From assembly GCF_000633935.1 (NCBI RefSeq), contig NZ_KK214996.1:699880-763879 (forward strand): 64,000 nucleotides of DNA, read 5' to 3'. The translations under genes and the position numbers were made by a program. Below, piece by piece: positions 1-64,000 of the stretch. This DNA is from Ectothiorhodospira haloalkaliphila ATCC 51935. GTDB lineage: Bacteria; Pseudomonadota; Gammaproteobacteria; Ectothiorhodospirales; Ectothiorhodospiraceae. How positions within the stretch are numbered: position 1 is the stretch's first letter; every line of letters starts with the position of its first letter. The notes beneath the pieces were generated by a model. That model worked only from the letters and a program-made list of their open reading frames with translations. It was not told the origin of the DNA and made no database searches.

Positions 1-22
1 GCCATAAACGTCTTCAAGTCAT

Positions 23-805
23 TCATTCCAATGCCTCCGCTGGCTCTCCCCAGGCGACGGCAATACCGTTGGTGTAACGCATGTCGATGCGCTTGATGGG
101 CTCGTCCCGGTGCTCCGTCAAACGCGGATACATGCGCACCAGGCGATCCAGCCGGTCCGTATCCATGCCGCGCCCCATGACCACCTGACTGCCGTCCTGC
201 AGACGAATCACCCAGGAGCGGCGGGCATCCTCCTGGAGCCCTTCCACTTCCAGGCCCACATCGGCGAGACGGGCCTGGACCGCCAGATACCGTTCCATGA
301 GCGGCCGCTCCCGACCGTCGCGGCCCCACAGGGCGGGCAATCCCTCGGGCTGAGTCTCCACCGGGGGGTGGAAAAGCTCACCATACTGGTTGAGCAGGGC
401 CGTCTCGCCCCAGCGGGCCACGGGCACCTGCTCATCCACCCGCACCACCAGGCGGTCCGGCCATTCCCGGCGCACGGAGACGCCATGCACCCAGGGCATC
501 GCCTCCACCGCCCGCTCCACCGGCCGCAGGTCCAGACTGAAGAACCCGCCGCTGGCATAGGGCACCAGAGTCTCCGATACGGCCTGACGATCCAGGTACT
601 GAAAGTCCCCCTCGATCACCACGCTGCGTACCGGCAGGGTCTCCGGATGCAGGAGTCGCTCCACGCCCTTGGTCACCAATGCCATCAGCAACACGGCCAC
701 CCCTCCCAGCCACACAAGGCGCAGGCCACGGCGCAGCCAGGGCCGGCGCCACCAGGGTGGTCGCGACAGATGACGCCGTGCCATGGTGCGTTTGCGCATG
801 CGCAC
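23..805 (-). CDS. ftsQ: Cell division protein FtsQ
   Basis: Bitopic divisome protein of the FtsQBL subcomplex, linking early ring components to septal peptidoglycan synthesis. The 260-residue product has a very basic cytoplasmic N-terminus, one membrane segment at about 28-47, a POTRA-like domain at about 57-126 (starting LPVRSVVIEG) and a periplasmic beta domain, close to the usual family length. It lies directly after ddl, as in most dcw clusters. The frame opens at a GTG (805). An in-frame ATG at 799 and another at 784 are also possible, and a GGAGGG stretch upstream suits 805 or 799. The last bases of the window after the stop contain an ATG at 5-3 in the position where ftsA would begin, but too little is present to call it. 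Confidence 0.93.
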   Translation of the reverse strand: MRMRKRTMARRHLSRPPWWRRPWLRRGLRLVWLGGVAVLLMALVTKGVERLLHPETLPVRSVVIEGDFQYLDRQAVSETLVPYASGGFFSLDLRPVERAVEAMPWVHGVSVRREWPDRLVVRVDEQVPVARWGETALLNQYGELFHPPVETQPEGLPALWGRDGRERPLMERYLAVQARLADVGLEVEGLQEDARRSWVIRLQDGSQVVMGRGMDTDRLDRLVRMYPRLTEHRDEPIKRIDMRYTNGIAVAWGEPAEALE

Positions 806-809
806 TGCA

Positions 810-2640
<1,831 letters not shown>

Positions 2641-2644
<4 letters not shown>

Positions 2645-4071
2645 TCCAACCCCCCTTGCACGCCCAGGGCCCGCGGCAGGCTGGCGGACAGGGCGCCCAC
2701 ATTGCCGGCGCCCTGAGTCAGCAGCACATCGCCATCCTCGAGAACGCCCTTGAGGGCATCCACCAGGCGTTCCGGGGCGTCCACAAAGACCGGATCCACC
2801 CGTCCACGCATGCGGATCGCTCGGGCCAGGGTGCGGCCATCGGCGCCCTGAATGGGCTCCTCGCCCGCCGGATAGACCTCCAGCAGCACCAGGGCATCGG
2901 GCTCGGACAGGGTCTCGGTAAAGTCCTCGAACAGGTCACGGGTGCGGGTGTAACGATGAGGCTGGAAGGCCAGCACCAGGCGGCGGTCCGGCCAGGCGGC
3001 GCGGGCGGCGGCCAGGGTCGCGGCCACCTCGGTGGGGTGATGACCATAATCATCCACCAGCAGCACCTGCCCGTTGGCGATCTGCAACTCACCATACACC
3101 TGGAAACGACGCCCGATACCCTGGAAACCCTGCAGGGCCCGCTGGATGGCCTCGTCACCGACCCCCAGTTCGTGGGCCACAGCCACGGCCGCCAGGGCGT
3201 TGAGCACGTTGTGACGCCCGGGCAGGTTCAGGGTGACCGGGAAGCCCGTATCCCGCCCCGGCAGATGCAAAAGGAAATGGGTACGGGTGCCATTGGCCTG
3301 CACCTGCGTGGCCCGCACATCGGCTGGATGCTCCACCCCGTAGGTGAGCATGGGGCGACCAATACGCTCGATCAGCTGGCGGATCTGGTCATCATCCACG
3401 CACAGCACCGCCAGACCATAGAAAGGCAGGTGATGCAGAAACTCCAGGAAGGCGTCCTTGAGCCGCGTGAAATCACCCTCATAGGTCGCCAGATGGTCCG
3501 CATCGATATTGGTGACCACGGAAATCATGGGCTGCAGGCACAGGAAGGAGGCGTCGCTCTCATCGGCCTCAGCCACCAGGTAACTGCCCTGCCCCAGCCG
3601 GGAATGGCTGGCGGTACTATTGAGGCGTCCACCGATGACGAAGGTGGGGTCCAGCCCCCCCTCGGCCAGCAGGCTGGCCACCAGGCTGGTGGTGGTGGTC
3701 TTGCCATGGGTGCCGGCCACGGCGATGCCATAGCGAAACCGCATCAGCTCGGCCAGCATCTCGGCCCGGGCCACCACCGGGATGCGGCGCTCACGGGCAG
3801 CACGCAGTTCCGGGTTGTCGGGACGAATGGCGCTGGAGACCACCAGCACGTCGGCACGGGCCATGTGGGCCGCATCATGGCCCCGGTACACATCCACACC
3901 CAGGTCTTCCAGGCGCCGGGTCACGGCATTCTCGGCCATGTCAGAGCCGCTGACCTGATACCCCAGGTTGGCCAGCACCTCGGCAATGCCGCCCATGCCC
4001 GAGCCACCGATACCCACGAAGTGAATACGGCGGATGCGGCGCATACCGATCATGGCAGTGGGTGCATTCAT
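2641..4071 (-). CDS. murC: UDP-N-acetylmuramate--L-alanine ligase
   Basis: First Mur ligase; adds L-Ala to UDP-MurNAc in the cytoplasm. The 476-residue protein has an N-terminal Rossmann-like domain with GIGGSGMGG (20-28), the central ATPase domain with P-loop GTHGKTTTT (120-128), and the C-terminal ligase domain with DDYGHHPTE and QPHRYTRT segments. The length matches the family. Coupled by 4-nt overlaps to murG upstream and murB downstream. Confidence 0.97.
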
Positions 4072-5156
4072 TGCCCGTCACCTCCTCGCGCCAGGGCCTG
4101 ACAGGCCTCTGCCACCCGCCGGGTCGCCTCGGGATGGGCCAGGGAGCGGGCCTTCTCGGCCATGTCCTGCAGTCGCGGACGGGTCATCGCCCGCAGTCGC
4201 GCCGCCAGTTCTTCGGGATTGAATTCCGTTTGCGGCACCAACCAGGCCGCGCCAGGTTCGGCCAGATAGCGCCCATTGATGCGTTGATGGTCGTCCACCG
4301 CATGGGGATAGGGCACCAGCAGCGAGGCCACGCCAGCCGCCGCCAGCTCGGACACGGTCAGGGCACCGGATCGGCAGATGACCACGTCTGCCCAGGCATA
4401 GGCCTCGGCCATATCCTCGATGAAGGCGTCTACCCGGGCCTCCACATCGGCGGCCTGATAAGCCGCCCGGGCCTGCTCCACGGTACGCTCGCCCGCCTGA
4501 TGCCGGATCAGGGGGCGTTCTTCCCGGGGCAGCCGCGCCACGGCTTCGGGCACACAGGTGTTCAGGGCCAGGGCCCCCAGGCTTCCCCCCACCACCAGCA
4601 GGCGCAGCCGGCCTTCCCGACCGGCCATGCGCTGGGCGGGAGCCGGCAGATGCAGGATCTGTTCGCGCACCGGGTTGCCCACGGTCACTGCCTCGTGACG
4701 GGCGGCGAAGGTATCGGGAAACGCCTCCAGTACCAGATCAGCGGGACCTGCCAACCAGCGATTGGTCAGACCCGCCACCGCATTCTGTTCATGGATCACC
4801 AGGGGTCGGCCCAGGGCCGCAGCCATCAACCCACCCGGGCCGGAGGCGAAACCGCCCAACCCCAGTACGGCACGAGGCTTGATGCGCATGAGCAGGGCAA
4901 GGGCGGCCCAGAGCGCCACACCCACACGCCAGGGGGCCAGCAACCAGGTGCCCACCCCCTTGCCGCGCAAACCGCTCACCGGCAGCGTGTGAAAGGGGAT
5001 GCCAGCCTCGGGCACCAGCCGGGCCTCCAGGCCACGCGCCGTACCCAGCCAGCAGACCTCTTCCCCCTGGGCCTGAAGATGGGCTGCCACCGCCAGCCCC
5101 GGGAAGACATGTCCACCGGTGCCCCCGGCCATGATGAGGATGGGACGCTGGCTCAT
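4068..5156 (-). CDS. murG: Lipid II synthase: UDP-GlcNAc transferase MurG
   Basis: Peripheral inner-membrane GT28 glycosyltransferase that adds GlcNAc to lipid I to give lipid II. The N-terminal [12 protein letters not shown] glycine-rich loop (9-20), the central GGSLGA loop and the C-terminal [15 protein letters not shown] donor-binding segment are all present in 362 residues. It overlaps ftsW by 4 nt at its start and murC by 4 nt at its end. Confidence 0.97.
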
Positions 5157-6352
5157 GCGTTGGCCTCCGCTCGGACCTTGCGCCGAGGGCTGCGGCGACG
5201 CCAGCCTCCGCTTTCCACGGTTTCCCGATGCACCCGTGCCAGCAGTCCCATGGCGGCGCAGGTCACCAGCATGGAACTGCCTCCATAGCTCATCAGAGGC
5301 AAGGTCAAACCCTTGGTAGGCAACAGTCCCATGTTCACTCCCATGTTGATGAAGGCCTGCAGACCGATCCAGATGCCAATGCCGTAGGCCAGGAAGGCCC
5401 CGAACCGATGGCCAACCGCCTCGGCCGCCTGGCCGATGGCGAAACTGCGCCAGACCAGGAAAACGAACAGTCCCACCACCACGCAGACCCCCACCAGGCC
5501 CAGTTCCTCGGCCATGACCGCAAACAGGAAGTCATTGTGGGCCTCGGGCAGGTAGAACAGCTTCTGCACGCTGCCCCCCAGCCCCACGCCGAACCAGGAA
5601 CCACTGCCGATGGCAATCAGCGACTGGGTGAGCTGGAAGCCGGTGTTGAAGGGATCGGTCCAGGGATCCATGAAGCCGGTGAGGCGAGCGATTCGATAAG
5701 GAGTCTGTATGGCCAGATAGGCCATGGCACTGCTCACCACGCCGAGCAGCAGCACGAACTGCCAAAGACGGGCCCCGCCCAGAAAGAGCATGCCCAGACC
5801 GATGGCCAGCAACACCACCGCGGCCCCGAAATCCGGCTGCATCAGCAGCGGTATGGTGGCCAGCCCCAGCAACATCAGGGGTTTGACAAAGCCCATCATG
5901 CTCTCGCGCACCTGGCGTCCATGGCGCACCAGGTATCCCGCCAGATAGACCGTCACCAGCAGCTTGACCACCTCGGACACCTGCAGGTTGAAAAGGCCCA
6001 GAGAGATCCAGCGGGTGGAGCCATTCACTGTCTTGCCCACGCCGGGGAGCAGCACCGCCACCAGCAGGACATACACCAGCACCAGCACCAGCAAACCTGC
6101 CTGCTCCCAGTAGGCCAGGCGCAGGGAGTACAGGGCCCAGGCGGCCACCAGCCCCAGCGCCACGAAGACCACCTGCCGCTGCAGGAAATAGAAGGGCTCG
6201 GCCATGCCTACGGAGGCAGATGCCACCATGATCAACCCAAGCGACAAGAGGGCCAGCACCACCAGGGCCAGACCCACATCGACCCGCTGGTGAATCTCCA
6301 CCGTCAGGCGGGTGCCTGCATCGCGACTTGCCTGGAGATCCAGCATCTTCAT
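5153..6352 (-). CDS. ftsW: Septal peptidoglycan polymerase FtsW (SEDS family)
   Basis: Multi-pass inner-membrane SEDS glycosyltransferase that polymerises lipid II at the septum together with FtsI. The 399-residue sequence is hydrophobic throughout, with about ten predicted membrane segments. The SEDS loop PEAHNDFLFAVMAEELG and the C-terminal GLTLPLMSYGGSS are diagnostic. It lies between murD and murG with 4-nt overlaps, as in E. coli. RodA is the alternative SEDS protein, but the dcw context identifies FtsW. Confidence 0.96.
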   Translation of the reverse strand: MKMLDLQASRDAGTRLTVEIHQRVDVGLALVVLALLSLGLIMVASASVGMAEPFYFLQRQVVFVALGLVAAWALYSLRLAYWEQAGLLVLVLVYVLLVAVLLPGVGKTVNGSTRWISLGLFNLQVSEVVKLLVTVYLAGYLVRHGRQVRESMMGFVKPLMLLGLATIPLLMQPDFGAAVVLLAIGLGMLFLGGARLWQFVLLLGVVSSAMAYLAIQTPYRIARLTGFMDPWTDPFNTGFQLTQSLIAIGSGSWFGVGLGGSVQKLFYLPEAHNDFLFAVMAEELGLVGVCVVVGLFVFLVWRSFAIGQAAEAVGHRFGAFLAYGIGIWIGLQAFINMGVNMGLLPTKGLTLPLMSYGGSSMLVTCAAMGLLARVHRETVESGGWRRRSPRRKVRAEANA

Positions 6353-7665
6353 GACACCAGCCTCCGTACCGCCGCCTCAAAGACCTCGCCCCGGTGCTCG
6401 TAGCCCCGGAACATGTCGAAGCTGGCACAGGCCGGCGAGAGCAGCACGCTGTCCTTGCGGCGCGCCAGACGCGCCGCCTCATCGACCGCCTGATTCAGGT
6501 CCCGAGCCCGCACCACCGGCACCACACCCCCCAGGGCCTGTTCGATGACACCGGCATCCTGCCCCAGAAGCACCACCGCCCGGGCCTTTTGCTGGGCTAC
6601 CTGTCGCAGCGGAGTAAAGTCCTGGCCCTTGCCCTGCCCCCCGGCGATCAGCACCACGCGACCGGGCAAACCGGTCAGGGCCGCCAGCGTGGAGCCCAGG
6701 TTGGTCCCCTTGGAGTCGTTGTACCAGTTCACGCCTCGGAAGGTGGTCAGCCACTGGCACCGATGGGGCAGGCCCGTGAAATCCCCCAGGGCCACGATAC
6801 TGGTCTCCAGGGGCAGGCCAATGGCATCGGCCAGGGCCAGTGCCGCCAGGGCATTGGCGATGTTGTGGCTGCCGGCCAGCCGAAGCGTGGATTCCGCCAC
6901 CAGGGTCTGCTCCCCCCGGGACAGCCATTGCACACCGCTGCGAACATGCAGACCGAACTGCCCCTTTTCGGGAGCGTCCAGACCAAAACTCACCGGAGTC
7001 ACCTCCGGATGCATGGCACTGACCACCGGGTCGTCCCGGTTGATCACCGCGGCCCTGGCCCGCTGATAGATCCGGGCCTTGGCCCGGGCATAGTCATCCA
7101 GGTCGTGATAGCGATCCAGGTGGTCCGCCGAAACATTGAGCACCACCGCCGCGGCGCAGGCCAGGGAATGGGTGGTCTCCAGCTGGAAACTGGACAACTC
7201 CAGCACATACAGGTCCGGCTCCGGATCGCTGAGCAGGTCCAGGGCCGGCGGGCCGAGGTTGCCACCCACGGCCACCCGGCGACCGGTGGCCCGGGCCATC
7301 TCTCCCAGCAGGGTGGTCACGGTGCTCTTGCCGTTGGAGCCGGTGATGGCCACTACCGGGGCCGTGGCAGCCTGGGCGAACAGTTCGATGTCCCCCTCCA
7401 CCCGGGCACCTGCCGCCACGGCGGCACGCACCGCAGGTTCCTGCACGCTGACGCCGGGGCTCACCACCAGACGATCAAAACCCGCGAACAGCTCGGGATC
7501 AAAGCGGCCGCAGTGCAGGGAAACCTCCGGAGCCAGCACCCTGAGGGCCTCGGCACCGGGGGGAGTCTCGCGGGAATCGGCCACGCAGAAGGACTCGCCG
7601 CGGGCGGTCAGATGCCGCGCCACGGAAAGCCCTGTGCTGCCCAGTCCCACGATCAAGGTATTCAT
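6349..7665 (-). CDS. murD: UDP-N-acetylmuramoyl-L-alanine--D-glutamate ligase
   Basis: Second Mur ligase; adds D-Glu. The start is placed at the ATG at 7665 so that the protein begins MNTLIVGLGSTG, the Rossmann motif that opens MurD. This gives 438 residues, as in E. coli. The frame stays open a further 31 codons upstream, but that stretch overlaps mraY and does not look like MurD. P-loop ITGSNGKST lies at 107-115 and the C-terminal SPACASFDMF segment is intact. No strong Shine-Dalgarno is seen, so a GTG six codons upstream cannot be excluded. Confidence 0.95.
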   Translation of the reverse strand: MNTLIVGLGSTGLSVARHLTARGESFCVADSRETPPGAEALRVLAPEVSLHCGRFDPELFAGFDRLVVSPGVSVQEPAVRAAVAAGARVEGDIELFAQAATAPVVAITGSNGKSTVTTLLGEMARATGRRVAVGGNLGPPALDLLSDPEPDLYVLELSSFQLETTHSLACAAAVVLNVSADHLDRYHDLDDYARAKARIYQRARAAVINRDDPVVSAMHPEVTPVSFGLDAPEKGQFGLHVRSGVQWLSRGEQTLVAESTLRLAGSHNIANALAALALADAIGLPLETSIVALGDFTGLPHRCQWLTTFRGVNWYNDSKGTNLGSTLAALTGLPGRVVLIAGGQGKGQDFTPLRQVAQQKARAVVLLGQDAGVIEQALGGVVPVVRARDLNQAVDEAARLARRKDSVLLSPACASFDMFRGYEHRGEVFEAAVRRLVS

Positions 7666-7690
7666 GTTCGTCGTCACATCCACACCGCTG

Positions 7691-8773
7691 TCAGCGGATC
7701 TTGAGGGTGGCCAGGCCAATGAGCACCAGCACCACGGTGATGATCCAGAAACGGACAATCACCCTGGGTTCCGGCCACCCCTTGAGTTCAAAATGATGAT
7801 GCAGCGGCGCCATCCGGAAGATGCGCCGCCCCGTCAGCTTGTAGGAGACCACCTGCAGGATCACCGACAGGGTCTCGATCACGAACACCCCACCCATGAT
7901 CACCAGCACGACCTCCTGGCGGGTGGTCACCGCCAGCACACCCAGGGCCGCCCCCAAAGCCAGGGCGCCCACATCGCCCATGAAGACCTGCGCCGGATAG
8001 GCGTTGAACCACAAAAAGCCCATGCCGGCCCCCACCAGAGCGGCAGAGAACACCACCAGATCCCCCACGCCCGGTACGTAGGGAATGCCCAGGTAGTCGG
8101 CGAAGATGGCATGGCCGGAGACGTAGGCAAACACGCCCAGGGCGCCGGCCACCAGCACACAGGGCATGATGGCCAGGCCGTCCAGGCCGTCGGTGAGGTT
8201 CACCGCGTTGCTCGAGCCCACGATCACCAGCCAGGTGAGGGGGATGAACCACAAACCCAGTTCGATGGCCACGTCCTTGAAGACGGGCATGATCAGGGTG
8301 GTCTCGATAGGCGTCTGCGCCGTGTAGAAGAGCAGGAAGGCCGTGGCAAAGGCCACCACCGACTGCCAGAAGAATTTCTTGCGGGCCGAAAGGCCCTGGC
8401 TGTTGCCGTAACGAAGCTTCAAGTAATCGTCGATCCCGCCGATTAAACCGAACAGGAGGGTGACGATGAGCACGATCCAGACAAACCGATTCCCCAGATC
8501 ACTCCACAGCAGGGTACTGACGGCCACGGCCACCAGGATCAGTGCACCCCCCATGGTGGGCGTACCCGCCTTGCCCAGGTGGGTCTGGGGGCCATCGTCA
8601 CGAATGTGCTGGCCAATCTTGTACAGGGTGAGGCGCTTGATCATGGTGGGGCCCACCCAGAAGGCGATCAACAGCGCCGTGAGCACGCCCAGAATGGCGC
8701 GCAGGGTCAGGTACTGGAAGACACTCAGTGCCGTGTAGTACTGGCTGAGATACTCAAACAGAATGAGCAGCAT
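7691..8773 (-). CDS. mraY: Phospho-MurNAc-pentapeptide transferase
   Basis: Integral membrane enzyme that transfers phospho-MurNAc-pentapeptide to undecaprenyl phosphate (lipid I synthesis). The start is taken at 8773 ([13 protein letters not shown]), which aligns with the E. coli N-terminus and gives the same 360-residue length; the open frame extends 12 codons further upstream into murF. Diagnostic segments include the magnesium-binding [32 protein letters not shown] and the HHHFE motif near the C-terminus. Its start lies 20 nt inside the end of murF. Confidence 0.96.
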
Positions 8774-10133
8774 GCTCTTGGCTCTCCGATTGTTCCTGTT
8801 GCCGCTCATCCGGCGTGATCAATGCTTCCACCACTCGCTCCATACGTTGCCCCCGCGACCCCTTGACCAGAAGGGTTCCGTTCTTGGGCAAGAGGGTGTC
8901 CAGGGCGCGGATCAGGGCCTCCTGATCCTTGAAATGAAGGGCACGTTCTCCAAAACCTTCCACCGCATGCCGACACAGCGGGCCCACCGCCAGCAGTCGG
9001 TCCACCCCCCTGGCAGCGGCATATTCACCCGTCTGCCGGTGCAGGGCCGGACCATCGTCCCCCAACTCCCCCATGTCGCCGAGCACCAGGATCCGGGGCC
9101 CCGGCTCGTCCAGCAGCATGTCCACGGCGGCCCGCGTGGAGGCGGGATTGGCGTTGTAACTGTCATCGATGATGTTCAGGCCGTCGCGCCCTTTGCGCCG
9201 CATCAATCGACCGGGCACCGGTGCCAGGGAGCTCAGCCCGGCGGCGATGGTCTCAAGGTCAAGCGCCAGGGCCAGGGACGCAGCGGCCGCCGCGGCCGCA
9301 TTGAGACGGTTATGGGCACCCGGCAGCGCCAGGTTCACGGGCAGGCACACGCCTTCATGACGAACCCATGCAACGCCATCGGCCCCCTGCCCCACCTGTA
9401 CCTGTGCCCGTTCACTGGTGCCAAACAGCAGTGTGCGACGCCCCGTATTCAGGCTTTCCCAGAACTGCGCATAGGGATCATCGGCGTTGATCACCGCCAC
9501 CCCGTCGGGGCCCAGTCCCTGGAAGATCTCGCCCTTGGCCCGTGCCACGCCTTCCAGACTTCCGAACCCCTCCAGGTGCGCCGGACCGGCATTGGTGATC
9601 AGCGCCACCTGAGGCCCCGCCAGGGCTGTGAGGTTCGCGATCTCCCCGGCATGATTGGCCCCCATCTCGATCACCGCAAACCGATGCTCCGTGGACAGCC
9701 CCAGCAATGTCAGGGGCACGCCGATATCGTTGTTCAGGTTGCCGCGGGTGGCGAGAGTACTCCCCGCCTGCTGCAGGATGGCGGCGAGCATCTCCTTGAC
9801 GGTGGTCTTGCCATTACTGCCGGTCAGGCCCACCACCCGGGCCGGGCAGCGACGACGCCAGCCTGCGGCCAGGGCGCCCAGGGCCTGGCGGGTATCCTTC
9901 ACCAGGATCCGGGGATGCCCGGATGCCACGGGACGACTCACCATCACGGCAGCGGCCGGCAAGGCGGCATGGATGAACTCATGGGCATCGAAACGCGGCC
10001 CCTGCAAGGCCACGAATAACGACCCCTCCGATACCTGGCGGCTGTGAGTGGAGACGCCCGTGACCATGACGTCATCGCCGCTTGGGCTGCCGTGACACAG
10101 GCTCGCTGCTTCCTGAAGGGAAAGCCGCATCAT
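8754..10133 (-). CDS. murF: UDP-MurNAc-tripeptide--D-Ala-D-Ala ligase
   Basis: Last cytoplasmic Mur ligase; attaches the D-Ala-D-Ala made by Ddl. The start is set at the ATG at 10133, which overlaps the murE stop as ATGA and yields a normal 459-residue MurF beginning [10 protein letters not shown]. The frame is open about 208 codons further upstream only because murE is GC-rich. P-loop [10 protein letters not shown] is at 102-111, with the downstream DDSYNANP motif typical of MurF. The C-terminal 20 nt overlap the mraY start. Confidence 0.95.
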
Positions 10134-11638
10134 GCGCCACCCCCTGTCAGGGCCAACGCCAGTTGCCGGTCGCTGAAGGGCCGGACCTCGGTGCCCACCG
10201 TCTGGCCGGTTTCGTGGCCCTTGCCGGCCACCAGGACCATGTCCCGGGATCCAGCCTGCATGAAGGCATGGCGGATTGCCGCATCCCGGTCCGCCTCGAT
10301 GCGTACGGCATCTGCGCGCGCGAACCCTCGGCTCACCTCCGCGATGATGGCCATGGGGTCCTCCCGCCGCGGGTTGTCGCTGGTGAGGATCACATGATCG
10401 GCATACCGTTCGGCCACCCTGGCCATGAGCGGCCGCTTGCCCCGGTCGCGGTTCCCCCCGCAACCGAAAACGCACCACAGACGTCCAGCGCAGTGGGCGC
10501 GTGCCGCTTGCAGTGCCTGGGCCAGGGCCTCGGGGGTGTGAGCGTAGTCCACCACCAGAGTCGGCCCCCGGCTGCCCCGAAAACACTCCATGCGCCCGGG
10601 GATGACCGGACTGCGTGACAGGCGTTCCAGGGCATCGGAGAGGGTGACGTCCAGGGTGAGCAATGCGCCCAGGGCGGCAAGCAGATTCAGCACGTTGAAC
10701 CGGCCCAGCAAGCGGGTTTCCAGTTCCCCGTCGCCCCAGGGGGTGTGCACCCGACAACGCACGCCCTCGGGTCCGAAGTGCAGGTCCGAGGCATGCAGGT
10801 GATCACGCCCACCCGGGTCGGCGCGCAAGCCATAGCCGAGTATCTGCACATGATCTTCAATGCGACCGACCAGCATCTGACCGAAGGGATCATCCAGATT
10901 GAGAACGGCCGTCTTCAGACCCGGCCATTCGAACAGTCTGGCCTTGGCCTCGCCGTAAGCGGCGGCGGTGGCGTGGTAGTCCAGGTGGTCGTGGCCCAGG
11001 TTGGTCAGGATGGCCAGGTCAAAATCCACGCCCGCCACCCGGGACTGGGCCAGGGCATGGGAGGAGACTTCCATCACCACCCGGCGAACACCCTGGGCAG
11101 TCATCTCGGCCAAGCGCCCTTGCAGGGTGACCGGATCGGGCGTGGTCAGCCCCGGATCCCGCAACTCGCCCCAGCGACCGTAGCCCAGTGTCCCCAGGAC
11201 GCCGCAGGGGGCGCTCTCGCTATCCAGCGCGGCAGCCAGGATCTGCGATACCGAGGTCTTGCCATCCGTGCCGGTCACCCCGACCACCTTCATGGACCGA
11301 CTGGGATGACCATGAAAACGCGCTGCCACCTGCCCCAGGTACTGGCGAAGGTCCGGCGCCTCAATATAAGAGACCTCTTCTCCCAGGTCAGGAGGACTGA
11401 CCCCCTTGAGGGGTTCCCAGACCACCGCCGCCACGCCCCGGCGGACGGCCTCGCTGGCATGCGTCAGGCCATGATGATCATGGCCTGCCAAGGCAAAAAA
11501 GACTTCGCCGGGTTGAGCCCGGCGACTGTCAAGACACAGGCCGCTGATTTCTCGATCCCGTTCCACGGGCACGCTCACATGCGGACTCAGAAGGTCCGAG
11601 AGGCGGCAGGCTTGAGTGGAGGAGCGACGCGTATTCAT
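10130..11638 (-). CDS. murE: UDP-MurNAc-L-Ala-D-Glu--meso-DAP ligase
   Basis: Third Mur ligase. The product has 502 residues with P-loop GVTGTDGKTS (120-129). The DNPRREDP motif in the C-terminal domain is the signature that selects meso-diaminopimelate over lysine, so the peptidoglycan should be the usual Gram-negative DAP type. The gene overlaps ftsI by 4 nt at its start and murF by 4 nt at its end. Confidence 0.96.
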   Translation of the reverse strand: MNTRRSSTQACRLSDLLSPHVSVPVERDREISGLCLDSRRAQPGEVFFALAGHDHHGLTHASEAVRRGVAAVVWEPLKGVSPPDLGEEVSYIEAPDLRQYLGQVAARFHGHPSRSMKVVGVTGTDGKTSVSQILAAALDSESAPCGVLGTLGYGRWGELRDPGLTTPDPVTLQGRLAEMTAQGVRRVVMEVSSHALAQSRVAGVDFDLAILTNLGHDHLDYHATAAAYGEAKARLFEWPGLKTAVLNLDDPFGQMLVGRIEDHVQILGYGLRADPGGRDHLHASDLHFGPEGVRCRVHTPWGDGELETRLLGRFNVLNLLAALGALLTLDVTLSDALERLSRSPVIPGRMECFRGSRGPTLVVDYAHTPEALAQALQAARAHCAGRLWCVFGCGGNRDRGKRPLMARVAERYADHVILTSDNPRREDPMAIIAEVSRGFARADAVRIEADRDAAIRHAFMQAGSRDMVLVAGKGHETGQTVGTEVRPFSDRQLALALTGGGA

Positions 11639-13353
11639 GCGGGATTGCCCTGTCCGGGGCCGGAGACTGAACGCAACGCGGGCAGATCATCCGGCGGGAT
11701 GTCCATCAAACGCAGGGCGCCCCGCATGACATTGGAAAACACAGGTGCTGCCACCTGCCCACCGTAATACTGATCACCGCTGGGCTCATCCACCATCACC
11801 ACCATCACCAGGCGGGGGTTGCTGGCCGGTGCCATGCCGGCGAACAGGGACAGATACCGCCCCTCGGTGTAACCGCCGGCACCGGACTTGCGCACGGTCC
11901 CGGTCTTGCCCGCCACCCGATAGCCCTCCACGCGGGCGCGCACACCCGTGCCACCCGGCTCCACCGAAGCCTCCAGCATGTCCACCAGAGTGCGGGCCGT
12001 GCTGGCATGCATGACCTGCTCTCCGGGCCGGACTTCCTGGGATTGCACGAAGCGGGGCGCGGGCATCACCCCATCGTTGGCGATGGCGGCATAGGCCTGG
12101 GCCAGTTGCAGCATGGACACGGACACACCGTAGCCAAAGGCCAGAGTGGCGCGATCCACTTCCCGCCAGTAGAGAAAATCGCGCAGGGTGCCGCCTGCCT
12201 CCCCGGGAAAACCGCTGCCGGTGGCCCGACCAAAGCCCAACTGGAAGAAGGTTTCCCACAACGCCTGGGGCTCGATGGCCATGGCCAGCTTGCTGGCGCC
12301 GACATTGGAGGACTTGACCAGCAGGGTGGACAAATCGATCAGACCATAATTGCGGATATCGCGGATGGTGTGTCGTCCCACGCGCAAAGTGCCGGGGCTG
12401 GTTTCCAGCAGGGTTTCCGGCTGAAACTGGCCAGACTCCAGGGCAGCGGCCACGGTAAAGGGCTTGATGGTGGAACCGGGCTCGATCAGATCCGTGACGG
12501 CCCGGTTACGAAACCGGTCCCCCTGGAGGGTCTCCCGGTTGTTCGGGTTGTAGGAGGGTTGATTGACCATGGCCAGCACGTCGCCGTTTCGGGCGTCGAG
12601 GATCACGGCCGATCCCGCCCGCGCCCCGTGGGCACTGACCGCGGCCTTGAGTTCCCGATAAGCCAGGTATTGCAGGCGCTGATCGATGGTGAGGCGAAGA
12701 TCCTGTCCGTGGCTTGCGGGCCGGATGTTTTCCACGTCCCGGATCACTCGCCCAAGGCGATCACGAAGCACCCGCTTGGCCCCGGGCTCACCCGTGAGCC
12801 AGGCGTTGTAGCCCAGTTCGATGCCCTCCTGACCATGATCATCGATGTTGGTGAAGCCCAGCACGTGGGAAGCCACCTCGCCCATGGGGTAATAGCGGCG
12901 GTATTCACGCTGCAACCCCACGCCCGGCACACCCAGTGCAGACACGCGTGCCCCCACCTCGGGGGTGACGTGCCGGCGCAGGTAGACGAATTCACGCCCG
13001 GCCCGATCCGACACTCTTCGATAAAGAGCGGTCGGGTCCACACCCAGGACCTGGGCCACCTCATGCAGGCGCTGTGGTTCTTCCAGGACCTCCTGGGGAT
13101 TGGCCCACACGGTATCCACGGGTGTACTCACCGCCATGGGCTCGCCCTGGCGGTCCATGATCATGCCCCGATGAGCCGGCAGGGCGACCACGCGCAGATG
13201 CCGGGCATCCCCTTCACCGCGCAGGAAGTCCTGCTGCACCACCTGCAGGTCCACGCCCCGGACGAGCACGGCTGAAAAGGCGAGCACAAGGGCGCCCAGC
13301 ACGACAAGGCGCCGCCAGCGGGATACCCCTGTGGTTTCTTCTTTCATCGTCAC
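11635..13353 (-). CDS. ftsI: Septal transpeptidase FtsI (penicillin-binding protein 3)
   Basis: Class B PBP, the monofunctional DD-transpeptidase partner of FtsW at the septum. The 572-residue protein has a short cytoplasmic tail, one membrane anchor at about 15-36, a pedestal dimerisation domain, and the penicillin-binding triad: STIK (294-297, catalytic Ser294), SSN (348-350) and KTG (483-485). Overlaps ftsL by 4 nt upstream and murE by 4 nt downstream. Confidence 0.96.
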   Translation of the reverse strand: MTMKEETTGVSRWRRLVVLGALVLAFSAVLVRGVDLQVVQQDFLRGEGDARHLRVVALPAHRGMIMDRQGEPMAVSTPVDTVWANPQEVLEEPQRLHEVAQVLGVDPTALYRRVSDRAGREFVYLRRHVTPEVGARVSALGVPGVGLQREYRRYYPMGEVASHVLGFTNIDDHGQEGIELGYNAWLTGEPGAKRVLRDRLGRVIRDVENIRPASHGQDLRLTIDQRLQYLAYRELKAAVSAHGARAGSAVILDARNGDVLAMVNQPSYNPNNRETLQGDRFRNRAVTDLIEPGSTIKPFTVAAALESGQFQPETLLETSPGTLRVGRHTIRDIRNYGLIDLSTLLVKSSNVGASKLAMAIEPQALWETFFQLGFGRATGSGFPGEAGGTLRDFLYWREVDRATLAFGYGVSVSMLQLAQAYAAIANDGVMPAPRFVQSQEVRPGEQVMHASTARTLVDMLEASVEPGGTGVRARVEGYRVAGKTGTVRKSGAGGYTEGRYLSLFAGMAPASNPRLVMVVMVDEPSGDQYYGGQVAAPVFSNVMRGALRLMDIPPDDLPALRSVSGPGQGNPA

Positions 13354-13619
13354 TCCAGCAGGATCACGGTGGTGCGGCTATCGGGCAGGCGCATGTCCAG
13401 CCGCTGACTCGCTGCATCTTCGATCCGTCCATGGGTGGCCCAGGTACTCTGCTCCAACTGCAACTTCCCCCACTCGATATTCAACTCGTCCCTCAGGTTC
13501 ACCTCCCTTTGCAACTCCATGAACAGCAGGCGGCTCTGGTGCTTGCTGTGGATCACGGCCAGGGCACTGGCCATCACCGCCACGAACAGCACACCGATAC
13601 CGGCCAGTTGCCAATTCAT
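13350..13619 (-). CDS. ftsL: Cell division protein FtsL
   Basis: Small bitopic divisome protein of 89 residues. A membrane helix at about 4-22 is followed by a short heptad-like stretch (about 27-62: QSRLLFMELQREVNLRDEL) that would form a coiled coil with FtsB. The sequence is poorly conserved, as is typical of FtsL, so the call rests on size, topology and the position between rsmH and ftsI with 4-nt overlaps on both sides. Confidence 0.88.
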   Translation of the reverse strand: MNWQLAGIGVLFVAVMASALAVIHSKHQSRLLFMELQREVNLRDELNIEWGKLQLEQSTWATHGRIEDAASQRLDMRLPDSRTTVILLE

Positions 13620-14605
13620 GACAGGCGCTCGGCAACGCGCAGCACAGCACTGCGAGCGCGAGGATTGACCGCAAGCTCGGCCTCACCAGCCCGCTGGGCC
13701 TTGCCTATGTGGCGCAGCGTGCGGCCTGGCGGCAGATCACGCACCGGCAAGTCACGGGGCACGGGCTCACCTTCCACCTGACGTCGGATGAAACGTTTGA
13801 CCCGCCGATCCTCCAGGGAATGAAAACTGATCACCGCCAGGCGACCGCCGGGCGCCAGCACCCGAGAAATCTGGGCCAGGCATGCATCCAGGGACTCCAG
13901 TTCCTGATTCACGTGCAGCCGAATGGCCTGAAAGCTGCGCGTTGCCGGGTGCTTGTGACGCTCGTGCCGCGGCACGGCCTCACTGATCAGTTCCGCCAGG
14001 CGACCGGTGCGCTCCACAGGCGCTTCCTCACGGGCCTCCACCAGGCGCCGGGCGATACGACGGGCGAAGCGCTCCTCGCCCAGTTCCCGCAGGACCTTGG
14101 CGATTTCCCCCTCACCGGCATGCGCCAGCCATTGGGCCGCCGATTCACCCCGGTCCGGGTCCATGCGCATGTCCAGAGGGCCATCATTCATGAAACTGAA
14201 ACCCCTTGTTGCATCGTCCAGCTGGGGCGAAGAGACCCCCAGATCCAGGAGCAACCCCCGCACTTGGCCCATGACGGCGCACCCCTCCAGCAGAGCGGAC
14301 AGATCGGCGAATGAACCGCGAAGGAACTGAAAACGCGGCTCGTCACCAAAGCGCCGGCTGGCCACCGCCTGCGCCTGCGGATCCTGATCCAGGGCGATCA
14401 GCCGCCCCTCCGGCCCCAGGCGCTCGAGGATGGCCGCACTGTGACCACCGCGCCCGAAGGTGGCGTCCACATAGATACCGTCTTCCTGCACCGCAAGCCC
14501 CGCCAGGGCCTCTTCCAGCAACACCGGTCGATGCGTGTCGGGCGCGGATGCCCCCCCATCAAAGGACGAGGGACTCAAGGGTCGAGCTGGGATCACCATC
14601 TTCAT
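13616..14605 (-). CDS. rsmH: 16S rRNA m4C1402 methyltransferase RsmH (MraW)
   Basis: SAM-dependent methyltransferase of 16S rRNA C1402, the partner modification to that made by RsmI, whose gene lies at 15861-16712. The conserved opening HRPVLLEEAL, the SAM-binding DATFGRGGHS (47-56) and a C-terminal GGRLAVISFHSLEDR are visible. The start is chosen at 14605 because AGGAAGAAG directly precedes this ATG; a second ATG at 14599 is nearly as good. Either start lies inside the end of mraZ by about 40 nt. 329 residues, slightly longer than in E. coli. Confidence 0.94.
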   Translation of the reverse strand: MKMVIPARPLSPSSFDGGASAPDTHRPVLLEEALAGLAVQEDGIYVDATFGRGGHSAAILERLGPEGRLIALDQDPQAQAVASRRFGDEPRFQFLRGSFADLSALLEGCAVMGQVRGLLLDLGVSSPQLDDATRGFSFMNDGPLDMRMDPDRGESAAQWLAHAGEGEIAKVLRELGEERFARRIARRLVEAREEAPVERTGRLAELISEAVPRHERHKHPATRSFQAIRLHVNQELESLDACLAQISRVLAPGGRLAVISFHSLEDRRVKRFIRRQVEGEPVPRDLPVRDLPPGRTLRHIGKAQRAGEAELAVNPRARSAVLRVAERLS

Positions 14606-15011
14606 CTTCTTCCTGCAACCAGGCATCCCGGCTACGTGTCCAGGCATCCTCGTCCCATAATTCGAATTTCTTGCCTTGCCCCACCAGCACGGCCCGCTTG
14701 TCCAGACCGGCATAGTCGCGCAAGGGCGTTGGAAGCAGGATGCGCCCCTGCCCGTCCAGCTCGCATTCAGTGGCATGACCCACGAGCAGACGCTGCATGC
14801 GGCGCGTCTTGCGATCCATATTGGGGCGGGAGACGAGGGCCTCTTCGATCCGTTCCCACACGGGCAACGGATACACCAGGAGGCAGCCATCACGATCAAT
14901 GGTGATCACCAGACGGCCCTGACAGGACTCCATCAGACGCTCGCGATACCGTGCCGGCATCGCCATGCGCCCCTTGGCATCCAGATTCAGGTTGGTGATA
15001 CCTCTAAACAC
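14559..15011 (-). CDS. mraZ: Transcriptional regulator MraZ
   Basis: First gene of the dcw operon; an AbrB-fold DNA-binding protein that forms ring oligomers and represses its own promoter. The start is a GTG at 15011, giving MFRGITNLNLDAKGR and 150 residues, matching E. coli length. The two internal MraZ repeats are visible as DAKGRMAMPARYR (11-23) and DGQGRILLPTPLR (86-98). An AGAGGG sequence lies upstream. The open frame continues another 38 codons but runs through the operator and lacks MraZ similarity. Confidence 0.95.
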   Translation of the reverse strand: MFRGITNLNLDAKGRMAMPARYRERLMESCQGRLVITIDRDGCLLVYPLPVWERIEEALVSRPNMDRKTRRMQRLLVGHATECELDGQGRILLPTPLRDYAGLDKRAVLVGQGKKFELWDEDAWTRSRDAWLQEEDEDGDPSSTLESLVL

Positions 15012-15099
15012 GACAGCCCGGGCCCTCTGTATCGCCACCGGCAGGGGTGGCGATGGAGTCACGGGAACACATCGGCCGATGCCCGGAAGCACGACCCGA

Positions 15100-15125
15100 T
15101 ACCACCCATCCCCACGTTTCCCCAC
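15100..15125 (-). promoter_or_regulatory. MraZ operator: three 10-bp-phased GTGG boxes
   Basis: Read on the minus strand, GTGGGG (15125-15120), GTGGGG (15115-15110) and GTGGTA (15105-15100) recur exactly every 10 bp just downstream of the predicted transcription start of mraZ. Direct repeats of a TGGG core in the mraZ leader are the known MraZ target, so this is the likely autoregulatory operator for the whole dcw operon. The third box is degenerate. Confidence 0.75.
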
Positions 15126-15133
15126 TTTTCGAC

Positions 15134-15163
15134 ACTATAGGTAGGGCCTCGCTGGGGTGTCAA
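15134..15163 (-). promoter_or_regulatory. Sigma70-type promoter of the dcw operon (Pmra)
   Basis: On the minus strand a perfect -35 TTGACA (15163-15158) is followed after 18 nt by TATAGT (15139-15134). The start of transcription would fall near 15127, right at the first MraZ box, and leave a leader of about 115 nt before the mraZ GTG. Confidence 0.75.
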
Positions 15164-15192
15164 GGGAAAAGCCGGAAGCAGCCATGAAGATT

Positions 15193-15351
15193 TATACTTA
15201 CGTCACAAATACTTACAAAAACCTTCACGGGTGGGATAACGGAAACCAGAGCCTGCAGAAAGGGTTTCACCAATAGTCAGTTGGTTGCGGAATACTTCTG
15301 AAAAAAGAATACGGAATAGGCTCCATGAGCTTGGCTCACCGAGCTTTTTTC
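15193..15351 (+). ncRNA. Candidate small RNA ending at an intrinsic terminator
   Basis: The plus strand between the mraZ promoter and rnpB carries no open frame, yet it ends in a good intrinsic terminator (15328-15350). A TATACT hexamer at 15193-15198 could be a -10, which would give a transcript of roughly 150 nt from about 15204. Internal pairing is visible (GAAACC with GGTTTC; CCAA with TTGG). No convincing -35 is seen and no known sRNA family was recognised, so this remains a hypothesis resting mainly on the terminator. Confidence 0.3.
15328..15351 (+). terminator. Rho-independent terminator on the plus strand
   Basis: AGCTTGG and CCGAGCT form a 7-bp stem (one G-U pair) around a CTCA loop, followed immediately by a run of Ts (15346-15350). 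The minus strand has no T-run, so the terminator acts only on plus-strand transcripts. No protein gene upstream on the plus strand would need it. Confidence 0.65.
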
Positions 15352-15377
15352 TCACCAAGGGGTAGCGGGGGAAAAGT

Positions 15378-15395
15378 GGGGGCCGGGAGGCCCCC
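15378..15395 (-). terminator. Probable terminator hairpin of rnpB
   Basis: GGGGGCC and GGCCCCC make a 7-bp GC stem with a 4-nt loop about 15 nt beyond the 3' end of RNase P RNA. The tail on the minus strand is ACTTTTCCCC, so only a short U-run is present. Position and stem strength support termination of rnpB before the mraZ promoter. Confidence 0.55.
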
Positions 15396-15410
15396 GGAGG
15401 GAAAACAAGG

Positions 15411-15770
15411 GGAGTCGGCCGGTAAGCCGGGTTCTGTCGTGGACAATCATTCCTCTGGGGCGCGCGTCACCACGCGCCTCTAGCAGCCTACCCGGGTGCA
15501 GTGCGGGCCACACCAACGCACCCCTATTTGGCCTTGCTCCGGACGGGGTTTACCCTGCCGCGGCGTGTTGCCACCCGCGCGGTGCGCTCTTACCGCACCA
15601 TTTCAACCTTACCTGTGTCCGTGCCCGAAGGCCGAGGACCATCGGCGGTATATTTTCTGTGGCACTTTCCGTCGGCTCGCGCCGCCCAGGCGTTACCTGG
15701 CGCCCTGCCCTGTGGAGCCCGGACTTTCCTCTGCGGCGTGGGGTCCGCAGCGACTGTCTGGCCAACTCCA
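15411..15770 (-). ncRNA. rnpB: RNase P RNA (M1 RNA), bacterial type A
   Basis: Catalytic RNA of the tRNA 5'-processing ribonuclease. On the minus strand the conserved blocks occur in the right order: GAGGAAAGTCCGGGCTCC near the 5' end, CAGGTAACGCCTGGG, GGTAAGAGCGCACCGCGCGG, GGAGCAAGGCCAAATAGGGG, and finally CACGACAGAACCCGGCTTA close to the 3' end. Total length of about 360 nt is normal for type A. The ends are estimated from the GGAGTTGGCC/GGCCGACTCC pairing and may be off by a few bases. Confidence 0.96.
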
Positions 15771-15776
15771 GGGAAC

Positions 15777-15804
15777 ATAATACTGTAAATTTCGATAGTT
15801 TCAA
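15777..15804 (-). promoter_or_regulatory. Sigma70-type promoter of rnpB
   Basis: Minus-strand TTGAAA (15804-15799), a 16-nt spacer and TATTAT (15782-15777) place the transcription start 6-8 nt downstream, exactly at the predicted 5' end of RNase P RNA (about 15770). Confidence 0.75.
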
Positions 15805-15860
15805 GAGCGGCCGCCATCCTTTTTTTCACTCACCGCCGGCGATCCCAAGGGCAGCCGGCA

Positions 15861-16712
15861 TCACCCCTGCCCCTTGAGCGCCAATGCCTGCTGATACAGG
15901 TCATTCTTGGGGACTCCGGTGATCTGCGACGCCAGTTTCGCCGCCTGCTTCACGGGCATCTGCGCCAGACACAGCTCCAGCACCCGAATGGACTCGGCCG
16001 ACAGGGCATCCCTGGGCGCGTCGGGGGCCCCGGAGACCAGCACCACGAATTCCCCCCGGGTATGATGGGGGTCGCTGCACACCCAGGCGCACAGATCTTC
16101 CAGGCTCCCTCCCTGGATCTGCTCGAAGGTCTTCGTCAGCTCCCTGGCCACCACCGCCAGACGCTCCCCCCCCAGCGTGTGGGCCATATCCTCAAGGCTG
16201 GCCTGAATGCGATGACTGGATTCATAGAAGATCAGCGTACCGGAGACGGCCATCAGGGCCTCCAGGCGGTGGCGGCGCGCCTGGGCTCGGGCAGGGAGAA
16301 AGCCCTCGAACCAGAAACGGTCGGAAGGCAGGCCACTGGCGGACAGGGCCGCGATCAGGGCGGCGGGGCCGGGGATGGGCACCACCCGGATGCCGGCGGC
16401 ACGGGCAGCCGCCACCAGCCGAAAGCCCGGGTCGCTGATCAGCGGGGTGCCGGCATCACTGACCAGAGCCAGGGATTCACCCTGTGTGAGCCGCTGGACC
16501 AGGGCCGGCACCTGCCGGTCCTCATTATGCTCGTGCAGGCTCACTCGAGGAGTCTGGACCCCGTAATGGGTGAGCAGCCCGGCCGTGTGACGGGTATCTT
16601 CGGCTGCGATCAGGTCAACACCAGCGAGCACCTGCACGGCGCGCGGGGACAGATCACCCAGATTTCCGATGGGCGTGGCCACCACATGGAGCACCCCACC
16701 TTCAATTGACAC
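15861..16712 (-). CDS. rsmI: 16S rRNA 2'-O-ribose C1402 methyltransferase RsmI
   Basis: SAM-dependent tetrapyrrole-methylase-fold enzyme that 2'-O-methylates C1402 of 16S rRNA, the same nucleotide modified by RsmH encoded nearby. Conserved stretches: VATPIGNLGDLSPRA, DLIAAEDTRHT, LVSDAGTPLISDPG, SGLPSDRFWFEGFLP and IFYESSHRI. The GTG at 16712 is chosen (VSIEGGVLHV) because GAGG lies at a suitable distance and the resulting 283 residues match E. coli; an upstream ATG would add 11 unlike residues. It is divergent from lpoA, as in E. coli. Confidence 0.94.
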   Translation of the reverse strand: MSIEGGVLHVVATPIGNLGDLSPRAVQVLAGVDLIAAEDTRHTAGLLTHYGVQTPRVSLHEHNEDRQVPALVQRLTQGESLALVSDAGTPLISDPGFRLVAAARAAGIRVVPIPGPAALIAALSASGLPSDRFWFEGFLPARAQARRHRLEALMAVSGTLIFYESSHRIQASLEDMAHTLGGERLAVVARELTKTFEQIQGGSLEDLCAWVCSDPHHTRGEFVVLVSGAPDAPRDALSAESIRVLELCLAQMPVKQAAKLASQITGVPKNDLYQQALALKGQG

Positions 16713-16827
16713 ACCGCACCTCGGCCAAGATACTGACATTCCCATGAAAACAATGTGTCAGTCTAACCCGGCAGAAGCGCTCCGGGAAGGCTCGGCCACC
16801 CGCCCAATGCGACCCTGTGGATCACCG

Positions 16828-18798
16828 ATGGACAGACAACCCCACGCCCGCCAGGCCCTCCATGGAAACGCCCACCGGGCAAGCCCCCCCTGGCGCGGGG
16901 TGGGGATCGTGGCATTCCTGCTGGTCATCACGCTGCTGCTTTCCGCTTGCGCTGGCATCCCTCGCCCCATGGACGACGCCGAAGAGCGCCTGGCTCAGGC
17001 TCAGGCCCTCGAGGAGGCCCAGGAGTATCAGCAAGCGGCAGATCTTTACCTGGAGATCGCTCAGGGCCTGAGAGCCACACCCCGTGCGCGCGTTCAATTG
17101 GAGGCCCTGGAGATTCTCACCCGAGAGGACGCCACCCAGGCCCAGCGGAACCGGGCCGGGCGGTTACTGGAGGAGATCGACCGACGTCGTCTGGAGGGCG
17201 ACGAGCCAGCGCGCCTGGACATCCTGGCGGCGCGACTGGCATTACTGGAGGGGGACCCCGGCACTGCCCTCGAGAGGCTGCCGGAAGACCCCAGGGCCCT
17301 GCCCGACCGCCTCGCCCGCCAGGCCCTGGAGGTGGAGGCCCGCGCCCATGGCCATCGAGAGGACTGGATCAGGGCAGTGGACGCCTGGGACGCCCTGGGC
17401 GCACGCCAGCCCGATGACGACCGACGCCAGCAAGCATTCGAACGACTCTGGGCGCTGACCCAGGAACTGGACCCGGGCGCCCTCGAAGCCCTGCGGGATC
17501 AGGCCGACCGGGCGGCCACCCGGGGCTGGCTGGACCTGGGTCATGTGGCCCGGACCACCCCCCCCAGTCCGCGCGTTCTGGAGGATGCCCTGGATGACTG
17601 GCGTGAGCGCCACCGGGATCACCCGGCCGACCCGGTCTTCCTGGAGCGCCTGCGGGAGCAATGGGCTGCCTATACACGGCACCCAGATCACGTGGCGGTA
17701 CTGCTGCCGCTCACCGGGCGTTTCGGGTCCTCCGCCAACGCCATCCTCGAGGGCATCGTCGCCGCCTACTACGACACCCCCAGGGAAGAACGCACAACGC
17801 TTAGGGTGTACGACACGGGCGAGCAGGCGGACGCCAGCTGGACCCAGTACGAAAAGGCCGTGGAAGCCGGGGCCAGCCTGGTGATCGGCCCTCTTGAGCG
17901 CTCGGCCGTGAACCGCTTCGCGCGAGAATCCTCCTTGCCGGTGCCCGTGCTGGCGCTGAACCGGGCCGAAACCCGGGACAGTTACCCGGACAATCTCTAT
18001 CAATTCGGGCTGAACCCGGAGGATGAGGCCGTCCAGGCGGCAGAACGTGCGGTACTCGACGGGCATCATGATGCAGTGGTGATGGTGCCCCGCACCGAAC
18101 TGGGTGAGCGTCTGCATCGCGCCTTTGAGGACCGTTACGAGACCCTGGGTGGCCTGGTGCGCGATGTCCAGTTCTATGCCCCCGAGGCCACCGATTACAG
18201 CGACACGATCATCCAGGGACTGCAGATCCGCGATACCCGCCCCACCCATCGACGCCGTCCATCGGACGACGGTCGGGCAGATCGTGACGCTGATGAGCCC
18301 CGGTATCGTGGCGATGTAGACGTCATCTTCCTGTCGGGCGGCCCTCGCCAGGCCCGCCTGATCCGCCCGCAACTGCGCTACTACCAGGCCGGCGACCTGC
18401 CGGTGATCGCCACCTCGCATATCTATTCCGGGCGACCCGATGCCCGCGCCGATGCCGACCTGAACGGCATCGTCTTTGCCGACATCCCCTGGCTTCTGGA
18501 TCAGGTCAACCCTCGCCCGGAACTGCGCGAGACCCTGAACGACCAGCTCTCGAGCACCTCACAGCAGTTGCCACGGCTGGTGGCCCTGGGCTTCGACGCC
18601 CTGCAGGTGAGTTCGATGGTGGAACGACTGGCCCGCCAGCGGGGCGAGTATCACCAGGGCCTGACCGGGCGACTGCACCTGGACGAGCAACGACGCATCA
18701 TCCGCGAACTCAACTGGGCACGCTTCATCGAGGGGGAGCCGCGGGTCATCGGTATTGGCGATGGGCTGATCAACCCACTGGGTGACGCGGCATGGTGA
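16828..18798 (+). CDS. lpoA: Outer-membrane lipoprotein LpoA (LppC family), PBP1a activator
   Basis: Lipoprotein that stimulates the bifunctional synthase PBP1a from the outer membrane. Starting at the ATG at 16828 gives 656 residues with a type II signal peptide whose lipobox is LSAC (Cys41). The N-terminal part is TPR-like and helical, and the C-terminal part (from about residue 280) has a periplasmic-binding-protein fold (VAVLLPLTGRFGSSANAILEGI). Several upstream in-frame ATGs exist (16744, 16753, 16807), but none adds recognisable sequence. The neighbours rsmI, yraN and diaA reproduce the E. coli order. Confidence 0.9.
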   Translation: MDRQPHARQALHGNAHRASPPWRGVGIVAFLLVITLLLSACAGIPRPMDDAEERLAQAQALEEAQEYQQAADLYLEIAQGLRATPRARVQLEALEILTREDATQAQRNRAGRLLEEIDRRRLEGDEPARLDILAARLALLEGDPGTALERLPEDPRALPDRLARQALEVEARAHGHREDWIRAVDAWDALGARQPDDDRRQQAFERLWALTQELDPGALEALRDQADRAATRGWLDLGHVARTTPPSPRVLEDALDDWRERHRDHPADPVFLERLREQWAAYTRHPDHVAVLLPLTGRFGSSANAILEGIVAAYYDTPREERTTLRVYDTGEQADASWTQYEKAVEAGASLVIGPLERSAVNRFARESSLPVPVLALNRAETRDSYPDNLYQFGLNPEDEAVQAAERAVLDGHHDAVVMVPRTELGERLHRAFEDRYETLGGLVRDVQFYAPEATDYSDTIIQGLQIRDTRPTHRRRPSDDGRADRDADEPRYRGDVDVIFLSGGPRQARLIRPQLRYYQAGDLPVIATSHIYSGRPDARADADLNGIVFADIPWLLDQVNPRPELRETLNDQLSSTSQQLPRLVALGFDALQVSSMVERLARQRGEYHQGLTGRLHLDEQRRIIRELNWARFIEGEPRVIGIGDGLINPLGDAAW

Positions 18799-19145
18799 AC
18801 CGACGGGCGCAGGGGGACGTGGCCGAGGCCCGTGCGCGGACCTATCTGGAATCCCGGGGCTTGCGGTTCGTTCGCGCCCAGTTCCGCTGCAAGGTGGGCG
18901 AGATCGATCTGATCATGGAGGACCGCGACAGCCTGGTGTTCGTTGAAGTGCGTCAGCGCCGATCGGGGCGCTACGGGGGCGCGGCCGCCAGCATCAACCA
19001 CCGCAAGCAGCGGCGCATCCTGGGCGCCGCAGCGTATTATCTGCAAATCCACGGCTGTCAGCGCCCGGCCCGTCTCGACGTGATCGCCATCGAGGCCGAC
19101 GACCGCATCCAGTGGATACCCAATGCCTTTGAGGCGCAAGCCTGA
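18792..19145 (+). CDS. yraN: UPF0102 family endonuclease-like protein YraN
   Basis: 117-residue member of UPF0102 with a PD-(D/E)XK nuclease-like core; the cellular role is not established. The core motif GEIDLIMEDRDSLVFVEVRQR is intact, with the expected Glu, Asp and Glu-x-Arg residues, as is the N-terminal GDVAEARARTYLESRGL segment. It starts 7 nt inside the end of lpoA, indicating coupled expression. Confidence 0.92.
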   Translation: MVNRRAQGDVAEARARTYLESRGLRFVRAQFRCKVGEIDLIMEDRDSLVFVEVRQRRSGRYGGAAASINHRKQRRILGAAAYYLQIHGCQRPARLDVIAIEADDRIQWIPNAFEAQA

Positions 19146-21166
<2,021 letters not shown>

Positions 21167-21208
21167 CCCGCCACCGGGGGGCCACCGGGCGTTTCGCTGC
21201 GCACGCAT

Positions 21209-21450
21209 GTGGGAGCGGCCCTCGGCCGCGAAGGGTCTTCTCAAAACGAAGCCACAACAGCCTCCGAACCTCGTCGGGGCGGTGTGCCTGGGAGCGGGTG
21301 TTCGCCGCATGGATGCGGCGGCCAAGCCTACAGGGATGTATTCACGGCGTCCCGCGGACAGGCATACCGCCCCGACGAGGTTCACTCCGCTGCCAACCGA
21401 GGGGGATGGTGTGCGGGCTCTGACCCTTCGCGGCCGAGGGCCGCTCCCAC
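21209..21450. repeat. Nested inverted-repeat element, copy 1
   Basis: A 242-bp non-coding block. The outer arms are perfect 27-bp inverted repeats (21209-21235 and 21424-21450; they begin GTGGGAGCGGCC and are themselves REP-like). Inside are 25-bp arms (21266-21290 and 21359-21383; one mismatch). At the core is an 8-bp hairpin CGCCGCAT-GG-ATGCGGCG (21304-21321) followed by AAGCCTACAGGGATGTATTC. A second copy lies at 55308-55544. It fills the gap between the convergent FAD dehydrogenase and sspB genes. Confidence 0.9.
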
Positions 21451-21478
21451 AGTCAGAATCACACAGGGTGGTGAGGGT

Positions 21479-21889
21479 TTACTTGACCACCCGAAGGCTC
21501 GGGCCCTTCTTCTGGGCGCCGGAATCGCCGGTGCCGGAGCCGTTATCGTCCCCGCCACCCTCCGGCGGAGGCTCATCGCCATCGCCGGGCTCGGCGAACA
21601 TCATGCCCTGGCCGTTCTCGCGCGTGTAGATGGCCAGCACCCGATCCACGGGGATGATCACGTTCATGGGACGCCCACCAAAGCGGGCGCTGAACGTCAC
21701 CTCTTCATTGCCAATGCTCAGAGCGCTGACCGCCATGGGGGCCACGTTCAGCACGATACGACCCGCCTCCACATACTCGCGCGGCACCACCACTTCCGGC
21801 GCCGCGTCCACCAGCAGGTGGGGCGTCATGTCATTGTCGGCGATCCACTCGTAAATGGCTCGAATCAGGTAGGGACGACTGGAAGTCAT
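21479..21889 (-). CDS. sspB: ClpXP adaptor SspB (stringent starvation protein B)
   Basis: Adaptor that tethers ssrA-tagged substrates to ClpX. The ATG at 21889 begins MTSSRPYLIRAIYEW, the conserved SspB opening, and gives 136 residues. The substrate-binding domain covers about 1-105 and is followed by an acidic Gly-rich linker and the C-terminal tail SLRVVK, the ClpX-docking motif seen in E. coli SspB. It is the last gene of the petABC-sspA-sspB run; the usual sspAB pairing is kept. Confidence 0.95.
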   Translation of the reverse strand: MTSSRPYLIRAIYEWIADNDMTPHLLVDAAPEVVVPREYVEAGRIVLNVAPMAVSALSIGNEEVTFSARFGGRPMNVIIPVDRVLAIYTRENGQGMMFAEPGDGDEPPPEGGGDDNGSGTGDSGAQKKGPSLRVVK

Positions 21890-21984
21890 GGTAGGGCTCA
21901 AACTGGGCTGCTCTTGCTGACGTGGGTCGCGGGGCGCCTGCGCGGTGCCCGGTAACGGAAGCACAACCGCCCGAGGCCCCGTGA

Positions 21985-22611
21985 TCAGTGCATTTCCTTT
22001 TCTGCCTCGGTGAGGCTGTGCTGGAAAGCCTCGCGCGCAAACACGCGGCGACCATAGTCCCGCACGGGCTTTGGCAGCTTGTCCATGGGGATTCCCAGGG
22101 TGGGCAAGCGCCATAGCACCGGCGCCACCGCAGCATCCACCAGGCTGAATTCATCACTGAGAAAATAGGGCTTGATGGCGAAGATCTCGCTTGAGGACAC
22201 GAGGCTCTCCAGCAGGATCTTGCGCGCGCGATTGGCTGCAGCCTTGTCTGTGGCTGCCTCCAGATTCTCCACACCCCGATACCAGTCCTGTTCGATGCGA
22301 TACAGGGCCAATCGGGCCGTGGCACGGGAAACCGGGTCCACCGGCATCAGCGGCGGATGAGGAAATCGCTCGTCCAGATATTCCTGTATGACCTGCGTAC
22401 CGTACAAAACCAGGTCCCGATCCACAAGGGTGGGTACGGAATTGTAGGGATTGAGATGGGACAGGTCTTCGGGTCTGGATTCAGGGTCGATATGGGTGAT
22501 ATCGACGGTGATGTCCTTTTCAGCCAGCACAACTCTCACCGCGTGGCAACGCGGACAGGCGGGTGCTGAAAAGAGCGTCATGACGGATCTACGGTTGGCG
22601 ACTAACGCCAT
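21985..22611 (-). CDS. sspA: RNA-polymerase-associated protein SspA (GST fold)
   Basis: GST-like RNA polymerase-associated regulator of stationary-phase and acid-stress genes. The ATG at 22611 (MALVANRRSVMTLFS) matches the E. coli N-terminus and gives 208 residues; open frame upstream is ignored. The PHPPLMPV segment and KPYFLSDEFSLVDA are strongly conserved. Unlike E. coli SspA it keeps a glutaredoxin-like CPRC at about 19-22 in the thioredoxin-fold domain. Located between petC and sspB. Confidence 0.94.
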   Translation of the reverse strand: MALVANRRSVMTLFSAPACPRCHAVRVVLAEKDITVDITHIDPESRPEDLSHLNPYNSVPTLVDRDLVLYGTQVIQEYLDERFPHPPLMPVDPVSRATARLALYRIEQDWYRGVENLEAATDKAAANRARKILLESLVSSSEIFAIKPYFLSDEFSLVDAAVAPVLWRLPTLGIPMDKLPKPVRDYGRRVFAREAFQHSLTEAEKEMH

Positions 22612-22692
22612 GGAGGCTCTCCATAAGGCAGGCCGCGCCATGCGCGACCGCCAAACACGGGGGGCGTCCCTGCCCCGGGCTAACGATGACGA

Positions 22693-23430
22693 TCAATGAA
22701 CGTCGCGCCAGTATTCCTTCTTCAACAGGTAGGCCAGGATGGTGAACACGATCAGGAACCAGATCACGTACATGCCCATGGCTTCGCGCTCCATGCGGAT
22801 CGGCTCGGCCACGTAGGTCATGAAGGCGGTGATGTCGCGGACCACTTCGTCATATTCCTCAGCGGACATCTTGCCCTCTTCCACCAGTTCCAGCTTGATC
22901 TCGCCGTCCTCGCCCACGTTCTTCTGCCAGCCCTGAAGCTCCCACAGGACATGGGGCATGCCCATGGCCTCGAAGGTGGCGTTGTTCACGCCCAGAGGGC
23001 GGGAATCATCCAGGTAGAAGTTGCGCAGCACGGTGTAGATCCAGTCCGGGCTATTGGCGCGAGCGGTGAGAGTCAGGTCCGGCGCGGGCTGCGCGAACCA
23101 TTCCTCGGCATCATCCGGACGCATGGCGATCTTGATCAACTCGCCCACACCCGTGGGATCGCCAGCAGCATCCCGAGTGTGCACGAACTTCTCCGCCACC
23201 TGCTCGTCGGTGAGACCCAGATCCTGACCGATGCGGTTGTAACGCGCATGCTCCAGGGAATGACAGCCGATGCAGTACTGGAAGAAGTACTCGGCCCCCC
23301 GCTGAATGGATGCGGTATCGCTCAGGTCGATGTTGGCCCGATCCAGGGGGGCGGACGGCCCGGCCGCCATGGCCGGACCCGCCGGCACCAGGCAGGCCAC
23401 TACAAATGCTAATGTCGCAAATTTTTTCAT
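22693..23430 (-). CDS. petC: Ubiquinol-cytochrome c reductase, cytochrome c1 subunit
   Basis: Periplasmic haem-c subunit of the bc1 complex that passes electrons from the Rieske protein to soluble cytochrome c. The start at 23430 gives MKKFATLAFVV and a Sec signal peptide cleaved near AMAA (about 23). The single haem-binding motif is CIGCH (53-57), a methionine-containing FEAMGMPHVLWE segment probably supplies the axial ligand, and a C-terminal helix anchors the protein (MYVIWFLIVFTILAYLL). 245 residues. The start overlaps the petB stop (ATGA). Confidence 0.95.
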   Translation of the reverse strand: MKKFATLAFVVACLVPAGPAMAAGPSAPLDRANIDLSDTASIQRGAEYFFQYCIGCHSLEHARYNRIGQDLGLTDEQVAEKFVHTRDAAGDPTGVGELIKIAMRPDDAEEWFAQPAPDLTLTARANSPDWIYTVLRNFYLDDSRPLGVNNATFEAMGMPHVLWELQGWQKNVGEDGEIKLELVEEGKMSAEEYDEVVRDITAFMTYVAEPIRMEREAMGMYVIWFLIVFTILAYLLKKEYWRDVH

Positions 23431-24812
23431 CACGAAGTCACCCTCGCCGGAACCGGCTTTTCCTCGTTGAAGCTCGTGTACAGGGGTGCCAGCAGGCAGA
23501 TCGTCAGGTACGCCGTGGGCAGAAGCCACCAGGTCATGGCCATGGTCGGATCGGCGCCGCCCTCGACCCGCAGGAAATCCCAGTAGGTGTAACCTGCCAC
23601 GATGACCAGGAAGGAGGCCCAGCTGAACGTGAAGGATCGAGGCTTGCTATGGAACCACAACACGAAGAAGAACGCGCAGTAGATCGTGGTCAGACGTAGA
23701 CCCAGTTCTGCGTAGAAGGGCTCCACCGCCTGCATGCCCAGCCAACCCAGAACGATGAACGCGATGGCGAATACCACCAGGTTGAACTTGTGGATGGCAC
23801 TGCGATAGCGCACGGAGTTGATGGGGTTGCGATCCAGCCAGGGCAGGAAGAACAGGATCAGCACCGCACCGAACATCAGCAACACGCCAAGGAACGGATC
23901 GGGCACCACGCGCAGGATGGTGTAGAAAGTACCGAAGTACCACACGGGATGGATCAGATCGGGGGTCACCATCGGATCGGCCTGTTCAAAGTTGGCCTTC
24001 TCGATGAAGTAGCCGCCGGCTTCCGGGGCGAAGAACACCACGGCGAAGAACAGGATCAGGAAGACGCCGAAGCCGATCATGTCCTTGACGGTGTAGTAGG
24101 GGTGGAAGGGAATACCGTCCAGAGGAACGCCGTCGTCACCCTTGAACTTCTTGATGTCCACACCATCCGGGTTATTGGAACCCACGGCATGCAGCGCCAC
24201 GATGTGGGCAAACACCAGCATGATCAGCACCAGCGGCAGGGCAGCCACGTGCAGAGCAAAGAACCGGGTCAGCGTGGCATCAGAGATCAGGAAGTCACCA
24301 CGGATCCAGGTCACCAGCTCAGGGCCGATGAACGGTATGGTCGCGAACAGATTCACGATCACCTGCGCACCCCAGTAGGACATCTGACCCCAGGGCAGCA
24401 TGTAGCCGGCAAATGCCTCGGCCATGAGCACCAGGTAGATGGCCACACCGATCACCCACACCAGTTCACGCGGCTTCTTGTAGGAACCGTAAAGCAGGGC
24501 ACGGAACATGTGCAGATAGACCACGATGAAGAAGGCCGACGCCCCCGTGGTGTGCATGTAGCGGATGAGCCAGCCCCATTCCACGTCACGCATGATGTAT
24601 TCAACGGAAGCAAATGCCAGTTCGGCATCCGGCTTGTAGAACATGGTCAGGAAAATGCCCGACACGATCTGGATGGCCAGCACCAGCATGGCCAGAGAAC
24701 CGAAGTAATACCAGAAGTTGAAATTCTTCGGCGCGTAGTACTGCGCCAGGTGCTCATTCCAGGTCTTGGTGAGCGGATACCTGGCGTCGACCCATTCTAG
24801 AAGAGCTCTCAT
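23430..24812 (-). CDS. petB: Ubiquinol-cytochrome c reductase, cytochrome b subunit
   Basis: Full-length bacterial cytochrome b (460 residues), the quinol-oxidising core of the bc1 complex. Haem-ligand histidines are visible in helix B (His87, His101) and helix D (His188, His203). The Qo-site motif reads PVWY (289-292) instead of the common PEWY, and the helix-D histidines are separated by 14 residues rather than 13. It is a fused b-type protein, not the split b6/subunit IV form. The gene lies between petA and petC with 4-nt and 1-nt overlaps. Confidence 0.95.
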   Translation of the reverse strand: MRALLEWVDARYPLTKTWNEHLAQYYAPKNFNFWYYFGSLAMLVLAIQIVSGIFLTMFYKPDAELAFASVEYIMRDVEWGWLIRYMHTTGASAFFIVVYLHMFRALLYGSYKKPRELVWVIGVAIYLVLMAEAFAGYMLPWGQMSYWGAQVIVNLFATIPFIGPELVTWIRGDFLISDATLTRFFALHVAALPLVLIMLVFAHIVALHAVGSNNPDGVDIKKFKGDDGVPLDGIPFHPYYTVKDMIGFGVFLILFFAVVFFAPEAGGYFIEKANFEQADPMVTPDLIHPVWYFGTFYTILRVVPDPFLGVLLMFGAVLILFFLPWLDRNPINSVRYRSAIHKFNLVVFAIAFIVLGWLGMQAVEPFYAELGLRLTTIYCAFFFVLWFHSKPRSFTFSWASFLVIVAGYTYWDFLRVEGGADPTMAMTWWLLPTAYLTICLLAPLYTSFNEEKPVPARVTS

Positions 24813-25411
24813 AATGCGACTCCTTCCTCGTCCTCACCGATGACGAGCAGTGTTTCCGACTCATACTTGTGCACGGGCACCACCAGGTTTGTGGGCGCTG
24901 GCATATTGCGCCATACGCGCCCGGCCAGATCGAAGCGCGAGCCGTGGCAGGCGCAGAAGTAACCGCCCTTCCAGTTTTCCCCCAGGTCGGACGGAGCCAG
25001 TTCGGGGCGGTAACTGGGCGAGCAGCCCAAGTGGGTGCAGATGCCCACCAGCACGGAGTATTCCGGCTTTCTGGAGCGGGTTTCGTTTTGTGCGTAGGCG
25101 GGCTGCTGCGACTCCACCTGGGAGTCCGGATCCACCAGGCGTGGCCGGTTTTCCGGAAGCAGATCAAGCATTTCCGGCGTGCGGTGAGTGATCCACACAG
25201 GCTGGCCGCGCCATTCGACACGAACCAACTGACCGGGCTCAACCTGGCTTACATCGAATTCCACCGGTGCACCCGCTGCCTGAGCACGCGCACTGGGGGA
25301 CCACGATGCCAGATACGGATAGGCTAACGCTGCGACCCCGGCCCCGCCGACCACGCTGGTCGCCGCCACCAGGAATCGCCGTCGATTCTGGTTCACGTCT
25401 TCATAAGACAT
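24809..25411 (-). CDS. petA: Ubiquinol-cytochrome c reductase, Rieske iron-sulfur subunit
   Basis: [2Fe-2S] subunit of the bc1 complex. The 200-residue sequence begins with a twin-arginine type signal (RRRFLVAATS, 10-19) that also serves as membrane anchor, and has both cluster-binding motifs: CTHLGC (125-130) and CACHGS (153-158). The longer loop between the two motifs is typical of proteobacterial Rieske proteins. It is the first gene of petABC. Confidence 0.96.
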   Translation of the reverse strand: MSYEDVNQNRRRFLVAATSVVGGAGVAALAYPYLASWSPSARAQAAGAPVEFDVSQVEPGQLVRVEWRGQPVWITHRTPEMLDLLPENRPRLVDPDSQVESQQPAYAQNETRSRKPEYSVLVGICTHLGCSPSYRPELAPSDLGENWKGGYFCACHGSRFDLAGRVWRNMPAPTNLVVPVHKYESETLLVIGEDEEGVAL

Positions 25412-25543
25412 TAATTAAGATCTCCCGTTGAGTTCCAACAAAAAGCCGCTGGCCGCTGGGCGCCCGGCGCCGACCGAGCGCAAGGAAAGACGCGCCGCCT
25501 GACACTAAAACCCCTCGGCCCACCGGGGCACTCAAAACGCGGT

Positions 25544-25572
25544 AGCATTCCCGAAGAAGCCCCAGAGGTCAA
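25544..25572 (-). promoter_or_regulatory. Candidate promoter of the petABC-sspAB operon
   Basis: Minus-strand TTGACC (25572-25567) is followed after exactly 17 nt by AATGCT (25549-25544). The -10 is weak, but it lies in the only sizeable gap upstream of petA. It would leave a GC-rich leader of about 125 nt that can fold (GGCGCC arms around 25465). Confidence 0.4.
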
Positions 25573-25606
25573 GAGAAAACTGGCACAGAATCCGTACCAC
25601 TCTGAT

Positions 25607-26356
25607 TTAAATAGGGTTTTCAATATCTATAAATTCATGCGAAAGTGCTAATGTTTGAGCCAGGTATTCACCCAAAGCCTTCGGTCCATAGCGTTCGGTG
25701 GCATGATGCCCCGCCGCAAAAAAGTGAATGCCCTCCTCGCGGGCCACATGCACGGTCTGCTCGGAGACCTCGCCGGTGATGAAGGCATCCAGCCCCAGGG
25801 CCACGGCCTGCTCGATCATTCCCTGGGCACCGCCGGTGCACCAACCCACACGCTGGATGGACTCCGGGCCGGATGCAATCCACAAGGGCTCACGTTGCAG
25901 TCGCCGGGCGATGCGATCCTTCAATTCCTGTCCTGATAGGACCTGCAGCGGACGACCAAAGTTGCCCACGCCGTCGGGGCGCATGAGGCCCTCCACCTGA
26001 AACTCCAGCAACCGCGCCAGTTGGGCGTTGTTGCCCAGTTCCGGATGAGCATCCAGAGGCAGATGATAGGCCAGCAGGTTGATGTCGTGGGCCAGCAGCA
26101 GGCGCAAGCGTTCGCGCTTCATGCCGGTGACGCGGGCATCCTCACCTTTCCAGAAATACCCATGATGCACCAGCAGGGCATCGGCCCCATGCTGGATCGC
26201 CGCTTCGATCAGGGCGCGACTGGCAGTGACGCCGGTGACCAGCCGACCCACATGGGGTCGCCCCTGCACCTGCAACCCATTGGGGCTGTAGTCGGTGAAG
26301 GCACTCACGTTGAGCAGGTCATCGACGTGACTCACCAGATCCTGGATGGCAACCAT
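25607..26356 (-). CDS. Nif3-like dinuclear metal centre protein (YbgI family)
   Basis: Member of the Nif3/YbgI (DUF34) family, hexameric proteins with a two-metal site; sometimes annotated GTP cyclohydrolase I type 2, but the biological role is unsettled. Metal ligands are visible in LLVHHGYFWKG, HLPLDAHPELGNN and the C-terminal GHHATERYG. Start at the ATG at 26356 is supported by a GGAGG six nt upstream; this gives 249 residues, close to E. coli YbgI. It is divergent from the DegS-type gene, with only 64 nt between the two starts. Confidence 0.9.
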   Translation of the reverse strand: MVAIQDLVSHVDDLLNVSAFTDYSPNGLQVQGRPHVGRLVTGVTASRALIEAAIQHGADALLVHHGYFWKGEDARVTGMKRERLRLLLAHDINLLAYHLPLDAHPELGNNAQLARLLEFQVEGLMRPDGVGNFGRPLQVLSGQELKDRIARRLQREPLWIASGPESIQRVGWCTGGAQGMIEQAVALGLDAFITGEVSEQTVHVAREEGIHFFAAGHHATERYGPKALGEYLAQTLALSHEFIDIENPI

Positions 26357-26420
26357 GGGGGACCTCCGTAATGGGCAGCGCTTCAAACTGCGTATATAAG
26401 CATTGTGTTATTGTAGCGGC

Positions 26421-27575
26421 ATGATCCGAATCAGTCCCTTCCTTCTGCAGGTGGTTGGCGTCGGCGTGGCTGTGGCCGTGCTCATGCTGCTGTTCTTCCC
26501 CGACCTGCTGCGGGAACCGCAGCCGCGAGTGGAGGTGTTGCAGAGCGACCGGCCTGCGCCGCTCGTCCTGGGAGAGGGACCGGTCTCCTATGCCGACGCG
26601 GTCGACCGGGCCACCCCTGCAGTGGTGAACATCCACACACGCAAGACGGTGGTGCAACGGGGTCATCCCTTCATGGACGACCCGGTGTTTCGTCAGTTCT
26701 TCGGTGATCGCTTCGACACTCCGCAACGTCGCACCCAGACCAGCCTGGGCTCCGGTGTGATCATCAGCCCGCAAGGGTACATCCTCACCAACAACCACGT
26801 CATTGAGGGCGCCGACGAGATCGAGACCATGCTCGCCGATGGGCGTAACCTGCCGGCCCAGGTGGTGGGCACGGATCCGGAGACGGACCTGGCCGTGCTG
26901 CGCATCGAATCCGGTGAAGGCCCCCTGCCCAGCATCGTGGTGGGAGACTCGCGGCACCTGCGTGTGGGGGATGTGGTCCTGGCCATCGGCAACCCATTTG
27001 GCGTGGGACAGACCGTGACCCAGGGGATCGTCAGCGCCACCGGCCGCAGTCGACTGGGCATCAACACCTACGAGGATTTCATTCAGACCGACGCCGCCAT
27101 CAATCCTGGCAACTCAGGCGGCGCCCTGGTCAACGCCCATGGCGAACTGGTGGGCGTGAACACCGCCATCTTCACCCGCTCGGGGGGGTCGCAGGGCATC
27201 GGTTTCGCGATCCCCGTGGATCTGGCTCGGGACGTGATGACCCAGATCATCGAGCAGGGGGCCGTGGTGCGCGGCTGGCTGGGCATCGAGGTACAGGAGA
27301 TCACGCCGCAACTGGCCCAGTCCTTCGGTCTCGCGGACAGCCGGGGCATCCTCATCGCCGGCGTGCTGGGCACCGGACCGGCGGCCCGGGCCGGCATCCG
27401 CCCCGGGGACATCTTCACCCATATCGATGGCGACCGCATCAACGACGCCCAGGACGCCCTGAATTTCATCGCCCGCAAAAAACCGGGCAAGACCCTGCGC
27501 ATCCAGGGGCTGCGCGATGGGGAGCCCTTCGAGATCCGGGCCGAGGTGGGGAAAAGACCGACGGCGAGGCGCTGA
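26421..27575 (+). CDS. degS: Membrane-anchored serine protease, DegS type
   Basis: HtrA-family protease. The 384-residue protein has an N-terminal membrane anchor (about 7-27) rather than a cleaved signal, a trypsin-like domain with catalytic His126 (NNHV), Asp156 (DLAVL) and Ser232 (GNSGGAL), and a single C-terminal PDZ domain (about 285-375). One PDZ and an anchor fit DegS, which starts RseA cleavage in the sigmaE envelope-stress response, better than DegP/DegQ. Start at 26421 (MIRISPFLLQ) puts the helix at the N-terminus; a start 6 codons earlier is possible. Confidence 0.9.
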   Translation: MIRISPFLLQVVGVGVAVAVLMLLFFPDLLREPQPRVEVLQSDRPAPLVLGEGPVSYADAVDRATPAVVNIHTRKTVVQRGHPFMDDPVFRQFFGDRFDTPQRRTQTSLGSGVIISPQGYILTNNHVIEGADEIETMLADGRNLPAQVVGTDPETDLAVLRIESGEGPLPSIVVGDSRHLRVGDVVLAIGNPFGVGQTVTQGIVSATGRSRLGINTYEDFIQTDAAINPGNSGGALVNAHGELVGVNTAIFTRSGGSQGIGFAIPVDLARDVMTQIIEQGAVVRGWLGIEVQEITPQLAQSFGLADSRGILIAGVLGTGPAARAGIRPGDIFTHIDGDRINDAQDALNFIARKKPGKTLRIQGLRDGEPFEIRAEVGKRPTARR

Positions 27576-27597
27576 TTCAGCGACCACCGCTTTCGCG

Positions 27598-27624
27598 CTT
27601 TCGCGGCCGAGGGCCGCCGCCCAC
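27598..27624. repeat. Single REP-like arm
   Basis: A 27-nt sequence (TTCGCGGCCGAGGGCCGC core, ending CCCAC) that matches the outer arm of the 21209-21450 element with few changes. It lies in the 65-nt gap between the convergent degS and hisC stops and could act as a bidirectional transcript end. Confidence 0.7.
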
Positions 27625-27640
27625 ACAATCCTCTGTCGCT

Positions 27641-28726
27641 TCAGGCGGTGGCGAGTGCGCCTTTCAGGGCCTCCAGGAACTGCTGATTCTCCGCGGGCGT
27701 GCCCACCGTCACGCGCAGGCAATCGGCAAGCAGGCCACCCTGGCCGGAGAGGTCCTTGATGAGCACGCCGCGATCACGGATACCCTCGAACACCACTCGC
27801 CCCTTGCCTCGCGGCACCCGGAAAAGGACGAAGTTGGCCTCACTGGGGAAGGGCTTGACCCCCGATATCGACTCCAGCGATTGGTGCAGGACCTCGCGAT
27901 CCCGGCGAATGGCTGCCGCCTGCTCGTCCAGCACCTCGTGATGGTCCAGGGCGAATTCCGCCGCCACCTGGGTGAGCACGTTCACGTTGTAGGGCAGACG
28001 CACCTTCTCCAACTCGTCCATCCAAGGCGCAGGGCCGCACAGATACCCCAGTCGCAGACCGGCCAGGCCCAGCTTGGACACGGTCCGCATCACCAGCAGG
28101 CGCTCATACCGATCCAGGTCGGCCAGAAAGCTGTCATCGGCAAAGGGGCCATAGGCCTCGTCCACGACCACCAGCCCCGGTGCACGGGCAATCAGCGACT
28201 CCACGTCCTGCCGCGACCAGCGGTTACCGGTGGGGTTATTGGGATAGGCCAGGAAGACCACCGCGGGTTGATGGGTGTCCAGGGCCCGCTCCATGGCGGG
28301 CATGTCCAGGGAGAAGTCCTCATTGAGGGGGACACCCACGAACTCCAGGCCCAGCCAGCGGGAGATCATGCGATACATGACGAAACCCGGCTCTGGTGCC
28401 ATGATCACGCGCCCCGGAGCAGCCACGGCCATGAGCAGGATCTGGATCAATTCGTCCGAGCCATTGCCCAGCATCAATCGCGCCGCATCGGGCACCTGCA
28501 TCACCCGGCGCAGCGCCAGGGTCAGACGTGTGCCCTGAGGATCGGGATAGCGGTTCATGGCCACCCGGGACAGGCGCTCAGCCCAGGCTGATTGCAGTGA
28601 TGCGGGCCATTCGTAGGGGTTTTCCATGGCGTCCAGCTTAACCAGTCCCTGGGACGAGGGCACGGGATAAGCAGACAGTTCCCGAATCTGTGGCCGAACA
28701 AGGTCCGCAGGCGTGGCCATGGTCAT
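27641..28726 (-). CDS. hisC: Histidinol-phosphate aminotransferase
   Basis: PLP-dependent class II-like aminotransferase (fold type I) of histidine biosynthesis. 361 residues from the ATG at 28726, which overlaps the hisD stop (ATGA). Conserved stretches: [27 protein letters not shown] and the PLP-lysine segment [15 protein letters not shown]; an [10 protein letters not shown] segment near the C-terminus is typical. The family also includes aromatic aminotransferases, but adjacency to hisD and hisG supports HisC. Confidence 0.94.
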
Positions 28727-30036
28727 GGCTGGGCATCCGGGTCCTGGCGGTATTCCGCGGAACGCGCATGGGCGACCAGGCCCTCGCCCCGGGCCAGAAC
28801 CGAGGCCGTGCGGCCCAGATCGGCAGCGCCCGCCGGGGAGCACTGGATCAGGCTGGAACGCTTCTGGAAATCATACACCCCCAGTGGCGAGGAAAAGCGG
28901 GCCGTGCGCGAGGTGGGCAGCACATGGTTGGGGCCGGCGCAGTAATCCCCCACCGCCTCGGCCGTGTGACGTCCCATGAAGATGGCGCCCGCATGACGAA
29001 TACCCGGCACCAGGGTCTCGGGATCTGCCACCGACAGTTCAAGGTGCTCCGGTGCAATGTGGTTGGCCACCTGCACCGCCTCCTCCATGTCCCGCACCTG
29101 GATCAGTGCCCCTCGGTCCGCCAGGGAGGTGCGAATGATCCCGGCCCGCGGCATCTCGGTGAGCAGCTCGTCCATGGCAGCGGCCACCCCATCCAGAAAG
29201 GCACCATCCGGACTGACCAGCATGGCCTGGGCATCCTCGTCATGCTCCGCCTGGGAGAACAGGTCAGCAGCGATCCAGCGCGGGTCGGTCTTGCCATCGC
29301 AGACCACCAGAATTTCCGAGGGACCGGCCACCATGTCGATGCCCACGGTACCGAAGACCATGCGCTTGGCGGTGGCCACATAAATGTTGCCGGGCCCGAC
29401 GATCTTGTCCACCGGTGGCACCGTCTGGGTGCCATAGGCCAGAGCGGCCACCGCCTGGGCGCCGCCGATGGCGAACACCCGATCAACACCGGCTACAGAC
29501 GCCGCCGCCAGCACCAGGTCGTTCACCACGCCGTCCGGGGTAGGCACCACCATGATCACCTCGGGCACTCCGGCCACCTTGGCGGGCACGGCGTTCATGA
29601 TCACCGACGAGGGATAGGCGGCCTTGCCGCCGGGCACGTACAGGCCCACCCGGTCCAGGGGCGTGACCTTCTGCCCCAGCATCGTGCCATCGGCCTCGGT
29701 GTAGCACCAATCAGACATCTTCTGGTGTTCGGCATAGCTGCGCACGCGAGCGGCGGCGCGCTCCAGGGCCTCACGCTGTTCCTGAGGAATGGTCTCCAGT
29801 GCCCGGGCCAGGCGCGTCTGGGGAATTTCCAGTTCATGCAGGTCGTGGCACTCCAGGCGATCGAAACGGGCGGTGTATTCCAGCACCGCCGCATCGCCAC
29901 GCTGGCGCACGTCTGCCAGGATGTCGGTGACGGCGCGGGTCACGGCCTCATCGGAGACCCCTTCCCAGGCCAGCAGCTCGTCGAGCCGGACCATGAAGTC
30001 GGTCTGTGTGGAATCCAGTCGATTGATCTTTGGCAT
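28723..30036 (-). CDS. hisD: Histidinol dehydrogenase
   Basis: Zinc-dependent NAD enzyme that performs the last two oxidations to histidine. Start at 30036 (MPKINRLDS) is supported by GGAGATATCGTC upstream; 437 residues as expected. The zinc/active-site region [11 protein letters not shown], the base pair in PEHLEL (Glu-His) and the C-terminal [11 protein letters not shown] histidine are all present. Upstream in-frame sequence overlaps the DAHP synthase gene and is not HisD-like. Coupled to hisC. Confidence 0.95.
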
Positions 30037-30050
30037 GACGATATCTCCAG

Positions 30051-31112
30051 CTACGACGCCTTGGAACGGCGCTCCCGCACACCTGCGGCCAGGTCCCTCA
30101 ACACGGGGATGGTATCGTCCCAGTTCATGCAGGCGTCCGTAATGCTCTGCCCATAAACGAGGGGCTTGTCGGCAACCAGATCCTGCCGTCCAGCCACCAG
30201 GTGGCTCTCCAGCATAACACCCATGATGCGCCGATCTCCGCTGGCCACCTGCCGGGCCACTGAATGGGCCACGTCCACCTGCTTTGCCGGGTCCTTGCGG
30301 CTGTTGCCATGGCTGCAATCGATCATCATGTGAGCCGGCAGACCGGCGTCCCCAAGGGCCTCGGCCGCCTCGTCCAGGCTCTTGGCATCGTAATTGGGTT
30401 TGCGCCCACCGCGCAGGATGATGTGGCAATCGGGATTGCCGGCTGTGGAGAAGATTGCCGAGTGACCCGCCTTGGTCACGGAGAGGAAGTGATGCGGCTT
30501 GGAGGCCGAGCGAATGGCGTCGATGGCCACCTGCAGGCTGCCATCGGTGCTGTTCTTGAACCCCACCGGACAGGACAGGCCAGAGGCCAGTTCCCGGTGC
30601 ACCTGACTCTCGGTGGTGCGCGCGCCGATGGCGCCCCAGGCCACCAGATCGGAGACATACTGGGGGCTGATCAGGTCCAGGTATTCCGTGGCCGCCGGCA
30701 TGCCCTCCCGGGCCAGGTCCAGCAACAGCCCCCGGGCCAGGCGCAGCCCCTTGTTGATCTCGAAGCTGCCGTCCAGGTTGGGGTCGTTGATCAGGCCCTT
30801 CCAGCCCACCACGGTGCGCGGCTTCTCGAAATACACGCGCATGATGACCACCAGGTCGCGGGACAGCTCGTCCCGCAGGGCCTTCAGCCGCCGCGCATAA
30901 TCCTTCCCTGCCTCCACATCGTGGATGGAGCAGGGGCCCGCAATCACGAGAAGACGGTCATCCGTGCCCTGCAGGATGCCCTGAATCGCCTGGCGGGCTT
31001 CGTAGACCGTGGTGGCGGCTGCCTCGTTGATGGGCAACTCCTCGTGCAACTGCCGTGGTGGCAGGGCCTCGCGGATATTGATGATCTTCAGGTCGTCGGT
31101 GGGGTGCTGCAT
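30051..31112 (-). CDS. 3-deoxy-7-phosphoheptulonate (DAHP) synthase, class I-alpha
   Basis: First enzyme of the shikimate pathway (PEP + erythrose-4-P). Start at 31112 ([19 protein letters not shown]), preceded by AAGG, gives 353 residues, matching AroF/AroG/AroH. Characteristic segments: [55 protein letters not shown] and [13 protein letters not shown]. The feedback type (Phe, Tyr or Trp) cannot be told by eye, so no single symbol is given. Unusually it sits between hisG and hisD, only 14 nt before hisD. Confidence 0.93.
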
Positions 31113-31195
31113 GGGTACCTTGGGCAATACGTGTCGAGTCTGAGGAGGATCTTCCCTGGCTGAGTCACGGGCATCGACTTCACCCGGGTGGAGGC

Positions 31196-31837
31196 TCACG
31201 CCGCCTGAGAAACCGCCGTATCCATGGACTGGATCAGCGCCTTGACGCGAGCGGACTTCATCTTCATCGAGGCCTTGTTGACGATCAGGCGGGAGCTGAT
31301 GTCGGCAATATGCTCCAGCGGTTCCAGGCCATTGGCGCGCAGGGTATTTCCGGTGTCCACCAGGTCCACGATGCAATCGGCCAGACCCACCAGGGGCGCC
31401 AGCTCCATGGAACCATAAAGCTTGATGATCTCCACCTGCCGCCCCTGCTCAGCGTAATAACGGCGCGTGGTGTTGACGAACTTGGTGGCCACCCGCAGGC
31501 GCCCGGCCCGTTGTGTCGCACCCGGGTGCCCGGCCACCATCAGGCGGCAACGGGCGATGCGCAGGTCCAGGGGCTCGTAGATGCCCTCCCCGCCATGCTC
31601 CATGAGCACATCCTTGCCGGAGACGCCCACATCGGCGGCTCCGTACTGCACATAGGTGGGGACATCGGTGGCACGAATCACCACCACCTTCACATCCGGG
31701 TGATTGGTATCCAGGATGAGCTTGCGGCTGGTCTCCGGATCGTCCACCGGCTCGATGCCGGCCTGGGCCAGCAAAGGGAGGGTGTCCTTGTAGATGCGCC
31801 CCTTGGACAGGGCGATGGTCAATGTCTGTTCAGGCAT
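31196..31837 (-). CDS. hisG: ATP phosphoribosyltransferase catalytic subunit, short form
   Basis: First step of histidine synthesis. Start at 31837 ([14 protein letters not shown]) follows GGATGATTTC and lies 4 nt after the murA stop. At 213 residues this is the short HisG form, lacking the C-terminal ACT-like regulatory domain of the ~300-residue enzyme; short HisG normally needs HisZ for activity and feedback control. The catalytic PRPP-binding [14 protein letters not shown] segment is intact. HisZ is not in this window. Confidence 0.94.
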
Positions 31838-31841
31838 GAAA

Positions 31842-33131
<1,290 letters not shown>

Positions 33132-33440
33132 TCAGTCGTCCCGCTCCAGGGGCATCACGCCATCCAGGTCACTGAGACGGATCAGGCCCCACATGCGATC
33201 CGGCACACCCACGAACCGCAGCCCTCCCTCCGGACCGCCGCACAGACGCATCCACTCCACCAGCAGGGCCACCCCCGCGGAATCGGTGCGGGTCACCCCG
33301 GACAGATCCACCCGGCAGCCGCCTTGCCCCTCCTTGAAGCGTTTCCGGGACTCGGCCCAGAGATCTGGCACGGTCTGTTGGGTGAGTTCCCCCACCAGAC
33401 GCATGCCTTGATCACCGGATTCCAGGCGGGCCTCGGTCAC
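33132..33440 (-). CDS. mlaB: STAS-domain protein MlaB
   Basis: Cytoplasmic STAS protein that binds MlaF and is needed for activity of the MlaFEDB phospholipid transporter. The 102-residue product consists of a single STAS domain, with VDLSGVTRTDSAGVALLV carrying the conserved Asp-Ser/Thr loop. It overlaps mlaC by 4 nt and keeps the mlaFEDCB order. Confidence 0.88.
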   Translation of the reverse strand: MTEARLESGDQGMRLVGELTQQTVPDLWAESRKRFKEGQGGCRVDLSGVTRTDSAGVALLVEWMRLCGGPEGGLRFVGVPDRMWGLIRLSDLDGVMPLERDD

Positions 33441-34090
33441 TGTTCCTGCCCCGCCTCGATGGCCTCCTCGATGAGGGACTCATCACCCTCCTCCAGGCGC
33501 TCTATCAGGGCATCCAGGCCGTGACGATCCACCTCGGCCCCGAAATTGGTGCGGAAGTTGGTCACGAAGCTCAGGCCCTCCACGGTCAGGTCGAAGACCT
33601 TCCATTCCCCGTCCACGGGCCGCAGGCTGTAATTCACGCTGATGTTGGAGCGCCCCTGGCCCATGACGATCTCGCTGGCCACCGAGGCCATGCGGTCATC
33701 GGTGAAACTGCGGTGAGGCAGTACGCGGATGTCCTTGTCCTTGTGCTCGGCCATCTGCAGGGTGTAGGTGCGTACCAGCATGTTGCGGAAGGCCCTCACG
33801 AACCGCTCCCGCTGCTCGGGCTCGGCAGTGCGCCAGTGGCGGGCCAGGATCAGCCGCGACATGCCCTGCCAGTCGATCAGCGGCAGGATGATGTCATCCA
33901 CCAGTTCGAACAGGAATTCAGGATCCTCGCGGGTCCGCTCCGGGTCCTCGCGCAGTTTTTCCAGGACCTTGTCGGCCGTATTCCTGACCAGGTCGACCGG
34001 GTCCTTGTCGGGCAGGGAGGCCTGGGCGACGGACATCGAGGTGGCCACGACCAGCAGGGCGGCTAGCAGTAAATGAAAGAACGACTTCAT
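33437..34090 (-). CDS. mlaC: Periplasmic phospholipid-binding protein MlaC
   Basis: Soluble shuttle that carries phospholipids between the outer-membrane MlaA complex and the inner-membrane MlaFEDB transporter. 217 residues with a Sec signal peptide cleaved near VAQA (about 26). The family pattern is seen in LPLIDWQGMSRLILARHW, FRNMLVRTY and the C-terminal SFVTNFRTNF segment. Signal and size agree with MlaC. Confidence 0.92.
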   Translation of the reverse strand: MKSFFHLLLAALLVVATSMSVAQASLPDKDPVDLVRNTADKVLEKLREDPERTREDPEFLFELVDDIILPLIDWQGMSRLILARHWRTAEPEQRERFVRAFRNMLVRTYTLQMAEHKDKDIRVLPHRSFTDDRMASVASEIVMGQGRSNISVNYSLRPVDGEWKVFDLTVEGLSFVTNFRTNFGAEVDRHGLDALIERLEEGDESLIEEAIEAGQEQ

Positions 34091-34173
34091 GACGGACTCC
34101 GGTTCGATGGTTCTGCGATGCTGCGCCCCGGGGCATGAACCGGGGCTGAATGGGCCGGGCGAATCCTTACGGC

Positions 34174-34632
34174 TTAATCACTGGTCATATTGACCAACAT
34201 GCGCCCGATCAATTCCTCAAGCACCACCGCCGATTGGGTGAACAGGATGGTGTCGCCATCCGCCAGCACCTCTTCCTCCCCACCAGGCTCCAGAGCGATG
34301 TACTGCTCTCCCAGCAAACCGGCGGTATAGATGCTGGCCTGCGTGTCGGTGGGCAGATAATCATGCGCAGCGGAGATATTCATGGTCACCCGCGCCTGGT
34401 AACGCTGGGGATCGTAGCGAATATCCGTGACCCGACCCACACGCACGCCGGAGATGGTCACCGGGGCGCGCACCTTGAGCCCGCCGATGTTATTGAAATG
34501 GGCATGCACCTCATAGCCTTCGCCACCGCGGTATTCACCCAGGTTGCTCACCTGCAGCGCCAGCATGAAAAGGCCTGCCAGCCCCAGGGCCACGAAGATG
34601 CCCACGGTGATTTCGATCCAGCGTGTCGTCAT
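34174..34632 (-). CDS. mlaD: MCE-domain protein MlaD
   Basis: Inner-membrane-anchored MCE protein; six copies form the periplasmic lipid channel of the Mla transporter. 152 residues: one N-terminal membrane helix (about 7-27) followed by a single MCE domain (about 36-120) with VRAPVTISGVRVGRV and a GLLGEQYIALEPG segment. Short compared with E. coli MlaD (about 183) mainly through a shorter C-terminus. Directly after mlaE in the operon. Confidence 0.93.
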   Translation of the reverse strand: MTTRWIEITVGIFVALGLAGLFMLALQVSNLGEYRGGEGYEVHAHFNNIGGLKVRAPVTISGVRVGRVTDIRYDPQRYQARVTMNISAAHDYLPTDTQASIYTAGLLGEQYIALEPGGEEEVLADGDTILFTQSAVVLEELIGRMLVNMTSD

Positions 34633-34647
34633 CTTGCCGTCCCGTTA

Positions 34648-35427
34648 TCAGAGGTCACCGAACATCAGTCCGGTGAGAATAAAGTCCAGGGCCAGTACGG
34701 CCAATGCGGTATGCACCACGGTGCGGGTGGTGGCCCGGCTCACGCCCTCCGACGTGGGCGCACAGTCATAGCCCTCGTAGACGGCAATCCAGGCGGCCAC
34801 CAAACCAAAGACCATGCTCTTGATGACACCGTTCATCACATCCTCGAACAGATCCACACTGGCCTGCATCTGCGACCAATAGGACCCCGAGTCCACGCCC
34901 AGCAGGCCCACACCGATGAAATATCCGCCCATCACCCCCACGGCACTGAAGATGGCCGCCAGCAGGGGCAGGGAGATCACCGCCGCCAGAAAACGCGGCG
35001 CGATCACCCGCTTGTAGGGATCCACCGCCATCATCTCCATGCTGGAGAGCTGTTCGGTGGCCTTCATCAGGCCGATCTCTGCAGTGAGGGCCGAACCGGC
35101 CCGGCCGGCAAACAGCAATGCCGTGACCACCGGCCCCAGTTCCCGCACCAGCGACAGCGCCACCACCGCACCCAGGATCTCGGCGGCACCGAAGTCCACC
35201 AGGGTGATATAGCCCTGGTACCCGAGCACCATGCCCACGAACAGCCCTGACACCACAATGATGAGCAAGGACAGCACGCCCACCGAATAGAGTTCGCGGA
35301 TCAGCAGCCGGGGCCGCATCGCCAGCGGCCCCAGGGCCAGCAGGGTACGGAACAGGAACAGATGTCCACGCCCAAGGCGCTCGAGCACTCCCAGACTCCA
35401 TTGTCCCAGCCGCTGGAATGCGCCCAT
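34648..35427 (-). CDS. mlaE: ABC permease MlaE
   Basis: Inner-membrane permease of the Mla system. 259 residues, five to six hydrophobic segments, with the family signature [20 protein letters not shown] and a nearby [18 protein letters not shown], which forms the coupling contact with MlaF. It starts at the last base of mlaF, so the two are translationally coupled. Confidence 0.95.
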
Positions 35428-36248
35428 CAGGATCGTCCACCCGTCATCAGATCATCCAGGTAGTCCGGCGCCGGGTAATGGAACGGCACCGGCCCATCGG
35501 GCAGCCCCTCCAGAAACTGACGCGACCAGTCCGAGGCCTCCCGCTGCAGTTGCGACGGCGACCCCTGGTCCACCACCCGGCCGTCGGAGATGAGATACAC
35601 CCAGTCGGCGATGGAATTGGCCTCCGCCACATCGTGGGAGACCACGATGCTGGTCATGCCCAGGGCATCGTTCAGGCGTCGGATCAACGACACGATCACG
35701 GCCATGGTGATGGGATCGAGGCCCGTGAAGGGCTCGTCGTACATCATCAACAGCGGATCCAGGGCGATGGCCCGCGCCAGGGCCACGCGCCGGGCCATGC
35801 CGCCGGAGAGTTCGCTGGGCTGCAGGGCCCAGGCGCCGCGCAATCCCACGGCCTCCAGCTTCATCAGCACCAGATTACGCACCACCGGCTCGGGCAGGCG
35901 GGTATTCTCGCGGATGGGGAAGGCCACGTTGTCGAAGACATTGAGATCGGTGAGCAGCGCCCCGCTCTGGAACAGCATGCCCATGCGCCGCCGCAGGCGG
36001 TAAAGCTCCCGCAGGGAAAGCCGATGCACGTCCTGCCCTTCCACGAGCACCTGCCCCCGGTCGGGCTTGAGCTGGCCGCCGATCAGCCGCAGCAGGGTGG
36101 TCTTGCCCGTGCCGCTGGGACCCATGATGGCCGTCACCTGCCCCCGGGGGATGGTGATATCCAGCCCATCAAAGATCTTGCGGTCACCGCGGGCAAAATG
36201 CACATTGCGGATCTCGATCCAGGGGGTTTTATCGGGGATGGGGGAAAT
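35427..36248 (-). CDS. mlaF: ABC ATPase MlaF, probable AUU start
   Basis: ATPase of the Mla transporter. Walker A is GPSGTGKTT, the signature is LSGGMARR, and Walker B is LMMYDEPF. The first standard start in frame is GTG at 36203, but it would remove the first strand of the ABC fold. Upstream in the same frame lies [14 protein letters not shown], which matches the E. coli N-terminus, and the only well-placed start is ATT at 36248, preceded by AAGGAA with a 7-nt spacer. This gives 273 residues (E. coli 269). If only standard codons are accepted, the gene ends at 36203 with 258 residues. Confidence 0.85.
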
Positions 36249-36326
36249 AGGGACGTTCCTTGGCAGGGTAATGATCGTCGAATATCAATCGAGCCGCGAT
36301 CATGATCTGTCGGAGCGCCGGGGCTG

Positions 36327-36959
36327 TCAAGTGAACCCCAGCAAGCCGGCCAGGGTGACGGTTTGCCCCATGACGGCGGGCGGGGCATCCAGGAACAACA
36401 CGCCCGAGCGGCCTTGCGAGCACCGAGCGAACGCCTCCAGATGGTCACGCAGGACACGCGGGTGCGCCCCTGATGGCAGGACCACCCGCCCCACCGGCCC
36501 GCAAGGCGCCTGCGTGTCCGGCCCCGTCCACAAGCGGGCATGTGTCGCCGGGGCACTGGCCGAGTAACAAGGCAGGCCATCCGGCCACGGGCCCATGGCC
36601 GGAGTGTACCCTCCCCCCTCCCCGGGCACGCGCATGGCCTCGGGCACCACGAGGCCCGCCAATTGGGGCCCCAGGGTCTCCCGCAGGCGTCCCAGGTGCT
36701 CCACATCCACTCCCCCGGGGTCCGCCAGTTCCAGATAAAACCGGAAGTCCTCCCGCACCTCACCGAGCCAGCCCCGCCAATCCGACACCTCTGTGCCTTG
36801 CCACCGCTGTGCAGGCACGAGAACCGCAGAGAACTCGTTGGCGTAAAAGCACAGACGCCAGGACGCCGGCATGTCCTGGGGGTAGAATTGCGCCACCCAC
36901 GCCGGGTGCTCCCAGTCACGGGCGCCCAGCGTGAGGTGGAAAGACTTGCCTTGTCCCAT
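36327..36959 (-). CDS. Hypothetical protein, 210 aa
   Basis: I do not recognise this protein with confidence. It has no signal peptide or membrane helix. A segment FYPQDMPASWRLCFYANEF recalls the FYP-x-x-L-P pattern of DUF72 TIM-barrel proteins, but the rest is not clearly alike. It is likely real: it occupies the gap between mlaF and kdsD, is read in the mlaF direction, and ends 78 nt before the mlaF start, so it could be cotranscribed with the mla genes. The usual E. coli neighbours at this junction do not include such a gene. Confidence 0.65.
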   Translation of the reverse strand: MGQGKSFHLTLGARDWEHPAWVAQFYPQDMPASWRLCFYANEFSAVLVPAQRWQGTEVSDWRGWLGEVREDFRFYLELADPGGVDVEHLGRLRETLGPQLAGLVVPEAMRVPGEGGGYTPAMGPWPDGLPCYSASAPATHARLWTGPDTQAPCGPVGRVVLPSGAHPRVLRDHLEAFARCSQGRSGVLFLDAPPAVMGQTVTLAGLLGFT

Positions 36960-36997
36960 TGTTTAATCCGCTCCCGCCTTGAGGTAGTGTTTCGCCG

Positions 36998-37975
36998 ATG
37001 AAGCTCAATCCCGACAAGACTTTGGACATGGCCCGGGCCGTCCTGGAGAACGAGGCTCAGGGTATCCGCGATCTCATCCCCCGCCTGGATGAACGCTTTG
37101 TCCGTGCCTGCGAGTACATGCTGGCCTGCACCGGGCGTGTGGTGGTCACCGGCATGGGAAAATCCGGCCATGTGGGCGGCAAGATCGCCGCCACCCTGGC
37201 CAGCACCGGCACCCCGGCCTTCTTCGTCCATCCGGGCGAGGCCAGCCACGGCGATCTGGGCATGATCACCACCGGGGACACGGCGCTGGCCCTGTCCAAT
37301 TCCGGGGAGACCGATGAACTCCTCACCATCCTGCCATTGATCCGCCGCCTGGGCGTCCCCCTGATCGCCCTGACCGGCAATCCGCGTTCCACGCTGGCCC
37401 GGGAGGCCAACGTGCACCTGGATGTGAGCGTCGCCGCGGAGGCCTGCCCCCTGGGCCTGGCCCCCACCTCCAGCACCACCGCCACCCTGGCCATGGGTGA
37501 TGCACTGGCTGTGGCCATGCTGGAGGCCCGGGGCTTCACCGCCGATGACTTTGCCCGCTCCCACCCCGGTGGTCGCCTGGGGCGGCGCCTGCTGCTGCAT
37601 GTGGGGGATATCATGCACACGGGTGAACGCATACCCCTGGTGCGGGCCGATGCCCCACTGACCGACGCCCTCATGGAAATCACCCGCCAGGGCCTGGGAA
37701 TGACCGCGGTGGTGGACGAGCACCGCAACCTGATCGGCGTGTATACCGACGGCGACCTGCGCCGCACCCTGGACCGCGGCATCGACATCCGTGGCACGTG
37801 CATCGGTGATGTCATGACCCGCCAGTGCAAGACGGTGCAGTCGGGCATGCTGGCAGCCGAGGCCCTCAAGGTGATGGAGGACCACAAGATCAGCGCCCTG
37901 CCGGTGGTGGACGTGGGCCAGCACCTGGTTGGAGCCCTGAACATGCATGACCTGCTGCGCGCCGGCGTGGTCTGA
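36998..37975 (+). CDS. kdsD: D-arabinose-5-phosphate isomerase
   Basis: Interconverts ribulose-5-P and arabinose-5-P, the first step towards KDO. The 325-residue protein has an N-terminal SIS domain (GMGKSGHVGGKIAATLASTG at about 50-69, then HPGEASHGDLGM) and two C-terminal CBS domains (about 205-325). This domain pair and the adjacency to kdsC and lptCAB distinguish it from other SIS proteins. First of the plus-strand operon, divergent from the 36327-36959 gene. Confidence 0.96.
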   Translation: MKLNPDKTLDMARAVLENEAQGIRDLIPRLDERFVRACEYMLACTGRVVVTGMGKSGHVGGKIAATLASTGTPAFFVHPGEASHGDLGMITTGDTALALSNSGETDELLTILPLIRRLGVPLIALTGNPRSTLAREANVHLDVSVAAEACPLGLAPTSSTTATLAMGDALAVAMLEARGFTADDFARSHPGGRLGRRLLLHVGDIMHTGERIPLVRADAPLTDALMEITRQGLGMTAVVDEHRNLIGVYTDGDLRRTLDRGIDIRGTCIGDVMTRQCKTVQSGMLAAEALKVMEDHKISALPVVDVGQHLVGALNMHDLLRAGVV

Positions 37976-38008
37976 AGTGGTACGACGGCCCCGTGGTATC
38001 CTTGCCCC

Positions 38009-38536
38009 ATGAATGATACGCCAAGACAACGTGCCCGCGACGTGCGCTTCCTCATCCTTGACGTGGACGGCGTGCTCACCGATGGCAGCCTCTACCTGGG
38101 GGACGATGGCCAGCAGTACAAGGCCTTCAACAGCCGTGATGGTCATGGCATCCGCATGCTGGCCGACAGCGGCGTTCAGATCGGCATCCTCACCGGGCGA
38201 CGCTCTCAGGTGGTGGAACACCGCTGCCGTGACCTGGGCATCCAGCACATCGTCCAGGGCCGTCGCGACAAGCTGGATGCCCTGGGTGGATTGCTGGAGG
38301 CGGCTGGCGTGGGTATCGAACATGCTGCCTACATGGGGGACGACGTGGTGGATCTGCCCGTGATGCGTCGCGTCGTCATGGCCATTGCCGTGGCCGATGC
38401 CCACCCCCTGGTGCGCGAGCATGCCCACTACATCACCCGGGCAGGCGGCGGCCGTGGAGCGGTGCGTGAGGCCTGCGAGTTCATACTGGAGGCCCAGGAC
38501 AACCTGCAGGTCGCCCTGGCCCCCTACCTGGAATGA
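38009..38536 (+). CDS. kdsC: KDO-8-phosphate phosphatase
   Basis: HAD-superfamily C0-type phosphatase (no cap domain; works as a tetramer) that releases KDO from KDO-8-P. 175 residues with the nucleophile motif LDVDGVLTDG, ILTGR, and the third motif YMGDDVVDLPVM. It overlaps lptC by 4 nt. Together with kdsD it gives two steps of KDO synthesis; kdsA and kdsB are not in the window. Confidence 0.95.
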   Translation: MNDTPRQRARDVRFLILDVDGVLTDGSLYLGDDGQQYKAFNSRDGHGIRMLADSGVQIGILTGRRSQVVEHRCRDLGIQHIVQGRRDKLDALGGLLEAAGVGIEHAAYMGDDVVDLPVMRRVVMAIAVADAHPLVREHAHYITRAGGGRGAVREACEFILEAQDNLQVALAPYLE

Positions 38537-39105
38537 GTCGCCGCCTTTCAGGACTGCTGCTGATCCTGGCACTCACCCTGGTGGCCGTGGTCGGCTTCTG
38601 GCTCGCCGAGAATGCCCAGGAACGACGCGTCGTGCCGACCACCCAGATAGATCCCGAGGCCAATCAGTTCTTTGCCGAGGATTTCGTGGTCTGGAGCATG
38701 GACGAGTCCGGCAACCTCAAGTACCGGCTCTCCGGCGCCCGACTGGAGCAGCGCCAGGCGGACCGTTCCAGTCATGTGGAGGCCCCGGTGCTGATCATGG
38801 AACACCCCCCCGCTCCCGACTGGACCCTGCGTTCCGAACACGGCTGGATTTCACCCGCCGGCGACGAAGTGCAACTGCTGGGCAACGTGCGTCTGGACCG
38901 CCCCGAGGCCCCCGATCACGCCCCCATCACCATCACCAGCCGGGATGTCACGGTGTGGACCCTGCCCCGCCAGGCACAAACCGATGCACTGGCCCGCATG
39001 GTGAGCACTCATCGGGAGGCGGAGGGAGTGGGCATGACTTTGGATCTGACCCGGGATACCCTGGAACTTGAGAGTCAGGTGAGAGGCACCTATGTTCCGC
39101 ACTGA
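38533..39105 (+). CDS. lptC: LPS export protein LptC
   Basis: Bitopic inner-membrane protein that hands LPS from LptBFG to LptA. 190 residues: membrane helix at about 6-25, then a beta-jellyroll periplasmic domain with the YRLSGARLEQ and ISPAGDEVQLLGNVRL segments typical of LptC. Overlaps kdsC by 4 nt and lptA by 14 nt. Confidence 0.9.
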   Translation: MSRRLSGLLLILALTLVAVVGFWLAENAQERRVVPTTQIDPEANQFFAEDFVVWSMDESGNLKYRLSGARLEQRQADRSSHVEAPVLIMEHPPAPDWTLRSEHGWISPAGDEVQLLGNVRLDRPEAPDHAPITITSRDVTVWTLPRQAQTDALARMVSTHREAEGVGMTLDLTRDTLELESQVRGTYVPH

Positions 39106-39631
39106 CATCCCCACGAGTCCGTTTGTGGCGGGGCTGCTATTGGCCGTTTTGCTGTCATGGATGCCTGTTGCACAGGGCCAGCACGACCCCGACCTGCCCA
39201 TCCGCATCGAGGCGGATCGCGCCAGCCTGGACGATCAGCGGGGGGTGAGTATTTACCGGGGCAACGTCACCATCACCCAGGGCGATACCGTCATCACGGG
39301 CGACGAGGTGACGGTGCATGCCCCCCAGCGGCAACTCCAGCGCATGGTCTCAGAAGGGCGCCTGGCCACCCTGACCACACGGGATGAATCCAACCGTGAG
39401 GTTCGCGCCGAGGCACGACGCATGGAGTTCTTTCCGGATGGACCGCGGGTGGTGCTCACCGGGGAGGCCCGGGTATGGCAGGGGGATGACGAATTCCGCG
39501 GCAGCAGCATCGTCTATAACCTGGAGGCCGCCACCCTTGAAGCCAGCACCGGCGACACAGGCCGGGTGGAGGCCATCTTCGCACCCCGGGATCGTTCTCG
39601 CTCCCGGCCGGAGGACGGCGACACCCCATGA
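39092..39631 (+). CDS. lptA: LPS bridge protein LptA
   Basis: Periplasmic beta-jellyroll protein that forms the bridge carrying LPS to LptDE. 179 residues with a Sec signal ending near VAQG (about 29). The OstA-like repeat pattern is visible in [20 protein letters not shown] and [17 protein letters not shown]. It starts within the end of lptC and overlaps lptB by 4 nt. Confidence 0.93.
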
Positions 39632-40353
39632 GCCGCCTGGAGACCGACAAGCTGGTCAAGCGTTACCGGGCAGTCAAACCCGTGGACGGCGCCTCCATCC
39701 ACATCAACAGCGGTGAGGTGGTGGGCCTGCTGGGCCCCAATGGCGCCGGCAAGACCACCTGCTTCTACATGATCGTGGGCCTGGTACCCTGCGACGAAGG
39801 CCAGATCCGTCTGGATGGCCGCGACATCACCCGACTGCCGATGCACGCGAGGGCCCGCATGGGCGTGGGCTATCTGCCCCAGGAGCCATCGGTATTCCGC
39901 AAGCTCTCCGTGGCAGACAACATCATGGCCGTGCTGGAGGTCCGCCGCGACCTCAACAAGGCCCAGCGCCTGGAGAAGATGGAATCCCTGCTGGAAGAGT
40001 TCCAGATCCAGCACATCCGCGACAACGCCGGGGTCAGTCTCTCCGGTGGCGAACGACGGCGCGTGGAGATCGCCCGTGCCCTGGCCACCGAACCGGCCTT
40101 CATCCTTCTGGACGAACCCTTCGCCGGCGTGGACCCCATCTCGGTGATCGAGATCCAGCGGATCATCACCCATCTCACGTCACGGAACATCGGCGTACTG
40201 ATCACCGACCACAACGTGCGCGAGACCCTGGGCATCTGCAACCGGGCCTACATCCTCAGTGGCGGGCACATCATCAGCCAGGGCGCGCCGGAAGACGTAC
40301 TGGCCGACCCGCAGGTCCGCCGCGTCTATCTGGGGGAGAACTTCCGCCTGTGA
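39628..40353 (+). CDS. lptB: LPS export ABC ATPase LptB
   Basis: ATPase of the LptB2FG extractor. 241 residues with Walker [13 protein letters not shown]-loop LPQEPS, signature [10 protein letters not shown], Walker [12 protein letters not shown] and the switch histidine in [10 protein letters not shown]. The length and the PSVFRKLSV segment are characteristic of LptB. lptF/G are not in the window, as is usual. Confidence 0.97.
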
Positions 40354-40396
40354 AGCCAAGCCCCCCCGTTCAGCATGCGGTTTTCGGGACATGGGT

Positions 40397-40470
40397 CCCA
40401 TTTTTGCTGGCACACCGTATAATCTCCCCTGAAAGCATCATTTACGCCGGGGGCCTGCCCCCGCCTTCAT
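40397..40470 (+). promoter_or_regulatory. lptB-rpoN intergenic region with candidate -10 and GC hairpin
   Basis: This gap contains a perfect TATAAT (about 40419-40424) without a good -35, and about 20-30 nt further a strong hairpin GGGGGC-CT-GCCCCC. It could provide an rpoN-specific start besides read-through from lptB. Evidence is limited to these motifs. Confidence 0.35.
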
Positions 40471-40519
40471 CATCAGGCATCAAAGACCCGGGCCCCGGCC
40501 CGATGGCGCACATCGTGCT

Positions 40520-42019
40520 ATGTTGAAACCGTCCGTCCAGCTCCGGCTGGGTCAAAACCTGACCATGACCCCCCAGCTGCAGCAGGCCATTCGCCTGCTG
40601 CAGCTCTCGACGCTGGAATTGCAGGCCCAGATCCAGGAGACCCTGGAGACCAACCCCATGCTCGAGGCCGTGGAGGGCACGGAGGCCGATCAGGAGACCG
40701 CCAGCGAGGAGCCTCGCGAGCAGGAGCAGGCCGAAACCTCCGAGGCAGCAGAAGCAGCGGAGGCCGCCGCCGAGACGGAAGGCAACGCCGACGGCAGTCA
40801 GGAGCAGATCCCCGACGAATTACCGGTGGACAGCAACTGGGACGACATCTACGATGTGCCCCCTTCCAGCGCCGGACAGTCGGACCACGACGGGCGAGAC
40901 CTTTTCGAGAACCAGACCGGCCCCTCGGAAAGCCTGCATGAACACCTCATGTGGCAGGTGCACCTGTCGTCCATGAGTGAGCGTGACCGGGCCATTGCCT
41001 TGACCATCATCGATTCCATTAACGAAGACGGCTATCTGGCCGAACCCATCGAGCAGATCCATGCAGCCCTGGCCACGGACCGGGAAATGGACCTGGAACT
41101 GGATGAGGTGGAAGCCGTACTGAACATGGTTCAGCACCTGGACCCGGTGGGCGTGGGCGCACGTGACCTGGCCGAGTGCCTGACCCTGCAACTGGCTCAG
41201 TTCCCGGAGGACACCCCCTGGCTGGCCGAGGCCCGCGCCCTGGCCCGCGAACACCTGGATGCCCTGGGTGCGCGTGACTACAAGGGCGTGCAGCGGCGCC
41301 TGGGGCTGGATGATGGCGAGTTGCAGCAGGTGATCGCCCTGATCCAGACACTGAACCCTCGCCCGGGCGGGCTCATCAGCAGCAGTTCGCCCGAATACAT
41401 CATCCCTGATGTGTTCGTGCGCAAGCGCGAAGGCCGCTGGCAGGTGGAGCTCAACCCGGAAATCGCGCCGCGCTTGCGGGTGAACCCCCTGTATGCCAGT
41501 TTCGTGCGCCGCGCCGATTCCAGCCAGGACAACACCTACATGCGCAACAGCCTCCAGGAGGCACGCTGGTTCATCAAGAGCCTGCAAAGCCGCAACGAAA
41601 CGCTGCTGCGGGTGGGCACAGCCATCGTCGAGCACCAGCGTGCCTTCCTGGAATACGGTGACGAGGCCATGAAACCCCTGGTGTTGCGCGATATCGCCGA
41701 GCAACTGGAGATGCATGAGTCCACCATCTCCCGGGTGACCACCCAAAAATTCATGCATACCCCCCGGGGCATCTACGAATTCAAGTATTTCTTTTCCAGC
41801 CACGTGGGCACGGCCGACGGCGGTGAGTGTTCAGCCACCGCGATACGCGCCATGATCCGCAAGCTGGTTGCCGAGGAGCCCCAGGGCAAACCCATGAGTG
41901 ACAGCAAGATCGCCCAGGTCCTGGTGGATCGCGGCATTCATGTGGCACGACGCACGGTCGCCAAGTACCGTGAGGCCATGTCCATTCCGCCATCCAACGA
42001 ACGCAAGCGGCTCGTTTGA
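40520..42019 (+). CDS. rpoN: RNA polymerase sigma-54 factor
   Basis: Alternative sigma factor for -24/-12 promoters. 499 residues: glutamine- and leucine-rich region I ([20 protein letters not shown], residues 8-27), a long acidic region II (about 50-120), the core-binding domain, and the C-terminal RpoN box [10 protein letters not shown]. The acidic region is longer and more Glu/Ala-rich than in E. coli. It is followed by hpf and ptsN, the standard rpoN neighbourhood. Confidence 0.97.
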
Positions 42020-42081
42020 AGCAAACCCACGCAGCCGTCCTGATCATTACCCATCCCTATCCATTCCCAAGGAGTCATCTC

Positions 42082-42405
42082 ATGCAGATCAACCTCACCG
42101 GTCATCACGTCGACCTGACCGACGCTCTGCGCAACTACGTCAACGAGAAGTTCGAGCGCCTGGAGCGGCATTTTGACAACGTCATCGACGTGCATGTGAT
42201 CCTGACCGTGGAGAAGCTGCAGCAAAAGGCCGAGAGCAACCTGTTGCTCAGCGGTAACAGCATCCATGCCGAGGCCACGCATACGGACATGTACGCCGCC
42301 ATCGACGCCCTGGTGGACAAACTGGATCGCCAGGTGGTGAAGCACAAGGAGAAGCTCAAGGACCACCACCGGGCGGAAGGCTCCCACCGCAACCACATCG
42401 AGTGA
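42082..42405 (+). CDS. hpf: Ribosome hibernation promoting factor, short form
   Basis: Binds the 30S subunit in stationary phase and promotes ribosome hibernation. The ATG at 42082 (MQINLTGHHVDLTDALR) is preceded by AAGGAG, giving 107 residues, the short HPF form without a C-terminal dimerisation domain. Upstream in-frame codons from 42016 overlap the end of rpoN and are ignored. Confidence 0.95.
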   Translation: MQINLTGHHVDLTDALRNYVNEKFERLERHFDNVIDVHVILTVEKLQQKAESNLLLSGNSIHAEATHTDMYAAIDALVDKLDRQVVKHKEKLKDHHRAEGSHRNHIE

Positions 42406-42412
42406 GCGTTTC

Positions 42413-42880
42413 ATGAACATCGGTGATCTTCTCGCCCCTGAGCGGGTGCACTGCCAGACGGACGTGAGCAGCAAGAAACGTGCGCTGGAGATGCTGGGCG
42501 AGATGCTCTCCAATCATCTACCCAAGCTCACCCAGGGCGAGATCTTCGACAGCCTGCTGGCCCGGGAGCGCCTGGGCAGCACGGGCCTGGGGCATGGCGT
42601 GGCCATCCCCCACGGTCGACTGGCCGGCGCCAGCGAGGCCTGTGCCGCGCTGCTCAAGCTGGAAAAGGGCGTCGACTACGATGCCCCCGACAGTGAGCCG
42701 GTGGACATCCTGTTCGCGCTGGTGGTGCCGGCAGACTGCACGGACGAGCATCTTCAGATCCTCGCGTTGCTGGCAAGGATGTTCTCCGATCCGGAGACGC
42801 TGGCCCGGCTGCGCAGCACCTCCGGTCCTTCGGACCTGCTGACTCTGGTGCGGGAATGGGACACCGAAGCCCCGGGATGA
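42413..42880 (+). CDS. ptsN: PTS-Ntr enzyme IIA (EIIA-Ntr)
   Basis: Regulatory phosphoprotein of the nitrogen-related PTS branch. 155 residues, one IIA fructose/Ntr domain; the phosphorylated histidine is His67 in LGHGVAIPHGR. Not linked to a sugar permease, so its job is control (potassium, nitrogen or envelope stress in studied species). The gene lies between hpf and hprK. Confidence 0.95.
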   Translation: MNIGDLLAPERVHCQTDVSSKKRALEMLGEMLSNHLPKLTQGEIFDSLLARERLGSTGLGHGVAIPHGRLAGASEACAALLKLEKGVDYDAPDSEPVDILFALVVPADCTDEHLQILALLARMFSDPETLARLRSTSGPSDLLTLVREWDTEAPG

Positions 42881-42884
42881 GCCC

Positions 42885-43832
42885 ATGACCGACTCGCTCA
42901 CCGTCAGCAACATCATGGAGGTCATGGAGGAGCGCCTGGGCCTCACCTGGGTGGCGGGTACTCAGGGGGGTGGCCGGAGCATATCGCACCGGTCCACCCC
43001 CCATGGCAGTCCGTCCCTGGTGGGTCACCTGAACATCATCCACCCCAACCAGATCCAGGTGCTGGGGAATGATGAGATGCGCTACCTGTGGTCGCTGCGC
43101 AAGAACTCCCAGCGAGACATTCTGGAGCAATTGTGCAGCGGCGCCTCCTCCATGCTGATCGTGACCGATAACCTGGAGCCCCTCCCGGAGCTGCGCACCC
43201 TGTCGGAGCGCCAGTCGGTGCCGCTGCTGCGCACCGCCCTGCCCAGCCATGAGCTGATCAATATCCTGCGTTACTTCTTCAGCAACAAGCTGGCGGAGAC
43301 CACCACCCTGCACGGGGTGTTCATGGAAGTGCTGGGAATCGGGGTGCTGTTGACCGGCGATAGCGCCGTGGGCAAGAGTGAACTGGCCCTGGAGCTCATC
43401 AGCCGGGGCCACCGCCTGGTGGCGGACGATGCCCCGGAATTCGCCCGCATCGCCCCGGACATCCTGCGTGGCACCTGCCCGCCGGTGCTGGAGAATTTTC
43501 TCGAGGTGAGGGGGCTGGGCGTGCTCAATGTGAAGGCCATGTACGGCGATAGCGCCATCAAGAACAGCAAGTACCTGCGCCTGATCATCGATCTCAAAGA
43601 TCAGGCCAAGGTGCAGGCCGAGGATATCGACCGCCTGCACGGGGTGCGCTACACCCGGGTGGTGCTGGGGCTGGAAATCCCGGTCATCACCCTGCCGGTC
43701 GCCCCGGGACGCAACCTGGCCGTCATGGTGGAAGGCGCGATTCGCAACCACCTGCTGCGCCTGCGCGGTTATTATGCCGGCGACGACCTGGCTGCCCGAC
43801 AGCGCAAGCAGATGCAGAGCGAAAGCCCATGA
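42885..43832 (+). CDS. hprK: HPr kinase/phosphorylase
   Basis: Bifunctional enzyme that adds or removes phosphate on a serine of HPr. 315 residues with P-loop GDSAVGKS (158-165) and the HprK signature LEVRGLGVLNVKAMYG. Typical of Firmicutes but also present in many non-enteric proteobacteria. Its presumed substrate, an HPr with Ser46, is encoded at 45107-45376. It overlaps rapZ by 4 nt. Confidence 0.95.
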   Translation: MTDSLTVSNIMEVMEERLGLTWVAGTQGGGRSISHRSTPHGSPSLVGHLNIIHPNQIQVLGNDEMRYLWSLRKNSQRDILEQLCSGASSMLIVTDNLEPLPELRTLSERQSVPLLRTALPSHELINILRYFFSNKLAETTTLHGVFMEVLGIGVLLTGDSAVGKSELALELISRGHRLVADDAPEFARIAPDILRGTCPPVLENFLEVRGLGVLNVKAMYGDSAIKNSKYLRLIIDLKDQAKVQAEDIDRLHGVRYTRVVLGLEIPVITLPVAPGRNLAVMVEGAIRNHLLRLRGYYAGDDLAARQRKQMQSESP

Positions 43833-44689
43833 AGCTCATCATCGTCAGTGGCCTGTCCGGCTCCGGCAAGACCGTGGCCCTGCATGCCCTGGAGGATGCG
43901 GGCTATTACTGCATCGATAACCTGCACCTGGGCCTGCTCACAGCGGTGGTCGCGCAGCTGCGCAGCCCCCGCCTCACCCTGTACGACGAGGCCGCCGTGG
44001 GCATCGACGCCCGCAGCGGCATCGAGGAACTGGATCGTTTCGACACCATCGTCGAGGAGATCCGCGCCATGGGCGTGGATCTGCAGGTCATCTTCCTCCA
44101 GGCAGAGGAGGAGACCCTGCTGCGACGCTTCAGCGAGACCCGTCGACGGCATCCCCTCACCCGCGACGGCGTGCCCTTGTGGGAGGCCATCCATCTGGAG
44201 CGCAAGCTGCTCTCCAATATCGCCAACCATGCCGATCTCGCCATCGACACCACCCGCACCAACGTGCACCAGCTGAGTCAGACGATCCGTGAGCGTGTGG
44301 AACAGGCCGCCGACCGGGGCATCTCCCTGCTGATCCAGTCCTTCGGTTTCAAGCATGGCGCACCAGTGGACTCGGATTTTGTCTTCGATGTACGCTGTCT
44401 TCCCAACCCTCACTGGGAACCGCTGCTGCGCGGCCTTACCGGCCGTGACGAGGAAGTGGCCCGATTCCTGGACAATCACCCCATGGTGGAGGAGATGTTT
44501 GCCTCGTTGCGCGACTTCCTGACCACCTGGATCCCACGATTCGAGGGTGAAAACCGCTCATACCTGACCGTATCCATTGGTTGCACTGGCGGGCAGCATC
44601 GCTCAGTCTATCTAGCGGAGAGACTGGCGGAACATTTCCGCGGCCTCAGGGGCGAGGCGGTGAGCACCCGTCACCGTGAACTTTCCTGA
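43829..44689 (+). CDS. rapZ: RNase adapter protein RapZ
   Basis: P-loop protein that in E. coli binds GlcN6P and presents the sRNA GlmZ to RNase E, thereby controlling GlmS and amino-sugar supply for the envelope. 286 residues: Walker A GLSGSGKT (7-14), and the C-terminal sensory/RNA-binding domain with SIGCTGGQHRSVYLAERL. Overlaps hprK by 4 nt. Confidence 0.96.
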   Translation: MKLIIVSGLSGSGKTVALHALEDAGYYCIDNLHLGLLTAVVAQLRSPRLTLYDEAAVGIDARSGIEELDRFDTIVEEIRAMGVDLQVIFLQAEEETLLRRFSETRRRHPLTRDGVPLWEAIHLERKLLSNIANHADLAIDTTRTNVHQLSQTIRERVEQAADRGISLLIQSFGFKHGAPVDSDFVFDVRCLPNPHWEPLLRGLTGRDEEVARFLDNHPMVEEMFASLRDFLTTWIPRFEGENRSYLTVSIGCTGGQHRSVYLAERLAEHFRGLRGEAVSTRHRELS

Positions 44690-44710
44690 TCCTTGAACCG
44701 GGATGCCAGC

Positions 44711-45106
44711 ATGTCCGTCGGACTCATGATCATTACACACAATCACATCGGGGAAGACCTGCTCAACACGGCGCGTTCCATGATGGGCACCATCCCGCTG
44801 GAAACGTACTGCCTGGCGGTCTCCCAGTCCGGTGACCCGGACATCCTCCTGGGAAAGGCCATCGATGCCTATCATCGACTCCACCAGGGGGACGGCGTCC
44901 TGGTGCTCACCGACATGTACGGCTCCACCCCCAGCAATATCGCCAACCGTCTCACCCAGCAGCCCAAGGTCCAGGTGATCGCCGGGCTGAACCTCCCCAT
45001 GCTGGTGCGGGTGCTGAACTACCCCACCCTGCGCCTGCATGAACTGGTCAACAAGGCCATCAGTGGTGGCCACGACGGCATCCTTCTCTGCGAGACCCAC
45101 AGTTAA
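44711..45106 (+). CDS. PTS mannose-family IIA domain protein
   Basis: Stand-alone IIA(Man)-type protein of 131 residues. The active-site histidine is His10 in VGLMIITHNHIGEDLL, and VLTDMYGSTPSNIA is the second conserved loop. No IIB, IIC or IID genes accompany it, so a regulatory rather than transport role is likely. Start at 44711 follows an in-frame ATG (44693) with no similarity. The stop is immediately followed by the HPr start codon. Confidence 0.92.
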   Translation: MSVGLMIITHNHIGEDLLNTARSMMGTIPLETYCLAVSQSGDPDILLGKAIDAYHRLHQGDGVLVLTDMYGSTPSNIANRLTQQPKVQVIAGLNLPMLVRVLNYPTLRLHELVNKAISGGHDGILLCETHS

Positions 45107-45376
45107 ATGCCCACGCGGGAAGTCGAGATCATCAACAAGCTGGGCATGCATGCACGTGCAGCGGCCAAGTTCGTCAACCTGGCCAGTAGTTATGCGGCTG
45201 ACCTGGAGGTGGAAAAGGGCAGCCGCCGCGTGAATGGCAAGAGCATCATGGGCATCATGATGCTGGCCGCCAGCCGCGGCACCACCGTGCGCCTGATCGC
45301 CGAGGGGGAGGATGCCGAGCAGGCCCTGGAAGCGCTGGAGGGATTGATCGGGGAGCGCTTCGGGGAACCTGAGTAG
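45107..45376 (+). CDS. ptsH: Phosphocarrier HPr (NPr-like) with HprK-target serine
   Basis: 89-residue HPr. His15 in LGMHARAAAK is the site phosphorylated by enzyme I; Ser46 in VNGKSIMGIM is exactly the residue modified by HprK. The start codon directly abuts the stop of the IIA(Man) gene. Enzyme I (ptsP/ptsI) is not in the window and does not follow as it often does. The gene runs convergently towards thiC, with 29 nt between stops. Confidence 0.94.
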   Translation: MPTREVEIINKLGMHARAAAKFVNLASSYAADLEVEKGSRRVNGKSIMGIMMLAASRGTTVRLIAEGEDAEQALEALEGLIGERFGEPE

Positions 45377-45405
45377 TCGCAGGCATTGGGGGAAGGCAAG
45401 AAAGC

Positions 45406-47304
<1,899 letters not shown>

Positions 47305-47348
47305 TCAAGGGGGCGGCGGTCACCACGGGGCGCGGTTGCGCGCCTCCG

Positions 47349-47426
47349 AAGCTTCCCTCCGCCGGTATGATCCGGTTCAGGTTCCAAGGGACTGTCTCAG
47401 CCCCCTTCGGGGGCACCCCTAGCTTC
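47349..47426 (-). promoter_or_regulatory. TPP riboswitch (THI element) of thiC
   Basis: Minus-strand aptamer upstream of thiC. P1 is closed by GAAGCT (47426-47421) with AGCTTC (47354-47349); the conserved GGGGTGCC, GGGCTGAGA and ACCTGAACCGGATCATACCGG-type blocks (47382-47362) follow in order. It ends about 54 nt before the thiC ATG. A CCCCCTTGAGG stretch near the ribosome binding site suggests control of translation initiation, though this is inferred. Confidence 0.95.
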
Positions 47427-47434
47427 AGGCGCCC

Positions 47435-47463
47435 AAGCTAGCCCAGATGCCAGGGCTTGGCAA
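47435..47463 (-). promoter_or_regulatory. Candidate thiC promoter
   Basis: Minus-strand TTGCCA (47463-47458), a 17-nt spacer and TAGCTT (47440-47435) would start transcription at about 47428, two bases before the riboswitch P1 helix. The -10 is weak but the position is right. Confidence 0.45.
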
Positions 47464-47486
47464 GCCCGAAGGGCTCCTCGTGCACC

Positions 47487-48977
47487 TCAACTGATCGCCG
47501 CCTCCAGGCGTTCGCACGCCGTTTCCAGCACCGTCACCCGCGCAAAGCGCTTGTCGTTGGCCGATACCAGCGTCCAGGGCGCGTATTCGGTGCTGGTACG
47601 CACCACCATCTCGTTCACCGCCGCGTTGTAGCCCTCCCGCTGCTGGCGATTGCGCCAGTCCTCGTCGGTGATCTTGTGTTGCTTGTAAGCGACCTTCTCG
47701 CGCTCCCGGAAACGCTCCAGTTGCTCTTCTTCCGTGATGTGCAGCCAGAACTTCACCAGCACGATGTCGTGCTCCACCAACTGCTCCTCGAAGTCGTTGA
47801 TCTCGTGATAGGCCCGGCGCCAGCGATCCTCGGCGGCAAACCCCTCTACCCGCTCCACGAGCACGCGTCCGTACCAGGACCGGTCGAACACCGTCATGCG
47901 TCCCCGGGGCGGCACGTAGCGCCAGAAGCGCCACAAATAATGATGGGCGCGCTCCTCGTCGGTGGGGGCCGCCACGGCCACCACACGGTAAAGACGCGCA
48001 TCAATCCCGGAGGTGAGGCGACGAATGGCCCCTCCCTTGCCAGCGGCATCCCAGCCCTCGAACACGATCACCATGGCCACCCCCTTGTCCTTGGCCCGCC
48101 AGGTCAGATCGCGCAGCCGCGCCTGGGCACGGGCCAGGCGTTTCTTGTAGTCCGTCTTTTCCAGGGCCTGAGTCATGTCCAGATGGTCCAGCACCGTCAC
48201 ACGGGCAGAAGGCTCGGGAGGCAGGCTCGGCGCGTGGGAGAGCGAGACGCCCTCATGGGGCGGCCCACCTGCCTGCAGGCGCTCGTTAATGGCATCGAGC
48301 AGGGTGCGACCCACGGTGAGATCCCGGTACCGGGGATCGGTGGCCTCGATCAGATACCAGGGGGCGAGTCCGCTATCGGTCTCGCGGATCACCCGCTCCC
48401 CGGTCTCCACCAGGCGCTGATAGCGGATGGTCTGATCCTTGCCTTTGGGCAACCGATACCAGCGGCTGGCGGGGTCCTTGAGGCGTTGTTTGAGCCGGGC
48501 CTTCTGTTCGGAACGGGTCAGATGGAACCAGAACTTGATGATCAGGGCCCCATCCACCACCAGCATGCTCTCGAAATCCCGGATGCGGGTGAGGGACTCA
48601 TGCAGGCTGGCCTCGTCCCATTCATCATGAATGCGCTGACGGATGGGCCGGGCATACCAGCCGCCGAAGAAGATGCCGATACTGCCTCGGCGGGGCATGG
48701 ACTGCCAGTAACGCCACAGGGGCGGACGCTGCAACTGATCGGAACTCTGCTCCCAGAAGGCATGGGTCTCCACCCCCCGGGTATCCAGCCAGGTATTCAG
48801 GCAGTTCACCACCTCACCACGGCCGACGCCATCGACACCCTCGACGATGATGATCACAGCGGCGTCCGTGTCCCGCAGACGGCGTTGGGCCTCCAGCAGA
48901 TCGGCCCGCAGTCGTGGCACCGCCTCCTTGTAAGTCTGCTTCGATACCTTTCTGCCCAACTCCGCTGCTTCGAACAT
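47487..48977 (-). CDS. pap: Two-domain PPK2-type polyphosphate:AMP phosphotransferase
   Basis: Class II PPK2-like enzyme that would phosphorylate AMP with polyphosphate. 496 residues from ATG 48977 (MFEAAELGRKV), comprising two tandem PPK2 domains (about 10-225 and 260-495). The second has an intact Walker A EGWDAAGKGG and FDRSWYGRVLVERVEGF; the first has the altered EGVDGVGRGE, where Arg replaces the P-loop Lys, suggesting a non-catalytic first half as in the fused Pseudomonas-type enzymes. A GTG start five codons upstream is possible. Divergent from the methyltransferase gene. Confidence 0.9.
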   Translation of the reverse strand: MFEAAELGRKVSKQTYKEAVPRLRADLLEAQRRLRDTDAAVIIIVEGVDGVGRGEVVNCLNTWLDTRGVETHAFWEQSSDQLQRPPLWRYWQSMPRRGSIGIFFGGWYARPIRQRIHDEWDEASLHESLTRIRDFESMLVVDGALIIKFWFHLTRSEQKARLKQRLKDPASRWYRLPKGKDQTIRYQRLVETGERVIRETDSGLAPWYLIEATDPRYRDLTVGRTLLDAINERLQAGGPPHEGVSLSHAPSLPPEPSARVTVLDHLDMTQALEKTDYKKRLARAQARLRDLTWRAKDKGVAMVIVFEGWDAAGKGGAIRRLTSGIDARLYRVVAVAAPTDEERAHHYLWRFWRYVPPRGRMTVFDRSWYGRVLVERVEGFAAEDRWRRAYHEINDFEEQLVEHDIVLVKFWLHITEEEQLERFREREKVAYKQHKITDEDWRNRQQREGYNAAVNEMVVRTSTEYAPWTLVSANDKRFARVTVLETACERLEAAIS

Positions 48978-49071
48978 GCCTGACCCCGTCACCGTGTGAT
49001 GCCCGCACCCGATGGGCGCGGGTCTTGCCCCACCCTGCCCAAGACCTTAACCTTCCGTTCACGACTCATCA

Positions 49072-49100
49072 CCGGGCGGCGCACCATCATGGCCGCCCGG
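49072..49100. repeat. Inverted repeat in the pap / methyltransferase intergenic gap
   Basis: CCGGGCGG and CCGCCCGG are 8-bp arms around a 13-nt spacer, 33 nt before the plus-strand start at 49133. It lies in the leader of the methyltransferase gene and could be an operator or leader hairpin; nothing more can be said. Confidence 0.4.
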
Positions 49101-49132
49101 CATAACAACCACAAGATGCAGAGACCACCACC

Positions 49133-49789
49133 ATGAACCTCGAACAAGCCCGTTTCAATATGGTTGAACAGCAGATCCGCCCCTGGGAGGTGCTGGATCC
49201 GCGTGTACTGTCCGTGATGGAACACACCCCCCGGGAGCGTTTTGTGCCCGAGAGTCAGCGCATGCTGGCCTATGCCGACCTGGAGGTCCCTCTGGGTCAT
49301 GGCGAATCCATGATGCGCCCCACCGTGGAAGGACGCCTGCTGCAGGCACTGGACATTCAGCCCCGTGACGTCATCCTGGAGGTGGGCACCGGCTCCGGCT
49401 ATCTCACCGCCTGCCTTGCCCAGTTGGGAAGTCATGTGGAGAGCGTGGACATTCACGAAGACTTCACCCGTACCGCGGGGCAGCCACTGAAGGATCTGCA
49501 ACTGCGCAACGTCAACCTGGTCACCGGCAATGCCGCCGAGGGCTGGTCCGGTCGCCATGGCCTGTATGACGTCATCGCCGTGACCGCCTCCATGGCACGC
49601 TACCGGGAGGACTTCGAGCGTCAATTGAATCTGGGTGGACGTCTGTTCGTGGTGGTGGGAGAACCGCCGGCCATGCAGGCGATGCTGGTGATCCGCGTGG
49701 GTGAGAATGATTTCTCCCGTCATGGCCTCTTCGAAACCTGCCTGAAACCACTGCAGGGGTTCGAAGAGCCCCCCCGTTTCGTCTTCTGA
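49133..49789 (+). CDS. Protein-L-isoaspartate O-methyltransferase-like protein
   Basis: Pcm-family SAM methyltransferase of 218 residues. SAM motif I is ILEVGTGSGYLTACLA, preceded by the family segments NMVEQQIRPWEVLD and RERFVP. Proteins of this subgroup commonly sit just before tolC with a rhodanese gene, as here, and differ from housekeeping Pcm, so repair of isoaspartate is not assured. The ATG at 49133 is the only sensible start. Operon with the rhodanese gene 8 nt downstream. Confidence 0.85.
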   Translation: MNLEQARFNMVEQQIRPWEVLDPRVLSVMEHTPRERFVPESQRMLAYADLEVPLGHGESMMRPTVEGRLLQALDIQPRDVILEVGTGSGYLTACLAQLGSHVESVDIHEDFTRTAGQPLKDLQLRNVNLVTGNAAEGWSGRHGLYDVIAVTASMARYREDFERQLNLGGRLFVVVGEPPAMQAMLVIRVGENDFSRHGLFETCLKPLQGFEEPPRFVF

Positions 49790-49797
49790 ATCCGCCC

Positions 49798-50118
49798 ATG
49801 CAGAGACTGACGGCACAGCAGCTTCACGATCATCTGCGGTCGAGCCAGGAGCCGCCGCAACTCATTGACGTGCGCGAACCCTGGGAATACGAAATCGTGC
49901 ACCTGGAAGGGGCCCAGCTATTCCCCCTGGGGCAACTGGACGAACTTGAAGAGACCCTGGACCCGGACGAAGAGGTGGTGCTGATCTGTCATCATGGTAT
50001 CCGCTCCCTGCAGGTGGCCCACTACCTTGAACATCAGGGCTTCACCCGGGTGATCAATCTGGAGGGCGGCATGGACGCCTGGGCCCGCCAGGTGGACCCG
50101 AAGCTGCCCACCTACTGA
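49798..50118 (+). CDS. Single-domain rhodanese (sulfurtransferase family)
   Basis: 106-residue cytoplasmic rhodanese domain. The active-site cysteine is Cys64 in ICHHGIRS, and the LIDVREPWEYEIVHLEGA segment is conserved. Probably a persulfide carrier, with substrate unknown. Situated between the Pcm-like gene and tolC. Confidence 0.9.
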   Translation: MQRLTAQQLHDHLRSSQEPPQLIDVREPWEYEIVHLEGAQLFPLGQLDELEETLDPDEEVVLICHHGIRSLQVAHYLEHQGFTRVINLEGGMDAWARQVDPKLPTY

Positions 50119-50218
50119 AGAAGTCCGCCAAGGTTCCCAATCCGGCCTCGATGAAGATACGATATCAGATTATGCTGATGTTCCCTGTGACCCCCACCCC
50201 TTGCGGCTGGAGATGCCC

Positions 50219-51553
50219 ATGATCCGCTTTCGCAAACCGCTGCTGGCCGGCCTGTTTGTTTCACTGACCACGGCGGCCGCGCCTCTGTATGCTGCCGATT
50301 TGCTGGAGGTTTACCGCACTGCCCAGGAGCGGGATGCGGAAGTGCGCGCCGCCGAGGCCGAGTTCCGCGCCGCCCTGCAGGCCCGCCCCCAGGCCCGCTC
50401 CGTGCTGCTGCCGCAGATCGAGGGCACCCTGGGGTATGCCTACACGGACACGAATCTGGAGGGTCGGAGTTCCTTCGACTTTCAGACCCGCAGCTTCGAG
50501 TTGTCCCTTAATCAGACGATCTATGATCACGCCAACTACGTGGCCCTGCGCCAGGCGGATCTGGGCATCGCCCAGGCCACGGCAGTGCGTGATGCCGCCC
50601 GTCAGGAACTGATCCTGCGGGTGGCCGAGGCCTATTTCGGAGTGCTCTCGGCCAAGGACAACCTCTCCTTCGCCGAGGCGGAAAAAGAGGCCATTGGCCG
50701 GCAGCTGGAGCAGGCGGATCGTCGCTTTGAGGTGGGCCTGATCGCCATCACTGACGTCAAGGAGGCCCAGGCCCAGTTCGATCTGTCGGTGGCCGAGGAG
50801 ATTGCCGCCCAGAACCGGCTGGATCAGGCCCGGGAGGACCTGGCGGTGATCACCGGACAGTACTACGAGAGCATGTCGGAACTCTCCGACCGCATGCCTC
50901 TGGTGATACCGGATCCCGTGGACAAGAACCAGTGGGTGGAAACGGCTCGGGAGGCCAACCTGAACCTGGTGGCCCAGCGCCTGGGTACCGAGGTGGCAGC
51001 CCAGGAGATCCGGCGTCAGCGCTCCGGTCACTACCCGACCCTGGGGCTGTCGGCCAGCTATACGGATCAGGAATTCAACGACCTGCCCGACCTGGGCCCA
51101 CAGCAAGGTCAGCAATTCCTGGACCGCCGGGACACCCAGATCGGCGTGCAGTTGCGCGTGCCCATCTACACCGGTGGCCGGGTGAGTTCCCTGACCCGGG
51201 AAGCCCGTGAGAACTTCGATGCCTCCCGCGAGCAGCAGGAACTGGCGGAGCGCCGCACCGTCCAGCAGACCCGCAGCGCCTTCCTTTCCGTTAATGCCGG
51301 CATCTCCCGCGTGCGGGCGCTGGAACAGGCCCTGGAGTCCACACGGGCCTCCTTCGAGGCTGCCGAAGCCGGCTTCGAGGTGGGTACGCGCACGGCCGTG
51401 GATGTGCTGCTGGAATTGCGCCAGGTCTTCCGGGCCGAGCGGGACTTCTCCGAGGCCCGTTACGATTACCTGCTCAACACCCTGCGCCTGAAGCAGGCTG
51501 CGGGCACCCTCACCCAGGAAGATCTGGTGAGCGTGAACACCTGGCTGGATTAA
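50219..51553 (+). CDS. tolC: Outer-membrane efflux channel TolC
   Basis: Trimeric outer-membrane channel for type I secretion and RND/MFS efflux. Start at 50219 (MIRFRKPLLAG) has GGAG six nt upstream and gives 444 residues with a Sec signal ending at LYAA (about 26). Two OEP repeats with long coiled-coil helices are seen, with the family segments LEVYRTAQERDAEVRAAEAE, RRFEVGLIAITDVKEAQAQ and VGTRTAVDVLLELRQVF. An in-frame ATG at 50213 and a TTG at 50201 are less well placed. Confidence 0.93.
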   Translation: MIRFRKPLLAGLFVSLTTAAAPLYAADLLEVYRTAQERDAEVRAAEAEFRAALQARPQARSVLLPQIEGTLGYAYTDTNLEGRSSFDFQTRSFELSLNQTIYDHANYVALRQADLGIAQATAVRDAARQELILRVAEAYFGVLSAKDNLSFAEAEKEAIGRQLEQADRRFEVGLIAITDVKEAQAQFDLSVAEEIAAQNRLDQAREDLAVITGQYYESMSELSDRMPLVIPDPVDKNQWVETAREANLNLVAQRLGTEVAAQEIRRQRSGHYPTLGLSASYTDQEFNDLPDLGPQQGQQFLDRRDTQIGVQLRVPIYTGGRVSSLTREARENFDASREQQELAERRTVQQTRSAFLSVNAGISRVRALEQALESTRASFEAAEAGFEVGTRTAVDVLLELRQVFRAERDFSEARYDYLLNTLRLKQAAGTLTQEDLVSVNTWLD

Positions 51554-51571
51554 GCCGACTGGATTAATAAC

Positions 51572-52132
51572 ATGGCCGAACTGCTCTGCAACCCTGATCG
51601 CAGCCACTTGCTGGTTGTGGACATCCAGGAGAAACTGGCGATGGCCATGGATGAGGCAGAGCGCGCCGGGGTTTACCACAACGCAGGCCGCCTGGCCCGG
51701 GCCGCCGGGATGCTGAACATTCCCGTCACCGTGACCGAGCAGTATCCCCAGGGGATCGGTCACACGGCTGGCCAGGTCCTGGAACAGTTACCCGAGACGG
51801 CCCGGGTGCTGGACAAGACCTCGTTCTCCTGCTGCGGCGACCCAGGCATCATGGATGCCCTCAAGAGCGCCCGCCGCCCGCAGGTGATCGTCTGCGGCAT
51901 GGAGGCCCATGTGTGCGTATTGCAGACGGCCCTGCGGCTCACCCAGGAGGGTTTCCAGGTATTCGTGGTGGAGGACGGCATCTGTTCCCGCGCCCCCCGC
52001 AACCGGGACAATGCCCTGGCCCGCATGGCCCGCGCCGGCGTGATCGTGACCAATGCCGAGTCGGTGATGTTCGAATGGCTGGGCGAGTGCACCCACCCCC
52101 GCTTCAAGGATCTGCTGAAGCTGATCCGCTGA
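51572..52132 (+). CDS. Isochorismatase-family hydrolase (YcaC-like)
   Basis: Cysteine hydrolase of 186 residues. The catalytic triad of the family is present: Asp17 (VVDIQ), Lys82 (LDKTSFSC) and Cys115 (MEAHVCV). The absence of a siderophore pathway nearby argues against true isochorismatase; YcaC-like hydrolases of unknown substrate are the closest fit. It begins 18 nt after the tolC stop, so it is probably cotranscribed. Confidence 0.87.
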   Translation: MAELLCNPDRSHLLVVDIQEKLAMAMDEAERAGVYHNAGRLARAAGMLNIPVTVTEQYPQGIGHTAGQVLEQLPETARVLDKTSFSCCGDPGIMDALKSARRPQVIVCGMEAHVCVLQTALRLTQEGFQVFVVEDGICSRAPRNRDNALARMARAGVIVTNAESVMFEWLGECTHPRFKDLLKLIR

Positions 52133-52170
52133 TCGCCAGCCCCCTCAGTCGGAGCCAGCCAACCTCCCCT

Positions 52171-52345
52171 GTGGGAGCCGGCCTGCCCCCCCTTGTGGGA
52201 GCCGGCCTGCCGGCGATGCGCTGCGACAGCAGCGCCCGAGCCAGACCATATGCCCACCGCCTTCGCGGGCAAGGCCCGCTCCCACATAACTCGGCCGGGC
52301 CAGGCCATATGCCCACCGCTTTCGCGGGCAAGGCCCGCTCCCACA
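52171..52345. repeat. Cluster of REP-like repeats
   Basis: Two direct copies of a 17-mer starting GTGGGAGCCGG (52171-52187, 52195-52211) are followed by two direct copies of a 41-bp unit (52246-52286 and 52305-52345; one mismatch, 59-bp period). Each unit begins CCATATGCCCACCGC and ends GGCCCGCTCCCAC, which is the reverse complement of a REP-type end. The cluster fills the gap between the convergent hydrolase and waaA genes. Confidence 0.85.
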
Positions 52346-52393
52346 GAAGTCACCCCGACACTCATGGGAACGGAAATGACCCGCCCCTATACA

Positions 52394-53665
52394 CTATGGG
52401 GGAGTCGGCGCCATATCCTCTGCCCATTTGAGTACTCGAGCCACTGCTCCACGATTTGATTCCAGCACCTGCAAGGCCGCCCCGGCGAGGGCCTTACGCT
52501 CCTCACCTGCGGATAGCAATTGCAGGATGATTTGGCCCAGCTCGTCAGCGCCCTTCACATTGCACACCCCACCCGCGTCGGACAGCGCCGCAAACACTTC
52601 GCTAAAATTGAACACCTCAGGCCCCGTCACCACAGGTACGCCATGGGCAGCAGGCTCCAGGGGGTTATGTCCCCCCGTAGGCACCAGGCTCCCCCCCACA
52701 AAGGCCACATCGGCCACGCCGTAGAGCATGAGCAGTTCCCCCATGCTGTCGCCCAGCCATAACGCCTGAGTATTGTCAGGCACCTGTCCCGCGCTGCGCC
52801 TTGCAGGCTCCCATCCTGACTCACGGCACAGGCGTGCCACGGTCTCGAAGCGCTCCGGATGCCGGGGCACCAGGATGAGCAAGGCATCGGGCAGTGCCCG
52901 GCGCACGAAGGCGTGGGCCTTGAGCACCTGTTCATCCTCACCGGGATGGGTGCTGGCGGCGATCCAGACCGGATGCATGCCCAGAGCATCACGCAGAGCA
53001 CGGGACTGATTCAGCAGGGCGTCGGAGAGCGTCAGGTCATACTTGATGTTGCCGGCCACCCGGACCCGATCGGGCAACGCCCCCAAGGCGACGAAGCGGT
53101 CAGCATCCTCCGGACCGCGGGCCGCCACGCCCTCCAGCCACCCCAGGGTGCGTTGCACCAGCGGGCGCAGTCGCTGATAGCCGCGAAAGGAACGGGGAGA
53201 CAGGCGGGCATTCACCAGCAGGATCGGGATGCCATGGGCGTGACAGGCCCGGTAGAGGTTGGGCCAGAGTTCGGTTTCCATGACCAGCAACCGGTCCATG
53301 GGCATCCGTTTGAGGAACCTCCCCACGGCACCCGGCAGATCGAATGGCAGATAGCGATGGATCACCGCATCCCCCAAGCGCCGGACCACCTCGTCTGCCC
53401 CCGTGGGGGTGGTGGTCGTGACCAGCACCGGCTGCTCCGGATGCCGTTCCCGCCAGGCCCGGATCAGCGCAGTGGCCGCCACCACCTCCCCCACCGATAC
53501 GGCATGCACCCACAGATGGGCACGCCTATCACGAGGCGGCTCTGGAAACCCCAGCCTCTCGCCCCAGCGCTGCCGATAGGCCGGGTTGCGACGGCTGCGC
53601 CAAAGCAGTCGCAGCAGGAAAACGGGCGTGAGCAAATGGATCAGGAGATTATAGAGTGCATGCAT
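52394..53665 (-). CDS. waaA: 3-deoxy-D-manno-octulosonic acid transferase (KDO transferase)
   Basis: Inner-membrane-associated GT30 enzyme that adds KDO to lipid IV-A. 423 residues from the ATG at 53665 (MHALYNLLIHLLTP); an ATG directly before it is equally possible. N-terminal membrane-associated helix, then the GT-B fold with WVHAVSVGEVVAA, METELWPNLYRAC, GNIKYDL, STHPGEDE and the C-terminal GGSLVPTGGHNPLEPAAHG. It is downstream of hldE in the LPS core group. Confidence 0.95.
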   Translation of the reverse strand: MHALYNLLIHLLTPVFLLRLLWRSRRNPAYRQRWGERLGFPEPPRDRRAHLWVHAVSVGEVVAATALIRAWRERHPEQPVLVTTTTPTGADEVVRRLGDAVIHRYLPFDLPGAVGRFLKRMPMDRLLVMETELWPNLYRACHAHGIPILLVNARLSPRSFRGYQRLRPLVQRTLGWLEGVAARGPEDADRFVALGALPDRVRVAGNIKYDLTLSDALLNQSRALRDALGMHPVWIAASTHPGEDEQVLKAHAFVRRALPDALLILVPRHPERFETVARLCRESGWEPARRSAGQVPDNTQALWLGDSMGELLMLYGVADVAFVGGSLVPTGGHNPLEPAAHGVPVVTGPEVFNFSEVFAALSDAGGVCNVKGADELGQIILQLLSAGEERKALAGAALQVLESNRGAVARVLKWAEDMAPTPP

Positions 53666-53713
53666 CATCGAGCATCCAGAGGGACAGATCAGCAACACAT
53701 CCCCCGATGGTGA

Positions 53714-53739
53714 GCCCCTCTCCCGCTCGCGGGAGAGGG
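53714..53739. repeat. Palindromic dispersed-repeat-like sequence between hldE and waaA
   Basis: CCCCTCTCCC and GGGAGAGGGG are perfect 10-bp arms around GCTCGC, followed by TTGGGGTGAGGG. Elements of this look recur in gammaproteobacterial intergenic regions. It has no T-run on either strand, so it is more likely a repeat than an intrinsic terminator. Coordinates are good to within a few bases. Confidence 0.6.
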
Positions 53740-53760
53740 GTTGGGGTGAGGGCCGATCAT

Positions 53761-55194
53761 CTAACCGCCCGACCGAATCCGATCAATCACCCCCGACGTC
53801 GACACCCCATCCAGGAACGGCAACACCTCCACCGTGCCACCCGCTTCGCGCACACAGCCAGCTCCGGCAATCTCATCGGGGCGATAATCGCCGCCCTTGA
53901 CCAGCACATCGGGCCGCACCGCGCAGATCAGGCGTTCCGGGGTATCTTCACCAAAGGGCACCACCCAGTCCACACAGGCCAGCCCCGCCAGTACGGCCAT
54001 GCGGCGCTCCAGCGGATTCACCGGCCGCTCCGGGCCCTTGAGGCGGGCCACGGAAGCATCGTCGTTCACCGCGACGATCAGACGATCACCCCGCTTGCGG
54101 GCCTGCTCCAGGTAAGCCACATGCCCGGCATGGAGGATGTCGAAACAGCCATTGGTCATGACGATGCGCTCTCCCTGGGCCCGCGCCTCCTCCACGGCCA
54201 GCATGAGATCGCTCTCCGACAGCAGACTGCTCCAGCCGCCATGATGCCCGCGCAACGCGGCCCGCAGTTCAGCGGGCTTCACGTAGCCCGTACCCAGCTT
54301 GCCCACCACGATCCCGGCACCCAGGTTGGCCAGGGCCGCAGCCGCGGCCATGTCCTGCCCCGTGGCCAGGGCGGCGGCCACCAAGGAGATCACCGTATCC
54401 CCTGCCCCGGTCACATCGAAAACCTCCCGTGCGCGGGTGGGCAGATGCACGGGATCGTGCCCTTCGCGGATCAGCAGCATGCCCCGCTCACTCAGGGTGA
54501 TCAGCAGCCCCTCGAGACCCAGTTCAGCGCGCAGCCGTTCGCCTCGCTCCACCAGCATGTCGTCCCTGGGGCAGGCGCCGACCACAGCCTCGAACTCAGC
54601 CAGATTGGGCGTGAGCAACGTGGCCCCGCGATAACGCTCGAAGTCCCTTCCCTTGGGGTCCACCAGCACGGGCACGCCCGCCTCACGGGCCCGGGCAATC
54701 AGCTGAGGTGCGGCTGCCAGGGTTCCTTTGCCGTAATCGGAAAGCACGAGCACCGACACCGAGGCCAGCGCATCGGGCAGGATATCCAGCAAGGCCTGGG
54801 TATCCACGTTGTCCAGCGGCTGTTCAAAATCCAGGCGCAGCAGTTGCTGATGCCGACTCATCACCCGAAGTTTGGTAATGGTGGGAACCGCCGGGTCCCG
54901 AACGAGCTCGCAGGTCACCCCCGCATCCGCCAGCAGCCGATCCAGCGAGGCAGCCGCCTCGTCCTGGCCCACCACGCCCGCCAGGTGCGTTTGCACACCC
55001 AGTCGCGCCAGGTTCAGAGCCACGTTGGCGGCGCCGCCAGGGCGTTCCTCCACCTCATTGACATGCACCACCGGAACCGGGGCCTCCGGCGAGATCCGCG
55101 CCGTGGCACCGGACCAGTAGCGGTCCAGCATCAGGTCACCCACCACCATGACCCGGGCCTGTTCGAAGGGGGGCATTCCAGGTTTCACCAGCAT
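53761..55194 (-). CDS. hldE: Bifunctional heptose-7-phosphate kinase / heptose-1-phosphate adenylyltransferase
   Basis: Makes ADP-heptose for the LPS inner core. 477 residues in two domains: ribokinase-like kinase (about 1-320; [11 protein letters not shown] and the C-terminal GAGDTVIS anion-hole motif) and a nucleotidyltransferase (about 345-477; [14 protein letters not shown] and LVKGGDY). Both halves look intact. Its GmhA partner may be the SIS protein at 19164-19757; HldD is not in the window. Confidence 0.96.
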
Positions 55195-55267
55195 TCACCT
55201 CACTCAGCAATCCCGGGCATGATACAAGACCGGTCCACCCTCATGGGGGGCAGCGCATGCCGGGCGT

Positions 55268-55309
55268 GGATCTGGAGATGGATCTGGAGATGGATGTGGA
55301 TGTGGATGT
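55268..55309. repeat. Hexanucleotide tandem repeat
   Basis: Seven consecutive GGATNT/GGAGAT hexamers: GGATCT-GGAGAT twice, then GGATGT three times. It runs directly into the left end of the nested repeat element at 55308. Such a tract could expand or contract; it lies outside any gene. Confidence 0.8.
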
Positions 55310-55544
55310 GGGAGCGGCCCTGGCCGCGAAGGGGACTCCAAACGAAGTCACGGAAGCATCCGAACCTTGGTGGGGCGGTGTGCCTGGGAGCGGGTGTTCG
55401 CCGCATGGATGCGGCGATCAAGCCTACAGGGAGGTATTCACGGCGTCCCGCGGACAGGCACACCGCCCCACCAAGGTTCACGCCGGTGCCCGACGAAGGG
55501 GCGGACGCCCGGGTTGGCCCCTTCGCGGCCAGGGCCGCTCCCAC
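55308..55544. repeat. Nested inverted-repeat element, copy 2
   Basis: 237-bp partner of the element at 21209-21450. Outer arms (55308-55334, 55518-55544) are perfect 27-bp inverted repeats; middle arms (55362-55386, 55455-55479) are perfect 25-bp inverted repeats; the CGCCGCAT-GG-ATGCGGCG core hairpin and AAGCCTACAGGGAGGTATTC are conserved. Arm sequences differ from copy 1, but the differences occur on both arms so that pairing is kept. Together with the hexamer tract it fills most of the hldE-lpxL gap. Confidence 0.9.
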
Positions 55545-55597
55545 AGGAAACTCGATCACAGCGCGATTTGATACAATCGCGGTTTTGTCCGCAACCC

Positions 55598-56533
55598 ATG
55601 CCCAAGCGCAAACCCTCCGCCCAACTGCATCATCCCATTCACTGGCCCATGTGGGTCGGCGTCGGGCTGCTGTGGGTGCTGGTCAAGGCCCTGCCCTGGC
55701 GCTGGCTCGTCCGTCTCGGGGAAGGCGTCGGCGCAGCACTTTACCCTCTAGCCCGGGTGCGACGCCGCATCGCCGAGACCAACATCCGCCTGTGCTTCCC
55801 TGAACTGGATGCCCCGGCCCAGCGGCGCCTGGTCAAGGACCATTTCCGCGCCATGGGAGCCGCCCTGTTCGAGACCCCCTTCGGCTGGTGGGCGTCGGAG
55901 AAGCAATTGGCCCCGCTGGGGCACATCGAGGGCCTGGAGCATCTGAGGAAGGCGCAGGCTCAGGGCAAAGGGGTGCTTCTGCTCTCGGCCCATTTCACCT
56001 CCCTGGAGATTTGCGGGCGTCTGATGCTGAGACATCAGGCCCTGTCGGCCATGTACCGCCCCAACCAGAACCCGGTGGTGGAGTACTTCTTTCGCCGCAA
56101 CCGGGCAAAACACTGCACCCGGGCCATTCGGCGTGATCAGGCCAAAGACGTGATTCGTACCCTGCGTCAGGGCGAAGTGGTGTGGTATGCCCCCGACCAG
56201 GCATTCAAGACCCGCGCCAGCGTGGTCGTGCCCTTCTTCGGCCACCCGGCCGCCACCAATCCGGCCACCTCGAGACTGGCCAAAATCACCGGCGCACCGG
56301 TGGTACCCTTTTTCGGGTACCGGCTGCCTGGCAGCCAGGGCTACCGCCTGGTGATCCACCCGCCGCTTGAGGACTTCCCCGGTGACACCCCGGAAGCGGA
56401 TGCCACACGCATCAACCAGGTGATCGAAAGCGCCATCCGCGAAGCCCCGGAACAGTATTTCTGGACCCACCGCCGCTTCAAGTACAAGAAGCGCTGGGGC
56501 ATACCGGACCCCTATCGCGCGCCCTCCCGCTGA
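55598..56533 (+). CDS. lpxL: Lipid A acyltransferase, LpxL/HtrB family
   Basis: Late acyltransferase that adds a secondary fatty acid to KDO2-lipid A. Start at 55598 (MPKRKPSAQL), giving 311 residues; open frame upstream runs through the repeat element and is ignored. One N-terminal membrane anchor (about 17-35). The catalytic HX4E motif is AHFTSLE (His132, Glu137), followed by YRPNQNPVVEYF and the C-terminal EQYFWTHRRFK. LpxL, LpxM and LpxP cannot be told apart by eye. Confidence 0.9.
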   Translation: MPKRKPSAQLHHPIHWPMWVGVGLLWVLVKALPWRWLVRLGEGVGAALYPLARVRRRIAETNIRLCFPELDAPAQRRLVKDHFRAMGAALFETPFGWWASEKQLAPLGHIEGLEHLRKAQAQGKGVLLLSAHFTSLEICGRLMLRHQALSAMYRPNQNPVVEYFFRRNRAKHCTRAIRRDQAKDVIRTLRQGEVVWYAPDQAFKTRASVVVPFFGHPAATNPATSRLAKITGAPVVPFFGYRLPGSQGYRLVIHPPLEDFPGDTPEADATRINQVIESAIREAPEQYFWTHRRFKYKKRWGIPDPYRAPSR

Positions 56534-56540
56534 CATCCCC

Positions 56541-56567
56541 GTGGGAGCGGCCCTGGCCGCGAAAGGG
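56541..56567. repeat. Single REP-like arm
   Basis: 27-nt GTGGGAGCGGCC...CGAAAGGG sequence, almost identical to the outer arm of the 55308-55544 element, alone in the 39-nt gap between the convergent lpxL and glycosyltransferase stops. Confidence 0.8.
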
Positions 56568-56572
56568 CAGCG

Positions 56573-57670
56573 CTAGCCCGCCCCTTTACCAAGCACGCTA
56601 CGGTAGACCGCGAGATTCCCATCCACCATCGCATCCAGGGAAAACCGCCGGCTCACCCTTTCTCGGGCCGCACCGCCCAGGCGCAGGCGCAGATCCGGGT
56701 CGTCCAGCAAGCGCAGCACCGCTTCTGCAAGAGCCGGCACATCGCCTGGTGGCACCAGGAGGCCGGCATCGTCTCCCAGGATCTCGGGCACGCCGCCGGC
56801 CCGGGCCCCCACCATAGGCACACCCGCCGCCCCCGCCTGGAGCAGCGACACCCCCAGCCCCTCCATCTCCACCGGATGTACCACCAAATCCAGACAGGGG
56901 AGGATGCGGGGCAGATCATCACGAAAACCCGCCAGCAGGACATGTGCAGCCAGCCCCAACCGCGACACTTGCTCCCGGATCTCCCCCTCCAGCGGGCCCT
57001 GCCCGAAGAACACGAAGCGTACCTGAGGGTGAGCCTGAAGGATCCGGGGGGCGGCCTCAAGCAGGTAACGGTGCCCCTTGCGGGGTATCAACTGGGCAAT
57101 CACCCCCACCACGGTCTCGTCGCCGGACAGACCAAAGGCCTCGCACAGGACCCTCCCATCACACCCACCGCTGTATGCAGCCACATCCACCGCGCTGGGC
57201 ACGCATACCACCTGTTCCGGGGGCACTCCCTCCCTCAGCAGAACCTCACGAATCGCCTGGGAAATGGTGATCACTCGATGAAAGAGCCGGTACTTGAGGC
57301 GGGCCACCCAGGCCCGCTCCGGGTTGTCCACGCGCCGGGACACCACTGCAGGCACCCGGCACAGGCGGGCCGCCATACCACCGAATACATCTGCACCCCG
57401 GCGGCTGTGCACGTGCACCAGATCGGGTTGAACCTGCCGGATCACGCGACGCAGGCGCCACACGAACCCCACATCCAGGTCCCCTCCCATGGGCAACTCA
57501 TCAACCCGATCGCAGAACGGGCCCGCCGCCTCGGCAATGGCGGCGCCCCGGGGACAGACCAGCACATTGCGCAGACCGCGACGGCTCAAACCCTCGATGA
57601 GATACCGCACCTGCAGCGCACCCCCGTAGAGATGCCGCCCTGCCTCCACGTGCAAAACAGTCAGACTCAC
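56573..57670 (-). CDS. Glycosyltransferase family 4, LPS core
   Basis: GT-B retaining glycosyltransferase of 365 residues. Donor-binding features: GVIAQLIPRKGHRYLLEA in the middle and the EX7E motif EMEGLGVSLLQ in the C-terminal half. The N-terminal LHVEAGRHLYGGALQVRYL acceptor loop resembles core glycosyltransferases of non-enteric gammaproteobacteria. Overlaps the heptosyltransferase gene by 4 nt. Sugar and linkage cannot be predicted. Confidence 0.88.
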   Translation of the reverse strand: MSLTVLHVEAGRHLYGGALQVRYLIEGLSRRGLRNVLVCPRGAAIAEAAGPFCDRVDELPMGGDLDVGFVWRLRRVIRQVQPDLVHVHSRRGADVFGGMAARLCRVPAVVSRRVDNPERAWVARLKYRLFHRVITISQAIREVLLREGVPPEQVVCVPSAVDVAAYSGGCDGRVLCEAFGLSGDETVVGVIAQLIPRKGHRYLLEAAPRILQAHPQVRFVFFGQGPLEGEIREQVSRLGLAAHVLLAGFRDDLPRILPCLDLVVHPVEMEGLGVSLLQAGAAGVPMVGARAGGVPEILGDDAGLLVPPGDVPALAEAVLRLLDDPDLRLRLGGAARERVSRRFSLDAMVDGNLAVYRSVLGKGAG

Positions 57671-58710
57671 CGACTCGCCCCTTTTACCGGCAGCAGTCTC
57701 TCCACCTCGGTGAGCACCTCATCTACGGTGATGCCCGTGAGGCAATCGAAACGTCCATTGCAGGTGGGGTTGCGCTTGCAGGGGGCGCAGGGCAGGTCGT
57801 GGTAGATGACTGTGGTGTTCTCCCGTCCCGTGCCCAGGTAGGGGCACGTGGATCCGAACAGGGCCACCGTGGGGACATTGAAGGCCGGGCCCATGTGGGT
57901 GAGGCCGGTGTCGACGCCCACCATTAGGCGGGAACCGGCGATGACGGCCGCAGCCTCGGTCAGCGAGGTCTCGCCCACCCGATTATCCACCGCCTCACCC
58001 GCCCGGGCAGCAATGCGATCCGCCGCCGCACGGTCATCAGGCCCACCCAGGAGAACCAGACGCATCCCGTAGCGCTCCCAAAGCCGTGGCGCCAGTTCGG
58101 CCCAGTAGGACTCCACCCAATGTTTTTGCGGGCGAGTGGTGAAGGGGCACGCCACCAGGTAGCCTCGGAGATGTCCCTGGGCCACGGATGCGGCTGCCTG
58201 GCTGTCTGCTTCGGAGAGGCCCACCCGCATTCGGAAATCCCCGACCTCCAGGCCGAGTTCCTGCGCCAAGTGACGGTATTCGGAACCGATCAACCGGTTG
58301 TCGCCCCCCCGGGGCACCACCCGCGTCATGAGCAGATGACTCCCCTCCCGGGAGCCCAGCCCCACCCGCTCACGGGCACCAGACAACCGGGTGAGCAGGC
58401 CGCTCTTGAGCAGGCCCTGGAGATCCAGAGCGAGGCCGGGAGAATCCTGTCTCAACTCTCGAAATAACCGGATCACGTCCCGCCCCAGACGGATCCAGCG
58501 AAAGCTCTGCAGCCATGAGCGCCACTGGGACTTGGGCCACACCACCACTCGATCCACCAGCGGAAGTCGAGCGACAAGAGGGGCAGCCTGTGGTTCCACC
58601 ACCCATGTGACGCTTGCCCCTGGCCAACGGGATCGCAGGGCAGCAGGCAGCGGAGACGCCATGACAACATCACCAATGGCAGAGAGGCGGACGATCAGGA
58701 TCGAAGGCAT
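57667..58710 (-). CDS. LPS heptosyltransferase-like protein (GT9)
   Basis: GT9 family, the family of WaaC/WaaF. 347 residues with the opening ILIVRLSAIGDVVMASPL and the donor site GVDTGLTHMGPAFNVPTVAL. The C-terminal region holds a Cys-rich stretch, CAPCKRNPTCNGRFDC, seen in some GT9 proteins and possibly metal-binding. Heptosyltransferase I is the best guess from hldE nearby, but other GT9 activities are possible. Coupled to the GT4 gene. Confidence 0.88.
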   Translation of the reverse strand: MPSILIVRLSAIGDVVMASPLPAALRSRWPGASVTWVVEPQAAPLVARLPLVDRVVVWPKSQWRSWLQSFRWIRLGRDVIRLFRELRQDSPGLALDLQGLLKSGLLTRLSGARERVGLGSREGSHLLMTRVVPRGGDNRLIGSEYRHLAQELGLEVGDFRMRVGLSEADSQAAASVAQGHLRGYLVACPFTTRPQKHWVESYWAELAPRLWERYGMRLVLLGGPDDRAAADRIAARAGEAVDNRVGETSLTEAAAVIAGSRLMVGVDTGLTHMGPAFNVPTVALFGSTCPYLGTGRENTTVIYHDLPCAPCKRNPTCNGRFDCLTGITVDEVLTEVERLLPVKGASR

Positions 58711-58749
58711 GCGGATGTCTTGATGGCCAGAAAATGGACGCCGAAGGTA

Positions 58750-59466
58750 TCAAAGTGACCCATTTGGGTGGCAAGTGGCAAGACGCTCAATCTCTCGGGC
58801 CAGCAACTGGCCGTTCTCCTCGATTGGCAACTGTCCGTCCAACCTTATCAAGGTGATGACTTCCGAGCGCTCAAACCAATCAGCCATCCACTGAAGCACA
58901 CACTGCTGCCTGCCATACAAGGAGGCTACGTCCTCTGTCGACCAGCGCTTGAAAGGGCGAATGGAACTTCGCTTGTTGCGTGAGGAAAACCGTTCAGCAG
59001 CAACATCGGGTGGCGTGTCCACCATCACGTAGAAGTCTGACAGCTCCGGCTCAAGCACTTCGAGTGCGGATTCAATTGCTTCAGCAGTAACCTGATCCTG
59101 CACACGCATCAGGTAAAGCTTCTGAATCACTGCCTGATCAAACAGGACGATGGGCTCTCCCCGCAACTCAAGACGAGCTCTCCCAAGAATCAACAGGCTG
59201 TCGACAGCACGAGCCATGCGAGTCAATTCTCGGGCATGACTACCATGGAGGGCTCCTCTCATCACCCTGAGGCACAGGGCCAATGCCCCCGGAAAATGAC
59301 TCGTTCGAAATGGCAATTTACCATGCTTGCCATAGTAAAATGGCAAAACACTCGAGTTGTGCCGCAATTCCTGCACTGCATATCGAGCGATGCTGGTTTT
59401 ACCAGAACCAGGAAAACCAAACAACTCCACAAGACATGGATCAACTACATTGGATATCTTTGACAT
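58750..59466 (-). CDS. P-loop kinase-like protein in LPS region
   Basis: 238-residue P-loop protein with Walker A FGFPGSGKTS (16-25), a DQAVIQ segment and a basic lid-like stretch RNKRSSIRPFKRW. This layout resembles nucleoside/thymidylate or small-molecule kinases; the substrate is unknown. Base composition is lower in GC than the genes before it, marking the beginning of the variable region. Not obviously linked to the heptosyltransferase gene, which starts 39 nt downstream. Confidence 0.75.
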   Translation of the reverse strand: MSKISNVVDPCLVELFGFPGSGKTSIARYAVQELRHNSSVLPFYYGKHGKLPFRTSHFPGALALCLRVMRGALHGSHARELTRMARAVDSLLILGRARLELRGEPIVLFDQAVIQKLYLMRVQDQVTAEAIESALEVLEPELSDFYVMVDTPPDVAAERFSSRNKRSSIRPFKRWSTEDVASLYGRQQCVLQWMADWFERSEVITLIRLDGQLPIEENGQLLAREIERLATCHPNGSL

Positions 59467-59735
59467 AGATCACATGATAGCATGGGTAGGTGAGAAACAT
59501 TCCCGTCACGCAGCATATAAGGCCGCCCATCTCATGGGATGCCTGACCCATGATGCAACCCCTTATCCTCTTCCTCAATCAGAGTCGCCCAGTATACAAT
59601 ATGCTGCTCATCGCAACGTGCCAGCAGCATCTCATGCCGGGAAGCCATGGATCACGGGCCAACCCCTTACCCGCCCCTGACTTGCGAAGTACCTCAACGA
59701 ACCCAAACCCGGGCAACAGGGAGCAGCAACTTAAA
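59467..59735. other. Intergenic gap, divergent promoters expected
   Basis: 269 nt between the divergent kinase and sulfotransferase starts. AT-rich spots (CATATAAGG near 59513; GTATACAATATG near 59591) could be -10 regions, but no pair of hexamers stands out. An open frame in phase with the sulfotransferase begins at 59550; its first 62 codons show no similarity to the family and are taken as non-coding. Confidence 0.4.
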
Positions 59736-60605
59736 ATGAACAACACCAGGAATGCGATGTTCAGGCTTTTTGTTATCGGGTGTTCTCGATCCGGCACAAC
59801 CATAATCCAGAAACATCTCTCTGAATCGATGAGCCTCAGCACTTTACCAGAAACCGACTTCTTCGGGATAGCCGGCGGAGGCGGCAGGGCCGCGCAATTG
59901 CTTAGCCTGGCCGGCGCCCCCAGAAAAAGGCACCTGACTGCCCTGGAGAGACTGCAAGACGATCTGAATGCGCATTCCATCACGATCGAGGTACCTCATC
60001 ATGCCATCAGCATCACCGAAGCAGCCTCTCGATTCACAAGAGCACTGGATAGCCTGGCACAACATGATGGCAGTCTTGGGTGGATAGAAAAAACTCCGAA
60101 ACATTTCAAACATATACATCTCATAGAAAAAACCGTGCCAGACGCCCATTTTGTTCATGTCGTCAGGGAAGGCACCTCTGTCGTCGCATCAATCGTTGAC
60201 CGCGCAAGGAGATTTCCAGGGCGGTTCAAGGGGCAATCGAACCCGGAATATGCAATCCGGAACTGGAACAAGGCGATAAAGGCCACTGCCGCAAACCTGC
60301 ATAGAACGCACCATTGCGCAATATCCTATGAGGAGTTTTGCAAACAGCCCAAAAGGGCGATTGACAAACTCATGAAGAAGTTCGGCATGAACACCCGCCG
60401 GGAGTCGTGGCCAGAAATAAAAATCGACGACAAAAGAATTTTCCGAAAAAAAGAAGAATGGAAAGAAAATACCACCAACGAAATAAATTTATCTGAATCA
60501 AAATTCAACAACACATTCTCAAAACAAGAACGCACAAGAATAATTTCTCGACTTGACCTCGAAACCTACCATAAGATACTTGAAAGAATTGAATTCCAGA
60601 CATGA
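59736..60605 (+). CDS. PAPS-dependent sulfotransferase
   Basis: 289-residue cytoplasmic sulfotransferase. The 5'-phosphosulfate loop is IGCSRSGTT (14-22), and the 3'-phosphate loop HVVREGTSVVASIVDRAR follows around 140. It would transfer sulfate from PAPS to a sugar, most likely on LPS/O-antigen given its neighbours. Two start codons are plausible: 59736 (GGGAG 12 nt upstream) and 59757 (AGGA 5 nt upstream, MFRLFVIG). The C-terminal third is Lys- and Asn-rich and low in GC. Confidence 0.85.
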   Translation: MNNTRNAMFRLFVIGCSRSGTTIIQKHLSESMSLSTLPETDFFGIAGGGGRAAQLLSLAGAPRKRHLTALERLQDDLNAHSITIEVPHHAISITEAASRFTRALDSLAQHDGSLGWIEKTPKHFKHIHLIEKTVPDAHFVHVVREGTSVVASIVDRARRFPGRFKGQSNPEYAIRNWNKAIKATAANLHRTHHCAISYEEFCKQPKRAIDKLMKKFGMNTRRESWPEIKIDDKRIFRKKEEWKENTTNEINLSESKFNNTFSKQERTRIISRLDLETYHKILERIEFQT

Positions 60606-60713
60606 ATTTAAATAGTAAATAAGTTACTACTGCGGGCAGCTTCAAAAGCACCGACGCGAGAAAAGGATATCGCAACAGGCAATCGCCACTGCCGCTCATT
60701 TTCCGGATTAACA

Positions 60714-62015
60714 ATGCCCCATCACTTGCAGCCTCCTGATCAGCCAACAGGCCTTGTATCCTATACGGCCCTGCTGGGCTGGTATTTATTTGCATTCTTT
60801 GCACTCCACTCCCCTTCCGGCGCCGCATTGGGCCTGCTCGTCACGGCAATTGCATCAGCAGGGGCTACTGCTTTTCTGTGGAGAGACCTCAAAAACGAAC
60901 CCATCTTCTGGATCAGCCTGCTGCTCGGTCTCTACATAGCGGCTCGCTCTATCGCCGCAGTAACGGAATTCCCGGAACTCAATGAAATGAGGAATCCACA
61001 CTGGAGACACTTCATCATCATAAGCCTACCAATACCAATCATAATGGGGTGGTGGCTAAACCAGCATCAACATCATGTGAAACCGATACTATTGGTGGCA
61101 TTCCTTGGTTTTTTAGTGGGAATGAGTCGTGAATTAATGCTCACCGAACTACTCGAAATAGACCTTTCATCCCGGTACGCATGGGGATATCAACCCAACT
61201 TTCTTGGCCTGATTGCTGGCGCGGGGCTAATTATCTGCCTGACCATACTGACCTTGGGCAAGGAAAAGAAATCAATCTCCATACTCTTACTGACGATAGC
61301 CAGCATCCTCTTCGCATCCATGATAATCATCTCCCAATCGCGATCAGCTTGGTTAGCGCTACCTATCGCCCTCATATTCATGCTGATGAGCAACTGGGCC
61401 TCCCAACCGCAACTACGCCGGAGGATAACCACCATTACATCCACCCTCATTATCGCTCCTGCCATCATCATTACTGCACTTCATGCTTCCGGGAATCAGC
61501 TTACCCTGATCGACCGCATCCAAGCAGAGAACGAGACAATCTCGCTTATTGCCAAGGGTGAATTTTCTGCTGCCGCAGCACAAGGTCAATCCGTGGGATC
61601 AAGATTGCATATGTGGATAGTGGGAATCGAAGCCATCCGCGAAAGACCTGTACTAGGCTGGGGAGGAGGTGCTGGCCAAATCATACTGAGCGAGATAAAA
61701 TACCGTCATTTTCATAACTTCTACATTGAATTCACAATTGGGTACGGAATTGCGGGACTCGTCGGATTCCTGACCCTGATCATGTTAATGATACACACAT
61801 TGATCAACGCAAGGAAAACAGAAAGAATACCGGATACCATTTATTCAAGCGTTATTGCAATCACATTGTTTACCGCAATCATCCTAAGTTTCGAAATACG
61901 CGTTGGCCAACCAGAGGGACGAGCTTTCTTACTATTTCTGCTATCATTTTATGGGCTTGCAATATTTTCCAAAAAAAACACCAAGGCCCAATCAATCCAA
62001 AAAACCGCGAGCTGA
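60714..62015 (+). CDS. O-antigen ligase / polymerase family membrane protein
   Basis: 433-residue inner-membrane protein with about ten membrane helices and a large periplasmic loop before the last ones, the Wzy_C/WaaL arrangement. Family features: SQSRSAWLALPIAL, RLHMWIVGIEAIRERPVLGWGG and the HFHNFYIEFTIGYGIAGL segment with the conserved His. WaaL (ligation of O-antigen to lipid A-core) and Wzy (polymerisation) cannot be separated on sequence alone. Strongly AT-richer than the core genes. Confidence 0.85.
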   Translation: MPHHLQPPDQPTGLVSYTALLGWYLFAFFALHSPSGAALGLLVTAIASAGATAFLWRDLKNEPIFWISLLLGLYIAARSIAAVTEFPELNEMRNPHWRHFIIISLPIPIIMGWWLNQHQHHVKPILLVAFLGFLVGMSRELMLTELLEIDLSSRYAWGYQPNFLGLIAGAGLIICLTILTLGKEKKSISILLLTIASILFASMIIISQSRSAWLALPIALIFMLMSNWASQPQLRRRITTITSTLIIAPAIIITALHASGNQLTLIDRIQAENETISLIAKGEFSAAAAQGQSVGSRLHMWIVGIEAIRERPVLGWGGGAGQIILSEIKYRHFHNFYIEFTIGYGIAGLVGFLTLIMLMIHTLINARKTERIPDTIYSSVIAITLFTAIILSFEIRVGQPEGRAFLLFLLSFYGLAIFSKKNTKAQSIQKTAS

Positions 62016-62021
62016 CTGCCG

Positions 62022-62669
62022 ATGGATCTCTCCAATAAATTCAGCCCCGCATTGATCGCCACTCGCCGAAACAACCTCAAGGGCTGGATTGACCCATACC
62101 AAGTTATCTACACAAGGAAAAGCGCTGAATGGCCTTTTTATATCAGGCACTGGCCTTGGCTAGCATGCCCGGGTCAATGGGATCTTTGCGATTCGCCCAA
62201 GGCCGCCTTCAGGGAAGCTGAATTGAGGGAGTTCTTACTGGAAAACGGAGATCATTCAAGAACTGCCAGCTACAAACGGCTAGTGAACGAGTTACAACGC
62301 CATGGACGTACACGATTTCCAAGATGCGAATCAAAGGAGGAAATTGAGCTTTATTTTCAAGAAGTTAAAGCCCTCTTTTCAAGCATGCGGGAACATGGAT
62401 ATCAACCAGCCCGGCATCATGAGGCAAATACCGACATCATGGTCCGGATTGACAGAGATGGCAGGCTCATCAAATGCGGCGAAGGCACCCACAGACTTGC
62501 CATTGCCAGGATTCTAAACTTAAAGGCTGTCAAGGTTCAGATAGACCTTGTCCATAGTCGATGGGCACGACGTTGCGTCAATAGATATGACCTTCCCGTA
62601 AAATCAGCCATCGCCAAATGGATGGATGAAATCACTATCCAGCAGCTAGCCAGGAATACCTCCTCCTGA
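62022..62669 (+). CDS. ParB/Srx-like hypothetical protein of the glycan cluster
   Basis: 215 residues, soluble, unknown function. The C-terminal half has a ParB/sulfiredoxin-like pattern: DIMVRIDRDGRLIKCGEGTH followed by RLAIARILNLKAVKVQIDLV and HSRWA. The HRLA...VKV core is that of ParB-like nuclease-fold domains, but no helix-turn-helix DNA-binding domain follows. It starts 6 nt after the O-antigen ligase gene, so a role in glycan assembly is more likely than plasmid partition. Confidence 0.75.
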   Translation: MDLSNKFSPALIATRRNNLKGWIDPYQVIYTRKSAEWPFYIRHWPWLACPGQWDLCDSPKAAFREAELREFLLENGDHSRTASYKRLVNELQRHGRTRFPRCESKEEIELYFQEVKALFSSMREHGYQPARHHEANTDIMVRIDRDGRLIKCGEGTHRLAIARILNLKAVKVQIDLVHSRWARRCVNRYDLPVKSAIAKWMDEITIQQLARNTSS

Positions 62670-62673
62670 GAAA

Positions 62674-63588
62674 TCAGCGATGATGGTATTTTTTCAGGAG
62701 ATCGCCCAGATAGTTGGCCACCCCTCTTGGCAATGCACGCAACCAGAGAAGTCGACGGGGAACCTCGCGCCATTGCTCATTCAAGGCACAACCGGCGTGC
62801 AGTCCATACCGAATGAACTCCGCATAATGCCTGACCCGCTCAGACGTACTTAAGAAACACTGATGAAAACATACATCATCTCTCCAATAAGCCAGCAATC
62901 CCTTCACATTGCGTAGACGTCGCCTCGAAGAGGTGGCAGTCAACCCATTTTTGGCAAAATCAACTATCTGAACCGGCTGATTGACGCAACGGAGGCTATA
63001 TCGATGTGCAATCTGCTTCCAGATGTAGCTAGGTCGAACATGAGTCTCACCAGCAAAAACCGGATAGGGATACTGCCTCAATACATCAACCCGCAAAGCG
63101 GATCGCTTTTCTCCACAAATGCCCTGCAAGCCACGCAGCTCAAGATAGTTCCCATCCCAGATATCGCGTGGATAAGCCGTCCCATGCAACCTACCTTCAC
63201 TGGTAACGCACAACCCTTCAACACCCGCGCATGTCAGTCGTTGCTCCGGAGATAAACTCAACCAGGCCTTGGCCAGTATACCCAAAGCACCCGGGGTCAA
63301 CCTGTCGTCTGAGTCCAGAACCATGAATAGCTCACCCTTTGCCGCCGAGACACCCCGATTATGAGCTACATGCTTCCCACCATTGGCCTGATAAATGTAG
63401 CGCACGCTTATACCATTTACTTTCGACCAACGGGCCACGACATCATCGGTGGCATCGGTTGAGCCATCATCGACAACGATAATCTCCCAGGAACTGCAGG
63501 ACTGAGCTGTTATACTATCAAGCGCACGAGCGATAACCTGCCCCCGGTTATAGGCTGGAATGAATATGGAAAACAATGGACTTGTCAT
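62674..63588 (-). CDS. Glycosyltransferase family 2
   Basis: 304-residue GT-A glycosyltransferase. N-terminal domain (about 5-110) with FSIFIPAYNRG, the nucleotide motif VVDDGSTDATD (38-48) and the metal-binding DSDD near 100. No membrane segments. It faces the ParB-like gene (convergent, 4 nt between stops). Donor sugar unknown; O-antigen or core assembly is implied by context. Confidence 0.88.
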   Translation of the reverse strand: MTSPLFSIFIPAYNRGQVIARALDSITAQSCSSWEIIVVDDGSTDATDDVVARWSKVNGISVRYIYQANGGKHVAHNRGVSAAKGELFMVLDSDDRLTPGALGILAKAWLSLSPEQRLTCAGVEGLCVTSEGRLHGTAYPRDIWDGNYLELRGLQGICGEKRSALRVDVLRQYPYPVFAGETHVRPSYIWKQIAHRYSLRCVNQPVQIVDFAKNGLTATSSRRRLRNVKGLLAYWRDDVCFHQCFLSTSERVRHYAEFIRYGLHAGCALNEQWREVPRRLLWLRALPRGVANYLGDLLKKYHHR

Positions 63589-64000
63589 GTATTGAACCCA
63601 GAGTCACCAGCAGCCGGCTGTCACACCCTCTGCAAATATGAACATGAACCACACCAACACCCCCTCCATGACTAATACCAACATGACCGCGCGGGCAATA
63701 TGCGGAATCTGGCGACGCCTACCCGTAGGGGCTGGAAGACTACTGGAACCCTTGCAGGACCAAACCACAGTCATCCAGTCATTCCCGGGCGCCACGAGGA
63801 TTGCAATCAATCCTCACAGCATCAGGCAGCGCCTGAGCAAACCCGAAAAATCAAGTCGAGCCCGCAGAAGAAGATTCTTCCTGAAGGACGAGGGGGGCTG
63901 GCTGCAGACCGATTTCCGTAAATCATACCAATACCAGTTGATCCAAGACATCTAGAATCACCAGGACGATCTTACTACCAGTGCCACCTACCAGGATCTT
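63589..64000. other. Window end without a supported gene
   Basis: 412 nt in which I see no convincing gene. A short minus-strand frame (63604-63810, 68 codons) would encode one hydrophobic helix near its C-terminus, and a 105-codon plus-strand frame overlaps it; neither has a clear ribosome site or family likeness. A small inverted repeat, GAGGATTG-CAAT-CAATCCTC, is at 63796-63815. The region may hold the promoter of the GT2 gene or decayed sequence. Confidence 0.4.
63796..63815. repeat. Short inverted repeat
   Basis: Perfect 8-bp arms GAGGATTG and CAATCCTC with a CAAT loop. No T-run follows; purpose unknown. Confidence 0.5.

Follow-up and report, generated by a model that had tools for sequence, protein, structure and literature searches.

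The window, by which we mean the whole 64,000-nucleotide stretch of DNA that was analysed, carries two copies of a nested palindrome whose inner unit of about 118 bp is well supported as a strand-specific, selected RNA repeat with two GGA loops. We favour the view, at a probability of about 0.56, that this unit is a variant of the TwoAYGGAY type of RNA that occurs in high copy number, is transcribed by read-through and serves as a decoy or sponge for CsrA. The unit would act as an RNA read from the + strand of the window, in which a long stem of free sequence ends in a three-way junction from which two hairpins with A-N-GGA-N hexaloops project. We infer that a single dimer of the translational regulator CsrA/RsmA binds these two loops, whose GGAs in each window copy start at a distance of 23 nt. 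Copies would be transcribed by read-through of adjoining genes to release a stable, stem-protected decoy, and some 40 copies together could make up a distributed CsrA sponge.

The nested palindrome is real and consists of two separable parts, an outer pair of REP sequences and the inner unit, which spans positions 21266-21383 in copy 1 and 55362-55479 in copy 2. A sequence-only reading of this DNA described three levels of symmetry, and all are present in copy 1: outer arms with 100% complementarity that measure 30 bp, not 27; middle arms with 88% complementarity over 33 positions, the outer 25 of which pair, one of them as G.T; and a core hairpin of 8 bp. Copy 2 (55307-55545) has the same build, with outer arms of 28 bp (100%) and middle arms of 33 bp (91%). 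The arm differences reported between the copies (CCCTCGGCC/CCCTGGCC and CTCGTCGGG/CTTGGTGGG) are there, and each is compensated in the opposite arm. Nonetheless, the three levels do not form one element, because 31 of 40 genomic copies lack one or both outer arms, which constitute a separate repeat. Also, the segment AAGCCTACAGGGATGTATTC, previously taken to be single-stranded-like, proved instead to be most of the second hairpin, with co-varying pairs. When up to three mismatches are allowed, the core pattern matches twice in the window, compared with a mean of 0.00 over 100 shuffled sequences. The component features are as follows:

21208..21237, + strand: outer left arm of copy 1, a REP sequence (TGTGGGAGCGGCC...GGCCGCGAAGGG) that is itself a hairpin, resembles P. 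putida REPs and is complementary to 21422-21451
21422..21451, - strand: outer right arm of copy 1, the inverted REP copy (30 bp, 100% complementarity)
21266..21290, + strand: left arm of the variable 25-bp stem, with 0/25 pairs constant among copies
21359..21383, + strand: right arm of the variable 25-bp stem, pairing with 21266..21290
21294..21298, + strand: GCGGG, the inner part of the stem that closes the three-way junction, pairing with 21351-21355 (100% and 99.6% of cells paired in the own-genome and class-wide alignments)
Between GCGGG (21294..21298) and the long stem: GGA/GGA internal loop of copy 1
21302..21321, + strand: hairpin 1 (HP1), loop ATGGAT at 21309-21314, GGA at 21311-21313
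21326..21348, + strand: hairpin 2 (HP2), with a 5-nt bulge, loop AGGGAT at 21332-21337, GGA at 21334-21336
55307..55334, + strand: outer left REP arm of copy 2, half of a 28-bp inverted pair
55362..55479, + strand: whole inner element of copy 2, GGAs at 55407-55409 and 55430-55432
55518..55545, - strand: outer right REP arm of copy 2, the other half of the 28-bp pair

A search of the window's own genome (G000) recovered the inner unit about 40 times by BLAST (40 distinct copies) and 41 times with a covariance model, R1, built from the own-genome copies. Each copy has a stem of 25-30 bp whose sequence is nearly free and yet almost always complementary, capped by the three-way junction with its two hairpins. 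The proposal that pairing is maintained was strongly borne out: 24 of 25 long-stem pairs have changed on both sides among these 40 copies, 91.5% of stem cells pair, and the contrary outcome named by the sequence-only reading, arms that vary independently, was not seen in the 40 genomic copies. Their covariation score is 0.492, against 0.136 (sd 0.008) for shuffles and at most 0.103 for slid versions of the structure. The class-wide alignment (A2), which is fitted to the structure by the model and includes six low-scoring opposite-strand matches to the same places, scores 0.846, with slid versions reaching no more than 0.149. There, all 25 stem pairs show two-sided change, and most stem columns carry less than 0.4 bit of sequence information. 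The stems of HP1 and HP2 co-vary as well; one HP2 pair is A-U in 37, C-G in two and U-A in one of the 40 copies. The GGA/GGA internal loop is found in some copies only, and others pair there or differ.

The fold can also be followed at individual loci shared with a second genome (G007). In 17 orthologous pairs we counted 12 fully compensated stem doublets, five of them at a single locus (L018/L116), and in the eighteenth pair (L034/L114) the arms differ in length by one base on both sides. One-sided stem changes are seen too, often to or from G.T, and the outer arms of two loci (L011 and L012) are poorly aligned in this comparison. The compensated doublets and the paired length change indicate that copying from arm to arm may help to keep the arms matched. 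Such copying explains neither the loops nor the mismatch pattern described below.

To determine which strand folds, we counted mismatches at stem positions flanked by Watson-Crick pairs, where G.T and A.C should be equally frequent if the strand is irrelevant. Isolated mismatches in class-wide copies comprise 45 G.T and 11 A.C (p 5e-6; 87 of 88 copies from 31 genomes, the one left out having too few pairs), and G.T is in excess in 19 of the 31 genomes and A.C in three. These copies are covariance-model matches, and those listed score above 80 bits, so a single mismatch would not hide a copy. Copies collected by BLAST on the core gave 17 G.T and 10 A.C in G000 (40 copies), and 17 G.T and three A.C in G007 (27 of 29 copies, two with weak stems being omitted); the combined excess in these two genomes, which have orthologues in common, has p 0.003. 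The favoured strand is the one that bears the GGAs. This result indicates selection on one folded strand and supports an RNA, a single DNA strand being less likely.

HP1 and HP2 in most copies read C-A-N-G-G-A-N-G, giving hexaloops A-N-GGA-N, and one subfamily has a shorter HP1 loop. For the loop count, the six opposite-strand rows and duplicate rows were removed from A2 (53 to 44). Among the 44 distinct copies, mostly from other genera, the A, G, G and A of the HP1 loop are conserved in 44, 44, 43 and 44, and those of the HP2 loop in 44, 44, 44 and 44, while the N positions vary; because copies were selected with the model, this GGA conservation is partly ascertained. Two exact CANGGANG motifs are present in 77 of 87 class copies and wanting in 10, and three of the 40 own-genome copies fail a strict test for two GGA loops. 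Orthologous copies provide a further measure. Across 18 G000/G007 pairs, the GGAs have changed at 0 of 108 sites and the loop N positions at 16 of 72 (Fisher p 1.4e-7); the A before N has changed at two of 36 sites and the unlabelled rest of the core at 20 of 828. These pairs represent 18 of 22 occupied sites, with the tandem arrays (L031 and L032) omitted and one copy taken where G007 has two (L003, L010 and L037); aligned flanks at the compared loci are 73-97% identical, mostly 84-96%. The contrast of the GGAs and the core with the N positions points to site-specific selection.

The element is patchily distributed. R1 matched 67 genomes in a class sample of 369, 25 of 47 genomes of the family and 28 of 398 genomes in a phylum sample, all of the last being Gammaproteobacteria (the share of other classes among the 398 is not given); copy counts per genome in the class and phylum samples are 'at least' values. 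The genus is split between five genomes with 28-41 matches and five with one or two. The closest named genomes are those of Ectothiorhodospira, and a protein that adjoins the element is 92% identical to its E. marina counterpart. In each of four low-copy congeners, G002-G005 (L065-L068, about 4.0 kb), a copy lies upstream of a gene read as leuS and is possibly a conserved regulatory copy; no leuS was found near any G000 or G007 copy examined. Direct tandem arrays with a period of about 150-170 bp occur at L031 (465-913) and L032 (488-771), and at L113 and L104 in G007. No match to the core of one representative (L101) was found in plasmids, phages or E. coli. Viral contigs gave no exact pattern match, in a search that is not fully sensitive because the pattern matches 91 of 319 element loci.

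Thirty-five of the 40 G000 copies could be mapped in G007 by both flanks. Twenty-two of these sites are occupied and 13 lack an intact copy, insertion and loss not being told apart in general. At L004 the entire REP-element-REP unit is missing from G007, whereas L022, the second copy of L018 and L035 look like deletion or decay there. Of the L018 copy (2779-2909, compared with L116), the right arm and CCCGC are all that G007 retains, a sign of a decaying copy. The proposal that the arms derive from the target site found no support, as the G007 counterpart of L004 is without arm sequence.

Among the 40 copies, nine have facing REP arms within 160 bp on both sides and 10 have one on a single side; the other 21 have none. 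The table in PMC2817692 gives P. putida REPs as TGTGGGAGCGGGC.TGCCCGCGAA, to which the outer arms of the element are similar, and inverted REP doublets that enclose other sequence are noted there for pseudomonads and Thioalkalivibrio. The REPs are no part of the RNA, and an inverted REP doublet allows its interior to flip. Copies with both arms can indeed be found in either orientation: in G007 three loci (L002, L009 and L012) are flipped, and E. marina carries copy 1 the other way round. L001 and L016 are unchanged in G007, and L003 is ambiguous. Orientation is kept in all twelve compared pairs that lack one or both arms. Further REP-like matches occur at 52170-52345 of the window (TGTGGGAGCCGGC twice on the + strand and TGTGGGAGCGGGC twice on the - strand), where the core pattern is absent. 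In G007 (L121, 1900-3550), a gene with a PEP-CTERM-like end lies between two REP-bearing copies in inverted orientation, a composite-looking arrangement; G000 has a single copy of the element at this place.

Gene context was determined with a simple gene caller whose gene starts were corrected. Among the 35 sites at which genes were called on either side, with each tandem array counted as one, gene orientations are +- at 12, ++ at 12, -+ at six and -- at five. Convergent sites are mildly over-represented (12/35, versus 31/169 gaps in stretches of G007; Fisher p 0.04), and divergent sites are not depleted. An apparent strong preference for convergent genes (15/30) was discarded, as some of the uncorrected starts ran across the element. 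At 24 of the 35 sites, an upstream gene is oriented so that read-through would enter the element in the proposed sense, and a read-through sponge must explain the 11 sites that have no such gene.

The sequence-only reading had left the choice between a structured RNA and a non-autonomous mobile element. The G.T excess, the invariant GGA loops and the co-varying short hairpins favour the RNA, and what stands of the mobile alternative is the outer REP doublet and the multiplication of the inner unit. We regard it as rather unlikely that the unit is itself a mobile element, in which a transposase or other nuclease would recognise a folded single DNA strand with the core as recognition site and the GGAs as coincidence. 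Such an element would fit the sharp differences in copy number among congeners, the 13 mapped sites without an intact G007 copy (including the absent unit at L004) and the presence of copies in every gene context, and a strand-specific G.T excess is also compatible with a single DNA strand. No partner gene was found, however. G000 has four Y1_Tnp matches, one of them weak (32.8 bits), in a search that lumps RAYT and IS200 types, and since Y1 transposases match in 43 of the 47 family genomes, with and without the element alike, they do not discriminate as a cause of its patchiness. The 22 copies common to G007 imply that many copies are old, the plasmid, phage and viral-contig searches described above were negative, and a mobile element of this sort does not predict that GGA stays invariant in both loops while the N positions around it vary freely.

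The same loop data weigh against a functionless palindrome whose arms are matched by template-switch (quasipalindrome) correction or gene conversion and whose cores are homogenised between copies. The one-base length change in both arms of L034/L114 looks like a single copying event, as do the five double changes at L018/L116, and the 12 doublets over 17 pairs fit that account. Site-specific selection in the core and loops does not, arm copying is not expected to yield G.T over A.C, and the short HP2 stem shows compensated changes at single loci (L007/L120 and L039/L117). We consider this reading already disfavoured, and improbable. A role as a 3'-end element of flanking genes, either terminator or mRNA stabiliser, seems very improbable. 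It draws on the convergent sites, but that enrichment is weak, no T run follows the stem, the lone terminator-like match in the vicinity of copy 1 belongs to another hairpin, at 21490, and the loops are left unexplained.

Turning to the preferred reading, an RNA decoy for CsrA, we compared the loops with known binding sites. PMC7652899 gives RUACARGGAUGU as the consensus from CsrA SELEX: its ACA and GGA are invariant, AC and GU pair with each other, and most loops have six nt. According to the same source, a single dimer bridges sites at distances of 10-63 nt, best at more than 18. Compared by eye, HP2 agrees with this consensus at 11 of 12 positions in copy 1 (CUACAGGGAUGU), at 10 of 12 in copy 2 and at 12 of 12 in L090 and L101. 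The element shares with CsrA decoys near-SELEX GGA hairpin loops, two sites within bridging distance and a host CsrA gene. It does not have many GGA sites per RNA. As each copy has two conserved loop sites, we do not class it with the classical Csr sRNAs. According to PMC11882849, binding to CsrA is much weaker for sRNAs that have one or two GGA motifs than for the classical ones. No sigma-70-like promoter was found around copy 1.

CsrA matches are present in 41 of 47 family genomes, with two in G000. Second, divergent matches occur in G000 (G000:C1:197670), G007 and several family members, and some open frames contain two (for example, G035:C39 and G026:C3). The protein read in four congeners looks like E. 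coli CsrA. One genome with TwoAYGGAY (G010, 81% complete) gave no CsrA match. CsrA is found in all ten genomes of the genus, where copy number is patchy, and therefore does not explain the patchiness. CsrA is the likely partner, and a sponge function of the putative decoy is plausible. More tentatively, and with some doubt, the element might be the bacterial counterpart of a functional SINE: a dispersed repeat family, patchy across Gammaproteobacteria, whose selected product would be a two-site CsrA-binding RNA and which would serve as a sponge in some genomes, depending on copy number and transcribed neighbours.

With a TwoAYGGAY relative that numbers about 40 copies per genome and has both GGA loops under selection in a per-site test, the suggested link to CsrA becomes directly testable. 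If the link is true, repeats that are easily taken for junk palindromes can titrate a global regulator.

Several known systems resemble the element in part. Rfam models at their gathering cut-offs matched only an ordinary RNase P RNA (15407-15769, - strand, 315 bits) and an ordinary TPP riboswitch (47337-47430, - strand, 74 bits) in the window. Ysr224 (RF02770) matches the antisense strand weakly at full length, with scores of at most 36.6 bits that are far under its cut-off of 70; this probably reflects a generic long hairpin. REP doublets and REPINs, which are RAYT-associated, are like the outer arms (P. putida type), and it is these arms that show a REP-type hairpin sequence, inverted pairing and many copies. 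The inner element is far longer and is not a REP, and for 21 of 40 copies no REP faces the element from within 160 bp on either side.

The decoy sRNAs CsrB and RsmZ (RF00018, RF00166) share GGA hairpins with the element, but they carry many GGAs in one RNA (22 in CsrB, as given in PMC11882849), whereas the element has two in each of some 40 copies. In 20 relatives neither was found over cut-off, the best scores being 33.2 of 44 bits for RsmZ (G003) and 30.2 of 71 for CsrB (G043). CsrB belongs to the same Rfam clan (CL00106) as TwoAYGGAY, the Rfam family nearest to the element.

TwoAYGGAY (RF01731) has been a candidate RNA since 2010, with its function not given as proven in the sources consulted. 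PMC4333381 mentions tandem G.A pairs in one of its stems and an earlier proposal of CsrA binding for Clostridia. The literature search brought up no study that describes an RNA like TwoAYGGAY as a dispersed repeat. Like the element, TwoAYGGAY has a long outer stem, a three-way junction and two GGA-loop hairpins, and it is multi-copy in some genomes of the class. The element has these loop and junction features, with the N before GGA often G, not Y, and its HP2 differs in having a short stem with a TTCAC bulge. RF01731 (gathering cut-off 43 bits) gave no match in G000 at E<=10, and the element is below cut-off in the window as well; among 20 class loci one matched at E<=0.5 (L089), with 35.3 bits. 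Conversely, R1 misses five TwoAYGGAY loci in G010. Since the RF01731 cut-off is not reached, we regard the element as a variant working like TwoAYGGAY rather than a member. Two loci are intermediate between the kinds: L089, and one over the RF01731 cut-off (L162) that has junction segments like those of the element (GACCGTC, GTCGAGC and GCGT). In one genome of the same family, RF01731 has 11 matches over cut-off. Among the 369 class genomes, RF01731 was positive in 23 (15 over cut-off), and five of the 23 were also positive with R1. The 67 genomes matched by R1, compared with the 15 over the RF01731 cut-off, indicate that this kind of RNA is far commoner in the class than Rfam shows.
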